DNA of 64,000 nucleotides, from contig CACFYB010000003.1 in the NCBI GenBank assembly GCA_902570425.1, positions 18,134 through 82,133 on the forward strand. Reading direction: 5' to 3'. Of the stretch, positions 1-64,000 are shown in pieces. How positions within the stretch are numbered: the first letter of the stretch is position 1; the number at the start of each line of letters is the position of its first letter. Origin of the DNA: an uncultured Pelagibacteraceae bacterium. Its GTDB lineage: Bacteria; Pseudomonadota; Alphaproteobacteria; Pelagibacterales; Pelagibacteraceae. A program made the position numbers and the translations under genes. The notes beneath the pieces are model-generated. The model had not been told where the DNA came from and did no database searches. It worked only from the letters and a program-made list of their open reading frames with translations.

Positions 1-131
1 GGGAAAAAAATCAAGTAAAACAGGTAAATAATGGTCAAGAATGTGGAATTACATTAAAAGACTATATGGATTTTCAGAAAAACGATACATTAGAAGCTTT
101 TAGTGTTACATCAAAAGAGAGAACAATTTAA
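1..131 (+). CDS. infB: Translation initiation factor IF-2, C-terminal end (partial, truncated by window edge)
   Basis: Open frame from the window start ending ...NGQECGITLKDYMDFQKNDTLEAFSVTSKERTI*, typical of the IF-2 C-terminus; directly upstream of rbfA. Confidence 0.85.
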   Translation, partial: EKNQVKQVNNGQECGITLKDYMDFQKNDTLEAFSVTSKERTI

Positions 132-132
132 T

Positions 133-501
133 ATGGCAGATAGAATAGGTAAACCAGTTTCACAAAGGCAACTGAGGGTTGGAGAGATGATTAAGCAATC
201 TTTAAGTATGATTTTTATGAAAAATGAAGCTAAAGTTCCAGAAATTGAAACTAAGTTAATAACTGTTACTGAAGTTAGAATGAGTCAAGATTTAAAAATT
301 GCGAAAGCCTATGTTTTACCTTTAGGAGGTAAAAATGCAGATGAAATTATAGAAAAGCTAAAAAAAAATGCTTTTTTAATAAGAAAAATATTATCACAAA
401 AAGTGATTATAAAATTTTTACCAAAAATTCTTTTTAGAAAAGATGAGTCTTTCGAGTATGCGGAAAAAATTGAAAACTTAATTAAACAAACAAATAAATA
501 G
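133..501 (+). CDS. rbfA: Ribosome-binding factor A
   Basis: MADRIGKPVSQRQLRVGEMIKQSLS...; the ATG at 133 is preferred over the ORF-track start at 103, which overlaps infB; infB-rbfA-rpsO-pnp order. Confidence 0.9.
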   Translation: MADRIGKPVSQRQLRVGEMIKQSLSMIFMKNEAKVPEIETKLITVTEVRMSQDLKIAKAYVLPLGGKNADEIIEKLKKNAFLIRKILSQKVIIKFLPKILFRKDESFEYAEKIENLIKQTNK

Positions 502-506
502 GAAAA

Positions 507-761
507 ATGAATATGGATAAAAGAATAAAAGATTTAGGAATTCATGAAAAAGATACAGGTTCATCTGAAATTCAAATTGCTTTATTAACAGACAAGATAG
601 AGGTACTTTCAAAACATATTAAAAAGTTTAAAAAAGACAAGCACTCCTCTGTTGGATTACTTAAAGCTGTAAATAAAAGAAAAAAATTGTTAGATTATCT
701 TAAAAAAAATAAGATGGACTCTTACAAGAATGTACTGTCGAAATTGAATTTGAGAAAATAA
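507..761 (+). CDS. rpsO: 30S ribosomal protein S15
   Basis: DTGSSEIQIALLTDKIEVLSKHIKKFKKDKHSSVGLLKAVNKRKKLLDYLKK is a canonical S15 sequence. Confidence 0.95.
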   Translation: MNMDKRIKDLGIHEKDTGSSEIQIALLTDKIEVLSKHIKKFKKDKHSSVGLLKAVNKRKKLLDYLKKNKMDSYKNVLSKLNLRK

Positions 762-818
762 AAATCAAGATAGATAGAACGGTATGGAACGAAACGAACG
801 AAACGAAATGGAAATGAA

Positions 819-2891
819 ATGTTTAAAGTATACAAGAAGGAAATTGAAGTAGCAGGAAAGAAGATAAGTTTAGAAACAGGCAAAGTGGCAAGACAGGCAG
901 ACGGAGCAATAATTGCAAAATGTGGAGAGACAGTCGTTTTAGCAACAGTGGTAGGAGCAAAAAAAGTAAATCCTGATGTGGATTACTTCCCATTATCTGT
1001 AAATTATCAAGAAAAATATTATGCAGCTGGAAAAATTCCAGGTGGATATTTTAAAAGAGAAGCAAGGCCAACTGAAAGTGAAACATTAATCTCTAGATTA
1101 ATTGATAGACCAATAAGACCATTGTTTCCTGATGAATTTAAAAATGAAGTTCAATTATTACCAACAGTAATTTCTTATGATAAAGAAAATGAAGCAGATA
1201 TTTTATCAATAACGGCCTCATCAGCAGCATTAGCAATATCAGGAATGCCATTTATGGGTCCTGTTGGAGCTTCTCGAGTTGGATATATTGATGGAAAATA
1301 TATTTTGAATCCATCAAAGGTTGAGCTTGAAAAATCAAAACTTGATTTAGTTGTAGCAGGTACAAAAGATGCTGTGCTTATGGTTGAGTCGGAGGCAAAT
1401 GGATTAACAGAGGAGGAAATGTTAAATGCAGTAAAATTTGGTCATGAAGGTTTTGTTCCTGTAATTCAAATGATAGAGGAACTTGCAAAAGAATGCAGAA
1501 AATCTGAGTGGATTACGGAAAAAAAAGATCTCTCTGAAGTTAAGAAAAAACTTGAGGAAACTTTTACAAAAGATCTTCAAAAAGCCTTTGCTACAAGAGA
1601 TAAACAAGATAGATCAAATCAAATTTCAGAAATAACTGATAAAGCTAAAAAACTTTATGAGGAAAATGAAAACTTTACAGATCTAGATGTAAATTCTGAG
1701 CTTAAAAAGATTGAAAAATTAATTGTAAGAACAGATATCTTAAAAAATAAAAGTAGAATTGATGGAAGAGGCTTATCTGATGTAAGACCTATTTCTTGTG
1801 AGGTTGGAATTTTACCTAGAACTCATGGTTCTGCTTTATTTACTAGGGGAGAAACACAAGCAATTGTAACAGCTACTTTAGGTACTTCTGATGATGAGCA
1901 AAGAATTGAGAGTTTAGATGGACTCCAAAGAGAGAGATTTATGCTTCATTATAATTTTCCACCATTTTCAGTTGGAGAAACAGGAAGAATTGGAACTGGT
2001 AGAAGAGAAATAGGACATGGAAAATTAGCGTGGAGAGCGATTCACTCTTCACTTCCATCAAAAGAGTCATTTCCTTATACTTTTAGAGTTGTTTCTGAAA
2101 TTACTGAGTCAAATGGTTCATCTTCAATGGCCACTGTTTGCGGAACATCACTTGCATTAATGGATGCAGGTGTTCCAATTAAGGAACCAGTTGCAGGGAT
2201 AGCAATGGGACTAATTAAAGAAGATGACGATTTTAGTGTTTTGTCGGATATCTTAGGTGATGAAGATCATTTAGGTGACATGGATTTTAAAGTTGCTGGA
2301 ACTAAAGATGGAATCACTTCTCTTCAAATGGATATTAAGATTACAGGAATTACATTTGAAATAATGGAACAGGCCTTAAGACAAGCCAAGGATGGAAGAA
2401 TTCACATATTAGGAGAAATGAACAAAGCATTATCAGCTTCAAGATCTGATGTTGGTAAACATACTCCAAAAATGGAACAAGTAAATGTTGATAAAAAAGA
2501 TATTGCTGCTGTTATTGGAAAAGGTGGCGCAACTATCAGAGAGATTGTTGAAAAATCAGGTGCAAAAGTAGATGTAAATGATGAAGGTGTAGTTACAGTT
2601 GCAGCTCCAGACGAAGAGTCCAGAAATATTGCAATGCAAATGATTAAAGATATCACAGCAAAAGCTGAATTAAATAAAATTTATTCAGGTAAAGTTATGA
2701 AAATTATGGAGTTTGGGGCATTTGTAAACTTCTTAGGAAAACAAGATGGGCTTGTTCATATTTCAGAACTTGCAGACAAAAGAGTAGCTAAAGTTACTGA
2801 TGTTGTAAAAGAAGGTGACGAAGTAAAAGTTAAAGTGATTGGTTTCGATAGAGGTAAGGTTAAACTTTCAATGAAACAAGCTGCTGAGTAA
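819..2891 (+). CDS. pnp: Polyribonucleotide nucleotidyltransferase (PNPase)
   Basis: 690 aa with RNase PH repeats plus C-terminal KH ([14 protein letters not shown]) and S1 ([28 protein letters not shown]) domains; follows rpsO. Confidence 0.97.
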
Positions 2892-2915
2892 ATTTTAAGT
2901 GCATCCCGCAAAAAA

Positions 2916-2939
2916 ATTTCCTTCTTTTTACTAGGAAAT
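2916..2939. terminator. Candidate bidirectional terminator hairpin between pnp and fabI
   Basis: ATTTCCT-N10-AGGAAAT (7-bp perfect stem) flanked by A-rich and T-rich tracts at a convergent junction; overlaps the 3' end of fabI. Confidence 0.5.
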
Positions 2940-3716
2940 ATTTTTAGGATCTGGCATCCCAACTTTATTATAACCAGCATCTACATAGTGAATTTCCCCC
3001 GTAACACCGCTTGCAAGATCACTTAAAAGATATAATGCAGAATTCCCAACATCATGAATATCTACATTTCTCTTAAGGAAAGAATGGTCTTCATTCCATT
3101 TATATAAGAATTTTGCATCACCTATTGCAGACGCAGCTAATGTTTTGATGGGGCCTGCACTTATTGCATTTACTCTAATGCCTTTAGCACCCAAATCTCT
3201 GGCTAAATATTTAACACTAGCTTCTAAAGCTGATTTACAAACACCCATTACGTTATAATTTGGAATTGCTTTAGTTGACTCGTAAGTTAATGTTAGAAGA
3301 CTACCATTTTGTTTCATCACTTTTGAGGATTCTTTTGCTACTTCTGTAAATGAAAAACATGAAATTAACATACTTCTTAAAAAGTTTTCTCTAGTTGTGT
3401 TTAAATATTCACCTGATAATTCGGATTTATCCGAAAAAGCGACTGCATGAACAACAAAATCAATTTCACCCCATTGTGATTTTATATCTTGAAATAATTT
3501 TACAACTTCTTCTTTTTTTTCAACATCACAGCTGAAAGTAAATTTTGAATTTAATTTTTCAGCCAAAGGAACCACTCTTTTTTTTAAAGCATCACCAAGA
3601 TAAGTAAATGCAAGTTCAGCTCCAGCTTCAGCTAGTTTTTGTGAAATACCCCAAGCAATAGATCTTTCATTGGCAACACCCATGATTAATCCTTTTTTAT
3701 TCTTCATTAAACTCAT
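2931..3716 (-). CDS. fabI: Enoyl-[acyl-carrier-protein] reductase (NADH), FabI type
   Basis: SDR fold, KKGLIMGVANERSIAWGISQKLAEAGAELAFTYLG; next to fabB and fabA. Confidence 0.93.
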   Translation of the reverse strand: MSLMKNKKGLIMGVANERSIAWGISQKLAEAGAELAFTYLGDALKKRVVPLAEKLNSKFTFSCDVEKKEEVVKLFQDIKSQWGEIDFVVHAVAFSDKSELSGEYLNTTRENFLRSMLISCFSFTEVAKESSKVMKQNGSLLTLTYESTKAIPNYNVMGVCKSALEASVKYLARDLGAKGIRVNAISAGPIKTLAASAIGDAKFLYKWNEDHSFLKRNVDIHDVGNSALYLLSDLASGVTGEIHYVDAGYNKVGMPDPKNIS

Positions 3717-3718
3717 AA

Positions 3719-4930
3719 TTAAACCTTTTCAAAAATTAAAGCTGCATTTGTTCCTCCAAAACCAAAACTATTGGACATTACTGTTTTTAAATTTACTCCA
3801 GTTTCTGTTTTAGAAACTATTGGAAACTTTTTAGCTTCTTCGTCCATTTCATTAATATTTGCTGAGCCAGCAATAAAATTATTTTTCATCATAATTAAAC
3901 AGTAAATTGCTTCATGAACAGAAGCTGCACCTAATGGATGACCAGATAAAGATTTAGTTGAACTTATTTTTGGAATATCATTTCCAAAAGTTTCTTTTAC
4001 AGCGTTTAACTCAGTAATATCTCCAACTGGTGTAGAGGTACCATGAGTATTTATATAGTCAATTTTATTTTTAGCTGTAACCATTGCCATTTTCATACAT
4101 CTTACTGCCCCTTCTCCTGATGGAGCTACCATGTCGTATCCATCTGAAGTTGCTCCATAACCAGTTAATTCAGCATATATTTTAGCTCCTCTTGCTTTAG
4201 CATGTTCATATTCTTCAAGGACTATTACTCCACCACCACCAGCAATTACAAAACCATCTCTAGTTTTGTCATACGCTCTTGAAGCTTTTTCTGGTGTATT
4301 ATTATATTTTGATGATAGTGCTGTCATGGCATCGAACATTGCCGTCATTGCCCAGTGAAGTTCTTCACTACCTCCTGCAAAAACAATATTTTGTTTTCCC
4401 ATTTGAATCAATTCCATAGAATTTCCAATACAGTGACCACTAGTTGCGCAAGCAGAACTCATTGTATAGTTTGTTCCTTTGATCTTGAAAGGAACCGCAA
4501 GCGTGGCAGATGCAGTGCTTGCCATTGTTCTTGGAACTATAAATGGCCCCATTAGTTTAGGTGTTTTAGCCCTTGTTTTGTCTGCTGCTAAAATTACATT
4601 TTCGATTGATGGACCACCAGAACCCATAACAATTCCAGTTTTAAAATTACTCACTTCGTTTTCTTCTAGGCCTGAATCTTTGATTGCTTCTTTCATAGCA
4701 ACATAATTATAAGCAGACCCTGAACCCATAAATCTTATTGTTTTTCTATCTATGTGATCTTCAAGTTTGATACTTGGTTTACCGTGAACATGGCTTTTAA
4801 GATTATGTTCTTTATATTCTTCAGAGAAGGATATACCTGATTTTGAATTTAATAAAGATTGATGAACTTCTTCTTGATTATTTCCTAAACAAGAAACAAT
4901 CCCCAATCCTGTGATTACTACTCTTCTCAT
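3719..4930 (-). CDS. fabB: Beta-ketoacyl-ACP synthase I
   Basis: Thiolase-fold [16 protein letters not shown] active-site Cys, [26 protein letters not shown]; fabA-fabB-fabI operon. Confidence 0.93.
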
Positions 4931-5430
4931 TATCTAAACAACCCTACTTTTAAGTTATCAGCTGAATAAATTTTTTTATTGTCAGCTAAAACAACTCCAT
5001 TAGCTAGACCAACTGTTGTTCCACCTGGAGACATAATTTTTTTCATATCAATTTCGTATTTAACTAACTTTATATTTTGCAAAACTTCACCTGTAAATTT
5101 AACAGTTCCGACACCTAAAGCCCTCCCTTTACCAGGGTTTCCCAACCAACCTAAGTAAAAACCAACTAATTGCCACATAGCATCAAGTCCAAGACAACCT
5201 GGCATAACTGGATCCTCCTTAAAATGACATTCAAAAAACCAAAGGTTTTTTTTTATATCCAATTCAGCAATCAATGACCCTTTTTTAAAAGCTCCATTTT
5301 TATCATTAATTTCCGTGATTCTATCAAACATGAGCATGGGTGGAAGGGGTAATTTAGCATTTCCAGGCCCAAAAAGTCTTCCGTTGCCACATTTTATTAA
5401 ATCATCATAAGAGTAGGAGTTTTTTTTCAT
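4930..5430 (-). CDS. fabA: 3-hydroxydecanoyl-ACP dehydratase/isomerase
   Basis: [30 protein letters not shown] is the FabA hot-dog active-site signature. Confidence 0.94.
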
Positions 5431-5481
5431 AAAATTTGAACATCTTAATACTTGATTTTAGATCATTATAATATACATAAA

Positions 5482-5499
5482 GTTTAGAATTATTATAAT
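5482..5499 (+). promoter_or_regulatory. Candidate Irr/Fur-family operator, copy 1 (GTTTAGAATTATTATAAT) upstream of the Irr-like gene
   Basis: 18-bp sequence repeated with 1 mismatch at 5963-5980 (minus) and 3 mismatches at 5993-6010 (plus); resembles the ICE motif TTTAGAA-N3-TTCTAAA. Confidence 0.5.
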
Positions 5500-5504
5500 T
5501 AACA

Positions 5505-5933
5505 ATGTTAAAAAACAGCGAATTTATTGATAAATTAAGATCCTCAGGCCTCAGACCAACCAAGCAGAGACTTAAAATTTGTGAGGTTCTCTTTAATAGA
5601 GATAAAACATTCCATTTCACAATAAATGATCTTGCTAAAATCATCTCGGCAAAACTAAATGAAAAGATATCATTAGCAACAATCTATAACACAGTTCATG
5701 CCTTTAAAAATAAAGGCTATTTAAAAGAAATTTCAATAAATAGTGATAAAAGTTATTTTGATACCAATATAACAAATCATCATCATTTTTTTGATGAAGA
5801 CACTAATCAGTTAATCGATTGTAATAAGGGAGATATTGAGACAATAAATATAAAAAATAATATTACCGGAAAAAAAATTAATTCAGTTGAAGTTTTAATA
5901 AAAGTTGCGAGTGATAATCAAAATCAAAAATAA
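5505..5933 (+). CDS. irr: Fur-family transcriptional regulator, Irr-like
   Basis: SGLRPTKQRLKICEVLF helix-turn-helix, ISLATIYNTVHAFKNKGYLKEI, and ITNHHHFFDEDTNQLIDC (HHH motif of Fur/Irr proteins). Confidence 0.75.
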   Translation: MLKNSEFIDKLRSSGLRPTKQRLKICEVLFNRDKTFHFTINDLAKIISAKLNEKISLATIYNTVHAFKNKGYLKEISINSDKSYFDTNITNHHHFFDEDTNQLIDCNKGDIETINIKNNITGKKINSVEVLIKVASDNQNQK

Positions 5934-5962
5934 CTTAATAATTTCAATAACTTAAAACATAT

Positions 5963-6010
5963 ATTATAATTATTCTAAACTATTGACATATTGTTTAGAA
6001 TCATTATATC
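5963..6010. promoter_or_regulatory. Rubrerythrin promoter flanked by two inverted operator-like copies
   Basis: ATTCTAAAC (5972-5980) and GTTTAGAAT (5993-6001) form a perfect 9-bp inverted repeat around a TTGACA -35 (5983-5988); -10-like TATATC at 6005-6010. Confidence 0.6.
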
Positions 6011-6035
6011 TTAATCATTAATCAAGGAGATCAAT

Positions 6036-6452
6036 ATGTCATTAAAAGGAACAAAAACAGAAGAAAATCTTAAAGAAGCGTTTGCAGGTGAAAGTCAAGC
6101 AAATAGAAGATATTTATATTTTGCTCAAAAAGCCGATATAGAAGGTTACAATGATGTAGCTACAGTCTTTAGATCAACTGCAGAAGGTGAAACAGGACAC
6201 GCTCATGGACATCTAGAATATTTAGAACAAGTAGGTGACCCAGCCACTGGAAAACCGATTGGAGAGACTAAAGCTAATTTAGAGTCAGCTGTAGCTGGAG
6301 AAACACATGAATATACCGATATGTACCCAGGCATGGCTAAAACGGCTAGGGAAGAAGGCTTTGAAGAAATAGCTGATTGGTTTGAGACATTAGCAAAGGC
6401 TGAAAAATCACACGCTGGTAAATTCCAAAAAACTTTAGAATCTATTAGCTAA
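6036..6452 (+). CDS. Rubrerythrin family protein
   Basis: [63 protein letters not shown]; ferritin-like diiron motifs; RBS AAGGAG upstream. Confidence 0.93.
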
Positions 6453-6462
6453 TCAAAATTAA

Positions 6463-6487
6463 TTAGTGGGCAATTTTTGCCCACTAA
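6463..6487 (+). terminator. Hairpin downstream of rubrerythrin gene
   Basis: TTAGTGGGCA-ATTTT-TGCCCACTAA, perfect stem of about 10 bp; no long T-run follows, so it may act as an attenuator or mRNA-stabilising hairpin instead. Confidence 0.6.
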
Positions 6488-6512
6488 AATTCTTAATATT
6501 TTAATACCATAT

Positions 6513-7844
6513 ATGAGCAAAGAAGGTAGCACAGAAGCACCCATTAGGCATCCGATAGATTTTGAAAATCCAGATTTTATAAATCCTGAAAAACTAGATG
6601 CTGAAATGAGAAGAGTATTTGATATTTGTCATGGATGTAGAAGGTGCTTCAATCTTTGTGATTCTTTCCCAAAACTTTTTGATATGATTGATGAATCAAA
6701 AGATGAGGATGTAGAAAGTTTATCAAGTGAACAATTTGCTCCAGTTGTTGATGCATGTACTTTGTGTGATATGTGCTTTATGACTAAGTGTCCTTATGTT
6801 CCTCCACATGATTTTGACTTAGATTTTCCACACTTAATGTTAAGATATAGAACCGCACAAAAGAAATTAGGTAAATTGCCTTTAGTTCCAAGACAATTAG
6901 CTGAAATTGATAGAAATTCAAAATTTGGCGTTATGTTTTCTAAATTTATTAATTGGGCATCTAATCTTAGAAATAATTTTTTTAGAAAAATAATAGAACT
7001 TTTTACTGGAATAGATATTAGGGCACAATTACCAAAATACAATTCAGAAACTTTTTCAAATTTTTTTAAAAGAAATAGTCAAAAGATAAGCTTTGAAAAA
7101 AATAATAATGACAGAAAAGTTATTATTTATTCAACATGTTTTGTAAATTTTAATAAAAAAGATACAGGAATTGCAGCTTTAAAAGTTCTTAAAAAAAATG
7201 GAGTTGAGGTCCAAGAGACCTATCCTGGTTGCTGTGGTATGCCTTTTTTAGAACAAGCAGATTTACCAAGAGTAGTTCAACAGGCAAAAAAAGTTTCAAA
7301 CGACCTGTTAAAATGGATAGATAAAGGCTACAAAGTAGTAACTCTAACAGCTAGTTGTGGGTTAATGTTAAAATTTGAATGGCCTTTATTATTACCAAAA
7401 GATGAAAATATCAAAAAATTATCTGCTAATGTGATGGATATTGACGAGTATGTAGTTGATATTGCAAATAAAGAGGGATTAGTTGATGGTCTAAATGAAA
7501 TTGATGGCGGAGTAACAGTGCATCACGCATGTCATGCTAGAGCTCAAAATATGGGTATTAAAGCTCGGGACATGTTGAAGTTAATTCCAAATATAAAAAT
7601 AGACGTCGTAGAAAGATGCGCGGGTCATGGAGGAACATTTGGTGTAATGAAGGAAACCCATGACTTAGCTTTAAAAGTTGGCAGGCCTGCTGCAAGACAA
7701 ATTAAATCTAAGAATAACAAATATATGGCATCTGATTGTCCATTGGCTGGTAAACATTTGAATCAATTACAATCAGATACAAACATATCAAATGATGAGG
7801 CACTACACCCTATAGAATTATTGGCTAAAAGTTATAAACTATAA
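6513..7844 (+). CDS. Heterodisulfide reductase-related iron-sulfur protein (GlpC/CCG-domain type)
   Basis: CHGCRRCFNLCDSFP and CTLCDMCFMTKCPY ferredoxin motifs; CCG-domain-like GCCGMPF and ERCAGHGG. ATG at 6513 preferred because the TTG at 6477 lies in the hairpin. Confidence 0.8.
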   Translation: MSKEGSTEAPIRHPIDFENPDFINPEKLDAEMRRVFDICHGCRRCFNLCDSFPKLFDMIDESKDEDVESLSSEQFAPVVDACTLCDMCFMTKCPYVPPHDFDLDFPHLMLRYRTAQKKLGKLPLVPRQLAEIDRNSKFGVMFSKFINWASNLRNNFFRKIIELFTGIDIRAQLPKYNSETFSNFFKRNSQKISFEKNNNDRKVIIYSTCFVNFNKKDTGIAALKVLKKNGVEVQETYPGCCGMPFLEQADLPRVVQQAKKVSNDLLKWIDKGYKVVTLTASCGLMLKFEWPLLLPKDENIKKLSANVMDIDEYVVDIANKEGLVDGLNEIDGGVTVHHACHARAQNMGIKARDMLKLIPNIKIDVVERCAGHGGTFGVMKETHDLALKVGRPAARQIKSKNNKYMASDCPLAGKHLNQLQSDTNISNDEALHPIELLAKSYKL

Positions 7845-7846
7845 TT

Positions 7847-8443
7847 ATGTCAAAGGATAAAAGAAAAATAGAAAAAGAAGATATTTTGCCTTTAGACCTC
7901 TACACAAAAAAAAGAAAAGATTTAAGAAAAAATATAGTTGAATTCAAAAAAGACAGAAGAGTTCCCTTAGGACCATATGCAACTTTTTATTTTGAGAGTT
8001 TTGAAACAATGTTAGCTCAAGTACAAGAAATGCTTTACATTGAAAAAGGTGGAGATGAACAATTAAAAGATGAATTAATGGCTTATAACCCTTTAGTTCC
8101 TAATGGCTCAGAATTAACAGCAACTCTAATGTTTGAAATAGACAATCCAGTATCCAGAGCAACTTTTCTGGGTAAAGTAGGAGGTATAGAAGAAAAAGTT
8201 TATATGAAAGTTGATGGAGATCTAATTAAAGCAACACCTGAATTAGATGTGGATAGAACTTCCGCTGAGGGTAAAGCATCATCAGTCCAATTTATTCATT
8301 TTAACTTTAATAGTGACCAGATCAAAAATTTTAAAATGGCTTCCTCACAGGTAGAAATAGGTATTGATCATAAAGAATATTCTCACTCAACAAGATTGAG
8401 TGAAAATACTTTAAAATCTTTAGCATTAGATTTTAGTAAGTAA
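7847..8443 (+). CDS. DUF3501 family protein
   Basis: KDRRVPLGPYATFYFESFETMLAQVQEMLYIEKGGDEQLKDELMAYNPLVPNG; follows a rubrerythrin/Fe-S pair, a known neighbourhood for DUF3501. Confidence 0.75.
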   Translation: MSKDKRKIEKEDILPLDLYTKKRKDLRKNIVEFKKDRRVPLGPYATFYFESFETMLAQVQEMLYIEKGGDEQLKDELMAYNPLVPNGSELTATLMFEIDNPVSRATFLGKVGGIEEKVYMKVDGDLIKATPELDVDRTSAEGKASSVQFIHFNFNSDQIKNFKMASSQVEIGIDHKEYSHSTRLSENTLKSLALDFSK

Positions 8444-8876
8444 GGCCCCACATATTTTTTGAGGTAACCCAACCACTAAATTTCTCAGTTTTAATTTTAC
8501 ACCAATTACCATTATTCTTTTTTAAGATTAAGATTTTTCCTCTTTCAACTTTAGCTAAAGGTATGGAAAAATTTGATGGTTTTTTAAATAATATTTTATC
8601 TTCTAAAGGTATAATTGAATTGGCCTTTTTGAGTTGTGACCAGTGTATCCATCCACTATTATTTTTTGAGTCTATTATTCTTCGCCAATTTTCTTTCTTA
8701 TCTATTTGTTTAATAGGTAAGTTTATTTTTTTATAAATAAATTTTATAGGAGAGTCAAAACTTGGTCCATATCTAACATTTACCTTATTTTTTTTTAATG
8801 ATAGAAAGATATTTTCTGCGTTTGCAATAGTAAAAAAAAATAAATAAAAAATAATAATTGTAACTTTTTTAATCAT
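8433..8876 (-). CDS. Secreted bacterial SH3-domain protein
   Basis: N-terminal signal peptide; KKNKVNVRYGPSFDSPIKFIYKK...GWIHWSQL SH3b-type repeats. Confidence 0.72.
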   Translation of the reverse strand: MIKKVTIIIFYLFFFTIANAENIFLSLKKNKVNVRYGPSFDSPIKFIYKKINLPIKQIDKKENWRRIIDSKNNSGWIHWSQLKKANSIIPLEDKILFKKPSNFSIPLAKVERGKILILKKNNGNWCKIKTEKFSGWVTSKNMWGLTY

Positions 8877-9615
8877 TTTTTAACTTTTTTAATTTTACCT
8901 TTCTGAAGTTAAGATTTAATAAATCAATAATTAATATGTAGCCATTTAAATTTTTACCAATATCCAAAATTTTTTTTAAAATTTCGTTAGCTAACATAGT
9001 ACCAATTATACCTGCAACTGTTCCTAATATACCCTCAAATTCACAATTTAATACATCATCTGAAATTTCATCTTCTTGAAAAAAATTTCGAATACATGGA
9101 GTTATTTTGTTTTTAAAATCAAATAAAAAAATATGACCATCAAATTTGCTTATAGCCCCAGTTACTAGAATTTTTTTTGTTTTTTTACAAAAATCATTAA
9201 TTAAAAATTTTGTTTTAAAGTTATCTGTACCATCTATGATATAGTCATATTTATTGAAAATTTTACTACAATTTTTTTTACTTAATCTTTGTTTATAACA
9301 ATCAATTTTAATCTTTTGATTTATCTTTTTTAATTTTTCTCTAGCAACATATACTTTAGATTTTTTTAAATCTTCAATATTAAAAAGACTTTGACGATGA
9401 ATATTTGATAAATTTATAATATCTGGATCGATAATTCCTAAAGAACCAACACCTCCTCTAACTAAAAATTCTGCAGCTGGACATCCTAATCCCCCCATAC
9501 CAACAATTAGGACTTTGGATTGTATTATTTTTTTTTGACCTAAAGCACCGATATTTTTTAGAATGATTTGTCTTGAAAATCTCTCAATTTGATTTTTATT
9601 TAATTTAAAATTCAT
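8869..9615 (-). CDS. ThiF/MoeB/HesA family E1-like adenylyltransferase
   Basis: VLIVGMGGLGCPAAEFLVRGGVGSLGIIDPDIINLSNIHRQSLF...IIDGTDNFKTKFLINDFC. Confidence 0.85.
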   Translation of the reverse strand: MNFKLNKNQIERFSRQIILKNIGALGQKKIIQSKVLIVGMGGLGCPAAEFLVRGGVGSLGIIDPDIINLSNIHRQSLFNIEDLKKSKVYVAREKLKKINQKIKIDCYKQRLSKKNCSKIFNKYDYIIDGTDNFKTKFLINDFCKKTKKILVTGAISKFDGHIFLFDFKNKITPCIRNFFQEDEISDDVLNCEFEGILGTVAGIIGTMLANEILKKILDIGKNLNGYILIIDLLNLNFRKVKLKKLKND

Positions 9616-10049
9616 TTACCAGTAGATCCAAATCCTCCCTTTCCTCGTATAGTTTCGGGTAAATCATTTGTTTCTTCTAATTCAATTTTGATTATTGGAG
9701 TTAACATCATTTGAGCAATTCTATCTCCGTTTTTAATAATAAAATCATCACCACTATGATTGTAAATAATAACTTTGATTTCTCCCCTATAGTCACTATC
9801 TATTGTTCCAGGTGTATTTAAAATGCTTATACTTTTTTTCGCAGCTAACCCTGATCTAGGTCGAATTTGAATTTCATAGTCTTCAGAAAATGCTACAGAA
9901 ATACCTGTAGGAACTAAAAAAGATTTCTTTGCTTTTATAATAATTGGTTCTTTAGTAAAGGCCATTAAATCCATACCGGAAGCACCAATAGTTTTATATT
10001 CAGGCAATTGAACTGTCGGATCTAACTTTTTTATCAGTACTTTAACCAT
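9612..10049 (-). CDS. dut: dUTP diphosphatase
   Basis: GASGMDLMA, RPRSGLAAK, NTPGTIDSDYRGEI, GDRIAQMML, RGKGGFGSTG dUTPase motifs. Confidence 0.96.
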   Translation of the reverse strand: MVKVLIKKLDPTVQLPEYKTIGASGMDLMAFTKEPIIIKAKKSFLVPTGISVAFSEDYEIQIRPRSGLAAKKSISILNTPGTIDSDYRGEIKVIIYNHSGDDFIIKNGDRIAQMMLTPIIKIELEETNDLPETIRGKGGFGSTGK

Positions 10050-11254
10050 TAATGAATCTGCGCAATAATTCGATCTACAATTTCTTCTGATATTTCAGAT
10101 TTTTTTTTTAATAAAAGTTTTTCTTTATTAAGATGATTATTTTTATAGTAAATAGTTACTTCATTATAGTCACTATCAAATCCACTTTCTTTTTTTGAAA
10201 CGTCATTAGCAATAATCCAGTCACAATTTTTATTAATTAATTTATCAGTTGCATTTTTATCTAAGTTTGTTGTTTCAGCTGCAAAACCAATTACAAGTTT
10301 TGGTCTCATTGAATTATGATTAGAGATATAATTCAGAATATCGATATTTTTTTCAAAATTAATCATAAAATTTTCCTTTTTTTTAATTTTATCTTTTTGT
10401 TTTTTATCCACTTTATAATCAGCAACTGCTGCCGCAAATATAGCAATGTCAGTGGGCAAATGATCTTGGATTGCTCTAAACATATCTTCTGCAGTCTCGA
10501 CTTTAATTAGATTAATATTTTCACTAATATTTAGATTGGTAGGTCCAGATATAAGTGTGGTCTCAAAGCCCCTTTTATGTAAAGATTTTGCTATTTCATA
10601 ACCTTGTTTTCCACTGGATTTATTTGAAATAAATCTTACAGGATCAATATATTCATTTGTTGGTCCTGCAGTCACTAATGCTTTAATTTTTTTATTTTTT
10701 GTTTGATTAGATAAAAAACCATAAATTTGGTTATATATATGGAGAGGACTTGACATTTTACCTTCACCATATTCACCACATGCCATATCACCTACATCAG
10801 GACCGATTGTTTTATATCCATAACCTTTTAAAATTTTTAAGTTATCTTGGGTTGATGGATGTTCCCACATTCTGAAATTCATTGCGGGAGCCAAAAATAT
10901 TTGTTTATTTGAAGCAAGTAATACTGTTGAAGCTAAATCTTCAGATAAGCCTTTACTTAGTTTAGTAATAGTATTTGCCGTAGCTGGTGCCACAATAATA
11001 ACATCTGCCCATCTTGATAAAGAAATATGATCCATTTCTGTTTCATTTTCTACACTAAAGAGATCTTCATAAACTTTACCCTGAGATAAAGATGCAATAG
11101 ATAGTGGCGTTACAAACTCTTTGGCATTTTTAGTTATTATTGTTTTTATTTCAGCATTATTTTTTCTAAATAATCTTATTGTTTCAAGACTCTTATAAGC
11201 TGAAATGCCTCCACATATTATAAAAAGAATTTTTTTGTTTGTTAAATCGTTCAT
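10049..11254 (-). CDS. coaBC: Bifunctional phosphopantothenoylcysteine decarboxylase/phosphopantothenate-cysteine ligase
   Basis: KKILFIICGGISAYKSLE flavoprotein domain, APAMNFRMWEHP, VTAGPTNEYIDPVRFISNKSSGKQGYEIA. Confidence 0.95.
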   Translation of the reverse strand: MNDLTNKKILFIICGGISAYKSLETIRLFRKNNAEIKTIITKNAKEFVTPLSIASLSQGKVYEDLFSVENETEMDHISLSRWADVIIVAPATANTITKLSKGLSEDLASTVLLASNKQIFLAPAMNFRMWEHPSTQDNLKILKGYGYKTIGPDVGDMACGEYGEGKMSSPLHIYNQIYGFLSNQTKNKKIKALVTAGPTNEYIDPVRFISNKSSGKQGYEIAKSLHKRGFETTLISGPTNLNISENINLIKVETAEDMFRAIQDHLPTDIAIFAAAVADYKVDKKQKDKIKKKENFMINFEKNIDILNYISNHNSMRPKLVIGFAAETTNLDKNATDKLINKNCDWIIANDVSKKESGFDSDYNEVTIYYKNNHLNKEKLLLKKKSEISEEIVDRIIAQIH

Positions 11255-11262
11255 CGGCTGAA

Positions 11263-12831
11263 TTAAAATATCAAAAGGCCAAAAATTACAAGTATTAATA
11301 AACCAATAATAGATTGATTTCTAAAAGCTGTCATTTCTGATTTTTGAGTATTTAAGGCTGTGTAAGAGTTTGAATTTTGAGGAATTTGTCCGCTAGCCAA
11401 GAATGTAAGAGCTTGATTGGCTTTATCCATAATTTCAGGAAATTCCGGCAGTCTTTTAATTACTTCTGATGTATTTTTAAGTGTTTCATCTAGTTTTGTC
11501 ATTGGATCTTTTGTTTCTTTTAGCCAACTCTCAAGAACAGGTTTTGATGTTGTCCAGATATTTGTGTTTGGATTTAATTTTCTCGCCACTCCTTCAACAA
11601 CTACCATAGTTTTTTGCAACATAAGTAGTTGAGGTTGAGTTTGCATATTAAATTTTTCGGTAACATCGAACAATTGTTTTAGCAGTTTTCCACCAGAAAT
11701 ATCTTTAACTGCCTGGCCAAAAATTGGTTCACCAATTGATCTTAATGCTTGCGCTAAATCATCTATAGGAACTTCCTTTGGAACTAGGCCAGCAATTAGG
11801 TGTACCTCAGCAACTTTTTTATAATCTCTTTGAATAAAACCAAATAAGATTTCTGCTAAAAATCTTTTACTCATTTTATCAAGCCTTCCCATTATACCAA
11901 AATCGATTGGCACAATTTGACCGTCATTATCTATAAAAATGTTACCTTGATGCATGTCTGCATGAAAAAACCCATCTCTAACAGCATGTCTCAAAAAATT
12001 TTGAATTATATCTTCAGCTATTTTTTCAGTATTAAAATTTTTATTCTTAAGTTCTTGTGTTTCTCTAATTGATACTCCATCTACCCAATCTAATGTCATT
12101 ACATTTTCACTAGTATAATTCCAATATATTTGAGGAACTCTAAATCCAACGTCATTTTTTGTATTTTCTGCATATTCATTAGCTGCTGCTGCTTCAAATC
12201 TTAAATCCATTTCTAGATTCGTAATTTCTTTTAGTAAAAAAACTACTTCAACTAATTTTAGTCTTTTAGTTTTTTTTATAAATGACTCAACTAAAAAAGC
12301 AAACAACATTATTGAGTCGATTTCTTCATTAAATATTTTTTTAATATCTGGTCTTAAAATTTTAATAGCAACATCTTTTATAGTTCCATTATCATTTATT
12401 TGTGCTTTATGCACTTGAGCAATAGATGCAGCTGCCACTGGTTCGCTTAGATTTATGATAGAATTATAAGTATCATCACCCAAATCATTTTTGATTATTT
12501 CTCTTGCTTTAAGTAATGAGAATGGTGGCAACTTATCTTGAAGATTTTCAAGTTTTTTTGAAAGTGTATCACCAATTATATCTGGTCTTGTAGCTAAAAA
12601 TTGTCCAAGTTTTATAAAAGTTGTACCCATAGATTCCAATGAGCTCGATAATCTTTCACCTTCATCTTGAATGAAATTTTCCGGTTTTTTTGGAGTGAAA
12701 GTGAAAGATAAAAGTTTAAATATAATTTTTATTGGAATAGGAGGTTTTACAAATTTTGAAACTATATTAAGTATATCCGATTTAGCTACTTTCCTTCCAA
12801 GTTTAAATAATATTATAAATTTTCTTATCAT
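11263..12831 (-). CDS. ubiB: ABC1/UbiB family kinase-like ubiquinone biosynthesis protein
   Basis: SMGTTFIKLGQFLATRPD, AAASIAQVHKA, FFHADMHQGNIFID, VPIDFGIMGRLD; start at 12831 overlaps the ubiE stop. Confidence 0.93.
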   Translation of the reverse strand: MIRKFIILFKLGRKVAKSDILNIVSKFVKPPIPIKIIFKLLSFTFTPKKPENFIQDEGERLSSSLESMGTTFIKLGQFLATRPDIIGDTLSKKLENLQDKLPPFSLLKAREIIKNDLGDDTYNSIINLSEPVAAASIAQVHKAQINDNGTIKDVAIKILRPDIKKIFNEEIDSIMLFAFLVESFIKKTKRLKLVEVVFLLKEITNLEMDLRFEAAAANEYAENTKNDVGFRVPQIYWNYTSENVMTLDWVDGVSIRETQELKNKNFNTEKIAEDIIQNFLRHAVRDGFFHADMHQGNIFIDNDGQIVPIDFGIMGRLDKMSKRFLAEILFGFIQRDYKKVAEVHLIAGLVPKEVPIDDLAQALRSIGEPIFGQAVKDISGGKLLKQLFDVTEKFNMQTQPQLLMLQKTMVVVEGVARKLNPNTNIWTTSKPVLESWLKETKDPMTKLDETLKNTSEVIKRLPEFPEIMDKANQALTFLASGQIPQNSNSYTALNTQKSEMTAFRNQSIIGLLILVIFGLLIF

Positions 12832-13535
12832 TAAACTTTCCAACCACTATGTATAGATACTATTCCACCCGATAAATTTCTGTAGCTACATTTTTTAAAA
12901 TTATTATCTAACATTAGATCTATTAATTCATCTTGAGTTACAAATTTTTCAATACTTTCAACTAAATATTCATATGGTTGTTTTTGACCAACAATAATCT
13001 CTCCAATAGTTGGAATTATTCGAGAATAATTTCTATAGATAATTTCCAAAGTTGTATTTTGTATTTTAGAAAATTCTAAACACAAAAAACGGCCACCAGG
13101 TTTCAAAACTCGATATGCCTCAGAGAGTGATTTATTTAAATCTTTTGTATTTCTTAAACCAAAACTTATTGTATAAAAATCAAATTTATTATTAGTGACT
13201 GGAAGCTTTTCTGCAGGTGCGATAATCCAATTTATATTATTAAATTCACTCAACTTTTCTTTACCTTTTTTAATCATTCCTTTGTTTGGATCAACGCAGG
13301 TTAGATGAGATGATTTACTTACATGTTTTAAAAAAAGCTTAGCTATATCACCGGTTCCACAGGCAACATCAATTAATTTCTGTTTATCTGATGGATTCAT
13401 GATATTTAAAAGACTTTTTTTCCACAACCTATGAATACCAAATGACATAAAGTCATTCATTAAATCATATTGATCATAAACTTGATCAAAAACATTTTGG
13501 ACTAGTCCTTTTTTATTTTGTAGATATTGTTGCAT
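12831..13535 (-). CDS. ubiE: Demethylmenaquinone/2-polyprenyl-6-methoxy-benzoquinol methyltransferase
   Basis: VFDQVYDQYDLMNDFMSFGIHRLWKKSL, DVACGTGDIAK, FGLRNTKDLNKSLSEAYRVLKPGGRFLCLEFSK. Confidence 0.95.
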   Translation of the reverse strand: MQQYLQNKKGLVQNVFDQVYDQYDLMNDFMSFGIHRLWKKSLLNIMNPSDKQKLIDVACGTGDIAKLFLKHVSKSSHLTCVDPNKGMIKKGKEKLSEFNNINWIIAPAEKLPVTNNKFDFYTISFGLRNTKDLNKSLSEAYRVLKPGGRFLCLEFSKIQNTTLEIIYRNYSRIIPTIGEIIVGQKQPYEYLVESIEKFVTQDELIDLMLDNNFKKCSYRNLSGGIVSIHSGWKV

Positions 13536-13566
13536 AAAAAAAAATATATAATCAATATAATATTAA

Positions 13567-14430
13567 ATGCCAGAATTACCAGAAGTAGAAGTTGTAAGAC
13601 AGTCACTTTGTAAAAAAATCAGACATAAAAAGGTTAAAAAGGTAATAGTGAGAAATAGAAATTTAAGACTCAAAATCCCTTTAAATTTTGAGAAATTATT
13701 AATAAATCAAAAAATTATAAAAGTTGATAGATTTTCAAAATATCTAATTTTACACTTATCTAATAGCATTTATTGTTTAATACATCTCGGTATGTCAGGA
13801 ACTATTCATATAATTTATAATAAAAAAAAAAATTTTCTCACTAATGCTAGTTTTTATCACTCACCCACATTGCCAAAAAAACACAATCATGTTGAATTTA
13901 TTTTTGATGATTTGAAAATAGTTTATAATGATCCAAGACGTTTTGGTTTTTTTCAAATTATTGAAAATTTTTCATCTTTACAAAAAAAAATTTCTTTTTT
14001 TGGACCAGAGCCATTTCAATCAATTTTTGACTCAAAATATATTCACTCATTTTTTTATAAAAAAGAAAAAAATATAAAAAACTTTCTATTAGATCAAAAA
14101 TTTGTTTCAGGAATTGGTAATATTTATGCAAATGAAATTTTGTTCTTATGTAAAATTAATCCTTTTAGAAAGGCACGTTTGATTAATATTCAAGAGTGTA
14201 AAAAGATAGTAAAAAATTCAAGGAAAATTCTTTTGGATGCAATTAAAAAAGGTGGTTCAAGTATTCGTGATTTTAAAAATATTAAAGGTAAAAAAGGAAA
14301 TTTTCAAAAAAGTTTTAAAGTATACGAGAGAAATGGATTAAATTGTAAAAGATTAAATTGTAAAGGTTTAATAAAAAAAAAAAATATTTCTAATAGATCA
14401 ACTTTTTTTTGTGATATGTGCCAAAAATAA
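13567..14430 (+). CDS. mutM: Formamidopyrimidine-DNA glycosylase
   Basis: MPELPEVEVVRQSL N-terminus, HLGMSGTI, NDPRRFGFF, C-terminal Cys zinc finger. Confidence 0.96.
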   Translation: MPELPEVEVVRQSLCKKIRHKKVKKVIVRNRNLRLKIPLNFEKLLINQKIIKVDRFSKYLILHLSNSIYCLIHLGMSGTIHIIYNKKKNFLTNASFYHSPTLPKKHNHVEFIFDDLKIVYNDPRRFGFFQIIENFSSLQKKISFFGPEPFQSIFDSKYIHSFFYKKEKNIKNFLLDQKFVSGIGNIYANEILFLCKINPFRKARLINIQECKKIVKNSRKILLDAIKKGGSSIRDFKNIKGKKGNFQKSFKVYERNGLNCKRLNCKGLIKKKNISNRSTFFCDMCQK

Positions 14431-14480
14431 TTAATTATTTGATTGACCAAAATAAATTCTCAATATATACCCCTGCGCAT

Positions 14481-14741
14481 ATGGCCAATACAAAATCTGC
14501 AATTAAGAGAATAAGAAGAATATCAAAACAGACTTCTGTAAATAAAGCTAGGAAAAGTAGATATAAAAACGCTTTGAAAAAAATGAATTTGCTTATTCAG
14601 AGTAAAAAAAAATCGGATGCTCTTAAATTCTTACCTAAGTTGAATTCGGAATTAATGAAAATTGCTAAAACTGGAATAATAAAAAAACAAAATGCTTCTA
14701 GAAATGTTTCTAGAATAACCAAGAAAATATCAACACTTTAA
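14481..14741 (+). CDS. rpsT: 30S ribosomal protein S20
   Basis: MANTKSAIKRIRRISKQTSVNKARKSRYKNALKK; the ATG at 14481 is the true start rather than the ORF-track start at 14418. Confidence 0.94.
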   Translation: MANTKSAIKRIRRISKQTSVNKARKSRYKNALKKMNLLIQSKKKSDALKFLPKLNSELMKIAKTGIIKKQNASRNVSRITKKISTL

Positions 14742-14753
14742 AATTGTACTCTT

Positions 14754-14779
14754 AAGGTTGTTATATTCGATACAACCTT
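14754..14779 (+). terminator. Hairpin downstream of rpsT
   Basis: AAGGTTGT-N10-ACAACCTT perfect 8-bp stem; no T-run follows, so terminator status is uncertain. Confidence 0.4.
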
Positions 14780-15000
14780 AGGATATACAAAATCTATTAT
14801 TTAAATTTTATTAGATACAATATTTAGATTTAGTAAATATTTAATTTTAATCTTTTCAATTATAAATTTTATTTATGAAAATTAAAAATAAAAATTACAA
14901 ATAAATTAAATCTAATTATCTTTCTAATTGAAAAAAAAACACAATCATAGATTTTATTTTTTTTCTAAATATATAAATTATTTGTTGCATTAATTTTATT

Positions 15001-16446
15001 ATGGCTCTAACTGAACTCTCTCCACTAATTATGAGTAATTCAAATATAAATAAAAATTTAAAAAGTAATAATATATCATTTGATTGGAATTTACTTCAAG
15101 ATGAAATGAAAAATAAGCTAGGCCTAGAAATTTATGAGAGTTGGCTAAAAAAAATTGATTTTGTTGAAGAATTCAAAAATTATATTTTGTTATCAGTTCC
15201 AACAAGATTTATTCGTGACTGGATTACTTCAAGATACTTAGATCAAATATTACAAATTGTTAAAAACCATAAAAAAGATATTGTTAGGATTGAATTTAAA
15301 ATTATTGAGCAAAAAATTACGGAGATTAAAGGTCATAATAATTTTAAAACCTTAGAAATACCTGAAAATGTTTCATTTATTAAAGATTCGTATCTGCAAT
15401 ATAATAGAATAGATCCAAATAAAAAATTTGAAAATTTTATTATTGGATCAAGCAATAAACTTGCTTATGAGGCTTCTCTAAAAGTTACAGAAACTGTGTC
15501 TCATTATAATCCTTTATATATTTATGGTGGTGTAGGAATGGGGAAAACTCACTTATTAAATGCAATTGGTTTAGAACTGAAAAAAATTAACAAAGTAATG
15601 TTTATTTCTGCAGAGAGATTTATGTATCAATTCGTAAAATCTATTAAATCTAATGATATGGTAAGATTTAAAGAATACTTTAGAAATACAGATATTTTGT
15701 TAATTGATGATATCCAATTTATAAGTGGTAAAGAAGCAATGCAGGAAGAATTTTTTCATACATTTAACACATTACTTGATAAAGGTTCTCAAATAATAAT
15801 ATCTGCAGATAGAGCCCCAAGTAAGTTATCACGAATTCAAGAGAGAATAAAATCAAGATTTTCCGGTGGGTTGGTAGTTGATATTCAAAAACCAGATTTG
15901 GAACTTAGAAAAAAAATTATTGATAGTAAAACAGAAGAATTAGAAAGTTTGTATTCTGGTCAATTTAAAATTTCACAAGAGATAAAAGATTTTTTAAGTT
16001 TGGAGATAACTGGGAGTATTAGAGAACTAGTTGGTGCAGTAAACAGAATTATATCTTTTTCAAGAATTTATAACAAATCACCAAATTTATCAGAGGTGAA
16101 GGTAATTTTAAAAGATCTTTTGAATTTTGGAGAAAATAAAGTTACGATTGATTTGATTCAAACTTTAGTTTGTAAATTTTTTAAAATTAGTAAAAATGAA
16201 ATGTTGTCCTCACGTAGATCTAGATATCTAGTAAGACCAAGACAAACAGCAATATATTTAACAAAGATATTAACATCGAAATCTTTACCTGAAATTGGAA
16301 GAGAATTTTCTAACAGAGATCACACAACAATTATTCATTCTGTTAAAACTATTGAAAAATTGAAAGAAAATCAGCCTGATATGGTTGATAATATAAATAA
16401 ATTAAAAAATCAAATTTTATACCATAACAAAGATAATGAAATTTAG
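15001..16446 (+). CDS. dnaA: Chromosomal replication initiator protein DnaA
   Basis: FENFIIGSSNKLAYEAS, NPLYIYGGVGMGKTHLLNAIG, LLIDDIQFISGKEAMQEEFFHTFN, SNRDHTTIIHSVKTI. Actual start may be the ATG at 15031. Confidence 0.97.
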   Translation: MALTELSPLIMSNSNINKNLKSNNISFDWNLLQDEMKNKLGLEIYESWLKKIDFVEEFKNYILLSVPTRFIRDWITSRYLDQILQIVKNHKKDIVRIEFKIIEQKITEIKGHNNFKTLEIPENVSFIKDSYLQYNRIDPNKKFENFIIGSSNKLAYEASLKVTETVSHYNPLYIYGGVGMGKTHLLNAIGLELKKINKVMFISAERFMYQFVKSIKSNDMVRFKEYFRNTDILLIDDIQFISGKEAMQEEFFHTFNTLLDKGSQIIISADRAPSKLSRIQERIKSRFSGGLVVDIQKPDLELRKKIIDSKTEELESLYSGQFKISQEIKDFLSLEITGSIRELVGAVNRIISFSRIYNKSPNLSEVKVILKDLLNFGENKVTIDLIQTLVCKFFKISKNEMLSSRRSRYLVRPRQTAIYLTKILTSKSLPEIGREFSNRDHTTIIHSVKTIEKLKENQPDMVDNINKLKNQILYHNKDNEI

Positions 16447-17548
16447 TGTAAATCAACAAGACCTACAACAAGCTTTAAGTTATTGTCAGGGAGTAATTGA
16501 AAAGAGAAGCACACTTCCAATTTTGTCAAATATTTTGTTGAATGTGCGTAACTCCAAATTAACGATAACAGCAACAGATTTAGATTTAATATTTATTCAC
16601 GAATTAAAAGATGTGGAGATTTTAGAAGAGGGAGATACCACCACGACATCTTCAATTATGTATGATATTGTAAGGAAATTTACATCTGGAAAAAAAATAA
16701 ATCTAACATTAAAAGATTTTAGCAAACTTCACTTGGAGTCTGAAAAATCTAATTTTAATTTAAATTGTATTAACGCTAATGAATTTCCTTTAACTGATGA
16801 AAATTTCAACCAAAATGAATTTTCAATTAATTCAAAACAACTTCTAAAACTACTTAACAAATGTAAATTTTCCATTTCAAATGATGAAACAAGGCATTAT
16901 TTAAGTGGAATCTATTTACATCAAAATGAAATCGAGGATAAGATATATTTAACAGCAGTTGCAACTGATAGCCATAGAATGTCAATTTCTAAAGTAAGGT
17001 TAGATAAAAAAATTGATTTTGATCCGATAATTTTACCAAAAAAAACAATTTTTCAGTTATGCTCATTATTAGATAATTTCGATGGTGAGGTGAAAGTTTC
17101 TAATATTAAGTCTAAAATCAAGTTTGAGCTTAGTAATAGTATTTTGATTTCTAAGCTGATTGATGGAAAATTTCCAAATTATATCCAAGTTATTCCAAAG
17201 AGTAATAAAAAAAAATTAGATATAGATTTAAAATTATTTTTGAATTCGGTAGATAGAGTTGCTTCAGTTTCACTAGATAAAAAAGATGGAGTAAAATTTA
17301 ATCTTACAAAAGATACATTAAATTTATCTGTAAATAATGCTAATAGCGGTGATGGAAAAGAAACTTTAAACGTGAAATTTGATCATGACCTAGAAATAAG
17401 TTTTAATTCAAGATATTTAATTGATGTAGCGGCCCAACTTGATGGAGAAAAAATTGAGCTTTTTTTTAATGATACTGGATCCCCTGCTTTAATTAAAGAT
17501 CCAGCTGATTTTGATAGTATTTATGTTGTGATGCCAATGAAAGGCTAA
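16436..17548 (+). CDS. dnaN: DNA polymerase III subunit beta
   Basis: MKFSVNQQDLQQALSYCQGVIEKRSTLPILSNILLNV...YVVMPMKG; overlaps dnaA end by 11 nt. Confidence 0.97.
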   Translation: MKFSVNQQDLQQALSYCQGVIEKRSTLPILSNILLNVRNSKLTITATDLDLIFIHELKDVEILEEGDTTTTSSIMYDIVRKFTSGKKINLTLKDFSKLHLESEKSNFNLNCINANEFPLTDENFNQNEFSINSKQLLKLLNKCKFSISNDETRHYLSGIYLHQNEIEDKIYLTAVATDSHRMSISKVRLDKKIDFDPIILPKKTIFQLCSLLDNFDGEVKVSNIKSKIKFELSNSILISKLIDGKFPNYIQVIPKSNKKKLDIDLKLFLNSVDRVASVSLDKKDGVKFNLTKDTLNLSVNNANSGDGKETLNVKFDHDLEISFNSRYLIDVAAQLDGEKIELFFNDTGSPALIKDPADFDSIYVVMPMKG

Positions 17549-18246
17549 TTGATTAGATCAAGCTCTAAATAGATATTTTTTTCAAGTGTTTTAATAAATT
17601 CATCTTTATTTAAACCAGGACCTATTGGTTCTAAAATTGAAATAGTAATTTGCTTATTATAATTTTTTTTCCCACTTTTTGGCCAAACATTTCCTGAATT
17701 AATTGCTATAGGTAAACAAAAAATTTTAAGTTCCTCATAAATTCGAGCCGCTCCTTTTTTAAAGGGAGGTCTATCTAATGGGGATACTCTAGTTGCTTGT
17801 GGAAATATAATTAGAGGTCTATCAGTCTTTTCTATAACTCTGGAAATATCTTGAAAAAAATTTAGATTTTCTTTAGTAACCTTGTCTCTTGTAATTGAAA
17901 TAGATCCAATTTTCTTTAAGTACCAACCAAAAATAGGAATTAGCAAAAGCTCTTTTTTTAAAATAAAAACAGGTGAATTAAAAATTGTCTGAAGAAAAAA
18001 AGTCTCAAACATAGATTGGTGCGAACAAGCAATAAAAAATTTTTTATCTTTTATGATATTTTCCATTCCTTTGATTATTATTTTTGTAGATAAAAAAAAC
18101 TTAAGACAAAAACTTGACCAATACCCCATAAGTTTACCACCGAATAATACAATTTTTTGAGGTAATAAAAATGATGGAAGAAATAGTATTGATATAAAAA
18201 TTATTCCTAGAAAAAAAAAGAAGGAAAATAAAAAATTTCTAAGCAT
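17545..18246 (-). CDS. plsC: 1-acyl-sn-glycerol-3-phosphate acyltransferase (PlsC family)
   Basis: FFIACSHQSMFETFF (H-X4-E/D-like motif), IIFPQATRVSP. Confidence 0.82.
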   Translation of the reverse strand: MLRNFLFSFFFFLGIIFISILFLPSFLLPQKIVLFGGKLMGYWSSFCLKFFLSTKIIIKGMENIIKDKKFFIACSHQSMFETFFLQTIFNSPVFILKKELLLIPIFGWYLKKIGSISITRDKVTKENLNFFQDISRVIEKTDRPLIIFPQATRVSPLDRPPFKKGAARIYEELKIFCLPIAINSGNVWPKSGKKNYNKQITISILEPIGPGLNKDEFIKTLEKNIYLELDLIN

Positions 18247-18258
18247 TAAATGTTAAAA

Positions 18259-19473
18259 TTACATTAATTCTTTTAAACTTTGTCTTTTGCTGATAATCTT
18301 TATTTGAGAGTTTTTTATTAATATCTCAGATGGTTTTGGTCTTAAATTATAATTTGAACTTAATGACATTCCATATGCTCCGACATCACAAATAATAACT
18401 AAATCTTTTTCTTTTAATTTTTGAAATTTTTTAACAGATAAAAATTTATCAGTACTTTCACATATTGGCCCAACAAACTCATGAGTTTTTTTAGATTTTT
18501 TTTTGTTTTTAGTAACAGGAATAATTTGATGTTTAGCATTATATAAAGCCGGTCTTATTAAATCATTCATTGCAGCATCTAAAATGATGAAATTTTTTTT
18601 TTCATTTTCTTTTATATAAGTTATTTTAGAAATTAAAAATCCAGTGTTACCAATTATTGACCTGCCTGGTTCAAAAATTATTCGAGAGTTATGTTTTTTC
18701 ATAAAACTTTTGATATTTTCTGCATATTTTTTTAGGTTTAATTTTTTCTTATTTTTTCCATAATTTATTCCCATTCCGCCACCTAGATCAATATATTCAA
18801 ATTTATATTTTGTTTTTTTTATAATCTTATCTAATATTTTAAGCATCTTTTGATAGGGTTTAATTTCTAGAATTTGACTCCCAATGTGAACACTTACACA
18901 TTTTAAATTTAAATTTTTAGATTTATTTACATATTTTACTAATTCTAAGAAAATTTTTTCTGATACACCGAACTTATTTTCTTTTTTGCCAGTTGATATT
19001 TGACTCAATGTTTTTGCGTCTGTATTTGGGTTTAATCTTATGCCAATATCAACTTTTTTATTTCTAGTTTTAGCGATTTTTTCTATTTCTAAGATTTCAC
19101 TTTTTGACTCGGCATTGATTAATAAAATTTTATTTTTTATAGCATAATCTATCTCTACATTGGTTTTACCGACGCCTGAGAATACTATTTTATTTGGTTT
19201 AATACCCGACTTGAGGGCTTTCATTAGTTCTCCCATTGAGACTACATCTGCACCTAAACCTAATTTTCTTAATTCTATCAACAATTTTTTATTGGAATTT
19301 GCTTTTACTGCAAAACAAATTAAAGGATTTATTGTATTAAAATCATTTTTAAAATTGACGACATTTTCTTTTATTTTTTTATAAGAATAACAATATAAGG
19401 GTGTTGAAAATTTTTTAGCTAAAAAAGAAGTTTTAATTCCATCAATAAAATAATTATTCGCTTTATATTTCAT
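18259..19473 (-). CDS. lysA: Diaminopimelate decarboxylase
   Basis: FAVKANSNKKLL PLP-Lys motif, VHIGSQI, DLGGGMGINYG, EPGRSIIGNTG, GPICESTDKF. Confidence 0.95.
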   Translation of the reverse strand: MKYKANNYFIDGIKTSFLAKKFSTPLYCYSYKKIKENVVNFKNDFNTINPLICFAVKANSNKKLLIELRKLGLGADVVSMGELMKALKSGIKPNKIVFSGVGKTNVEIDYAIKNKILLINAESKSEILEIEKIAKTRNKKVDIGIRLNPNTDAKTLSQISTGKKENKFGVSEKIFLELVKYVNKSKNLNLKCVSVHIGSQILEIKPYQKMLKILDKIIKKTKYKFEYIDLGGGMGINYGKNKKKLNLKKYAENIKSFMKKHNSRIIFEPGRSIIGNTGFLISKITYIKENEKKNFIILDAAMNDLIRPALYNAKHQIIPVTKNKKKSKKTHEFVGPICESTDKFLSVKKFQKLKEKDLVIICDVGAYGMSLSSNYNLRPKPSEILIKNSQIKIISKRQSLKELM

Positions 19474-19483
19474 CTCATTATTT

Positions 19484-19615
19484 TTAGTTTGATATCACTT
19501 TAAGTTTGATATCTGTCTTTTTTGATTTTGGTTCCTCATAAATAGGATCACCTTTTTTTCCGCATGAAAGTACCAAAATATTTATCACAATTAATAAAAG
19601 TATTTTTTTAATCAT
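19484..19615 (-). CDS. lptM: LptM (YifL)-like small lipoprotein (43 aa), not in the supplied ORF track
   Basis: Translated by hand: MIKKILLLIVINILVLSCGKKGDPIYEEPKSKKTDIKLKVISN*; lipobox LVLSC plus CGKKGDPIYEEP; sits between argH and lysA, where LptM-family lipoproteins commonly occur. Confidence 0.82.
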   Translation of the reverse strand: MIKKILLLIVINILVLSCGKKGDPIYEEPKSKKTDIKLKVISN

Positions 19616-21003
19616 AATTTTTTTTTATATTTTAATATCATTTTTTTAATATTATCAAAAGATGTTCCTCCATAAGACCTTTTTGATTTTACAGAGTTTT
19701 CAAGATTGAATACATTTAAAACATCAGAAGTTAATTCAGGAAAAATTTTTTTTAAATCACTGATATTTAAATCCTCTAATTTTATCTTTTTTCTTTCGGC
19801 AAAATTTACTATTAATGATGTTTTTTCATAAGCCTCTCTAAATGATATTGAATGATTTTTAACTAAATAATCTGCTAAATCTGTAGCTGTTATAAAGCCT
19901 GTATCTGCAAGTTCTAACATTCTTTTTTTATTTGGACTTAAGTTATTTAAAATTTCGTCTAATAATTTGAGACAATTAATTAAATTATCGTTAGAACTAA
20001 AAACATTTTCTTTATCATCTTGTAAATCTTTAAAATAAGATAAAGGCAGTCCTTTCAACAAAGAAAGCATAGAAAATAAATTTCCATAAAATGTTCCAGT
20101 TTTACCTCTTAAAAATTCTAAAATGTCTGGATTCTTTTTTTGAGGCATTATTGAAGATCCAGTTACAACCTTATCTGATAATTTAATCAAATCAAAAGCA
20201 TCTGAATTCCATATAATTAATTCTTCAGCAATTCTAGATATATGCATTGAGCAAACTGAGCAACTATAAAGATAGTCTAAAACAAAATCTCTATCTGAAA
20301 CAGTGTCTATTGAATTATTAGTAGGTTTTTTAAAACCTAATTTTTTAGCTGTATATTCTCTGTCTATATTAAAGGATGTTCCTGCCAAAGCAAGTACACC
20401 GAGAGGACTTTCATTTAAACTTTCAATGTTATCATTAAATCTTTTTTTATCTCTAGTAAACATTTCGACATAAGCCATAAGATAATGTGCAAAAGATATA
20501 GGCTGTGCATTTTTTAGATGTGTAAATCCTGGCATTATAGTTTTGATATTTTTCTCGGCAATCCTTAAAGTAGTTTTAATTATTTTATTAAGATGATTTA
20601 AAATTTCTTTATTCGATGATCTCATCCAAATTTTTAAATCTGTAATAACTTGATCATTTCTAGATCTAGCAGTATGAATATAACCAGCTTCCTCACCAAT
20701 TATTTCAAATAGTCTCTTTTCAATATTCATGTGAATATCTTCGTATTTTAAATTATACTCAAATTTGTTTTTAGATATTTCTTTTTCAATTTTACCAAGT
20801 CCATAAATAATTTTATTTTTTATTTTAAAAGAAATGATTTTTTGTTTAAAAAGCATTTCTACGTGAGCAATAGACCCCATTATATCTTGTTTAAATAGTC
20901 TTTTGTCAATATCTAAGGAACCCCCAACTTTTTGAAAAAAACTAGATGTATTTTTTTTTATACGATTTTTCCAAATTGCCTTATTGTTTTTATTTTTTGC
21001 CAT
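19612..21003 (-). CDS. argH: Argininosuccinate lyase
   Basis: HTARSRNDQVITDLK, GFTHLKNAQPISFAHYLMAY, TGSSIMPQKKNPDILE. Confidence 0.97.
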   Translation of the reverse strand: MAKNKNNKAIWKNRIKKNTSSFFQKVGGSLDIDKRLFKQDIMGSIAHVEMLFKQKIISFKIKNKIIYGLGKIEKEISKNKFEYNLKYEDIHMNIEKRLFEIIGEEAGYIHTARSRNDQVITDLKIWMRSSNKEILNHLNKIIKTTLRIAEKNIKTIMPGFTHLKNAQPISFAHYLMAYVEMFTRDKKRFNDNIESLNESPLGVLALAGTSFNIDREYTAKKLGFKKPTNNSIDTVSDRDFVLDYLYSCSVCSMHISRIAEELIIWNSDAFDLIKLSDKVVTGSSIMPQKKNPDILEFLRGKTGTFYGNLFSMLSLLKGLPLSYFKDLQDDKENVFSSNDNLINCLKLLDEILNNLSPNKKRMLELADTGFITATDLADYLVKNHSISFREAYEKTSLIVNFAERKKIKLEDLNISDLKKIFPELTSDVLNVFNLENSVKSKRSYGGTSFDNIKKMILKYKKKL

Positions 21004-21026
21004 GATAATTATTTATACCTTTTAGC

Positions 21027-21536
21027 ATGAGATTTTTAATAATAATTATTTTTTTAATATCTAATTCATATGCAGAAGAATCTATTGATATAAAAAATCT
21101 TATTATCAATAAAGAGTTAAAAAACCACTCTGCTTTAACGTTTCTAGACGCTAAAAACAATCAATTAAATATAGGCGATTATAAAGGAAATTTGATTTTA
21201 TTGAATTTTTGGGCCACTTGGTGTGCTCCTTGTAAAGAAGAAATGCCCTCTTTAGATTTATTAAAAACGAATGAATCTTTAAATAATTTAAAAATATTTC
21301 CTATTAATGTTGGCCAGGATAACATTAAAAAATCATTAAAATTTTTTGAGGATTTAAATATTAAAAATTTGGATATTTATTTTGATACACCTGTAACTTT
21401 AGCAAAAAAATTTCAATTAAGGGGGATTCCAACTTCAATTTTGATTAATAAAGATGGTTTAGAGTTTGCTAGAATTATTGGATCAATAGATTTTCAGGAT
21501 AAAAAGTTTATAGACTGGCTAAGTAATTTTAATTAA
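21027..21536 (+). CDS. TlpA-family thioredoxin-like protein (exported)
   Basis: Signal peptide; LLNFWATWCAPCKEEMPSLD (WCAPC) and GIPTSILINKDG. Confidence 0.88.
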   Translation: MRFLIIIIFLISNSYAEESIDIKNLIINKELKNHSALTFLDAKNNQLNIGDYKGNLILLNFWATWCAPCKEEMPSLDLLKTNESLNNLKIFPINVGQDNIKKSLKFFEDLNIKNLDIYFDTPVTLAKKFQLRGIPTSILINKDGLEFARIIGSIDFQDKKFIDWLSNFN

Positions 21537-21736
21537 TTCTTAAAAAAATAAGCAAAACTTACCAACAATATAATTGCTACAAATTGTAGTAAAACTCTCA
21601 ATTGCATCAACTTGTTTGAATACTTTTTGCTAGATTCGCCACCTTTAAATAAAGTCCCTATTCCCAGAATTAAAACAATAGCAACTCCAATTAGTAGAGC
21701 TATAGATAAAAATTTGACTAATATTCCAGAAATCAT
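21533..21736 (-). CDS. HIG1-domain (twin-TM) small membrane protein
   Basis: MISGILVKFLSIALLIGVAIVLILGIGTLFKGGESSKKYSNKLMQLRVLLQFVAIILLVSFAYFF; start at 21736 preferred because the longer frame overlaps the divergent esterase gene. Confidence 0.75.
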   Translation of the reverse strand: MISGILVKFLSIALLIGVAIVLILGIGTLFKGGESSKKYSNKLMQLRVLLQFVAIILLVSFAYFFKN

Positions 21737-21785
21737 AAATGTATTGTAGGGTGTTTTCAAAATAAAAAAACCTAAATTATTAAGT

Positions 21786-22445
21786 ATGACATTTTGTCTA
21801 GATACAACCATTATTAAGCCAGAGAATAATGCAGATATTAAAAATGCGATTGTCTTACTTCACGGATATGGAGGAGATGGCAAAGATATAAGCATGTTGT
21901 CTTTAAATTGGAAAAGACATTTACCCAACACAATTTTTATTTGTCCAAATGGCCATGAACCTTGCCCAATAAATCCAAATGGTTTCCAGTGGTTTGATTT
22001 GACTAAAGATGATCCAGAATATATTTTGGAAGAGTCAATTAAGGCAGAAAAAGTTTTATATAAATTTATTGATGAAATTAAAAAAAGATACAAATTAGAT
22101 AATGAAAAAATTATTCTTTCAGGATTTAGTCAAGGTTGCATGATGTCCATAAATTTAGGTTTGACATCAAGTGAAAAATATAATTGTATCATTGGTTTTT
22201 CGGGTAAAATAATAAATCAAAAAGATTTAAAGTTAAGAAAAAAAGTTTCAACAGATATTTTATTAATTCATGGTGATGCAGATCAAGTTGTTTCACCCAA
22301 TTTTTTGTTAGAAGCAAAAGATTTTTTTCTAAGAAATGATATTGAAATTGAAACTCATTTAATAAAAAATTGTGATCACCATATACCTATTGCCGCATCT
22401 AGTATAGCATTAAATTACATTTTAAAAAAAATTAATGATTGCTAA
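21786..22445 (+). CDS. Phospholipase/carboxylesterase family alpha/beta hydrolase
   Basis: AIVLLHGYGGDGKD, ILSGFSQGCMMSINLG, LLIHGDADQVVSP, CDHHIP. Confidence 0.88.
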   Translation: MTFCLDTTIIKPENNADIKNAIVLLHGYGGDGKDISMLSLNWKRHLPNTIFICPNGHEPCPINPNGFQWFDLTKDDPEYILEESIKAEKVLYKFIDEIKKRYKLDNEKIILSGFSQGCMMSINLGLTSSEKYNCIIGFSGKIINQKDLKLRKKVSTDILLIHGDADQVVSPNFLLEAKDFFLRNDIEIETHLIKNCDHHIPIAASSIALNYILKKINDC

Positions 22446-22483
22446 ATCTTGAAATAATTTTTTTTTTAAGTTAGAATTTCAAT

Positions 22484-23053
22484 ATGAATAGCTTTGTCGA
22501 ACATGATGTATCTTTAGAAAAATGTCCAGCTTTGGTGTTAAATGCAGATTATAGACCCTTAAGTTATTATCCTTTATCATTGTGGTCATGGCAAGATACA
22601 GTTAAATCAGTATTTTTGGATCGAGTAATTATAGTTAGTAATTATGATAGAGTTGTTAGAAGCCCCTCTTTTAATATGAAATTACCAAGTGTTATAGCTT
22701 TGAAAGATTATATTGTTCCACAATCTAAACCAAGTTTTACGAGATTTAATGTTTTTCTTAGAGATAAATTTTCATGTCAATATTGTGGGAGCAATGATGA
22801 ATTAACATTTGATCATTTATTACCAAGATCAAAGGGTGGAGAAACTAATTGGAACAATGTTGTTACTGCCTGTTCAGCTTGTAATGTAAAAAAAGGCGGC
22901 AAACTATTGAAGTCATCTGGGATGAAACTTTTTCAGTATCCTTATCAACCTTCAACAGAGGATCTTCATCGTAACGGTAAAAATTTTCCTCCGAATTATT
23001 TACATAAAAGTTGGATGGATTATCTATACTGGGATGTAGAGTTACAGCCGTAA
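22484..23053 (+). CDS. HNH endonuclease
   Basis: FSCQYCGSNDELTFDHLLPRSKGGETNWNNVVTACSACNVKKGG. Confidence 0.9.
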   Translation: MNSFVEHDVSLEKCPALVLNADYRPLSYYPLSLWSWQDTVKSVFLDRVIIVSNYDRVVRSPSFNMKLPSVIALKDYIVPQSKPSFTRFNVFLRDKFSCQYCGSNDELTFDHLLPRSKGGETNWNNVVTACSACNVKKGGKLLKSSGMKLFQYPYQPSTEDLHRNGKNFPPNYLHKSWMDYLYWDVELQP

Positions 23054-23055
23054 GG

Positions 23056-23586
23056 TTAAATTTTTTCAGATATACTGATAGCTATTTTAGAACCAGTTTT
23101 TATTATTCTATCCATTATTGAATATAAGCCTTTTTTAGTTGCCCCTTTCTCATAAGCTATATCCTTATGATGTAATTCATCTTCTCTAAATTTAATAATT
23201 TTTCTTTTAAGTTCTTTTTCATTAGAGCCTAGTTGATTTATTTGATTTAGATAATGTTCGTCAATTACTTCTTCAACCGAAGCAGTGCAAAGCATTGCAG
23301 CTTTTTTTCCTAATATTGTTGACCCAAAACCTAGTCCTACACCTAGCAGATCCCATAATGGTAAAAATTTGGTTGGCTTTATTTTTCTTTTTTTTATTTC
23401 ATTCTCAAAGAAATCACAGTGTTCTTTTTCATGAATTCTCATTTCCTCTATAGTCTTTTTTAACCTTTCATCTTTTATAAATGTACTTAATGCTAATAAT
23501 TGACCTTCGTAAATTTTAACAGCACCTCTTTCACCTGCATGATCAACTCTAATAAATTCTTCAACTTTATTTTCTGTATTTTTCAT
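23056..23586 (-). CDS. coq7: Demethoxyubiquinone hydroxylase (Coq7 family)
   Basis: IRVDHAGERGAVKIYEGQL, HEKEHCDFFE, SVEEVIDEHY, REDELHHKDIA di-iron ligands. Confidence 0.94.
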   Translation of the reverse strand: MKNTENKVEEFIRVDHAGERGAVKIYEGQLLALSTFIKDERLKKTIEEMRIHEKEHCDFFENEIKKRKIKPTKFLPLWDLLGVGLGFGSTILGKKAAMLCTASVEEVIDEHYLNQINQLGSNEKELKRKIIKFREDELHHKDIAYEKGATKKGLYSIMDRIIKTGSKIAISISEKI

Positions 23587-24055
23587 AATTTTTTAAAATT
23601 TTAATCAAAGTTATAAATATTACTAAACTTATTATCATATTAATGGTTGTTAGAGAAAATCCAAAAATTCTAAATGTCACATCCTTACAACTTATGACCT
23701 TAATTTGTAATTGTTTCAATAATTCTTCTTTAGAATCAAATTCTGTTATATTATTAATCACACAAACACCTGACTCTTCAAATAGATTTTGTTCAATCCC
23801 AAAATGATAAAATGAGATTAAAAATGAAAATACAAAAACCATAATCAAGAGTAGAATAATAAATTTTTCATCTTTTTTAAAAAAGTTATTTGAAATAACC
23901 AAAATTATAGCAAGTCCATAAGGGATCCTTTCAATCAAGCATAAATTACAAGGCTGATGTCCAAGAACATTTTCAATAAAATATGCAGTAATTAATGAAA
24001 TAAAACTTATTATAAGAATTATTTTTAAAATGGTATTTTTTTTAAAATTATTCAT
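23567..24055 (-). CDS. dsbB: Disulfide bond formation protein DsbB
   Basis: Four-TM protein with GHQPCNLCLIERIPYG (CXXC) and a second cysteine pair. Confidence 0.88.
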   Translation of the reverse strand: MNNFKKNTILKIILIISFISLITAYFIENVLGHQPCNLCLIERIPYGLAIILVISNNFFKKDEKFIILLLIMVFVFSFLISFYHFGIEQNLFEESGVCVINNITEFDSKEELLKQLQIKVISCKDVTFRIFGFSLTTINMIISLVIFITLIKILKNYEKYRK

Positions 24056-24653
24056 AAAATTTGGATATCAAATAGATTATAATTCCAATTATAACAATTA
24101 ATATTCCAATTATTGTAAACCATTTAGATCCGTGTTCATTCATAAATTTGGTAAATAGATCCCCAAATTTATAGGTCAAATAAGATACTATAAAAAAACG
24201 TAAACCTCTCGAGATTAGACTAATGAATATAAATACCAAAATATTAAAACCAATTAAACCGCTTGCAATAGTAAAAACTTTATAAGGAAGAGGAGTAAAG
24301 CCAGCTAAAAACAGAATCCCAAGCCATGCATAAAAACTTTCACTATTAATTAGATTACTTTTAATATTGGATAATTTTTCTTCGTATCCATAAAAAGTCA
24401 TTATTTGCATTCCAATATCAAAAAAAACTGCCCCTATGAAGTATCCTAAGATTCCACCTAAAACAGAAAATATTGTGGTAATTAGAAAAATTTTGAAAAA
24501 GTCATATTTTTTTGCAATAACCATGGGTATTATCATCACATCTGGTGGAATAGGAAAAAAAGAACTTTCAATAAATGATATAAAAGCAAGATAATATTTG
24601 GAACTTTTATGAGCTGCTAAATCTAAACATTTTTTGTAAAGAGAAGTAAACAT
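24048..24653 (-). CDS. DedA/YqaA-family membrane protein (SNARE-associated/VTT domain)
   Basis: SFFPIPPDVMIIPMVIAK, GGILGYFIGAVFFD, LAGFTPLPYKVFTIASGL. Confidence 0.82.
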   Translation of the reverse strand: MFTSLYKKCLDLAAHKSSKYYLAFISFIESSFFPIPPDVMIIPMVIAKKYDFFKIFLITTIFSVLGGILGYFIGAVFFDIGMQIMTFYGYEEKLSNIKSNLINSESFYAWLGILFLAGFTPLPYKVFTIASGLIGFNILVFIFISLISRGLRFFIVSYLTYKFGDLFTKFMNEHGSKWFTIIGILIVIIGIIIYLISKFYE

Positions 24654-24712
24654 TTTTTGGTTTTAATATAATTTTAGTTCTTATACTATTTAATAAATTA
24701 TTAAACAACCAA

Positions 24713-24797
24713 GGGCGAATGGCGGAACTGGTAGACGCGCACGACTCAAAATCGTGTTTCGCAAGAAGTGAGAGTTCGATTCTCTCTTCGCCCACCA
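24713..24797 (+). tRNA. tRNA-Leu (CAA)
   Basis: GGGCGAA...TTCGCCC acceptor stem, CACGA-CTCAAAA-TCGTG anticodon arm, variable arm, AGTTCGATTCT T-arm, encoded CCA. Confidence 0.95.
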
Positions 24798-24801
24798 GAT
24801 T

Positions 24802-26502
24802 ATGGAATTGAATAATATAAATAGTTTAGTGGAGCTTTTTTTTAAAAAGCACGAAGAAAAAAAAACTCAGATTAATCAACCATTTTTATACTCTTTAAAA
24901 GATCAGGATAAGAATTTTTTAACCTGGGATAAAGTGGAGCAAAATATTCAAATTTTATCTGAATACTTAAATAAAATTTTATTTCCAGGTGATAGATGTG
25001 TTTTATTATCAGAAAATCGACCAGAGTGGTTAATTGCGGATATAGCGATTATGAACTCTGGAGGTGTAACTGTTCCATTATTTACCACATATTCTGAAAG
25101 AGATTATGAGTATATTATAAAAGATTGTAAACCAAAAATATGTATTGTTTCAAATAATGTTCAATATAAAAAAATTGAAAAGTTTATCTCTAAAGAGACT
25201 AAAATTTTATCAATAGAAAATTTTAACGAAAGAATTGAAAGTATTCAAATCATTTTAGAGAAAAAAATTGATAAAAATAATAAGTATATTTCTAAAGGCT
25301 ATAATAGCGGAATTAAAAGAAAAGATCTTGCTTGTATAATTTATACTTCAGGAACAACAGGAAGTCCTAAAGGAGTGATGCTAAGTCATGGAGGCATCTT
25401 ATCTAATTGCGAGGGTGCACAAGATATTTTAAAATTGTTAATTAAAAATGATATTCCAGTTTTTTTAACTTGGCTTCCCCTATCACATTCATATGAACAT
25501 ACAATACAATATGTGCAAATTTCACTTGGTGCAAAAGTCTATTATGCAGAAAGTTTAGAAAAATTATTATCAAACATGGCCATTGCTAAGCCAACCATTA
25601 TGACAGCAGTGCCTAGATTTTATCAAAATTTGTATAGTAAAATTTCGATAAATTTTTTAAAACAAAAAGGCCTAAAAAAAAGATTAGTAGAAAATACAAT
25701 TTTACTTGGAACAAAAATCTTGAATAAAGAAAGACTTAATTTCAAGGAAAGGATAATTAATTTCTTATGTGAAAAGCTTGTGAGAAAAAAAATCAAAAAC
25801 CAGTTTGGTGGAAAATTGAAGGCTTTTGTTTCTGGAGGGGGTGCTTTAGATAAGAAAATTGGTGAGTTTTTAAATTCCGTAGGTTTGCCAACTTTACAAG
25901 GTTATGGATTAACCGAAACTTCACCAGTAGTGAGTTGCAATGTTCCAGGAAAAGTCAAAATTGAAACTGTGGGTCCTCCTTTTAGAACAAACCAGGTTAA
26001 GATAGCTAATGATGGTGAAATTTTAGTAAAGGGAGAAAATGTTATGCTAGGTTATTGGAACAAGAAAAAGGAGACAGAAGATATTATTAAAGATGGCTGG
26101 TTACATACAGGAGATATTGGAGAGATTACCAAAGAAGGGAATTTAAAAATAACTGATAGAAAAAAAGAAATTATAGTTAGTCTAGGCGGTGATAATATTT
26201 CCCCATCCAAAATTGAAAATTTATTATGTCTTAATGAAAAAATTAAGCAAAGTTTTGTTTATGGAGATAAAAAAACTTATTTAGTCGCATTGATTGTGAG
26301 TGAAACAGATATGAACTTTAAAGAAATTGAAATTTATTTAGAAAATTTAAATAAAAGTTTGTCTTCGGTTGAAAAAGTTAAAAAATTTAAATTAATAAAT
26401 GAGGAGTTTACAATTGAAAATGGAATGTTAACACCAACTTTAAAACTAAAAAGAAAAAAAATTTTAAATAAATATAAAGAAGATTTAGAAAAACTTTATT
26501 AA
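24802..26502 (+). CDS. Long-chain acyl-CoA synthetase (AMP-binding)
   Basis: IIYTSGTTGSPKGVMLSH, TLQGYGLTETSPVVSCN, DGWLHTGDIGEI, ITDRKKEIIV. Confidence 0.93.
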   Translation: MELNNINSLVELFFKKHEEKKTQINQPFLYSLKDQDKNFLTWDKVEQNIQILSEYLNKILFPGDRCVLLSENRPEWLIADIAIMNSGGVTVPLFTTYSERDYEYIIKDCKPKICIVSNNVQYKKIEKFISKETKILSIENFNERIESIQIILEKKIDKNNKYISKGYNSGIKRKDLACIIYTSGTTGSPKGVMLSHGGILSNCEGAQDILKLLIKNDIPVFLTWLPLSHSYEHTIQYVQISLGAKVYYAESLEKLLSNMAIAKPTIMTAVPRFYQNLYSKISINFLKQKGLKKRLVENTILLGTKILNKERLNFKERIINFLCEKLVRKKIKNQFGGKLKAFVSGGGALDKKIGEFLNSVGLPTLQGYGLTETSPVVSCNVPGKVKIETVGPPFRTNQVKIANDGEILVKGENVMLGYWNKKKETEDIIKDGWLHTGDIGEITKEGNLKITDRKKEIIVSLGGDNISPSKIENLLCLNEKIKQSFVYGDKKTYLVALIVSETDMNFKEIEIYLENLNKSLSSVEKVKKFKLINEEFTIENGMLTPTLKLKRKKILNKYKEDLEKLY

Positions 26503-26620
26503 AATAAATTAATTATTTGATTATAAAGCGCATAAACATTAACTTTTTTACACTTTAAAATTATTAAAATTTTATTTCATTTACAATTTAATTTAAAAAA
26601 TTTTAACTTTAATTAAAGAA

Positions 26621-26649
26621 TTGACATAACGGTTATAAAAAAATAAAAA
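26621..26649 (+). promoter_or_regulatory. Predicted promoter of the small basic-protein gene, with palindrome in the spacer
   Basis: TTGACA (26621-26626), 17-nt spacer, TAAAAA (26644-26649); ATAAC-G-GTTAT palindrome at 26626-26636. Confidence 0.45.
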
Positions 26650-26660
26650 TAACGTAATAG

Positions 26661-26677
26661 CGAATCATTTTGATTCG
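26661..26677 (+). promoter_or_regulatory. 5'UTR hairpin upstream of the small basic ORF
   Basis: CGAATCA-TTT-TGATTCG perfect 7-bp stem, 24 nt upstream of the start codon. Confidence 0.5.
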
Positions 26678-26700
26678 TATAACAAAAAAGGGAGCTAAAG

Positions 26701-26775
26701 ATGCCTAAGAGAAGAAAAAAAGCAAAGAAAGCTAAGAAAGCTAAGAAAAAAGCAAAAAAAAGAAGAAGAAGATAA
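26701..26775 (+). CDS. Highly basic 24-aa Lys/Arg/Ala-rich peptide (histone H1-tail-like), not in the supplied ORF track
   Basis: MPKRRKKAKKAKKAKKKAKKRRRR*; 18/24 residues Lys or Arg; GGGAG RBS upstream, promoter-like elements and a strong terminator downstream. Confidence 0.75.
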   Translation: MPKRRKKAKKAKKAKKKAKKRRRR

Positions 26776-26796
26776 AAACTTAGTATTCTTTATTAA

Positions 26797-26837
26797 AAAC
26801 GCTTCTCATAACGCTATGTGTGAGAGGCGTTTTTTTT
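26797..26837. terminator. Strong rho-independent terminator, probably bidirectional
   Basis: AAACGCTTCTCA-N12-TGAGAGGCGTTTTTTTT; 10-bp stem with one G-U plus T-run; A-tract on the left gives a T-run on the minus strand. Confidence 0.88.
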
Positions 26838-27699
26838 ATTCTTCTACATTTTCGTCTGGCTCTGAAATTGTTTCTTCCTCTTCCACAGCACTTGATGGCT
26901 TATTTGATTGGACTTGGGTTTTTTGTTGCGTATCTAAATTTCTTTTTAAAGCTTTATCTAATTTTTTTTGAGTATCTTCTGCAGAAGAATTAAGAATTAT
27001 TATAAATTCAGATAGAATTCTTTCGTAAGCTTTCTCAAATAATTGTCTTTCACTATAAGATTGATCTACCATTAGATCATCCCCTTTATTTAAATCTCTT
27101 ACAACTTCGGCTAATTCATAAATTTTTCCTGATGAAATTTTAGCCTCATATTCTTGAGCTCTTCTACTCCACATTGATCTTTTAATTTTTGGTTTGCTTT
27201 TTAATATAGAAATACATTTATTAACTTGGTTAATTGTTGCTAAAGGTCTTAAATGTGATTGTTTATTTACGGGGACCATTCCGTTAGCTTTATCTTTTTC
27301 AAATTTTATTATGTAAGTTTCTACATCTATACCACCAATATTAATTTTTTTGAATTCAGTAATTTGACCAACGCCATGTTTCGGATAAACAACATAATCT
27401 TTTATTTTATATTCTCGTTTTTCTGTTTCTTGTTTTTTTACTTTTTTAATTTCTGGTTTTAATTCATTACTTTTGGAAATTCTTAAGCCTTCATTTTTGG
27501 CTTCACTCTTTTCATTTTGTTTTTTAGATTGAACTTTCTTTTTTATTTTTCTTAATTTTTTTATTTTAGGGATAACTTTTTTTTTTATTTTTTTGTTTAA
27601 GACCTTTTTAGTTTTTTTAACTTTAGGTTTGATGGTTTTTTTTTTATTTTTTTTGCTAAATGTTTTCTTTAAAATATTTTTCAAATTTATTTTGTTCAT
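26836..27699 (-). CDS. carD: CarD-family transcriptional regulator with long Lys-rich N-terminal extension
   Basis: [51 protein letters not shown] CarD/CdnL domain starting near residue 97; residues 1-96 very Lys-rich. Confidence 0.88.
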
Positions 27700-27982
27700 C
27701 TTTAAACTTTTCGTGATCCGAAGGTGGATCTTTTTTTCCAGTAATATTTGGCCAAATTTCTGAATACTTTTTATTGATTTCTAGCCACTTTTCACTGCCA
27801 GGCTCTGTATCAGCTTTAATAGCATCAACAGGACATTCTGGTTCACAAACGCCACAATCTATACACTCATCAGGTTTAATTACAAGCATATTTTTTCCCT
27901 CGTAGAAACAATCTACAGGACAAACCTCAACACAATCGGTTAGTTTACATTTAATACACTTATCATTTACTAAATACGTCAT
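27656..27982 (-). CDS. fdxA: Ferredoxin FdxA (7Fe type)
   Basis: [55 protein letters not shown]. Confidence 0.95.
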
Positions 27983-28391
27983 TATATTTTTTCTTAATTT
28001 TTTCTTTAATATCGCCCATTACTTTACTGTCAATATATAGCAATCCCGTAAGTCGTCTCATTAAACTAGTTTCATATATATCTGCCTCATTATTGGAGTA
28101 GATAATTTCCCATAATGCCTCAATAATTTTAATTTTTTTGTCTTCATTCATATTTTTTACTTCTTTTGTGAAATCTAAAATTTGAATAGAATTTTCCTCA
28201 ATTTTTTTTGCATTTATAATTATTTCCTTTAAATCATCTTTATTTGTACCAATTTTTAATAATGCTTGTTTAATTATATTTTCCTCTTGTTGAGAATAAT
28301 TTTCATCAATTTTTGCGGCGTGTATTAATAATGCAGTAACTTTAGTTATATCCTCATTTTCATTATTTTTTTTATCTTTTTTAAAAAACAT
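27963..28391 (-). CDS. TerB-like (tellurite resistance TerB domain) protein
   Basis: [30 protein letters not shown]...[37 protein letters not shown]. Confidence 0.8.
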
Positions 28392-28393
28392 AG

Positions 28394-30877
28394 TTATTTA
28401 CTTAAATTTAAATTTTTCAGTATCTTAAATGGATTTTCTTTTGAATTTCTATTGCTAAAATTTTTTTTGGTTTTTTTTGGTGGAAAATATTTAAAGAATA
28501 TATCGTTGTCTTTTATATTAATTTTGTAACCCATATTTTTAAGAAGTTTCTTAAAATCCTCTTTATTACATCCAAGAAGATTTAACATTTCAGGAATTAA
28601 TTTTATTTCTTTTTTATCCTCTGTATTTGTATTGATAATTTGTACAAATAACCTTTCTAAAATATCAATTCTCACAAAGAAATTTTCAAATTTTTCGAAA
28701 CCACAAAGTAACATGAAATTTTTGCTTCTAGCATTTTTGTTGCTTAAAAAATTTAATCCAAATTTAGGAGGGCTTAAATCAAAATATTTTTGGTGATAGT
28801 TTTTCCAAAGTAAGGTCCTTAAAGACACTGCTTCAGGTTTTATTAGTCTATGTAAATAAACATGATATCTTCCGAACTTTACACCAAGATCTCTTAAGAT
28901 TTTCCTATCATTTTGATCTAGATCTTTAAGATAATTCGAAACCTGTTCCCTTTTGAGAACACCATTATTTTCATAGAGTTGAAATGCTAAAGCTTTAATA
29001 GAAGAATTTTTTTCTTTTATATTTTTTAAGTCAACAAGACTTTTTAAAATTGTATCAATCTTATTTTTCAACCACTTATCAATAAAGATAATCAATTTTT
29101 TTTTCTGATTTGACTCTAAAATATCATCTATAATTAACTCAAAAGTTGGGTTTAAGTAATCCCTACCTGGTATTAGCTTTGCAATTGGTGATTTGTTCCA
29201 ATAAATCTTAAAGTCATTATGCAGATCAATTAAACCAGTCTCAATAATCATGTGCATTCTTTTTTCAAGTTCGGGGCCAATTGTTTGTCTTGCAGCTTTT
29301 TTCAGAGACTTAATGTCAGTCTCAAGTGCTCCCTTTTTAAGATCTAACTCTAATTTTAAACCATTAATTTTACCTATAAATTGATCATCAATCATAACAT
29401 CATTATTTTCTAAAATCTTAGTATTAAATTCCATATCTTGTTTTAATCCTCTAGCCAGAACACTTGCTCGTTTATCAATAAATGTTTTTGTAAGTTCTTC
29501 ATGAAGTCTATCTGAAAGTTTATCTTCTAACAGTTTTGTTTTTTGTATCCAATAGTCATGATTTTCTGTCCAATTATTTTTATTTGCAACATAAGACCAA
29601 GTTCTTACATTTGCAATTCTATTTGACAAAGAATCTACATTTCCCTCTAATTTATCTAATTTCATAAGCTGAAGATGCATAAAATCGTCAGTAATTTTGC
29701 CTTTTTGAGTATTTAAGAATTTAAAAACATTTTCAATTACCTCGTAGTGATTACCATAAGTTTTTTTGACAAAATCAGGTATTTGACAACATTCCCACAA
29801 AAGTTTTAATTTTTCATTTTCTAGTTTAGTATCTTTTAAATTTTTTTCTCTTGTAAAAAATTTAAGAGCTTTTTCATCTTCACATTCATATATTTTTCTT
29901 TGCCAGTCTTTGTTGGGTTTTTCATCTAAAGATTTTAAAAGTGTTGTTGGATTATTAAAGTTCAAATTGGAATTTCTCCAATACAATGTTCGAAGATCCT
30001 CAAATTTATGATTTTCAAGCAAATCAACCTCTTCAGCATTAATTTCTTTACATTGACCTGTAATACCAAAACTACCATTATTCAGATATCTTCCTGCGCG
30101 ACCTGCAATTTGACCAATTTCTGATAAATTCAATCTTCTTAATTTTTTTCCATCGTATTTTTTTAGATTAGAAAAATACACATGGTTTAAATCCATGTTG
30201 ATGCCCATACCAATAGCATCTGTTGCTACTAAAAAATCTACGTCACCTGATTGATACAATTCTACTTGAGCGTTTCTTGTTTTTGGACTTAAAGATCCCA
30301 TTACAATTGCTGCCCCACCTTTTTGTCTTCTTATTAACTCTGCTATAGCGTAAACTTCCTCAGCAGAAAATGCTATTATTGCAGTCTTTCTATCAATTCT
30401 AGAAATCTTTTTATGACCCGAGTAAGAAAGTTTAGATAACCTGTCTCTTTTAATAAACTCTATGTCATCATCTAATTTTGAAATAATATTTTTTATTGTG
30501 TTAGAACCCATTAACATTGTTAGTTTATTTCCCCTCATATTTAATAATCTATCAGTGAAAATATGCCCACGTTCGTGATCCGAACACATTTGTATTTCAT
30601 CTACAGCAATAAAATCTAATTCTTTGTCTATGGGCATGGACTCAACAGTGCAGAGAAAATACTTGGCATTGGTTGGTATAATTTTTTCCTCTCCAGTTAT
30701 TAATGCAACTTGATCTAAATTTGTTATTTTAACTATTCTGTCATACACTTCACGAGCTAAAAGTCTCAATGGAAAACCGATCATTCCACTTTTGAAAGAC
30801 AACATTGTTTCAATAGCTAGATGAGTTTTGCCTGTATTAGTAGGTCCAAGAACTGCAGTTATTTTATTTTTAAGCAT
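28394..30877 (-). CDS. SUV3-like ATP-dependent RNA helicase
   Basis: AVLGPTNTGKTHLAIETML, GFPLRLLAREVYDRI, AVDEIQMCSD, GSLSPKTRNAQVELYQSGDVDFLVATDAIGMGINM, EIGQIAGRAGRY. Confidence 0.9.
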   Translation of the reverse strand: MLKNKITAVLGPTNTGKTHLAIETMLSFKSGMIGFPLRLLAREVYDRIVKITNLDQVALITGEEKIIPTNAKYFLCTVESMPIDKELDFIAVDEIQMCSDHERGHIFTDRLLNMRGNKLTMLMGSNTIKNIISKLDDDIEFIKRDRLSKLSYSGHKKISRIDRKTAIIAFSAEEVYAIAELIRRQKGGAAIVMGSLSPKTRNAQVELYQSGDVDFLVATDAIGMGINMDLNHVYFSNLKKYDGKKLRRLNLSEIGQIAGRAGRYLNNGSFGITGQCKEINAEEVDLLENHKFEDLRTLYWRNSNLNFNNPTTLLKSLDEKPNKDWQRKIYECEDEKALKFFTREKNLKDTKLENEKLKLLWECCQIPDFVKKTYGNHYEVIENVFKFLNTQKGKITDDFMHLQLMKLDKLEGNVDSLSNRIANVRTWSYVANKNNWTENHDYWIQKTKLLEDKLSDRLHEELTKTFIDKRASVLARGLKQDMEFNTKILENNDVMIDDQFIGKINGLKLELDLKKGALETDIKSLKKAARQTIGPELEKRMHMIIETGLIDLHNDFKIYWNKSPIAKLIPGRDYLNPTFELIIDDILESNQKKKLIIFIDKWLKNKIDTILKSLVDLKNIKEKNSSIKALAFQLYENNGVLKREQVSNYLKDLDQNDRKILRDLGVKFGRYHVYLHRLIKPEAVSLRTLLWKNYHQKYFDLSPPKFGLNFLSNKNARSKNFMLLCGFEKFENFFVRIDILERLFVQIINTNTEDKKEIKLIPEMLNLLGCNKEDFKKLLKNMGYKINIKDNDIFFKYFPPKKTKKNFSNRNSKENPFKILKNLNLSK

Positions 30878-30950
30878 TTCTATCTTTGGTGTGTATTTAT
30901 TTTTACCTACCAGATATAGTTGGCGTCAAAGAACAAAAATAGACTAAAAC

Positions 30951-31031
30951 ATGACCGAATCGGAAGGTAAAAAGTTCTCATTTTCAAAATTAATTAATAA
31001 TATTTTAGCACAATTAACCAAATTTTTATAA
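30951..31031 (+). CDS. Possible 26-aa small ORF of unknown function
   Basis: MTESEGKKFSFSKLINNILAQLTKFL* in the divergent gap; no clear Shine-Dalgarno. Confidence 0.3.
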   Translation: MTESEGKKFSFSKLINNILAQLTKFL

Positions 31032-31061
31032 CAATATAAATTTGAAAAAATTAAAATATTA

Positions 31062-32288
31062 ATGTTAAAAGATTTAGTAAAAAACTTAGAACCCTCGTCG
31101 ACTTTAAGAATAAATGAAATTTCAAAAGTACTAGAAGAAAAAGGTAAGAATATTTTTAAATTTGGGTTTGGTCAATCTCCATTTGAAGTACCTGAAAGTA
31201 TTGTTAGGGAGCTACAAAATAATGCACATCAAAATAAATATTTACCAATGCAAGGACTCAAAAGTTTAAGAGAGTCAGTTGCTAAATATACTTCAAATAA
31301 GAAAAATTTTGATTATAAATCTGCTAATGTAATTATAGGTCCTGGCTCTAAAGAACTTATGTTTTTACTGCATGTAATTTTTGATGGAGAGATAATTCTT
31401 CCAGCTCCTAGTTGGGTTTCTTATGCTCCTCAGGCGATACTTGGTAGAAATAAATCAAGAATTATACAAACAAAAAGGGAAAATAATTGGTTTCCCACAG
31501 CAGATGATTTGGAAAAAATTATTTTGAAAGACAAGAAAAAAAATTACCTGTTGTTTTTAAATTCACCAAATAATCCATCAGGACAAATTTGTGAAAATCT
31601 TGAAGAAATAAGTGAAATTACAAAAAAATATAATTTGATAATTTTATCTGATGAAATCTATTCCGAACTTGCTTTTAATAATGATTATAAATCGATCTCA
31701 AATTATTGCCCAGAAAAAACAATTATAAGTACTGGACTGAGTAAGTGGTGTGGAGCTGGAGGTTGGAGATTAGGATATTTTATTGTACCTAATGAATTAG
31801 AGATGATTAAAGAAAAAATAAATGTTCTTGCTAGTGAAACTTTCTCTGCCGTTAGTGCCCCAATTCAATATGCAGCTATTAAAGCTTATGATGAAGATCA
31901 TAGCATTTATATAAATTTATCAAGAAATATTTTAAAAAATATAGGAAATTATGTTTATGAAAATCTTAAATCGAACAAAGTATTGATTAACGAACCACAA
32001 GGTGGATTTTACTTAATGCCAGAATTTATTAGTAAAAAATTTAAGTCTTCATCTGAAATATGTAAAGAAATTTTACAACAAACAGGGGTTGCATTGTTAC
32101 CAGGATCCGATTTTGGTTTTGATGAAAAAAGACTAATTGTGAGATTAAGTTTTACAGATTTTGATGGTAAAAAATTAATGGATGAATTTAAAAAAAATCC
32201 TATTTTAACTAAAAGTACCATGAATAAACTCGCTCCCAAAATAGTTGCAGGTGTAAATAAACTTAGAAAATGGTCTGAGTTAATATAA
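31062..32288 (+). CDS. Pyridoxal phosphate-dependent aminotransferase (class I/II)
   Basis: NSPNNPSGQICENLEEISEITKKYNLIILSDEIYSELAF, STGLSKWCGAGGWRLGY. Confidence 0.9.
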   Translation: MLKDLVKNLEPSSTLRINEISKVLEEKGKNIFKFGFGQSPFEVPESIVRELQNNAHQNKYLPMQGLKSLRESVAKYTSNKKNFDYKSANVIIGPGSKELMFLLHVIFDGEIILPAPSWVSYAPQAILGRNKSRIIQTKRENNWFPTADDLEKIILKDKKKNYLLFLNSPNNPSGQICENLEEISEITKKYNLIILSDEIYSELAFNNDYKSISNYCPEKTIISTGLSKWCGAGGWRLGYFIVPNELEMIKEKINVLASETFSAVSAPIQYAAIKAYDEDHSIYINLSRNILKNIGNYVYENLKSNKVLINEPQGGFYLMPEFISKKFKSSSEICKEILQQTGVALLPGSDFGFDEKRLIVRLSFTDFDGKKLMDEFKKNPILTKSTMNKLAPKIVAGVNKLRKWSELI

Positions 32289-32358
32289 AAACGCTCTATA
32301 CAAAGACCTTAAATTACTGTTAGTATTAGAATATAAATAATTAAACAGAGGGGAAAAT

Positions 32359-33363
32359 ATGAGAAAAATAATGTTATCTCTATCTAGTGCCCTGCTTATT
32401 TTCTTTGCATCATTATCTTTTACAAGTATTGCAAAATCTGCAGAGTTCTTCACGATAGGAACGGGAGGTCCAACTGGGGTATATTTCCAAACAGGAAATG
32501 CTATATGTAAGATGTTACATAAATCAGCAATTAGTGCTGAGCATGGAAGAAAAAAAGGAACAGCTAAAGCTTATAGATGTACCGCTCCTTCAACAGGTGG
32601 ATCAAATTATAATATTGGTCAAATAGCGGCTGGAGAATTTCAATTTGGTGTTGCCCAGTCTGACTGGCAGTTTCATGCTGTTAATGGATCCAGTAAATGG
32701 GAAGGAAAACAATTTAGTGATTTGAGAGCTGTATTTTCAGTTCATAATGAGCCTTTTCAAATTTGGGCTAGAAAAAAAGCAAAAATAAAAGACTTTAATG
32801 GCCTAAAAGGAAAAGTTGTAAACATTGGTAATCCAGGTTCGGGACAAAGAGGAACTATGGAAGAACTTATGAAAGCAATGGGAGTTGATAATAGTTTTTT
32901 TAAATCAACAACTGAACTTACTTCTTCAGAGCAAGTAAAAGCTTTGTGTGATGGTAAAATTGATGCTTTTGGTTATTCTGTAGGTTTTCCAAATGGAGCA
33001 ATGGAGCAAGCAGCAACTTGTGCAGCAAAAGCTTCACCAATTAATTTAACAGGTTCTGAAGTTCAAGGTTTAATTAGTGGTGCTGATTATTATGCAAAGG
33101 CCGTTATTCCAAAAGGAACTTATACAGGTCAAAAAAAAGATGCTACTACTTTTGGTGTAAAAGCTACAGTGGTTACAAGCGCTTCAGTTTCTGAGGAGTT
33201 AGTGTATTTAGTGACAAAAGCTGTGATGGAAAATTTTGATGATTTTAAAAAACAACATCCTGCTTTTGGATTTTTGGAAAAGAAAAACATGATTAAAGAT
33301 GGTTTATCTGCTCCATTACATCCTGGTGCAATTAAATACTACAAAGAAGCTGGATTAATGTAA
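32359..33363 (+). CDS. TAXI-family TRAP transporter solute-binding protein
   Basis: Signal peptide; FFTIGTGGPTGVYFQTGNAIC, FNGLKGKVVNIGNPGSGQRGT; next to a fused TRAP permease. Confidence 0.92.
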   Translation: MRKIMLSLSSALLIFFASLSFTSIAKSAEFFTIGTGGPTGVYFQTGNAICKMLHKSAISAEHGRKKGTAKAYRCTAPSTGGSNYNIGQIAAGEFQFGVAQSDWQFHAVNGSSKWEGKQFSDLRAVFSVHNEPFQIWARKKAKIKDFNGLKGKVVNIGNPGSGQRGTMEELMKAMGVDNSFFKSTTELTSSEQVKALCDGKIDAFGYSVGFPNGAMEQAATCAAKASPINLTGSEVQGLISGADYYAKAVIPKGTYTGQKKDATTFGVKATVVTSASVSEELVYLVTKAVMENFDDFKKQHPAFGFLEKKNMIKDGLSAPLHPGAIKYYKEAGLM

Positions 33364-33383
33364 TCTAGAAATAAGATGAAATT

Positions 33384-33417
33384 AAAAGGCCTGGTATTTT
33401 TACCGGGCCTTTTTTTT
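33384..33417 (+). terminator. Rho-independent (partial?) terminator between TAXI binding protein and permease
   Basis: AAAAGGCCTGGTA-TTTT-TACCGGGCCTTTTTTTT; 11-bp stem with one G-U pair plus T-run. Confidence 0.85.
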
Positions 33418-33434
33418 ATGATAAGATATTATTA

Positions 33435-35777
33435 ATGAGTCAGTCCTTTAGTGAAAAAGTAAAAACTAAAATAAATGAAGATTTATCACCAACAAGAAAT
33501 TTAACAGGTTTTCATTTAAAAGTAGTTGCCGCGATTGCAATTATTTGGTCTTTATTTCAGCTTTGGTACGCTTCTCCATTTCCTTTTTTATTTAATTTTG
33601 GAATGTTTAAAGGATTGCCAGCAAGAGCTATACATTTAGGATTTGCTTTATGCTTAGCTTTTTTAATATATCCTATTTCAAAAGGAAAAAAAATTTCTAT
33701 AATAGACATATTCATTAGTTTTGCAGGGGCATTTTCTTGTTTATACATTTATTTTTTTTATGACCAACTTGTTGAAAGAGGTGGAGTTTTATTAACTTTA
33801 AAGATCAGTGAAAATTTTGATTTACCTGTAGAATTAATAATAGGAAGTTGTGGAATTTTAATTCTTTTAGAAGCAACAAGAAGAGCTATTGGATTACCAT
33901 TAGTAATTATTGCAATTTGTTTTTTATTATTTTCATATTTTGGAAGATATGCACCTGATATAATATCTCATGGTGGTCTATCTTTAAATAGACTGGTTGG
34001 TTTTCAATGGTTAGATCAAGAAGCGATATTTGGGATACCTATTGGGGTGTCAGTTGATTTTATTTTTTTATTTGTACTTTTCGGAGCTTTATTAGAGACC
34101 GCAGGTGGAGGTAAATATTTTTTAGATTTAGCATTTGCAATGGTTGGAAAAATGAGAGGTGGTCCAGCTAAAGCCGCTATTCTTGGATCAGGTATGACAG
34201 GCCTTATCTCTGGATCGTCTATTGCAAATACAGTTACAACTGGAACTTTTACAATACCAATTATGAAAAAAACTGGTTTCTCTCAAGAAAAAGCTGGTGC
34301 AATTGAAGTATCATCATCAGTTAATGGTCAAATAATGCCTCCTGTAATGGGAGCGGCTGCATTTGTAATGGCAAGTTTTATTGGAGTAACATACTTCGAA
34401 GTTGTTAAACATGCATTTTTACCAGCAATTATTTCATACATAGCTTTGTTTTATATATCTCATTTAGAAGCATTAAAATTAAACTTAAAAGGAATGGAAG
34501 ATTCTGATGTACCTAATCTAAGAAAAACTTTTTTATCTGGATTGCATTTTTTAGTCCCTATTTTTGTGTTAATTTATATGTTGGTTTATTTAAGATTTAC
34601 CGCTTCTTATTCAATTTTTTATGCAACTATATCCTTAATATTTGTAAACCTTATAAACAAAATAATTATAGTTGAAGATTATAAAGAAGGTTTAAAAGTT
34701 TGGTTTAATCAAACAGTAGTTGGATTTGAAAAAGGTGCTTTAAATATGGTTGGTGTAGGTATTGCCATTGCTACTGCTGGTATAATTGTAGGCGCTGTTG
34801 GATCAACAGGATTAAGTACAAATCTGATAATAGTTATAGAGTCTATTGCAAAGGATAATGTAATTATTTTATTATTCCTTACAATTGTATTATGTCTTTT
34901 ACTTGGAATGGGTTTGCCAACTACTGCAAATTATGTAGTGGTAGCATCATTAATGGCAACAGTTTTAGTTGATGTTGGTAATGCATCAGGTTTCATATTT
35001 CCTTTAATAGCAGTCCATTTGTTTGTTTTTTATTTTGGATTAATGGCAGATGTAACACCACCAGTCGGGCTTGCATCTTATGCAGCAGCAGCTATTTCTG
35101 GTGGAGATCCTTTAAGAACAGGTGTTCAAGCATTTTGGTATAGTTTAAGAACAGGAATTTTACCAATAGTTTTTCTTTTTAATCATGAACTTCTTTTAAT
35201 TGGTATAGAAAATGTTTGGCATGCTCTTTTGGTAATAATTACATCTCTTACTGGAATTTTAGTATTTACATCTGCTACACAAGGTTGGTTTATTAATAGA
35301 CTCAAATGGTATGAAATAATGATTTTTTTATTTATATCAATTTCTCTACTAGCACCAGAATTTGTATTAAATAAATTTTATCCTAAATATGATTATATTG
35401 ATGTAAGTAAAGTAAATGATATGAAATTAAACCCCGAAAAAGAAGCTCGTATTAAAGTCACTAGAATAACTGAATATGGAGAGAGATATAAATTATTTGT
35501 GATTGATAAAGACACTTTTGAAGAAGAATATAGTATAGAAAATTTTGGAATGAATTTAATTAAAAAAGATAATAACCATGTCGTAGATACAATTAAATGG
35601 AATGGAGAGGCAAAAAAAAGTGGAATTGAAATGGGTGACTATATAAGTGAGATCAAAATTGAAAATGCTGATAGACCATCAAAAAGTATTATATATCCAA
35701 TTGCAATTTTATTACTTTTTATATTTGGTTATTTTAATTCAAGAAGAGAAAATTCATCCACCGGGACCCAAATCTGA
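33435..35777 (+). CDS. TRAP transporter fused (4TM/12TM) permease
   Basis: 780 aa, multi-TM, SGSSIANTVTTGTFTIPIMKKTGFSQEKAGAIEVSSSVNGQIMPPVMGAAAFVMA. Confidence 0.92.
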   Translation: MSQSFSEKVKTKINEDLSPTRNLTGFHLKVVAAIAIIWSLFQLWYASPFPFLFNFGMFKGLPARAIHLGFALCLAFLIYPISKGKKISIIDIFISFAGAFSCLYIYFFYDQLVERGGVLLTLKISENFDLPVELIIGSCGILILLEATRRAIGLPLVIIAICFLLFSYFGRYAPDIISHGGLSLNRLVGFQWLDQEAIFGIPIGVSVDFIFLFVLFGALLETAGGGKYFLDLAFAMVGKMRGGPAKAAILGSGMTGLISGSSIANTVTTGTFTIPIMKKTGFSQEKAGAIEVSSSVNGQIMPPVMGAAAFVMASFIGVTYFEVVKHAFLPAIISYIALFYISHLEALKLNLKGMEDSDVPNLRKTFLSGLHFLVPIFVLIYMLVYLRFTASYSIFYATISLIFVNLINKIIIVEDYKEGLKVWFNQTVVGFEKGALNMVGVGIAIATAGIIVGAVGSTGLSTNLIIVIESIAKDNVIILLFLTIVLCLLLGMGLPTTANYVVVASLMATVLVDVGNASGFIFPLIAVHLFVFYFGLMADVTPPVGLASYAAAAISGGDPLRTGVQAFWYSLRTGILPIVFLFNHELLLIGIENVWHALLVIITSLTGILVFTSATQGWFINRLKWYEIMIFLFISISLLAPEFVLNKFYPKYDYIDVSKVNDMKLNPEKEARIKVTRITEYGERYKLFVIDKDTFEEEYSIENFGMNLIKKDNNHVVDTIKWNGEAKKSGIEMGDYISEIKIENADRPSKSIIYPIAILLLFIFGYFNSRRENSSTGTQI

Positions 35778-36179
35778 GGGTTTTATTTTCAAAATTTTCC
35801 AAACGCCAGAAGCAGAGGTAATAATTTTATTATTACATTGTAATTCACAGAATAAAAAAACCAAAGTTTTTGTTTTTTTTAAAATTTTAACTTTACCAAT
35901 AATTTCATCTCCTATTTTCGATGCTCCAATAAACTTAATATCAAGAGAAATAGTTACGCAAGGAGCATTTTCTGCTGAACGATGTGCAGCTGTTCCAGCA
36001 CCAGCATCAATTAAAGCTGACAGGTATCCTCCATGAGTAATACCAGAAGCATTTAAATGATTTTCATTTATGGTAGTTTTAAATTCAAATTCGGTATCAG
36101 AAATGTTTTTAAACATAACACCACCATTATGTTTCATAAAGCCAGGCTTTAAACTAATTTGTTCAAATTTATTGGACAT
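35754..36179 (-). CDS. PaaI-family hot-dog thioesterase
   Basis: HLNASGITHGGYLSALIDAGAGTAAH; convergent with and overlapping the TRAP permease 3' end by 24 nt. Confidence 0.85.
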   Translation of the reverse strand: MSNKFEQISLKPGFMKHNGGVMFKNISDTEFEFKTTINENHLNASGITHGGYLSALIDAGAGTAAHRSAENAPCVTISLDIKFIGASKIGDEIIGKVKILKKTKTLVFLFCELQCNNKIITSASGVWKILKIKPSDLGPGG

Positions 36180-36185
36180 AATTTT

Positions 36186-36284
36186 TTATAGTACAAAAGT
36201 TAAAATTAATAAAATTATAAAAATGACTAGAAAGAAATAAATCACTGACTTTTGTAAAGAAACTTTCATTAACCATTTAAACAC
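36186..36284 (-). CDS. Candidate 32-aa single-TM small membrane protein (GTG start), not in the supplied ORF track
   Basis: (M)FKWLMKVSLQKSVIYFFLVIFIILLILTFVL*; AGGGG upstream of GTG on the minus strand; ends 6 nt before the thioesterase start. Confidence 0.5.
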   Translation of the reverse strand: MFKWLMKVSLQKSVIYFFLVIFIILLILTFVL

Positions 36285-36300
36285 ATTAGCCCCTTTTTAA

Positions 36301-36377
36301 TGGTGCGCCTGCTAGGAGTCGAACCCAGAACCTCCTGGTCCGTAGCCAAGCGCTCTATCCAGTTGAGCTACAGGCGC
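36301..36377 (-). tRNA. tRNA-Arg (ACG)
   Basis: Reverse complement GCGCCTGTAGCTCAACTGGATAGAGCGCTTGGCTACGGACCAGGAGGTTCTGGGTTCGACTCCTAGCAGGCGCACCA; anticodon loop CTACGGA; encoded CCA. Confidence 0.96.
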
Positions 36378-36449
36378 ATTTATAATTTTATTTAATTATA
36401 GTATATTAATTTTTAGTGTATTTTAATGATAAGACAAATTTAAAATTTT

Positions 36450-37625
36450 ATGGGCAATAAATCAAATGAAGTTGTTATTATAAGTGCAATTAGAACACCA
36501 ATTGGCACTTATAAGGGTTCATTAAAAAAAATGAGATCTGATCAACTTGGATCCATAGTAATAAAAGAAATATTAAAACAGTCAAAATTTAGTAAAGATG
36601 AAATTGATGAAGTAATATTGGGTCAAGTATTAACTGCTGGCGCAGGACAAAACCCAGCTAGACAAGCTGCAATAAATGCTGGTATACCTATTACAAAACC
36701 AGCTTATATAGTAAATCAAGTTTGTGGTTCTGGCCTTAGAGCAGTCATATCAGGTTATCAATCAATTAAATTAGGAGAGTCCATGACAATAATTTCTGGA
36801 GGTCAAGAGAATATGTCAATAGCTCCACATTCAATATTTTATAGAGATGATAAAAAAATTTCAGAGAATGAACTTTTAGATACAATGGTTAATGATGGGT
36901 TAATTGATGCATTTAACAATTATCATATGGGAGTAACAGCAGAAAATGTTGCAAAAAAATTTAATATATCAAGACAAGAACAAGATGAATTTGCTTTGAA
37001 TTCGCAAAAAAAAACAGAGAAAGCTTTTAAAGATAATAGATTTAGTGATGAGTTAGTCAGAATAAATCACAATGGAAATATTTTAGATAAAGATGAACAT
37101 CCAAGAAATAATTTAAAGATGTCTGATTTAGAAAAATTAAGAACTGTATTTCAAGATAATGGAACTGTTACACCGGGTAATTCTTCAGGAATAAATGATG
37201 GCGCAGCAGCTTTATTGCTAACATCTCTAGAGCAAGCAAAAAAAAAATCTATTAAACCACTTGCAAAAATAGTTTCTTGGGCTTCTGTTGGAGTTGATCC
37301 TTCTTTAATGGGCTTAGGGCCCATAGATGCAGTTCGTGAAGCGACCAAAAAAGCAAAATGGAGATTAGATGAAATTGATTTATTTGAAATTAATGAAGCT
37401 TTTGCTGCTCAAAGTATTGCAGTAATTCGTGAATTAGGTATTAGTCAAAATAAGGTAAATGTTAATGGTGGGGCCATTGCCCTTGGTCATCCTATTGGTG
37501 CTTCAGGTGCAAGAATACTTGTAACTTTAATACACGAAATGAAAAGACAAAAAAAAAATAAAGGTTGTGCAACACTATGCATAGGTGGAGGGATGGGTAT
37601 AGCTTTGTGTATTGAGGGAATTTAG
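36450..37625 (+). CDS. Acetyl-CoA C-acetyltransferase (thiolase)
   Basis: VNQVCGSGLRAVI active-site Cys, NVNGGAIALGHPIGASGARIL, CIGGGMGIAL. Confidence 0.95.
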   Translation: MGNKSNEVVIISAIRTPIGTYKGSLKKMRSDQLGSIVIKEILKQSKFSKDEIDEVILGQVLTAGAGQNPARQAAINAGIPITKPAYIVNQVCGSGLRAVISGYQSIKLGESMTIISGGQENMSIAPHSIFYRDDKKISENELLDTMVNDGLIDAFNNYHMGVTAENVAKKFNISRQEQDEFALNSQKKTEKAFKDNRFSDELVRINHNGNILDKDEHPRNNLKMSDLEKLRTVFQDNGTVTPGNSSGINDGAAALLLTSLEQAKKKSIKPLAKIVSWASVGVDPSLMGLGPIDAVREATKKAKWRLDEIDLFEINEAFAAQSIAVIRELGISQNKVNVNGGAIALGHPIGASGARILVTLIHEMKRQKKNKGCATLCIGGGMGIALCIEGI

Positions 37626-37738
37626 GAATTTATCTTTCCGTATTTTTCCTCTAATAAAATTTTTTGTATCCAGATTTTAGCATCTATATAAGCACTAACT
37701 TTTGGTTGAAAAAGTGTTTTTAAGAACTTTTTAATCAT
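37622..37738 (-). CDS. Candidate 38-aa small protein of unknown function, not in the supplied ORF track
   Basis: MIKKFLKTLFQPKVSAYIDAKIWIQKILLEEKYGKINS*; stop shares a TTAG overlap with the thiolase stop. Confidence 0.45.
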   Translation of the reverse strand: MIKKFLKTLFQPKVSAYIDAKIWIQKILLEEKYGKINS

Positions 37739-37834
37739 TTTTGAAGCATGCACATAAAGAGTGTCAAAAAATTGAGCAGAATGTGTTAAGATTTGCAATT
37801 ATCTACATTTTTATAGTGTATAAAACATTTAAAT

Positions 37835-40800
37835 ATGACTGAAAAATTATTAGTTCCTGACATTGGTGATTTTGAAAATGTTGAGGTAATTGAATTACTT
37901 GTCAAAGAAGGACAAGAAATAAAAAAAAATGACCCAGTAGTCACTATTGAAAGCGATAAATCAAGCGTTGAAATACCATCGACTTTTTCAGGAAAAGTTG
38001 ACTCTATTGAAATAAAAGTTGGAGATAAAGTTTCAAAAGGCGACTTAATTCTAAATATATCAAATTCTAATGAATCATCGTCCTTATCTAAAGATGTTCC
38101 AAAAAATACTGAAAATTTAATTCAAGAGGCTGAAAATTCATTGAAAAAAAATCAAAAACAATACGCATCAACACAAATAATTACAAAAGAAAAGCCTAAG
38201 ATAATTCAAACTGTAAATGAAGGAGACATTGATCCACTAGAGACAAGTGAATGGCTTGAGTCACTTTCTGATGTTATAAAAAAAGATGGTAATCATAGAG
38301 CACATTATTTGATTAAAGAACTAATTAATAAAGCATATATGGAAGGAGCCAATATTCCATACACGCAAAACACTCCTTATATAAACACGATTCCTGTAAG
38401 TGAAGAGAAAAAATCTAATGGTGATCAGAATATTGAAAGAAGAATAAGATCTTTAATAAGATGGAATGCCGCTGCAATGGTAGTAAGAGCAAATAAAAAA
38501 TTTCCTGAACTTGGTGGTCATATTGGAACTTTTGCATCAGCAGCAACTCTTTATGATGTTGGTATGAATCATTTTTGGAGAGCTAAAAATAACAAATTTG
38601 GAGGTGATTTAGTTTATTTTCAAGGCCATAGTGCTCCAGGCATGTATGCAAGAGCATTTCTTGAAGGTAGATTAAATGAAAAACAATTAGATAGTTTTAG
38701 ACAAGAAGTAAATCCTGGTGGTTTATCGTCTTATCCACATCCATGGTTGATGCCAAATTTTTGGCAATTTCCAACTGTATCAATGGGATTAGGACCGATG
38801 TTAGCAATCTATCAAGCTAGATATATGAAGTATTTAATAAACCGAGGATTAATAAAAGATGAAGGAAGAAAAGTTTGGACGTTTTTGGGTGATGGAGAGA
38901 TGGATGAGCCAGAATCTTTAGGTGCTATTGGATTAGCAGCAAGAGAGAAATTAGATAACTTAATATTTGTAGTTAATTGTAATCTTCAAAGACTAGACGG
39001 ACCAGTACGAGGTAATGGAAAAATAATACAGGAACTAGAGGGAATATTTAGAGGGGCAGGCTGGAATGTTATTAAAGTAATATGGGGTTCTTATTGGGAT
39101 CAATTATTAGCAAACGATAAAACAGGCCATTTAGTGAAAACTATGAACGAGACTGTTGATGGAGAATATCAAGCTATGAAAGCTCGAAACGGCGCGTATG
39201 TTAGAGAAAAATTTTTTGGGAAATATAAAGAAACTCAAGAATTAGTTTCAAGTCTTTCAGATAAAGATATCTGGAGATTAAACAGAGGTGGACATGATCC
39301 ACATAAAGTTTTTGCTGCATACGATAAAGCATCAAAAAATATTGGAAGCCCCACAGTAGTGATAGCAAAAACTATAAAAGGTTACGGTATGGGTAAAAGT
39401 GGAGAAAGTGTTAATACGACACATCAAACTAAAAAATTAGATATAGATGACTTAATGTATTATAGAGATAGATTTGATGTTCCTTTGACAGATCAACAAG
39501 TCAAAAATATTGAGTATTATAAGCCTGATCAAAGTTCCCCGGAGATTAAATACATCAAGGAAAGAAGACTTCAATTAGGTGGATTTATTCCAGAAAGAAC
39601 TACTTTTGCTAAACCAATTAAGGCTCCCCCTAAAAATATTTTTGATAACATGAAAGAGTCCACGGGAAAAAAAGAAATGTCTACTACGATGGCATTAGTA
39701 AGAATGTTAACAAATCTTCTTAGGGACAAAAATGTTGCACCACGTTTGGTGCCCATTATTCCTGATGAAGCAAGAACATTCGGAATGGAAGGTTTTTTTC
39801 AAAAAGTTGGTATCTATGCTCATGAGGGACAAAAATATGAACCTGAGGATTCTGCACAATTGAGTTCATATAGGGAGGAAAAAAGCGGACAAGTTTTGGA
39901 GGAAGGAATTACGGAAGCTGGAGCGATGTCATCTTGGATTGCTGCTGGAACTTCTTACACAAATCATGACATTGAGATGATACCTATCTATCTTTTTTAC
40001 TCAATGTTTGGATTTCAAAGAATAGGAGATTTTGCATGGGCTGGTGCAGATAGTCAGTCTAGAGGTTTTTTGATCGGTGCTACTGCTGGAAGAACCACTT
40101 TAGCAGGCGAAGGTTTACAACATCAAGATGGACATAGTCATCTCATGGCATCAACAATTCCCAACTGCGTGTCATATGATCCTACTTTTCACTATGAATT
40201 AGCAGTAATTTTTAGGGATGGATTAAAAAGAATGCATGAAAAAAAGGAAAATATTTTCTACTACATTACAACCATGAATGAAAACTATTCTCATCCTGCG
40301 ATGCCAAAAGATAAATCTTGTGAGGAAGGAATTTTAAAAGGAATGTATAAGATTAAAGAATTTAACAAGTATAAAAAAACTAAAATTCAATTTTTAGGAT
40401 CTGGCACTATTTTAAGAGAGATGATAGCAGGTGCAGAAATACTTCAAAAAGAATATCAAATAGATAGTGAAATTTGGAGCGTAACAAGCTTTAATCAGTT
40501 AAGAAAAGATGGTTTAGAAGTAGAAAGATATAATCTTTTAAATTCTGACAAGGAACCAAAAAAATCTTATGTTGAAAAATGTCTTGGTAAAACGGAAGGC
40601 CCAATTTTAGCTGCTTCCGATTATATGAGAATGAATTCAGATCAAATTAGACCTTACATAAATAAAAGTTTTTATTCATTAGGAACAGATGGATTTGGAC
40701 GAAGTGATACAAGAAAAAATTTAAGAAATTTTTTTGAAGTTGACAAAGAACATATTGTTACTTACGGATTGAGCGTACTAGCAAAAGAACAACTTGTTGC

Positions 40801-40873
40801 CTCTAAGTATGCAAAAGAGGCAATCAAAAAATATAAAATTGATGTCAATAAACCAATGCCAACAAAATTATAA
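37835..40873 (+). CDS. aceE: Pyruvate dehydrogenase E1 (homodimeric AceE type) with fused N-terminal lipoyl domain
   Basis: N-terminal lipoyl domain (VPDIGDF...ESDKSSVEIPSTFSGKVDSIEIKVGDKVSKGDLIL) followed by AceE (HFWRAKNNKFGGDLVYFQGHSAPGMYARAFLEGRL, TFLGDGEMDEPES). Confidence 0.95.
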   Translation: MTEKLLVPDIGDFENVEVIELLVKEGQEIKKNDPVVTIESDKSSVEIPSTFSGKVDSIEIKVGDKVSKGDLILNISNSNESSSLSKDVPKNTENLIQEAENSLKKNQKQYASTQIITKEKPKIIQTVNEGDIDPLETSEWLESLSDVIKKDGNHRAHYLIKELINKAYMEGANIPYTQNTPYINTIPVSEEKKSNGDQNIERRIRSLIRWNAAAMVVRANKKFPELGGHIGTFASAATLYDVGMNHFWRAKNNKFGGDLVYFQGHSAPGMYARAFLEGRLNEKQLDSFRQEVNPGGLSSYPHPWLMPNFWQFPTVSMGLGPMLAIYQARYMKYLINRGLIKDEGRKVWTFLGDGEMDEPESLGAIGLAAREKLDNLIFVVNCNLQRLDGPVRGNGKIIQELEGIFRGAGWNVIKVIWGSYWDQLLANDKTGHLVKTMNETVDGEYQAMKARNGAYVREKFFGKYKETQELVSSLSDKDIWRLNRGGHDPHKVFAAYDKASKNIGSPTVVIAKTIKGYGMGKSGESVNTTHQTKKLDIDDLMYYRDRFDVPLTDQQVKNIEYYKPDQSSPEIKYIKERRLQLGGFIPERTTFAKPIKAPPKNIFDNMKESTGKKEMSTTMALVRMLTNLLRDKNVAPRLVPIIPDEARTFGMEGFFQKVGIYAHEGQKYEPEDSAQLSSYREEKSGQVLEEGITEAGAMSSWIAAGTSYTNHDIEMIPIYLFYSMFGFQRIGDFAWAGADSQSRGFLIGATAGRTTLAGEGLQHQDGHSHLMASTIPNCVSYDPTFHYELAVIFRDGLKRMHEKKENIFYYITTMNENYSHPAMPKDKSCEEGILKGMYKIKEFNKYKKTKIQFLGSGTILREMIAGAEILQKEYQIDSEIWSVTSFNQLRKDGLEVERYNLLNSDKEPKKSYVEKCLGKTEGPILAASDYMRMNSDQIRPYINKSFYSLGTDGFGRSDTRKNLRNFFEVDKEHIVTYGLSVLAKEQLVASKYAKEAIKKYKIDVNKPMPTKL

Positions 40874-42132
40874 TGTCTGAAATAGAGATAAAAGTTCCCA
40901 ATATTGGAGAATTCAAAGATGTTGAGGTAATAGAAGTTTTAGTTTCTGTAGGTCAATCAATAAAAAAAAACGATGCTTTAATAACAATTGAGAGTGATAA
41001 ATCTAGTGTAGAAATTCCATCAAATTTTGATGGCAAAATAAAATCTTTAAAAATAAAGGTAGGAGATAAAGTTTCAGAGGGAGACTTAATATTAATTTTA
41101 GACAGCGTTAATGAAGCAAAGATAAAGGCACAAAAAAAGCCAGCAATTGAAAAAGAGATTAAAAAAAGCCAGGAAAAAAAACCAGAAATTCAAAAGATTT
41201 CAACTAATCAAAATAAAGTTTTTGATATATCGTCAGCAAGTCCAAAAGTACGAAAATTTGCGAGAGAACTTGGAGTAGATATTAAACAAGTTACAGGCAG
41301 TGAACGAAAAGGTAGAGTTGTTGAAAGTGATGTAAAGTTATTTGTAGCCTCTAAATCCAATAATTTAGTTAATAATGAATATAAAAATAACGAAAAGATA
41401 ATACAAGAATACTCTCACTCGGAGTTTGGAGAGATAGAAATAAAAAAGATACCAAGAGTAAAAAAATTATCTTCAAAATATTTAATGAATTCTTGGAGAA
41501 ACATTCCTCATGTAACAAATCATGATGAAGCAGATATAACTGAACTAGAGGAGTTCAGAACATCTTTAACTGATATATATACAGGAGAAAGAAAAAAGAT
41601 CACTCCTTTAGCTTTCATTGTAAAAGCTTTAACTGCATCACTAAAAAAATTTCAAAATTTCAATAGTTCTATTGATGATATTGATAATGGAAAAATGACT
41701 TTAAAAAAATATTATCATATTGGTATAGCTGTGGATACCCCGCATGGTTTAATGGTTCCAAAACTTAGAAATGCAGATAATAAAAATATTAATTTAATAA
41801 GTTCTGAACTCAAAAAAATCAGTGATCAGTGTAGAAATCTTAAAATTGATAAAAAAGAATTGTTTGGAGGATCTATGACAATAACAAGTTTAGGTGGAAT
41901 TGGAGGGTCGTTTTTTACACCAATTATAAATTATCCTGAAGTTGCGATTTTAGGTGTTGGAAAATCTCAAAAAAAACAAGTTTTTTTGGATGGTAAATTT
42001 ATAACAAGAACGATGTTGCCTTTGTCATTATCTTATGACCATAGAATTATTGATGGAGCAGAGGCAGCTCGTTTTAACAATGACTTAAAAGAAAACTTAG
42101 GTAAAAATTTTGCTTATAAACTAGCAGTCTAA
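40873..42132 (+). CDS. aceF: Dihydrolipoamide acetyltransferase (pyruvate dehydrogenase E2)
   Basis: N-terminal lipoyl domain, SASPKVRKFARELGVDIKQVTGSERKGRVVESDV E3-binding domain, SLSYDHRIIDGAEAARF catalytic motif. Confidence 0.95.
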   Translation: MSEIEIKVPNIGEFKDVEVIEVLVSVGQSIKKNDALITIESDKSSVEIPSNFDGKIKSLKIKVGDKVSEGDLILILDSVNEAKIKAQKKPAIEKEIKKSQEKKPEIQKISTNQNKVFDISSASPKVRKFARELGVDIKQVTGSERKGRVVESDVKLFVASKSNNLVNNEYKNNEKIIQEYSHSEFGEIEIKKIPRVKKLSSKYLMNSWRNIPHVTNHDEADITELEEFRTSLTDIYTGERKKITPLAFIVKALTASLKKFQNFNSSIDDIDNGKMTLKKYYHIGIAVDTPHGLMVPKLRNADNKNINLISSELKKISDQCRNLKIDKKELFGGSMTITSLGGIGGSFFTPIINYPEVAILGVGKSQKKQVFLDGKFITRTMLPLSLSYDHRIIDGAEAARFNNDLKENLGKNFAYKLAV

Positions 42133-42137
42133 GAAGT

Positions 42138-43028
42138 ATGTCAAAAACTGTCTCATTATTTAGCGCATTATTGTGCACATTCATTTGGGGAACTACTTTT
42201 ATCGCACAAGATACAGGTATGGATAATATAGGCCCATTCACATTTAATGCTGTTAGATTTTTTGTAGGTTTTTTAGCAATTATTCCTCTTGCTTTTTTAT
42301 TTGAAGTAAAAAAATTTAAATCAGAGTTTGAGTTAGATTTTAAAACGTTTCTTATTCTCTCTTTTTTAATAGGTTTGTCTCTTTTTCTGGGCTCTGCTTT
42401 ACAACAGGTTGCTCTTCTTTATACAGACGTTGCGAATGCAGCATTTTTTACGATTTTCTATGTTCCAATGGTACCAATTATAATTTACTTATTTAAAAAA
42501 AAATCAATACATTGGAGTGTATGGCCTTCAGTTATTCTTTGTCTTATTGGTGGCTATCTCCTCACAAACTTTTATAATGCCACAGTAAGGCTAGGAGATA
42601 CTCTTGTTATATTAGGAGCTTTGTTTTGGAGCACACATATCATTTTTACTGGGATAATAGTAACTAAATATAATTTGCCTTTAACTTTAGGTGCTATCCA
42701 AACTTTATTGGTAGCTGTATTTTCTTTTGTGATTGGTTTGATTTATGAAGAATTTATAATCGAAAATATTTTTAGTGAAATAGATTCAATTTTGTACGCA
42801 GGAGTCCTTTCAGGTGGTTTCGCTTTTGTATTACAAATTTATGCTCAAAAAAATATAACACCTGCTCCAGCAGCAATAATTTTTTCATTGGAAGGTGTTT
42901 TTGCAACAATTGCTGCTTGGTTTTTATTAAATCAAATATTGGGTATCAATAATTTATTAGGATGTTTTTTTATATTATGCGGCGTTTTATTATCTCAATT
43001 ATTACCTCTTGTAAAAAGATCATTTTAA
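42138..43028 (+). CDS. EamA/DMT-family transporter
   Basis: About 10 TM segments; FIWGTTFIAQDTGMDNIGPFTFNAVRFFVGFL; PAPAAIIFSLEGVFATIAAWFLL. Confidence 0.88.
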   Translation: MSKTVSLFSALLCTFIWGTTFIAQDTGMDNIGPFTFNAVRFFVGFLAIIPLAFLFEVKKFKSEFELDFKTFLILSFLIGLSLFLGSALQQVALLYTDVANAAFFTIFYVPMVPIIIYLFKKKSIHWSVWPSVILCLIGGYLLTNFYNATVRLGDTLVILGALFWSTHIIFTGIIVTKYNLPLTLGAIQTLLVAVFSFVIGLIYEEFIIENIFSEIDSILYAGVLSGGFAFVLQIYAQKNITPAPAAIIFSLEGVFATIAAWFLLNQILGINNLLGCFFILCGVLLSQLLPLVKRSF

Positions 43029-43792
43029 AAATAAATTACCGATAGCAAAATTAAAGCAATTATGAGTCTATAAATTATAAAAATATTTAAAGAAAATTTA
43101 TTGAGGTATCTTAAAAAAAATTTTATTGTTACATAAGAAAATAAAAAAGAGATAATTACGGCAAAAATTATCAATATATTCATTTCTAAAGGCTCATTCT
43201 GAATATCTTTTAATCCAAGAAAGCTGGCTCCTGCTAAAGCAGGTATAGAAAGTAAAAATGAAATTTTACCCGAGTCTACCCTATTAAACTTTAAAAATCT
43301 TGCAGCAGTCATAGTAATACCCGCTCTGCTCACACCAGGTATTAATGCAAGTATTTGAAATAAACCAATAAATATAATAGATCTTGTGTTTAGGTTTGAA
43401 GAAATGTTTTGATCTATTTCCCTCTGATCAGCAAAGTATAAAATAATTCCAAAAAATAATGTTGTCCATGCTATTAACTTTATATTTCTTAAAAGATGAA
43501 TTAATTCAGTCGTATGAAGCAAGTATCCAAAAACAATAAGTGGCAAAGAACCAATTACGATTAGTTTTAATAGTTTTCGATTATATTTAAGGTCAAATAA
43601 ATCTTTTCTAAAAAAAAATATTATGGCCAGTAAAGAACCTAAATGTAAACTTATGTCAATTAATAGTGAACTCGCTTTTAGCTCATATAAGCTAGAAACT
43701 ATAATTAAATGTGCGGATGAGCTTATCGGCAAAAATTCTGAAATTCCTTGAATCGCAGCTAAAATGAAAATTTCTATAAAATCTTGGAGCAT
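43025..43792 (-). CDS. uppP: Undecaprenyl-diphosphatase
   Basis: AAIQGISEFLPISSSAHL and LALIPGVSRAGITMTAARFL signatures. Confidence 0.95.
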   Translation of the reverse strand: MLQDFIEIFILAAIQGISEFLPISSSAHLIIVSSLYELKASSLLIDISLHLGSLLAIIFFFRKDLFDLKYNRKLLKLIVIGSLPLIVFGYLLHTTELIHLLRNIKLIAWTTLFFGIILYFADQREIDQNISSNLNTRSIIFIGLFQILALIPGVSRAGITMTAARFLKFNRVDSGKISFLLSIPALAGASFLGLKDIQNEPLEMNILIIFAVIISFLFSYVTIKFFLRYLNKFSLNIFIIYRLIIALILLSVIYF

Positions 43793-43898
43793 ATAAGTGT
43801 CGTAACTTAAAAAATATCCTTTTAAAACAATTCGATTTAATCATATTAGGTATGCAAAAATTAAAAATTCATTATTTTAAGCATATTTTAAATAAATA

Positions 43899-43939
43899 TA
43901 GGTCATATATGTTGACCTAAATATTTCTTTTACTATAAA
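43899..43939 (+). promoter_or_regulatory. gltDB promoter with inverted-repeat operator
   Basis: TAGGTCA-N7-TGACCTA (43899-43919) overlapping -35 TTGACC (43912-43917); 16-nt spacer; -10 TATAAA (43934-43939). Confidence 0.6.
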
Positions 43940-43976
43940 AAACAATGTATATTTTGCCTTGATTCTTAAAACTAAT

Positions 43977-45416
43977 ATGACTGATAAAATGTTAAAATTT
44001 GTAAAAATAGGTCAACAGTCTCCACCTAAAAGAGAAGTGAAAAATCGGAAGGAAGACTTTAATGAAATTTATGACGATTTTATTAAACAAAAAGCTGAAG
44101 AACAGTCAAGTAGGTGTTCTCAATGTGGAGTTCCATTTTGCCAAGTTCACTGCCCTCTTAGTAACAATATCCCAGATTGGTTAAAATTAACCGCAGAGGG
44201 AAGGTTAAAAGAAGCTTACGAATTATCTCAAAGCACTAATAATATGCCCGAGGTCTGTGGAAGAATATGCCCACAAGATCGTCTTTGCGAAGGGAATTGT
44301 GTAATTGAACAATCAGGACATGGAACAGTAACTATTGGATCGATGGAAAAATATATAACAGATAATGCTTGGGATAAAGGTTGGGTTAAACCAATTAAGG
44401 TTAAATATGAGAAGGATCAAAGTGTTGGTATTATTGGTGCAGGACCAGCGGGATTAGCGGCAGCTGAACAATTAAGAAAGAGTGGATATAAAATCACTAT
44501 TTATGATCGTTATGATCGTGCAGGAGGTTTATTAATTTATGGTATTCCTAATTTTAAATTAGAAAAACATGTAGTCCAAAGACGAACCGAACTTCTTAAA
44601 GAGGGTGGTATTGAATTTGTACAAAACTTCGAAGTCGGTAAGGATGCTAACTTAGAGCAATTAAGAAAAAAGCATGATGCGATTTTAATCGCTACTGGGG
44701 TATACAAACCTAGGGAAATTAACTTACCAGGAAATGATTTGGAAAATATTTTTCCAGCTATGGAATTTCTAACAGCTTCAAATAAAAAAGGTTTAGGTGA
44801 TAAAGTTGAATTATTTGATAAAGGCATTTTAAATGCTGAGGGTAAGGATGTTGTTGTTATTGGAGGTGGAGATACCGCAATGGATTGTGTTAGAACTTCG
44901 GTAAGACAAAAAGCTAAATCAGTCAAATGCCTTTATAGAAGAGACAAAGAAAATATGCCAGGCTCAGCAAGAGAAGTTGCAAATGCTGAAGAGGAAGGTG
45001 TTGAGTTTGTTTGGTTATCAAGTCCAAAAGAATTTAAAGGTACAAATAAAATAGAAAAATTAATTGTTGACCAAATTCAATTAGGTGAACCAGATGACTC
45101 AGGTAGACGAAGACCTAAAGTAAAAGAAGGTTCAGAATTTGAAATTAAAGTAGATATGGTTATTAAAGCTTTAGGATTTGATCCTGAAGATTTACCATAT
45201 TTGTTTGATTCAAAAGAATTACAAATAACAAGATGGGGAACTTTAAAAACAAAATTTGATACTATGGAAACTAACTTAAAAGGTGTATTTGCAGCAGGAG
45301 ACATAATAAGGGGCGCTTCACTTGTTGTCTGGGCAATAAAGGATGGTAGAGATGCTGCGAAGGCCATAAAGAATTACTTAGAGAATAGTGAGCTAAAAAA
45401 AATAAAAGTAGCTTAA
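43977..45416 (+). CDS. gltD: Glutamate synthase small subunit
   Basis: RCSQCGVPFCQVHCPLSNNIPDWL, GIIGAGPAGLAAAEQLRKSGY, VVIGGGDTAMDCVRTS; ATG at 43977 preferred over the TTG at 43959. Confidence 0.95.
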   Translation: MTDKMLKFVKIGQQSPPKREVKNRKEDFNEIYDDFIKQKAEEQSSRCSQCGVPFCQVHCPLSNNIPDWLKLTAEGRLKEAYELSQSTNNMPEVCGRICPQDRLCEGNCVIEQSGHGTVTIGSMEKYITDNAWDKGWVKPIKVKYEKDQSVGIIGAGPAGLAAAEQLRKSGYKITIYDRYDRAGGLLIYGIPNFKLEKHVVQRRTELLKEGGIEFVQNFEVGKDANLEQLRKKHDAILIATGVYKPREINLPGNDLENIFPAMEFLTASNKKGLGDKVELFDKGILNAEGKDVVVIGGGDTAMDCVRTSVRQKAKSVKCLYRRDKENMPGSAREVANAEEEGVEFVWLSSPKEFKGTNKIEKLIVDQIQLGEPDDSGRRRPKVKEGSEFEIKVDMVIKALGFDPEDLPYLFDSKELQITRWGTLKTKFDTMETNLKGVFAAGDIIRGASLVVWAIKDGRDAAKAIKNYLENSELKKIKVA

Positions 45417-48400
45417 TGGAAATATATAAAAAAAATTTAAAACTTCTTAATGAAAATCATGTGTATTCAAAAAACATGGAACACGATTCCTGTGGAGTTG
45501 GTGTAATTGTTTCAACTGAAGGAAAAAAATCAAGAAAAATTGTTGAATACGGTATCGAGGCTTTAAAAGCAGTTTGGCATCGAGGAGCTGTTGATGCTGA
45601 CGGAAAAACAGGTGATGGTGCAGGCATACATGTTGAAATTCCAAAAGACTTTTTTATAGAAAAAATTGAAGTAACAGGACATGACTATGATAATTCAGAA
45701 ATCTGTGTTGGTATGATTTTTCTACCCAGAAATGATTACTCTGCTCAAGAGAGTTGTAAAACTATTGTAGAGAGCGAGTTAACGAAAAATAATTTTAGCA
45801 TTTATGGATGGAGACAGGTACCTGTAAATCCAAAAATATTAGGTGAAAAAGCATTCCAAACTATGCCAGAAATTATTCAGGTATTATTTAAGCCTAATGA
45901 GTCAAATTTAATCGATAAAAACTTAGAAAGAAAAATTTATGAAATAAGAAAAAAAATTGAAAATAAAGCAGTTGAGATATCATTGAATAATTTTTATATT
46001 TGCTCAATTAGCTCAAAATCGATTATTTACAAAGGACTATATTTAGCTGAGGCGATTTCCGACTTTTATTTAGATTTGAGGGATAAAAGATTTATTTCAC
46101 GATATGCTATATTCCATCAAAGATTTTCAACAAATACTGCACCTAGCTGGAGCTTAGCTCAGCCATTCAGAGCAATTGCTCATAATGGAGAAATTAATAC
46201 TTACAAGGGAAACAAAAATTGGATGCGAGTTCATGAACAAGAAATGAGTAGTCCACTTTTTGATGATATAGAAAATTTAAAACCTGTGATCCAAAAAGGT
46301 GTTTCTGACTCTGCAGCATTAGATAATGTATTTGAGTTACTAAATAAATCAGGCCAGCCAGCACCTTTAGCTAAATTAATGTTAGTCCCAGATGCTTGGT
46401 CAAAAAAAAATAAAACTCTTCCTAAAAATCATCAACAACTATTTAATTTTTTAAACAGCACAATGGAACCCTGGGATGGACCTGCAGCTATTGCTGCTAC
46501 AGACAACGAATGGGTTATTGCTGCTAATGATAGAAATGGACTAAGACCTCTTAGATACGCAATCACTAAAGATAAGATGCTTTTTGCAGGATCAGAAACA
46601 GGAATGATAGAATTAAATGAAAAAAAAATTTTATCTAAAGGAAGACTAGGTCCAGGGGAAATTATTGGAGTTAGAATTGAAAAAGGTAAAATATTTTCAA
46701 ATAACCAAATAAAAGATTATTTAGCTAAGGAGTTTAAGCATTTCAATTCTCAAATTATTGACTTAGATGAGAAATTACCTATTTCCAATGAGCAAAATAA
46801 CTTTGAAGGGGAAAATTTAAGAAGAAGACAATATGCTTTTGGAATAAGTTTAGAGGACTTAGAGCTAATTTTACACCCAATGGCAGAGGATGCAAAAGAA
46901 GCAACTGGCTCAATGGGAGATGATACACCTTTAGCTGTTTTATCTGATAGATATAGACCTTTATATCATTTTTTCAGGCAAAATTTTAGCCAAGTTACCA
47001 ATCCTCCTATAGATTCATTAAGAGAGAATAAAGTTATGAGTTTAAAAACAAGATTTGGAAATTTAGGAAATATTTTAGATTTTGATACTTTAACAAAAGA
47101 AAATATTTATGTACTAAATAGTCCAATTTTATCTAACTCACAATTTAATAAATTTATAAATTTTTTTGGTAAAAATTCCATAAATATAGATTGCACATTT
47201 GTACAAGGTGAGAATTTAGATAATGCTATTAAAAGAATTCAAAAAGAAGCTGAAATTGCTGTCAGACAAGGTGTTACGCAGCTTATTTTAAGTGATAAAG
47301 ATCTTTCTTCCCAAAAACTACCCATGCCAATGTTATTATGCGTGGGTGCCATAAATACTTTTTTAATAAAAAAAAAATTAAGAGGATATGTCTCTATAAA
47401 TGTTCAATCAGGAGAAGCTTTAGATACACATTCTTTTGCAACAATAATAGGTGTTGGTGCTACCACAGTTAATCCATATTTAGCTTTTGATAGTTTGTAT
47501 CAAAGACATTCAAAAAAACTTTTTGGTCAGTTCAGTTTTGATGAATGTGTTCAAAGGTATATTAAATCTGTAAATGCAGGACTTTTGAAGATAATGTCAA
47601 AAATGGGAATTTCAGTTTTAAGTTCATACAGAGGTGGATGTAATTTTGAAACTGTTGGCCTTAGTAGAACTATTGTTGACGATTATTTCCCAGGAGTGAC
47701 ATCAAAAATATCAGGAATTGGTTTGACTGGGATTGAAAAGAAAATAAGAGCAATTCATAAAGAGGCATTTGAAAGCACAGAAACTGTATTACCAATTGGT
47801 GGTATTTATAGATATAGAAAAAATGGAGAAACTCATCAATACCAAGGAAAGCTTATACACTTATTACAGAGTGCAGTGGCATCAAAATCTTATGATGCTT
47901 ATAAGAAATATGCAGAGGGTATTTATAATTTGCCACCAATAAATCTTAGAGATTTAGTAGATTTTAGGAAAAAGAAATTAGGACCATCAATAAAATTATC
48001 AGAAGTAGAACCAATAGAAAAAATTCTAAAAAGATTTGGAAGCGGAAGTATGTCTCATGGAGCATTATCTAAAGAAGCACATGAAACACTAGCTATAGGA
48101 ATGAATAGGATTAAAGGAGCATCTTGTAGTGGCGAGGGTGGTGAAGACGAAAAAAGATTTAAAGTTATGGATGATGGAGATAGTGCTAATTCAAGGGTAA
48201 AACAGATAGCCTCAGCAAGGTTTGGAGTAACAATAAATTATTTAAATAATTGTAATGAAATTGAGATAAAGATTGCTCAAGGAGCTAAGCCTGGTGAAGG
48301 TGGTCAATTACCTGGATTTAAGGTAACAAATGAAATAGCTAGATTGAGACATTCAACTCCAGGAGTTACTTTAATTTCTCCCCCACCGCATCATGATATA

Positions 48401-49921
48401 TATTCAATTGAGGACCTAGCTCAGTTAATTTATGATTTGAAGCAAATTAACCCAAAAGCTAGAATTGGAGTGAAATTGGTAGCCTCTTCAGGTGTAGGAA
48501 CAATAGCTGCAGGAGTGGCAAAAGCAAAAGCAGACATAATTCTTATTTCAGGGCACAATGGTGGAACTGGAGCAACTCCGCAAACAAGTGTAAAGTATGT
48601 TGGTATACCTTGGGAAATGGGCCTGACAGAAGCTAATCAGGTTCTAACATTGAATAATTTAAGACACAAAGTTACCTTAAGAACAGATGGCGGTATTAAA
48701 ACTGGAAGGGATGTAGTTATTGCAGCCATGATGGGAGCAGAAGAGTATGGGGTTGCCACAACTGCTTTAGTTGCAATGGGATGTATTATGGTAAGGCAAT
48801 GTCATTCAAATACTTGCCCCGTTGGCGTTTGTACACAAAATGAGCAATTAAGAGAGAAATTTACTGGTACACCAGATAAGGTAGTAAATTTATTTACATT
48901 TATAGCGTCTGAAGTAAGAGAAATATTGGCTGAGTTAGGTTTCAAATCTTTAAATGATATTATCGGGAGAACAGATTTACTGATGCAAGTGAATAAAGCT
49001 TCACCAAATTTAGATGATTTGGATTTGAATCCTTTATTTGTTCAAGCAGACCCGGGAAACAATAGAAGATATTGTGACTCCACAGAGATAAATGAAGTTC
49101 CAAAAACTTTAGATCAAGAAATTTGGCCTGAGATAGAGAAATTATTAGACAATTCAGAAAAAGTTGAAAAAGAGTATATCATTAAAAATACAAACAGAGC
49201 AGTTGGAACAAGAATTTCTCATCACCTTTATAAGAAATTTGGTTATGAAAAATTAGAAGATAATTTTCTCACTTTAAATTTTAAAGGTTCTGCAGGACAA
49301 TCCTTTGGAGCTTTTTCAGTAAAAGGTTTAAAATTAAATTTAAAAGGAGATGCTAATGATTATGTTGGTAAAGGATTATCAGGAGCATCAATAGTAATTA
49401 AACTGCCAGATGAAAGCAATTTAATATCAAACGAAAATACAATTATTGGAAACACAGTCCTTTATGGAGCTACATCTGGAAAACTTTTTGCTGCAGGTCA
49501 GGCAGGTGATCGATTTGCAGTCAGGAATTCAGGTGCTATAACTGTTGTTGAAGGTTGCGATTCAAATGGCTGTGAATATATGACTGGTGGAACAGCCGTA
49601 ATTTTAGGCACAGTTGGAGATAATTTTGCAGCTGGAATGACCGGTGGAATGGCTTTTATTTATGATGTATCTAAAGAATTTGAAAAGAAAGTAAATTCTG
49701 AGACTGTTGTTTGGCAAAATATTGAGACTGATTATTGGAAAAATTATTTACAAAAATTAGTTTTAGAACATTCGAAAGAGACAAATTCGGAGTTATCTAA
49801 AAAAATCATTTATAACTTTGAGACAGAAGTTGAGAATTTTATTCAGGTATGTCCAAAAGAAATGATTAATAAACTTGATCATCCACTTACATTAAATCAA
49901 AAAATAAAAGAAGTTAGTTAA
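45416..49921 (+). CDS. gltB: Glutamate synthase large subunit
   Basis: 1501 aa; [10 protein letters not shown] amidotransferase Cys, [61 protein letters not shown]. Confidence 0.97.
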   Translation: [1501 protein letters not shown]

Positions 49922-50660
49922 CAATAAAACTTAATTCTCTTTCTAAGATCTTCAGCCATTTTGGTGAAGAAAGACTATGATCACCATTTTTAATTATTAA
50001 TAATTTTTTTTCACTTGTTTTAAAAATTTTCAAAATTCTCTTTGAATAATTGACAGGAACTGAGCTATCTTTGGCTCCATGTATTAGAACAACTTTTAAA
50101 TTTTGATATATTTTTTTGTTTAGAACTTTATTATTTCTTCCATCTTTAATAAGCTGATATGTAATTGGATATTCATAATCCCCGTGTTTTAGATTAATTA
50201 TTCCTTTTTTTTTAATTTCTTTCTTAATTTTATTTGAAAATTTTTTCCACATTAGATTTTCTAAAAATTCTGGTGCAGAACCTATGCCCATGAATCCTTT
50301 AATTTGCTCTTTAAATTTTAAAATTTGATTAATAGCAATCCAAGAACCCATGCTAGATCCAATAAGTATGATATTGTTTTTTTTTACAACTTTTTTTATC
50401 AAGCTTGATGTTTCTCTAGACCATTTAGAAATATTTCCATCAGTAAATTTTCCTGAAGATTTACCATGTCCAGAATATTCAAGTGCCAAAAAACCTAGTT
50501 TTTTTCTTTTTGAAAAATTTAGAAAGGATTTAGGTTTCTTACCTTCAAGATCAGACATGAATCCATGTAAGAAAACAATATAAGTGCCTTTTTTTTTAAA
50601 AATCTTTAAAAATCGAATTTTTTTACTTTTTGTTATTCTAAAATAGTTAAAATTATTCAT
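49914..50660 (-). CDS. Alpha/beta hydrolase
   Basis: FLHGFMSDLEGKKPKSFLNF, LIGSSMGSWIAI (GXSXG), VLIHGAKDSSVPV. Confidence 0.85.
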   Translation of the reverse strand: MNNFNYFRITKSKKIRFLKIFKKKGTYIVFLHGFMSDLEGKKPKSFLNFSKRKKLGFLALEYSGHGKSSGKFTDGNISKWSRETSSLIKKVVKKNNIILIGSSMGSWIAINQILKFKEQIKGFMGIGSAPEFLENLMWKKFSNKIKKEIKKKGIINLKHGDYEYPITYQLIKDGRNNKVLNKKIYQNLKVVLIHGAKDSSVPVNYSKRILKIFKTSEKKLLIIKNGDHSLSSPKWLKILERELSFIVN

Positions 50661-50702
50661 AAAAGTTTATAAGTTTTATTGATTATTATATAAGCATATC
50701 AA

Positions 50703-51857
50703 ATGTCATTTAATTTTAAAGTTTTACAAGTTATTCCAAAACTAGGTTATGGAGGTGCTGAAACTGGTTGTTATGATATAGCACATTACCTACCCGAAAA
50801 TAATTGTGGTTCATTTGTGGTTACAAGTGGTGGTGATTTAATTAAATTTATAGATAAAAAAAAAGTAAAATTGATTCGCCTTCCTGTACATACTAAAAAT
50901 CCTATTTTAATGTTTATCAATGCAATTATCTTAATTGGAATTATTTTATATTATGATATTTCAATTGTTCACGCTAGAAGTCGTGCACCAGCATGGTCAT
51001 GTTTAATTGCAACAAAACTGACTAAAAGGAAATTTGTTACAACTTTTCATGGAACATATAATTTTAAAGGAAGATTAAAAAAATTTTATAATTCTGTAAT
51101 GGTAAGGTCTGACCTAATTATAGCTGGCTCAAATTTTATTTTTTCGCATATTAAAGATAATTATTTTAATTTAATTGATGCTAAGAAAAAATTCTTAGTT
51201 ATTTTTAGAGGTATTAATGTTGACTATTTTGACCCGACTACAATAATAGAAGATGAGGAAAAAAAACTTTTAAATAAATGGCAAATTTCAGATAAAAAGA
51301 AAATTATATTGATGCCTGGAAGGCTCACAGCCTGGAAGGGGCACGAATTATTTATTGAGGCAATTAATCTAGTAAATGTTGAGCTTGGCTATGAGGCATT
51401 TTATGCAGTAATTCTTGGTAGTGATCAAGGAAGAAAATTATATAAAAAAAAATTGAATAGATTATGTGAACAATATCGTATTTTTAAACAAGTAAAATTT
51501 GTAGACCATTGTGAAAATATGGCATTAGCATATAAAGCATCAGATATAATTGTGTCAGCATCAATTGAACCAGAAGCTTTTGGAAGAGTTTCCGTAGAAG
51601 CTCAATCAATGAAGAAAATGATAATAGCAAGTAATATTGGGGGATCTAATGAGACAATTATTGATGAAAAAACTGGCCTTCTTTTTCAAGCTGGAGATGT
51701 AAAATCTTTAAGTGAAAAAATTATAAAAGCTCTAACAATGGATGAAAGTTCATTGAAAACTATATGCAATGAAGGTAGAAAAAACATTGTTAAAAGATTT
51801 AATGTTGAAAAAATGTGCTATTCTACTTATTCAGAGTATAAAAGACTACTTAAATAA
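50703..51857 (+). CDS. Family 4-type glycosyltransferase
   Basis: VIPKLGYGGAETGCYDIA, LMPGRLTAWKGHELFIEAI, SASIEPEAFGRVSVEAQSMKKMIIASNIGGSNETI. Confidence 0.9.
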   Translation: MSFNFKVLQVIPKLGYGGAETGCYDIAHYLPENNCGSFVVTSGGDLIKFIDKKKVKLIRLPVHTKNPILMFINAIILIGIILYYDISIVHARSRAPAWSCLIATKLTKRKFVTTFHGTYNFKGRLKKFYNSVMVRSDLIIAGSNFIFSHIKDNYFNLIDAKKKFLVIFRGINVDYFDPTTIIEDEEKKLLNKWQISDKKKIILMPGRLTAWKGHELFIEAINLVNVELGYEAFYAVILGSDQGRKLYKKKLNRLCEQYRIFKQVKFVDHCENMALAYKASDIIVSASIEPEAFGRVSVEAQSMKKMIIASNIGGSNETIIDEKTGLLFQAGDVKSLSEKIIKALTMDESSLKTICNEGRKNIVKRFNVEKMCYSTYSEYKRLLK

Positions 51858-53774
51858 ATGTTTACAATAGAATTACCAGACGGAAACAATATAAAATTTT
51901 CTAAAAAAGTTACAGGTTTAGAAATTGCAGAAAAAATTAGTAAATCTTTAGCAAAACAAGCTATAGTTATAAGTGTTGACAATGAATTGAAAGATCTCAA
52001 TTTTTTAATTGATAAAGATTGTAAAGTTAAAGTTTTTACAGCAAAAAATGAAGAGGGGCTTGATACAATTAGACATGATACTGCACACATATTAGCAATG
52101 GCTGTTCAAGAACTGTTTCCTAAGACACAAGTAACGATTGGTCCAGTAATTGAAAATGGTTTTTATTATGATTTTGCAAGAAAAGAACCTTTTACAGAGG
52201 ATGATTTAAGAAAAATTGAGGAAAAAATGAGAGAAATTGTGGATAGAGATGAAATTACTAAAAGAGAGATTTGGGATAGAGATAAAGCTATTAAACATTT
52301 TAAAAAGAAAGGTGAATTTTATAAAGCTGAACTTATAGAAAGTATTCCTAAAAATGAAGAAGTTTCAATTTATTTTCACGGAAAATGGCATGATTTATGT
52401 AAAGGTCCACATTTACCATCAACAGGAAAAATAGGTAAATTTTTTAAATTAACAAAAGTTTCAGGAGCTTATTGGAGAGGTGACTCTAAAAATGAAATGC
52501 TTCAAAGAATATACGGCACAAGCTGGGCTTCACAAAAAGATTTAGATGAACATTTAAAAAGAATTGAGGAGGCAGAAAAAAGAGATCATAGAAAATTAGG
52601 TAAAGAAATGAATTTGTTCCATTTTAGAGAAGAGAGCCCAGGGTCAGTTTTTTGGCATGAAAAAGGCTGGGCATTATTTCAAAAGTTAATAAACTATATG
52701 CGAATGAAACAGGATATTGCTGGTTATAAGGAAATAAATACTCCAGAAGTTTTAGATAGAAGTTTATGGGAAAAATCTGGTCATTGGGAAAAATTTGGAG
52801 CAAATATGTATACATCAACCACTCCAGATGAAAAAATATTTGCAATTAAACCCATGAATTGCCCTGGATGTGTAGAAGTTTTTAAACAAGGTCTTAAAAG
52901 CTATAAAGATTTACCTTTAAAAATGTCTGAATTTGGCAAAGTTCATCGTTATGAACCATCGGGGGCGCTTCATGGTCTTTTAAGAGTAAGAGCATTTACG
53001 CAAGATGATGCACATATATTTTGTACAGAAGATCAAATAACTCAAGAATGTTTAACTGTAACTAATCTTATTTTGGAAATTTACAAAGATCTTGGGTTTG
53101 AAAATGTTATTTTGAAATATTCTGATAGACCAGATTTAAGAGTTGGAGATGATAATGTTTGGGATAAAGCTGAAGCTGCATTATTAGAGGCTGTAAAGGC
53201 TACAAAATTAAAATATACTATTAACAAAGGTGAAGGGGCATTTTATGGACCTAAGATTGAATTTGTTCTTAGAGATGCAATTGGAAGAGACTGGCAATGT
53301 GGAACCTTGCAAGTTGATTTTAATTTACCTGGAAGATTAGGTGCATCTTATATTGATAAAGATGGTACAAAAAAAGTTCCTGTAATGTTGCATAGAGCAT
53401 TATTTGGTTCATTAGAAAGATTTATTGGAATATTAATTGAAAATTATGCTGGCAAACTTCCGTTTTGGATTTCTCCATTACAAACAGTTGTTATACCAAT
53501 TTCAGAAGATTTTGGTCACTATGCAATTGAAGTATGTAAAAAACTAAAAAGTGATGGAATAAGTTCAATCGTTGATTTAAAAAATCACAATTTAAATTAT
53601 AAAATTAGAGAACATTCATTAGCAAAAGTGCCACTTTTATTGATTTGTGGTAAAAAAGAAGTTGACAGTAATAGTGTAACTATTAGAAGATTGGATTCTA
53701 ATAAACAAGAAAATATGAAATTAGATCTATTTTTAAAAAAATATTCTGCTCAAAACAAAGCATCTTCAAATTAA
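51858..53774 (+). CDS. thrS: Threonyl-tRNA synthetase
   Basis: TGS domain, RHDTAHILAMAVQELFP, KPMNCPGCVEVFKQ, RVRAFTQDDAHIFC, MLHRALFGSLERFIGILIE. Confidence 0.97.
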   Translation: MFTIELPDGNNIKFSKKVTGLEIAEKISKSLAKQAIVISVDNELKDLNFLIDKDCKVKVFTAKNEEGLDTIRHDTAHILAMAVQELFPKTQVTIGPVIENGFYYDFARKEPFTEDDLRKIEEKMREIVDRDEITKREIWDRDKAIKHFKKKGEFYKAELIESIPKNEEVSIYFHGKWHDLCKGPHLPSTGKIGKFFKLTKVSGAYWRGDSKNEMLQRIYGTSWASQKDLDEHLKRIEEAEKRDHRKLGKEMNLFHFREESPGSVFWHEKGWALFQKLINYMRMKQDIAGYKEINTPEVLDRSLWEKSGHWEKFGANMYTSTTPDEKIFAIKPMNCPGCVEVFKQGLKSYKDLPLKMSEFGKVHRYEPSGALHGLLRVRAFTQDDAHIFCTEDQITQECLTVTNLILEIYKDLGFENVILKYSDRPDLRVGDDNVWDKAEAALLEAVKATKLKYTINKGEGAFYGPKIEFVLRDAIGRDWQCGTLQVDFNLPGRLGASYIDKDGTKKVPVMLHRALFGSLERFIGILIENYAGKLPFWISPLQTVVIPISEDFGHYAIEVCKKLKSDGISSIVDLKNHNLNYKIREHSLAKVPLLLICGKKEVDSNSVTIRRLDSNKQENMKLDLFLKKYSAQNKASSN

Positions 53775-54320
53775 GTGGCGGAATTCAAACAAAATTATTT
53801 TCAGAGAAGAACAAAAGATCGAGGTCCAAGATCAAACAATCGAATTTCATCACCCGAAGTTCAAGTAATAGCAACTGATGGAAAAAATTTGGGAATCTTA
53901 AGTACTAACGAAGCTATATCAATGGCAAAAAAAGAAGGACTTGATTTAATCGAAATAGCCCCAAATGCAAATCCGCCAGTTTGCAAAATTATGGATATGG
54001 GCAAATTTAAATATGATGCTCAAAAAAAAGCTAATTTAGCAAAAAAAAAACAAAAAATCATTTCTTTAAAAGAAATAAAAATGAGACCTGTGACAGAAAC
54101 TCATGATTATGAGTTCAAGGTAAAAAATGCTAAAAAATTTATTGCTAAAGGAGATAAGGTAAAATTTACAATCAGATTTAAAGGAAGAGAACTTCAACAC
54201 TCACATCTTGGCAATAAGCTTATGACTAAAATAAAAGAGGATATGAAGGAAATCGGCAAAGTTGAATTAGATCCAAAATTTGATGGCAAACAAATGATAA
54301 TGGTAATTCAGCCTTTATAA
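53775..54320 (+). CDS. infC: Translation initiation factor IF-3 (GTG start)
   Basis: ISSPEVQVIATDGKNLGILSTNEAISMAKKEGLDLIEIAPNANPPVCKIMDMGKFKYD. Confidence 0.96.
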   Translation: MAEFKQNYFQRRTKDRGPRSNNRISSPEVQVIATDGKNLGILSTNEAISMAKKEGLDLIEIAPNANPPVCKIMDMGKFKYDAQKKANLAKKKQKIISLKEIKMRPVTETHDYEFKVKNAKKFIAKGDKVKFTIRFKGRELQHSHLGNKLMTKIKEDMKEIGKVELDPKFDGKQMIMVIQPL

Positions 54321-54377
54321 ATTTGAGTAGATATTAGTTGTAAATTTTTAACATTCTATGTATAACCTCGCACAATT

Positions 54378-54584
54378 ATGCCTAAATTAAAAACAAAAAG
54401 CTCAGCAAAAAAAAGGTTTAAAATATCTGCAAGAGGAAAAGTAATTAGCGCTCAAGCAGGTAAGAGACATGGTATGATTAAAAGAACAAATTCACAAATA
54501 AGAAAATTAAGAGGCACTACAACATTGTCAAAGCAGGATGGAAAAATTGTTAAATCGTATATGCCTTATAGTTTAAGAGGTTAA
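54378..54584 (+). CDS. rpmI: 50S ribosomal protein L35
   Basis: [33 protein letters not shown]. Confidence 0.96.
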
Positions 54585-54585
54585 A

Positions 54586-54942
54586 ATGGCTAGAGTAAAA
54601 AGAGGCGTCACAAGTAGAGCAAAGCATAAAAAAGTTCTAAAAGCCGTTAAAGGTCAATGGGGTAGAAGAAAAAATACAATTAGAGTAGCTAAGCAAGCAA
54701 TGGAAAAAGCGATGCAGTATGCTTACAGAGATCGTAGAAATAAAAAAAGAGATTTCAAATCTTTATGGATACAAAGAATTAATGCTGGTGTTAGAGCCGA
54801 GGGTTTAACATATTCAAAATTTATTAATGGATTAAATAAGTGTGGCATCAAAATTGATCGAAAAATACTTGCCGAGATAGCTTATGATAGTCCAGAAGCC
54901 TTTAAAACGATTGTTCAAAAAGCACAATCTGCACTAAATTAA
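54586..54942 (+). CDS. rplT: 50S ribosomal protein L20
   Basis: [70 protein letters not shown]. Confidence 0.97.
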
Positions 54943-54985
54943 TCTTCTCTATTGTTTTATTTTTCTGAAGAAATAATCTGTAAAA

Positions 54986-56053
54986 ATGTCAGATCTAAAA
55001 AAAATAAAAGATAAATTTTTATTAAAATTAAAAAACCAATTAAATCTTTCTGAAATAAATCAAATCAAATCAGACCTATTTGGCAAAAATGGAATAGTTA
55101 CATTACAATTTAAAAAAATTAGATCTATACCTGAAACTGAGAGGAAAAAATTTGCCTCAGATTTAAATATTATCAAGGATCAGTTACAAGATTTAATTAA
55201 CTTAAAGATAAATAAAATTGAAAATACAGAAATTAATAAAAAACTTAAAAAAGAAAAAATTGATATCACTTTACCCGAAAGACCATTTACAAAAGGTAAA
55301 ATTCATCCTGTATCACAAACAATTGACGAGATATCCTCTATCTTTTCAGAGATAGGTTTCAGTGTGGAGGAAGGTCCAGATGTCGAAAATGAATATAATA
55401 ATTTTACAGCACTAAATACCCCAGATAATCATCCTGCAAGAGACATGCATGACACATTTTATCTTGATGAAAAAAAAGAAAAATTATTACGTACTCATAC
55501 TTCACCCGTTCAAATAAGGACTATGTTGAAAGACAAACCACCTTTTAAGATTATAGCACCTGGAAGGACTTATAGATCTGATAGTGATCAAACACACTCA
55601 CCAATGTTTCATCAAGTTGAAGGTCTACATATTGATAAAGATATTAATATGGGTCATTTGAAAGGTTGTTTAAATTATTTTATCAAAGAATTTTTTGAAG
55701 TAGATAGTATAAAAATGAGATTTAGACCAAGTCACTTTCCTTTTACTGAACCTTCTGCAGAAGTCGATATAGGATATAAAATAAAAGACGGAAAAATTAT
55801 AATAGGTGAAGGTGATAAGTGGCTTGAGATTTTAGGATGTGGAATGGTTCATCCAAATGTATTAAAAAATGTAAAAGTTGATCCATCGAAATTTCAGGGA
55901 TACGCTTTTGGCATCGGTATTGATAGATTGGCTATGCTGAAATATGGCATTAATGATCTAAGATCTTTTTTTGATTGTGATTATAGATGGTTAAATCATT
56001 TTGGTTTTGACCCATTAGATGTGCCAACAAATTATAGAGGTTTGAGTAGATGA
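54986..56053 (+). CDS. pheS: Phenylalanyl-tRNA synthetase alpha subunit
   Basis: [53 protein letters not shown]. Confidence 0.97.
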
Positions 56054-58458
56054 AAATCACATTTGATTGGCTGCGAGATCATTTGAAAACAAATTCAAAA
56101 GAAAAAGTTCTTTTAGAACAGCTTACGAATATTGGATTAGAAGTAGAAAGTGTAGAAAATTTATCTGCTGACAACAAATTATTTAAAGTAGCAAAAATAA
56201 TTAAAACTGAGAAACATCCCAACGCAGATCGATTAAAAGTTTGTTATGTCAATGTTGGAGAAAAGGGATTTAAAAAAGTTGTCTGTGGTGCAGCAAATGC
56301 GAAAGAAGGATTAATTACTATATATGCTCCTCCAGGTGTTATAATTCCTAAAACAAAAACAAAATTAGTAGTGGCGAAGATTAGAGGCGTTACCTCCTAC
56401 GGAATGCTTTGTTCAGAATCTGAATTAAATCTATCAGATGCAAGTGATGGGATTGCAGAATTATCAAAATCAAAATACGAGAAAAAAATTGGTATGAATT
56501 ATTTTTCAAAATCAAAATCAAATCTTATTGATTTATCAATTACCCCAAATAGGCCAGATTGTCTGGGTGTTAAAGGAATTGCCAGAGATCTTGCTGCTTC
56601 TGGTTTTGGTAAATTAAGAGATATAAAAGAAAAAAAAATTAATTCTAAAACAAAACAATCTTTAACTATTAAAATTAATAAAGATAAAGTTCAAGGCTGT
56701 AGCACTTTTGGAAGTTGTTTAATTACCAATCTAAAAAATACTGAAAGCCCTCAATGGCTGAAAGACAAACTAATTTCTGTTGGTCAAAAGCCAATTTCTG
56801 CAATAGTTGATATAACCAATTATGTAATGCTCGACTTAAATCGACCGCTACATGCATATGACGCTGATAAAATTGAAAAAGGGATAATAGTACGAAACTC
56901 TAAATTTGGAGAAGAATTCACAGCTCTAGATAATAGAAAATATAAATTAGAGAATGGCATGTGTGTTATAAGTGATAGAAAAGGTATACTAGGATTAGGT
57001 GGAATTATAGGCGGAACACGATCAGCTACTGAACTATATACAAAAAATATATTATTAGAATCAGCATATTTTAATCCAAAAATAATAAGAAAAACTGCAA
57101 AAAAATTAAATATCGATACAGATGCAAAGTTTAGATTTGAGAGAGGTATTGATCCATTGTCAATTGAGGAAGGTTTGAATAAAGCAGCATTATTAATTAC
57201 AGAAATATGTGGAGGTGAAGTTAGCAAGATAGATATTCAAAAAACTGAAAATTTTAAAACCAAAATTATTAAATTTGATCCTCAATTGTTTGAGAAGGTA
57301 TCAGGTTTTAAAATCTCTAGTAAAAAAATGTTAAAAATTTTACAGGATCTGGGTTTTAGATATAAGAAAGAAAAAAAATTTTATAAACTAACAATTCCAT
57401 CATGGAGACCAGATATTTCTCAAAATGTTGATATTGTAGAAGAATTAGTTAGGATATGTGGTTATGATAAGATTAAAACTTTAGATCCAATTAAAGAAAG
57501 AACGAAATCCACATTAACTCAATCTCAAAAATTATTTCATTTTTTACAACGATCAATAGCATCAAAAGGTTATTTAGAAGCAATTACTTGGTCGTTTACC
57601 GACTCAAATTACAATGATTATTTTAAGGATATAAATAAAGAAATTAAGATTGTGAATCCTATTAGTTCCGAATTAGATGTTTTAAGAAATTCTATATTTT
57701 CAAATTTAATTATGTTCATGAGCAAAAATCTTGACCGAGGATTTAAAGATTTATCAATTTTTGAAATAGGACCTGTTTTTACTGGACCAAATCCAGGTGA
57801 ACAAAATACTATAGTTTGTGGATTGTCAGCAGGTAAAAAATCTAGACTTTCTTGGATTGAAAAAGAGAGAAATATTGATGTATTTGATGCCAAAAGAGAT
57901 GTAATTCAAACTTTAGTTGAAGCAGGGTACAATGCTAGTAAGTTTTTTGTAGACAGTGAAACTCCAAATTATTATCACCCTGGCAAATCTGGAAGATTAT
58001 TCTTAAATAAAGAAAAAAACAATGTAGCCGCTTATTTTGGTGAGATTCACCCAAATATTTTAAAGAAGATTGATATTAAAACAGAATCGTTAGTAGGTTT
58101 CGAAATTTTTCTCGATAATTTAGAATTATCAAAAAAAAAGTTAAATGATCAAAAAACAAATTTTGTCATTTCAGACTTCCAAAAATCTGAAAGAGATTTT
58201 GCATTTGTAATAAATAAAGATGTAAACGCTCAAGATTTGATAGATGCTGTCTATAAAGTAGATCAATCCTTGATAAGTAATGTTAAAATTTTTGATGTTT
58301 ATGAGGGTGATAATATTCCTGAAAATCAAAAATCAATTGCGCTAAATGTTACAATACAATCATTAGAAAGAACATTAAATGATAGCGATTTAGAAAAAAT
58401 TAATAAATCCATTATTAAAACAGTAGAAAATAAAACTGGTGCAAAAATCCGATCTTAA
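56050..58458 (+). CDS. pheT: Phenylalanyl-tRNA synthetase beta subunit
   Basis: 802 aa; [61 protein letters not shown]. Confidence 0.97.
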
Positions 58459-58463
58459 AATAA

Positions 58464-60272
58464 ATGAGCACTATAGATAATATAAGAAATTTTGCGATTA
58501 TTGCACACATTGATCATGGGAAATCTACAATTGCAGATAGGATAATTCACAAATGTGGTGGTCTTACCGAAAGAGAAATGAAAGCTCAAGTATTAGACTC
58601 TATGGATATAGAGAGGGAAAGAGGTATTACTATTAAAGCACAAACAGTAAAGTTGAATTATAAATCAAAAAATGGAAAAAATTATATTCTTAATATAATT
58701 GACACACCCGGACATGTGGATTTCAGTTATGAAGTAAGCAGATCACTCTATGCGTGTGAAGGCTCCATATTAATCGTTGATAGTACACAAGGTGTAGAAG
58801 CACAAACATTGGCTAATGTTTATCAAGCTTTAGATATTAATCATGAAATTATTCCTGTCCTTAATAAGATTGATTTACCAGCATCTGATTTAGAAAGAAC
58901 AAAAAAACAAATTGAAGATGTAATTGGTATTGATACTGAAAATGCTATTCCTTGCTCAGGAAAAACTGGAGAGGGAATAGATCAAATATTGGAACAGATA
59001 GTAAATAAACTACCGGGACCTAAAGGTAATTTAAATCGGGATTTAAAATGTTTATTAGTTGATAGCTGGTATGACACGTATTTGGGAGTAGTAATATTAG
59101 TCAGAGTTATAAATGGTAAAATTACAAAAAATATGAAAATAAAAATGCTTTCAACTAATCAGGACTATGTTGTTGAAAAAGTAGGATTATTTACTCCAAA
59201 ACCAAAAGATGTAAATGAACTAAATTCTGGAGAAATAGGATTTATAACAACAGGTATTAAAGTTTTATCTGATACAAAAGTTGGAGATACAATTTGTGAT
59301 GCATCAAAACCACAAGTTGATGCTTTACCTGGCTTTAAGCCAAGTAAACCAGTAGTTTTCTGTGGTTTGTTTCCAGTTGATAGCTCTGAATACCAAAAAT
59401 TAAAGGATGGATTAGCTAAATTACAGCTTAACGATGCTAGCTTTTCTTATGAGGCTGAGTCTTCATCAGCCTTGGGTTTGGGTTTTAGGTGTGGTTTTTT
59501 AGGATTGTTACATCTTGAAATAATAACTGAAAGACTAGAAAGAGAGTTCGATGTTAACCTATTAACAACTACCCCAGGTGTTGTTTACAAAATAGAATTA
59601 AATAATGGTGAAATAAGAGATTTACAGAATCCATCTAGTTTACCAGATCTAACATTTGTAAAGTCAATTGAAGAACCATGGATAAAAGCAACAATAATAA
59701 CACCAGATAACTATTTAGGTTCAATAATAAAATTATGTCAAGATAAACGAGGTATACAAACTAATCTGACTTATTCAGGAAACAGAGCTGTCATATCATA
59801 TGAACTTCCATTAAATGAGGTTGTTTTTGATTTTAACGACAGAATTAAATCAATGACAAGTGGCTATGCTAGTTTTGATTATGAAATAATTGAACATAGA
59901 GAAGGTGATTTAGTTAAACTTGGTATTTTAGTTAATGGCGAACCAGTTGATGCACTTGCAATGATGATACATAAAGATTTCGCACAAAAAACGGGAAGAG
60001 AAGTTTGTGAAAAATTAAAAAATTTAATACCTAGACACAATTTTATGATACCAATCCAAGCAGCAATTGGAGGAAAAATTATAGCTAGAGAAACAATCAA
60101 AGGTTTTAAAAAGGATGTACTGACAAAAATTCATGGTGGTGGAGCAACTGATCGAAAAAGAAAACTTTTGGAAAAACAAAAAAAAGGAAAAGCCCGATCT
60201 AAACAATTTGGAAAAGTAGAAATTCCACAAGAAGCTTTTATTGGTGTTTTAAAAATAAATAAAGAAACTTAA
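58464..60272 (+). CDS. lepA: Elongation factor 4 (LepA)
   Basis: [46 protein letters not shown]-terminal [50 protein letters not shown]. Confidence 0.97.
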
Positions 60273-60282
60273 GAAACTATTA

Positions 60283-61524
60283 ATGCAAATTAATAAAAAG
60301 ATTATTCTTTTTGAAGGTGAACTAAAAGGTGGAAAAGGTCACCATTATGATCATTTAGTTGAAAATTCATTTTATTATCAAAATCGAGGTGAAATTATAT
60401 GGGTAGTCAATAAAAAATTCAGAAAGGAGAATTTATTTATACCTAAATTTGTAAAAGTTTTAAATATTATAGATAGTGCTGATAGAAAAATAATTCAGAA
60501 AAATTTTAAATTTAATATTGAAATTATTTATCTTGCTATTAAAAATTTTTTCAAAAGTTATTTTTTTTTATTATTTAGAATAAAGTTAAATTCAAAATTT
60601 TTAATTTTTATTTTAAAAAATTTTTTCTCTTTTCCAAAATATTTTAGCTCCTTTTATGAAATTTATGAGATTTTAAATCTCAATAAAGATGATAAAATAC
60701 TTTTTCAAACATCAAGAATTAATGATTTTGAATTAGCATATGCTCTAACATTACTAAATTGCAAACCACAAATTCATTTAAGAATTATTCAATTACATAA
60801 AAAAAGAAAATTAAAAAATTTTAATAATATTTTAAAAAAATTAAATGATGATAAAAAATTATTTAATGATGTATTCGTTTATACAGAGACAGATTTTCAA
60901 AAACAGGAAATAAAAAGATACACAAATATTGATGTTGATCTATTTTTTAATAATTTATCATTCTCAGAAAAAAACGAAAAAAAATCAAGATTTACAATTG
61001 GTATTCTTGGAGAGTCTAGATATGATAAAGGTTTTTATAAAACTCCTGAGTTAATAAGAATTTTAAATAATAAAGTTCCAAATAAAATAAATTTTATAAT
61101 ACAAATAAACAATTGTCCCTCAAATTTGATTAAAACAAAAGAAGAGCTACAGGAATTAGCTAGAGAATTTAATAACATTAAATTAATAAATGGTTACATT
61201 AATTTTTTTGAATACAGAGAGATATTAAAGACAATAGATATAATTCCATTATTACATGAATTAGATCAATTAAAAAATTGTGGGTCAGGTATAGTTTTTT
61301 CTTCCATGGTCAATGAAATTCCAATGGTTATACCTAAAAATGCAATATTTGTGAGCAGTTTTTTTAAATATGAGTCATTTTTAGAGGCAAAAAATATTAA
61401 TGATTATTCTCAAAGTATTGAAAAAATTATTGAAAATTATCCAAAATTTCTTGAAAAGGCAAAAAAACAATCCAAATTATATTTGAATAAATTAAATCAA
61501 GACTTTTTAAATAATAGAATTTAA
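60283..61524 (+). CDS. Probable glycosyltransferase (GT-B-like) / surface polysaccharide protein
   Basis: FEGELKGGKGHHYDHLVENSFYYQNRGEIIWVV and C-terminal ILGESRYDKGFYKTPELIRIL...DIIPLLHELDQLKNCGSGIVFSSMVNEIPMVIP resembling GT-B; followed by GT2 and epimerase genes. Confidence 0.55.
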   Translation: MQINKKIILFEGELKGGKGHHYDHLVENSFYYQNRGEIIWVVNKKFRKENLFIPKFVKVLNIIDSADRKIIQKNFKFNIEIIYLAIKNFFKSYFFLLFRIKLNSKFLIFILKNFFSFPKYFSSFYEIYEILNLNKDDKILFQTSRINDFELAYALTLLNCKPQIHLRIIQLHKKRKLKNFNNILKKLNDDKKLFNDVFVYTETDFQKQEIKRYTNIDVDLFFNNLSFSEKNEKKSRFTIGILGESRYDKGFYKTPELIRILNNKVPNKINFIIQINNCPSNLIKTKEELQELAREFNNIKLINGYINFFEYREILKTIDIIPLLHELDQLKNCGSGIVFSSMVNEIPMVIPKNAIFVSSFFKYESFLEAKNINDYSQSIEKIIENYPKFLEKAKKQSKLYLNKLNQDFLNNRI

Positions 61525-61542
61525 CTTATTAAATTTGAATAT

Positions 61543-62469
61543 ATGTCAGAAGAAAATAAAAATTGTACTGTTGTCATAACAACTTTTTTTTCAGGTGAAA
61601 AACTTGAGACTTGTATTAAAAATATTCCTGAAACTTTTAAGATATTGATAATAGATAATGGTGGTGAAAAAGATAAAAAAAAATATTTTGAAAAAAAATT
61701 TGATAATTTAAGTTATTACGTATCAAATGAAAATTTAGGTGTTCCAAAATCTTATAGTCTTGCAAACAAGTTGGTTAAAACAAAATACATGTTTAATACA
61801 CAACCTGATGTCATTATTAAAAAAAATTGTATTGAAAATTTATTAAAAAAAACAAAACTTTATCCAAATTTTGCTATAATGAGCCCAACGATATTCCATA
61901 ACAAATCTTACCTTGTTGAGGGAGATTATAAAGTTTTAAAGATTCAAAATAAAAAATATAAGGAAACAAAAAAACAAGAATGTCATAGAGCTTATAAAAA
62001 ACCACCTGAAGGAGATATATCAGTTGATGGTGTAACAGGAACGGCAATGTTAATTGATAGGGAAAAACTCAAGCTAATAGACGATTGGGATAAAAACATT
62101 TTTAACTATTTTGAAGATATGGATTTATGTCTGCGCTTTAGATTAAAAGGGTTTGAAATTATTAAAATATGTGATGCAGAGGTGGATCACGATGCGTTTG
62201 CTTCTCACGATGGTATACATTTAAAAGAAATGGATTTTTCGAGAAATTGGCATTATTCTTGGTCAAGAATTTATTTTCTTAAAAAACACACATCACAATC
62301 TCAAGCTTTATTATATGGCTTCTCTTTAATGATATCTTCATCTCTAAAATTTTTATTTTATTTTGCTTTTAAAAGATCTAAATCAATCACACATTTTGCA
62401 AAAGCATATGGAGCATTTTTTTCAATATTAAATTTAAAACCAAATTATAGGCCGAAGATAAAATTATGA
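61543..62469 (+). CDS. Family 2-type glycosyltransferase
   Basis: TVVITTFFSGEKLETCIKNIPE, NENLGVPKSYSLANKL, VDGVTGTAMLIDREKLKLIDDWDKNIFNYFEDMDLCLRFRLKGFEI. Confidence 0.85.
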   Translation: MSEENKNCTVVITTFFSGEKLETCIKNIPETFKILIIDNGGEKDKKKYFEKKFDNLSYYVSNENLGVPKSYSLANKLVKTKYMFNTQPDVIIKKNCIENLLKKTKLYPNFAIMSPTIFHNKSYLVEGDYKVLKIQNKKYKETKKQECHRAYKKPPEGDISVDGVTGTAMLIDREKLKLIDDWDKNIFNYFEDMDLCLRFRLKGFEIIKICDAEVDHDAFASHDGIHLKEMDFSRNWHYSWSRIYFLKKHTSQSQALLYGFSLMISSSLKFLFYFAFKRSKSITHFAKAYGAFFSILNLKPNYRPKIKL

Positions 62470-63488
62470 ATATAATAATTACAGGTGGATGTGGTTTTAT
62501 AGGAAATGCTCTTAGTTTATTTTTGAAAAAAAATCTTAGAAATTCAAAAATTTTAAGTGTGGATAATTTAAGTAAAAGTTATTCAAAATTTAATCAAAAA
62601 CTTTTGATCAAAAATAAAATTAAAAATAAAAAGATTGACTTAGGAAAATTCAATTCTCTGATTAATCTAAAGTTTAAAGCAGACATTATAATTGATTGTT
62701 CAGCTGAACCGGCAGTTGAAATATCAAGAAAAAAAATCAATAAAGTTATTAAAAGTAATTTTTTAAGTACATTAAACGTTTTAGAGAAGGCTAAAAAAGA
62801 TAAATCAAAAATAATATTTATTTCCAGTAGTAGAGTTTATCCGATTAAAAGTTCATATGAGAAATTTAAAATTTTTAAAAAATTAAAAAAACATCAAACA
62901 TTTAATGAAAATTCTAATTTGACTGGACAAAAAACTATTTATGGATTGACAAAATTTGCATCTGAAAATTTAATTGAAGAGTATAATTACTCAAAAAATT
63001 TGGATTATATTATCAATCGTTGTGGATTAATTTCGGGCCCTGGTCAATATGGAAAAGTTGAACAAGGATTGATAAGTCTTTGGATGTGGAGTCATATGAA
63101 TAAACTTAATCTTTCATATATAGGTTATAAAGGTACAGGTGAACAAATAAGAGATGTATTATTTGTTGATGATTTTTGTAAATTGGTACTCATACAAATT
63201 AACAATTTTAATAGATTTAAGAATAATTTATTTTGTATAGGTGGTGGTTCTAAAAATGCTATCAAATTAAAAAAACTAACTGATATGTGTGAAATAATAA
63301 CTGGTAATAGGTTAAAGATTTCCAAAAAAATGAAAACATCAATTTATGATATTCCATATTACGTAACATCACTTAATAAAATAAATAAATTCTCAAATTG
63401 GATGCCTGAAACAAATTTAGAAAAAGGCTTAAAAGAAATCTATAAATGGATGAAAATAAATCAAAATAAAATAAGGAATTTTTTTTGA
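62466..63488 (+). CDS. NAD-dependent nucleotide-sugar epimerase/dehydratase
   Basis: MNIIITGGCGFIGNALSLFLKK Rossmann motif, YGLTKFASENLIEEY YxxxK, DVLFVDDFCKLVL. Confidence 0.87.
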   Translation: MNIIITGGCGFIGNALSLFLKKNLRNSKILSVDNLSKSYSKFNQKLLIKNKIKNKKIDLGKFNSLINLKFKADIIIDCSAEPAVEISRKKINKVIKSNFLSTLNVLEKAKKDKSKIIFISSSRVYPIKSSYEKFKIFKKLKKHQTFNENSNLTGQKTIYGLTKFASENLIEEYNYSKNLDYIINRCGLISGPGQYGKVEQGLISLWMWSHMNKLNLSYIGYKGTGEQIRDVLFVDDFCKLVLIQINNFNRFKNNLFCIGGGSKNAIKLKKLTDMCEIITGNRLKISKKMKTSIYDIPYYVTSLNKINKFSNWMPETNLEKGLKEIYKWMKINQNKIRNFF

Positions 63489-64000
63489 CGAAATATGTAA
63501 TAATTACCGGATCTTCAGGATTAGTAGGTTCAGAAACCTCAGTTTTTTTTGGGAATAAGAATTTTAAGGTGCTTGGAATAGACAATGATAGTAGATCATA
63601 TTTTTTTGGAAAATCAGCAAGCACAAAAAAGATGACAAAAAATTTAGAAAACAATATAAAAAATTTTAAAAGTTATAATATTGATATAAGAAACATAAAA
63701 AAACTAGAGAACATCTTTAAAAAATATAAAAATAAGATTAAGTGTATAATTCATTGCGCAGCCCAACCTTCTCATGACTGGGCGTCGAAGGAACCTTTAA
63801 CAGATTTTTCTATAAATGCTAACGGAACATTAAATCTTTTATATTTGACCAACAAATATTGTAAAAAAAGTGTTTTTATATACGTGTCAACAAATAAAGT
63901 TTACGGAGATTTGCCAAATTTTTTGCCTTTAAAAGAAAAAAAGAAGCGATTTGAGATTAAGAGGCGTCATAAATTTTATAAAGGTGTTAATGAAGAAATG
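63485..64000 (+). CDS. NAD-dependent epimerase (CDP-paratose 2-epimerase-like), partial at window end
   Basis: TTG start overlapping the previous stop (TTGA); TKYVIITGSSGLVGSETSVFF, IIHCAAQPSHDWASKEPLTDFSINANGTLNLL; open through 64000. Confidence 0.75.
   Translation, partial: MTKYVIITGSSGLVGSETSVFFGNKNFKVLGIDNDSRSYFFGKSASTKKMTKNLENNIKNFKSYNIDIRNIKKLENIFKKYKNKIKCIIHCAAQPSHDWASKEPLTDFSINANGTLNLLYLTNKYCKKSVFIYVSTNKVYGDLPNFLPLKEKKKRFEIKRRHKFYKGVNEEM

Follow-up and report, generated by a model that had tools for sequence, protein, structure and literature searches.

A near-universal gene beside carD in Pelagibacterales encoding a lysine- and arginine-rich peptide that resembles histone H1 tails

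The C-terminal tail of the eukaryotic linker histone H1 has a characteristic composition and periodicity of lysine, alanine and proline. Ribosomal proteins of the bTHX, bS22 and bL37/38 types are hyperbasic, ~24-35 aa in length and easily missed by annotation, and the CarD protein of M. xanthus contains an HMGA-like domain, a basic tail that binds nucleic acids. The KPAA tails of AlgP and PhaF and the chlamydial protein Hc2 are published DNA binders of a composition similar to that of the peptide examined here (PMC9239181; PMC2848022), and strong RNA binding has also been reported for Hc2 (PMC2848022).

The peptide gene and its conservation beside carD

SAR11 bacteria are the most numerous cells in the ocean. 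We analyzed a 64,000-nt stretch of contig CACFYB010000003.1 from an uncultured Pelagibacteraceae bacterium (the window). The peptide gene and its surroundings have the following features:

24802..26502, + strand: acyl-CoA synthetase-like gene, the upstream syntenic neighbor, named from its sequence IIYTSGTTGSPKGVML alone
26621..26626, + strand: -35 element TTGACA, the most promoter-like site in this region
26644-26650, + strand: likely -10 element TAAAAA(T), predicted
26660..26678, + strand: leader hairpin GCGAATCA-TTT-TGATTCGT, which folds and has a conserved CGAATC arm
26690..26700, + strand: ribosome-binding site and spacer GGGAGCTAAAG, with GGGAG at 26690-26694
26701..26775, + strand: gene for the 24-aa polycationic peptide MPKRRKKAKKAKKAKKKAKKRRRR, with ATG at 26701 and TAA stop at 26773-26775
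26776..26799, + strand: 3' UTR AAACTTAGTATTCTTTATTAAAAA, kept in most relatives of genus g1
26795..26842, no strand assigned: intrinsic terminator hairpin and T tract, arms conserved and loop variable
26836..27699, - strand: carD (Pfam CarD_C and CarD_TRCF_RID), the convergent neighbor and syntenic marker

The initial annotation had described a complete gene for a 24-aa peptide with 18 Lys or Arg residues, preceded by TTGACA, a 5' hairpin and GGGAG and followed by a terminator 24 nt past the stop. Start, stop and composition are as described (K/R at 18 of the 24 residues in the translated ORF), and all four elements were located in their expected places. The leader hairpin probably lies at or close to the 5' end of the transcript. 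There is a single strong terminator-like hairpin of 16 pairs, which starts at 26795 with its C-G part 24 nt past the stop and is apparently common to the peptide gene and carD. Among ATG ORFs of 20 aa or more, none reached 70% K/R in thirty first-order Markov resamplings of the window (maximum K/R fraction 0.50, versus 0.75 in the one such ORF of the real window); the chance expectation of such an ORF is near zero. A tRNA gene at 24713-24794 (+) ends a few bases 5' of the acyl-CoA synthetase start at 24802.

A K/R-rich ORF of 24-35 aa convergent to carD was found in 80/80 Pelagibacteraceae loci recovered by a carD search, at a nearly constant distance from carD. In a second, independent carD sample the gene was present in 25/25 Pelagibacterales loci from two GTDB families and 12 genera. 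This sample comprised 11 loci of the sister family f2 and 14 loci of family f1 (g1, g2, g3, g4, g5, g8, g9, g12); at one of them (L218) the contig end cuts the locus and the 3' part of the ORF is visible. No such neighbor of carD was found in 69/69 loci from other alphaproteobacteria. A peptide search detected the gene in 29 genomes. A profile search of the order and class with the peptide alignment was insensitive because the peptide is of low complexity; it missed the window's own genome, and absence in that search is therefore no evidence. Synteny with carD and a DNA pattern of the start region, M-[PA]-K-[KR]-R-K-K, were used in its place. The pattern matched 193 of 298 Pelagibacterales genomes, and the reversed pattern, used as a control, gave almost no matches. 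The misses examined were variants (MATKKK.../MATKRK...), loci at contig ends, genomes in which carD was not found, or members of the sister family. We concluded that the peptide gene is near-universal beside carD in Pelagibacterales. The start codon, the reading frame and the charge were checked in relatives, where all were conserved, and this attempt at refutation failed.

Three additional pattern matches (L140:1501, L157:1501 and L160, minus strand) were rejected as gene copies: their M[AP]K[KR]RKK starts are lysine-rich N-termini of unrelated SAR11 metabolic enzymes, named from sequence reading as acetyl-CoA synthetase-like, aminomethyltransferase-like and dihydroxy-acid dehydratase-like. 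A short frame at the pattern match in L139, MPKKRKKSITFLFAR, was also set aside. Searches for similarity to phage DNA gave chance matches only, and a search of viral contigs with one exact pattern found no match; carriage by SAR11 viruses has no support from that pattern. The literature searched makes no mention of such a peptide or of an H1-like protein in SAR11. Judged from sequence, the gene is real, belongs to the core of Pelagibacterales and is described in none of the sources searched. It is shorter than standard annotation cut-offs and has so far been overlooked.

The leader is shared by both families. CGAATC is invariant 5' of the start in 188/188 loci, and this left arm is paired with a sequence further downstream in 91/91 distinct leaders; in g5, g9 and g12 the sequence of the partner arm has changed and the hairpin is retained. 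In the large majority of the 176 loci collected, the ribosome-binding site and spacer GGGAGCTAAAG immediately precede the start codon. The leader palindrome has a single copy in the window (expected 0.01), and the 922-kb genome contains one perfect copy and one imperfect match; it therefore appears specific to the peptide gene. Rfam gave no match at the gathering score, and a permissive search gave sub-threshold matches of the chance type only. None of the SAR11 structured-RNA motifs described in the sections consulted of Meyer et al. 2009 (PMC2704228) sits at the peptide locus. The leaders of f2 and of g9/g12 (L143-L148, L199-L211) carry CCTC or CTCC complementary to the GGAG of the ribosome site, and this pairing is a possible translation switch.

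Length variation and constraint on the mRNA

The protein ranges from 21 to 58 aa in f1, where the K/R fraction is 0.60-0.86 across all forms. The composition is extreme in K, R and A, the short forms have no acidic residues, and KKA, KKT and KAAP repeats occur in the family. The 176 collected ORFs have 18 lengths, every one in frame. In the sister family f2, the product of the syntenic gene is 40-99 aa long, has a (KAAPKKK)n repeat like a histone H1 tail and starts with MEELK[IV]IFA[KA]A[KR]KKAKKKAAPKKRKAAPKKKK...; the long forms of genus g12 have the sequence MAKKRKKAAKKKVAKKPAKRKVAKKKPAAKKRKPAAKKKAPAKK.... Position, orientation and leader are all shared, which argues that the f1 and f2 genes are orthologous, and this places the 24-mer of the window close to the lower limit of the family's length range. 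In the carD tree f2 stands apart from f1; lengths are 21-24 aa in g2/g3/g4/g8, 31-58 aa in g5/g9/g12 and 23-35 aa in g1. The tree does not fix the ancestral length, and loss of repeats is plausible since f2 and g9/g12 have long forms. The predicted structure of a 99-aa orthologue consists of separate helices (pTM 0.27) with no globular fold. Neither short nor long forms matched a Pfam or NCBIfam family, a test weakened by low complexity. The likeness to H1/HC1 tails that had been claimed for the 24-mer is strengthened by syntenic orthologues of 34-99 aa with KAAPKKK/KKAPAKK repeats; the longer family and the constraint on the mRNA described below had not been foreseen.

The locus is protein-coding. 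A crude omega of 0.05-0.22 was obtained for the collected ORFs. In f2, synonymous differences were.38 for Ala,.47 for Pro,.64 for Leu and.14 for Lys, compared with.49,.59,.66 and.28 in carD; the f2 ORF thus drifts synonymously nearer the carD rate, which confirms coding.

In the short forms, synonymous sites are ~5-15x more conserved than those of rpsL, fusA and carD of the same genomes. When g1 genomes that encode the same peptide were compared, synonymous differences in the ORF were.029 for K, 0 for R,.032 for A and 0 for P, and another set of genomes agreed. The corresponding values (K, R, A, P) were.188,.16,.47 and.32 in rpsL,.186,.179,.50 and.447 in fusA, and.154,.234,.389 and.418 in carD. 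AAG use is.33 in the peptide ORF versus.14 in rpsL, and in the 30-mer class a rare GCG codon is fixed in nearly all CDS. The kept codons differ from those of ribosomal genes, and the constraint is therefore not plain expression-driven codon bias. Per-site diversity in two classes (37 and 34 relatives) is near zero from the hairpin to the terminator arms, including the 3' UTR AACTTAGTATTCTTTA, and zero at TTGACA; the terminator loop, the promoter spacer and the upstream DNA vary. Codon positions 1 and 2 are near-invariant in both classes because the peptides were chosen to be identical, so codon position 3 and the UTRs are the informative sites. The frozen synonymous sites, together with the near-invariant 3' UTR, indicate that the RNA itself is constrained. 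Overlapping-frame coding was rejected as the cause: across 176 loci there is no alternative ATG/GTG frame of at least 15 codons. Avoidance of A-run slippage and of ribosome sliding on AAA codons could account for part of the constraint. The sister family f2 is without the strong nucleotide constraint.

The AAGAAAGCTAAG repeats of the ORF are predicted to pair with the 3' UTR more strongly than synonymous recodings do (mean z -1.7), and in the window AAACTTAGTATTCTTTATTAAAAA may be the partner. This pairing is lost in several genera and in the 35-mer class, and because of its absence from that class it is only a lead. The full transcript folds with a z of -4.0, of which two hairpins supply much. 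Synonymous conservation this extreme points clearly, and in a way open to testing, to a role of the mRNA itself.

Candidate functions of the peptide and its transcript

We favor, at roughly even confidence, an H1-tail-like polycation that neutralizes nucleic acid, most likely chromosomal DNA, and whose mRNA is tightly controlled; sequence and analogy point to this reading. The family consists of K/A(/P)-rich, strongly cationic, low-complexity repeats that vary in length in frame by repeat number (18 CDS lengths; 40-99 aa in f2). The peptide would have no fold of its own and, like the H1 C-terminal tail, Hc2 or the AlgP tail, would use its charge to bind the phosphates of nucleic acids, most likely neutralizing and compacting the chromosome together with HU-family proteins; longer relatives would act in the same way with more repeats. 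All 13 genomes tested carry HU-family genes, and the peptide would therefore work beside HU, not in its place. The charge of the 24-mer is far below that of Hc2 or AlgP, so a very high copy number would be needed; its codons are unlike those of ribosomal genes, and codon bias thus gives no hint of unusually high expression. The mRNA would be controlled post-transcriptionally via the leader hairpin and the constrained ORF and 3' UTR, plausibly with feedback from the peptide on its own mRNA. A bolder and rather unlikely form of this proposal is a chromosome polycation of 21-35 residues whose ~180-nt mRNA also functions as an RNA element, with synonymous sites more strongly frozen than in ribosomal genes, and is perhaps bound by the peptide in a self-limiting control of cell charge balance. 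If the peptide is a chromatin-type polycation, it would rank among the smallest known, with implications for DNA packing in ultra-small, streamlined cells.

Composition is the same for both uses and does not tell a DNA from an RNA target. The main rival, possible if on balance doubtful, is an RNA- or ribosome-binding protein, either a loosely attached ribosomal component comparable to bTHX or bS22-like peptides or an RNA chaperone, with rRNA or mRNA (possibly its own leader) as target. The smallest ribosomal proteins and small basic RNA chaperones overlap the peptide in size and K/R content, which fits this rival, as does the resemblance of the leader hairpin and constrained mRNA to autoregulated r-protein genes; the RNA binding of Hc2 points the same way. 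However, a protein of 21-99 aa that varies by repeat number is unlike a ribosomal protein fitting one site, the KKA/KAAP periodicity is H1-like, the ribosomal families in Pfam/NCBIfam give no match, and the gene adjoins carD outside ribosomal operons. The ~180-nt transcript could also be a regulatory RNA in g1 besides encoding the peptide, an unlikely reading that is compatible with the others. The nucleotide constraint exceeds what coding needs: synonymous change in the ORF is small against that in rpsL, leader, ORF and 3' UTR are near-invariant beside variable loops and upstream DNA, the rare GCG is fixed, the pairing and fold z-scores are negative, and overlapping frames give no explanation. 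Against a regulatory RNA stand the patchy 3' UTR pairing, the share of the two hairpins in the fold score, the weaker constraint in f2, and the part that A-run and AAA avoidance may explain.

The nucleotide constraint would also fit a non-coding RNA with an accidental ORF. This reading is barely credible, as start, SD, stop and frame are kept through 18 lengths, the sister family combines amino acid conservation with synonymous drift, and chance would hardly ever supply such an ORF. Hardly more probable is a partner of polyphosphate or other granules, like the AlgP or PhaF tails on polyP or PHA granules, even though the AlgP KPAA tail sets the spacing of polyP granules (PMC9239181). In a set of 13 mostly complete or near-complete Pelagibacterales genomes, PPK1 was found in 2/13 and PPK2 in 0/13, and the positive controls matched; genomes without PPK1 and PPK2 still keep the conserved peptide gene. 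A general polyphosphate role is unlikely. PPK1 is sporadic, and of the two genomes that have it (L298, L299) one belongs to each of the two families. The initial annotation is supported in part: the H1-tail-like gene that it proposed stands, and its suggested role as a polyphosphate counterion is weakened, since most carrier genomes have no PPK1 and none has PPK2.

Comparison with known polycations and basic proteins

No profile match or flanking conserved domain (Pfam, NCBIfam) links the peptide to Hc2 or AlgP by family descent, and without such a match we make no descent claim; the likeness to known polycations is by analogy. With the linker histone H1 C-terminal tail the SAR11 peptide shares K, A, P composition and periodicity, but it is several-fold shorter and has no winged-helix domain, and common descent is unsupported. 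Like the bTHX, bS22 and bL37/38 types it is short, hyperbasic and easily missed; unlike them it has KKA repeats, a large length variation and no family match. Hc2 (HctB) and Bordetella BpH1 are likewise Lys/Arg/Ala repeat polycations with H1-tail likeness and in-frame size variation (PMC2848022). They are much longer (165-237 aa for chlamydial Hc2 and 182-206 aa for BpH1 versus 21-58 aa for the f1 peptide), and the SAR11 peptide differs in having no Pfam match, in phylum or class and in synteny. The C-terminal KPAA domain of Pseudomonas AlgP/PhaF is a disordered K/A/P tail that is H1-CTD-like and binds DNA (PMC9239181), and the KAAPKKK/KKAPAKK repeats of the long SAR11 forms share this likeness. 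In AlgP/PhaF an N-terminal domain of ~124 aa precedes the tail in the same protein, whereas the SAR11 tail is stand-alone and PPK is mostly missing.

The window carD product has a Lys-rich N-terminal tail of ~65 residues (27505-27699, -), and this tail is fast-evolving in SAR11 CarD (L201, L203, L204, L213, L217). The f2 tails have long runs of VAKKK repeats, and genus g5 has an AT-hook-like RGRPKNP. An apparently H1/HMGA-like tail on CarD thus adjoins an H1-tail-like gene. SAR11 CarD resembles M. xanthus CarD in having a basic tail; the HMGA-like domain is within CarD in M. xanthus, whereas in SAR11 the H1-tail-like polycation is encoded by a separate convergent gene.
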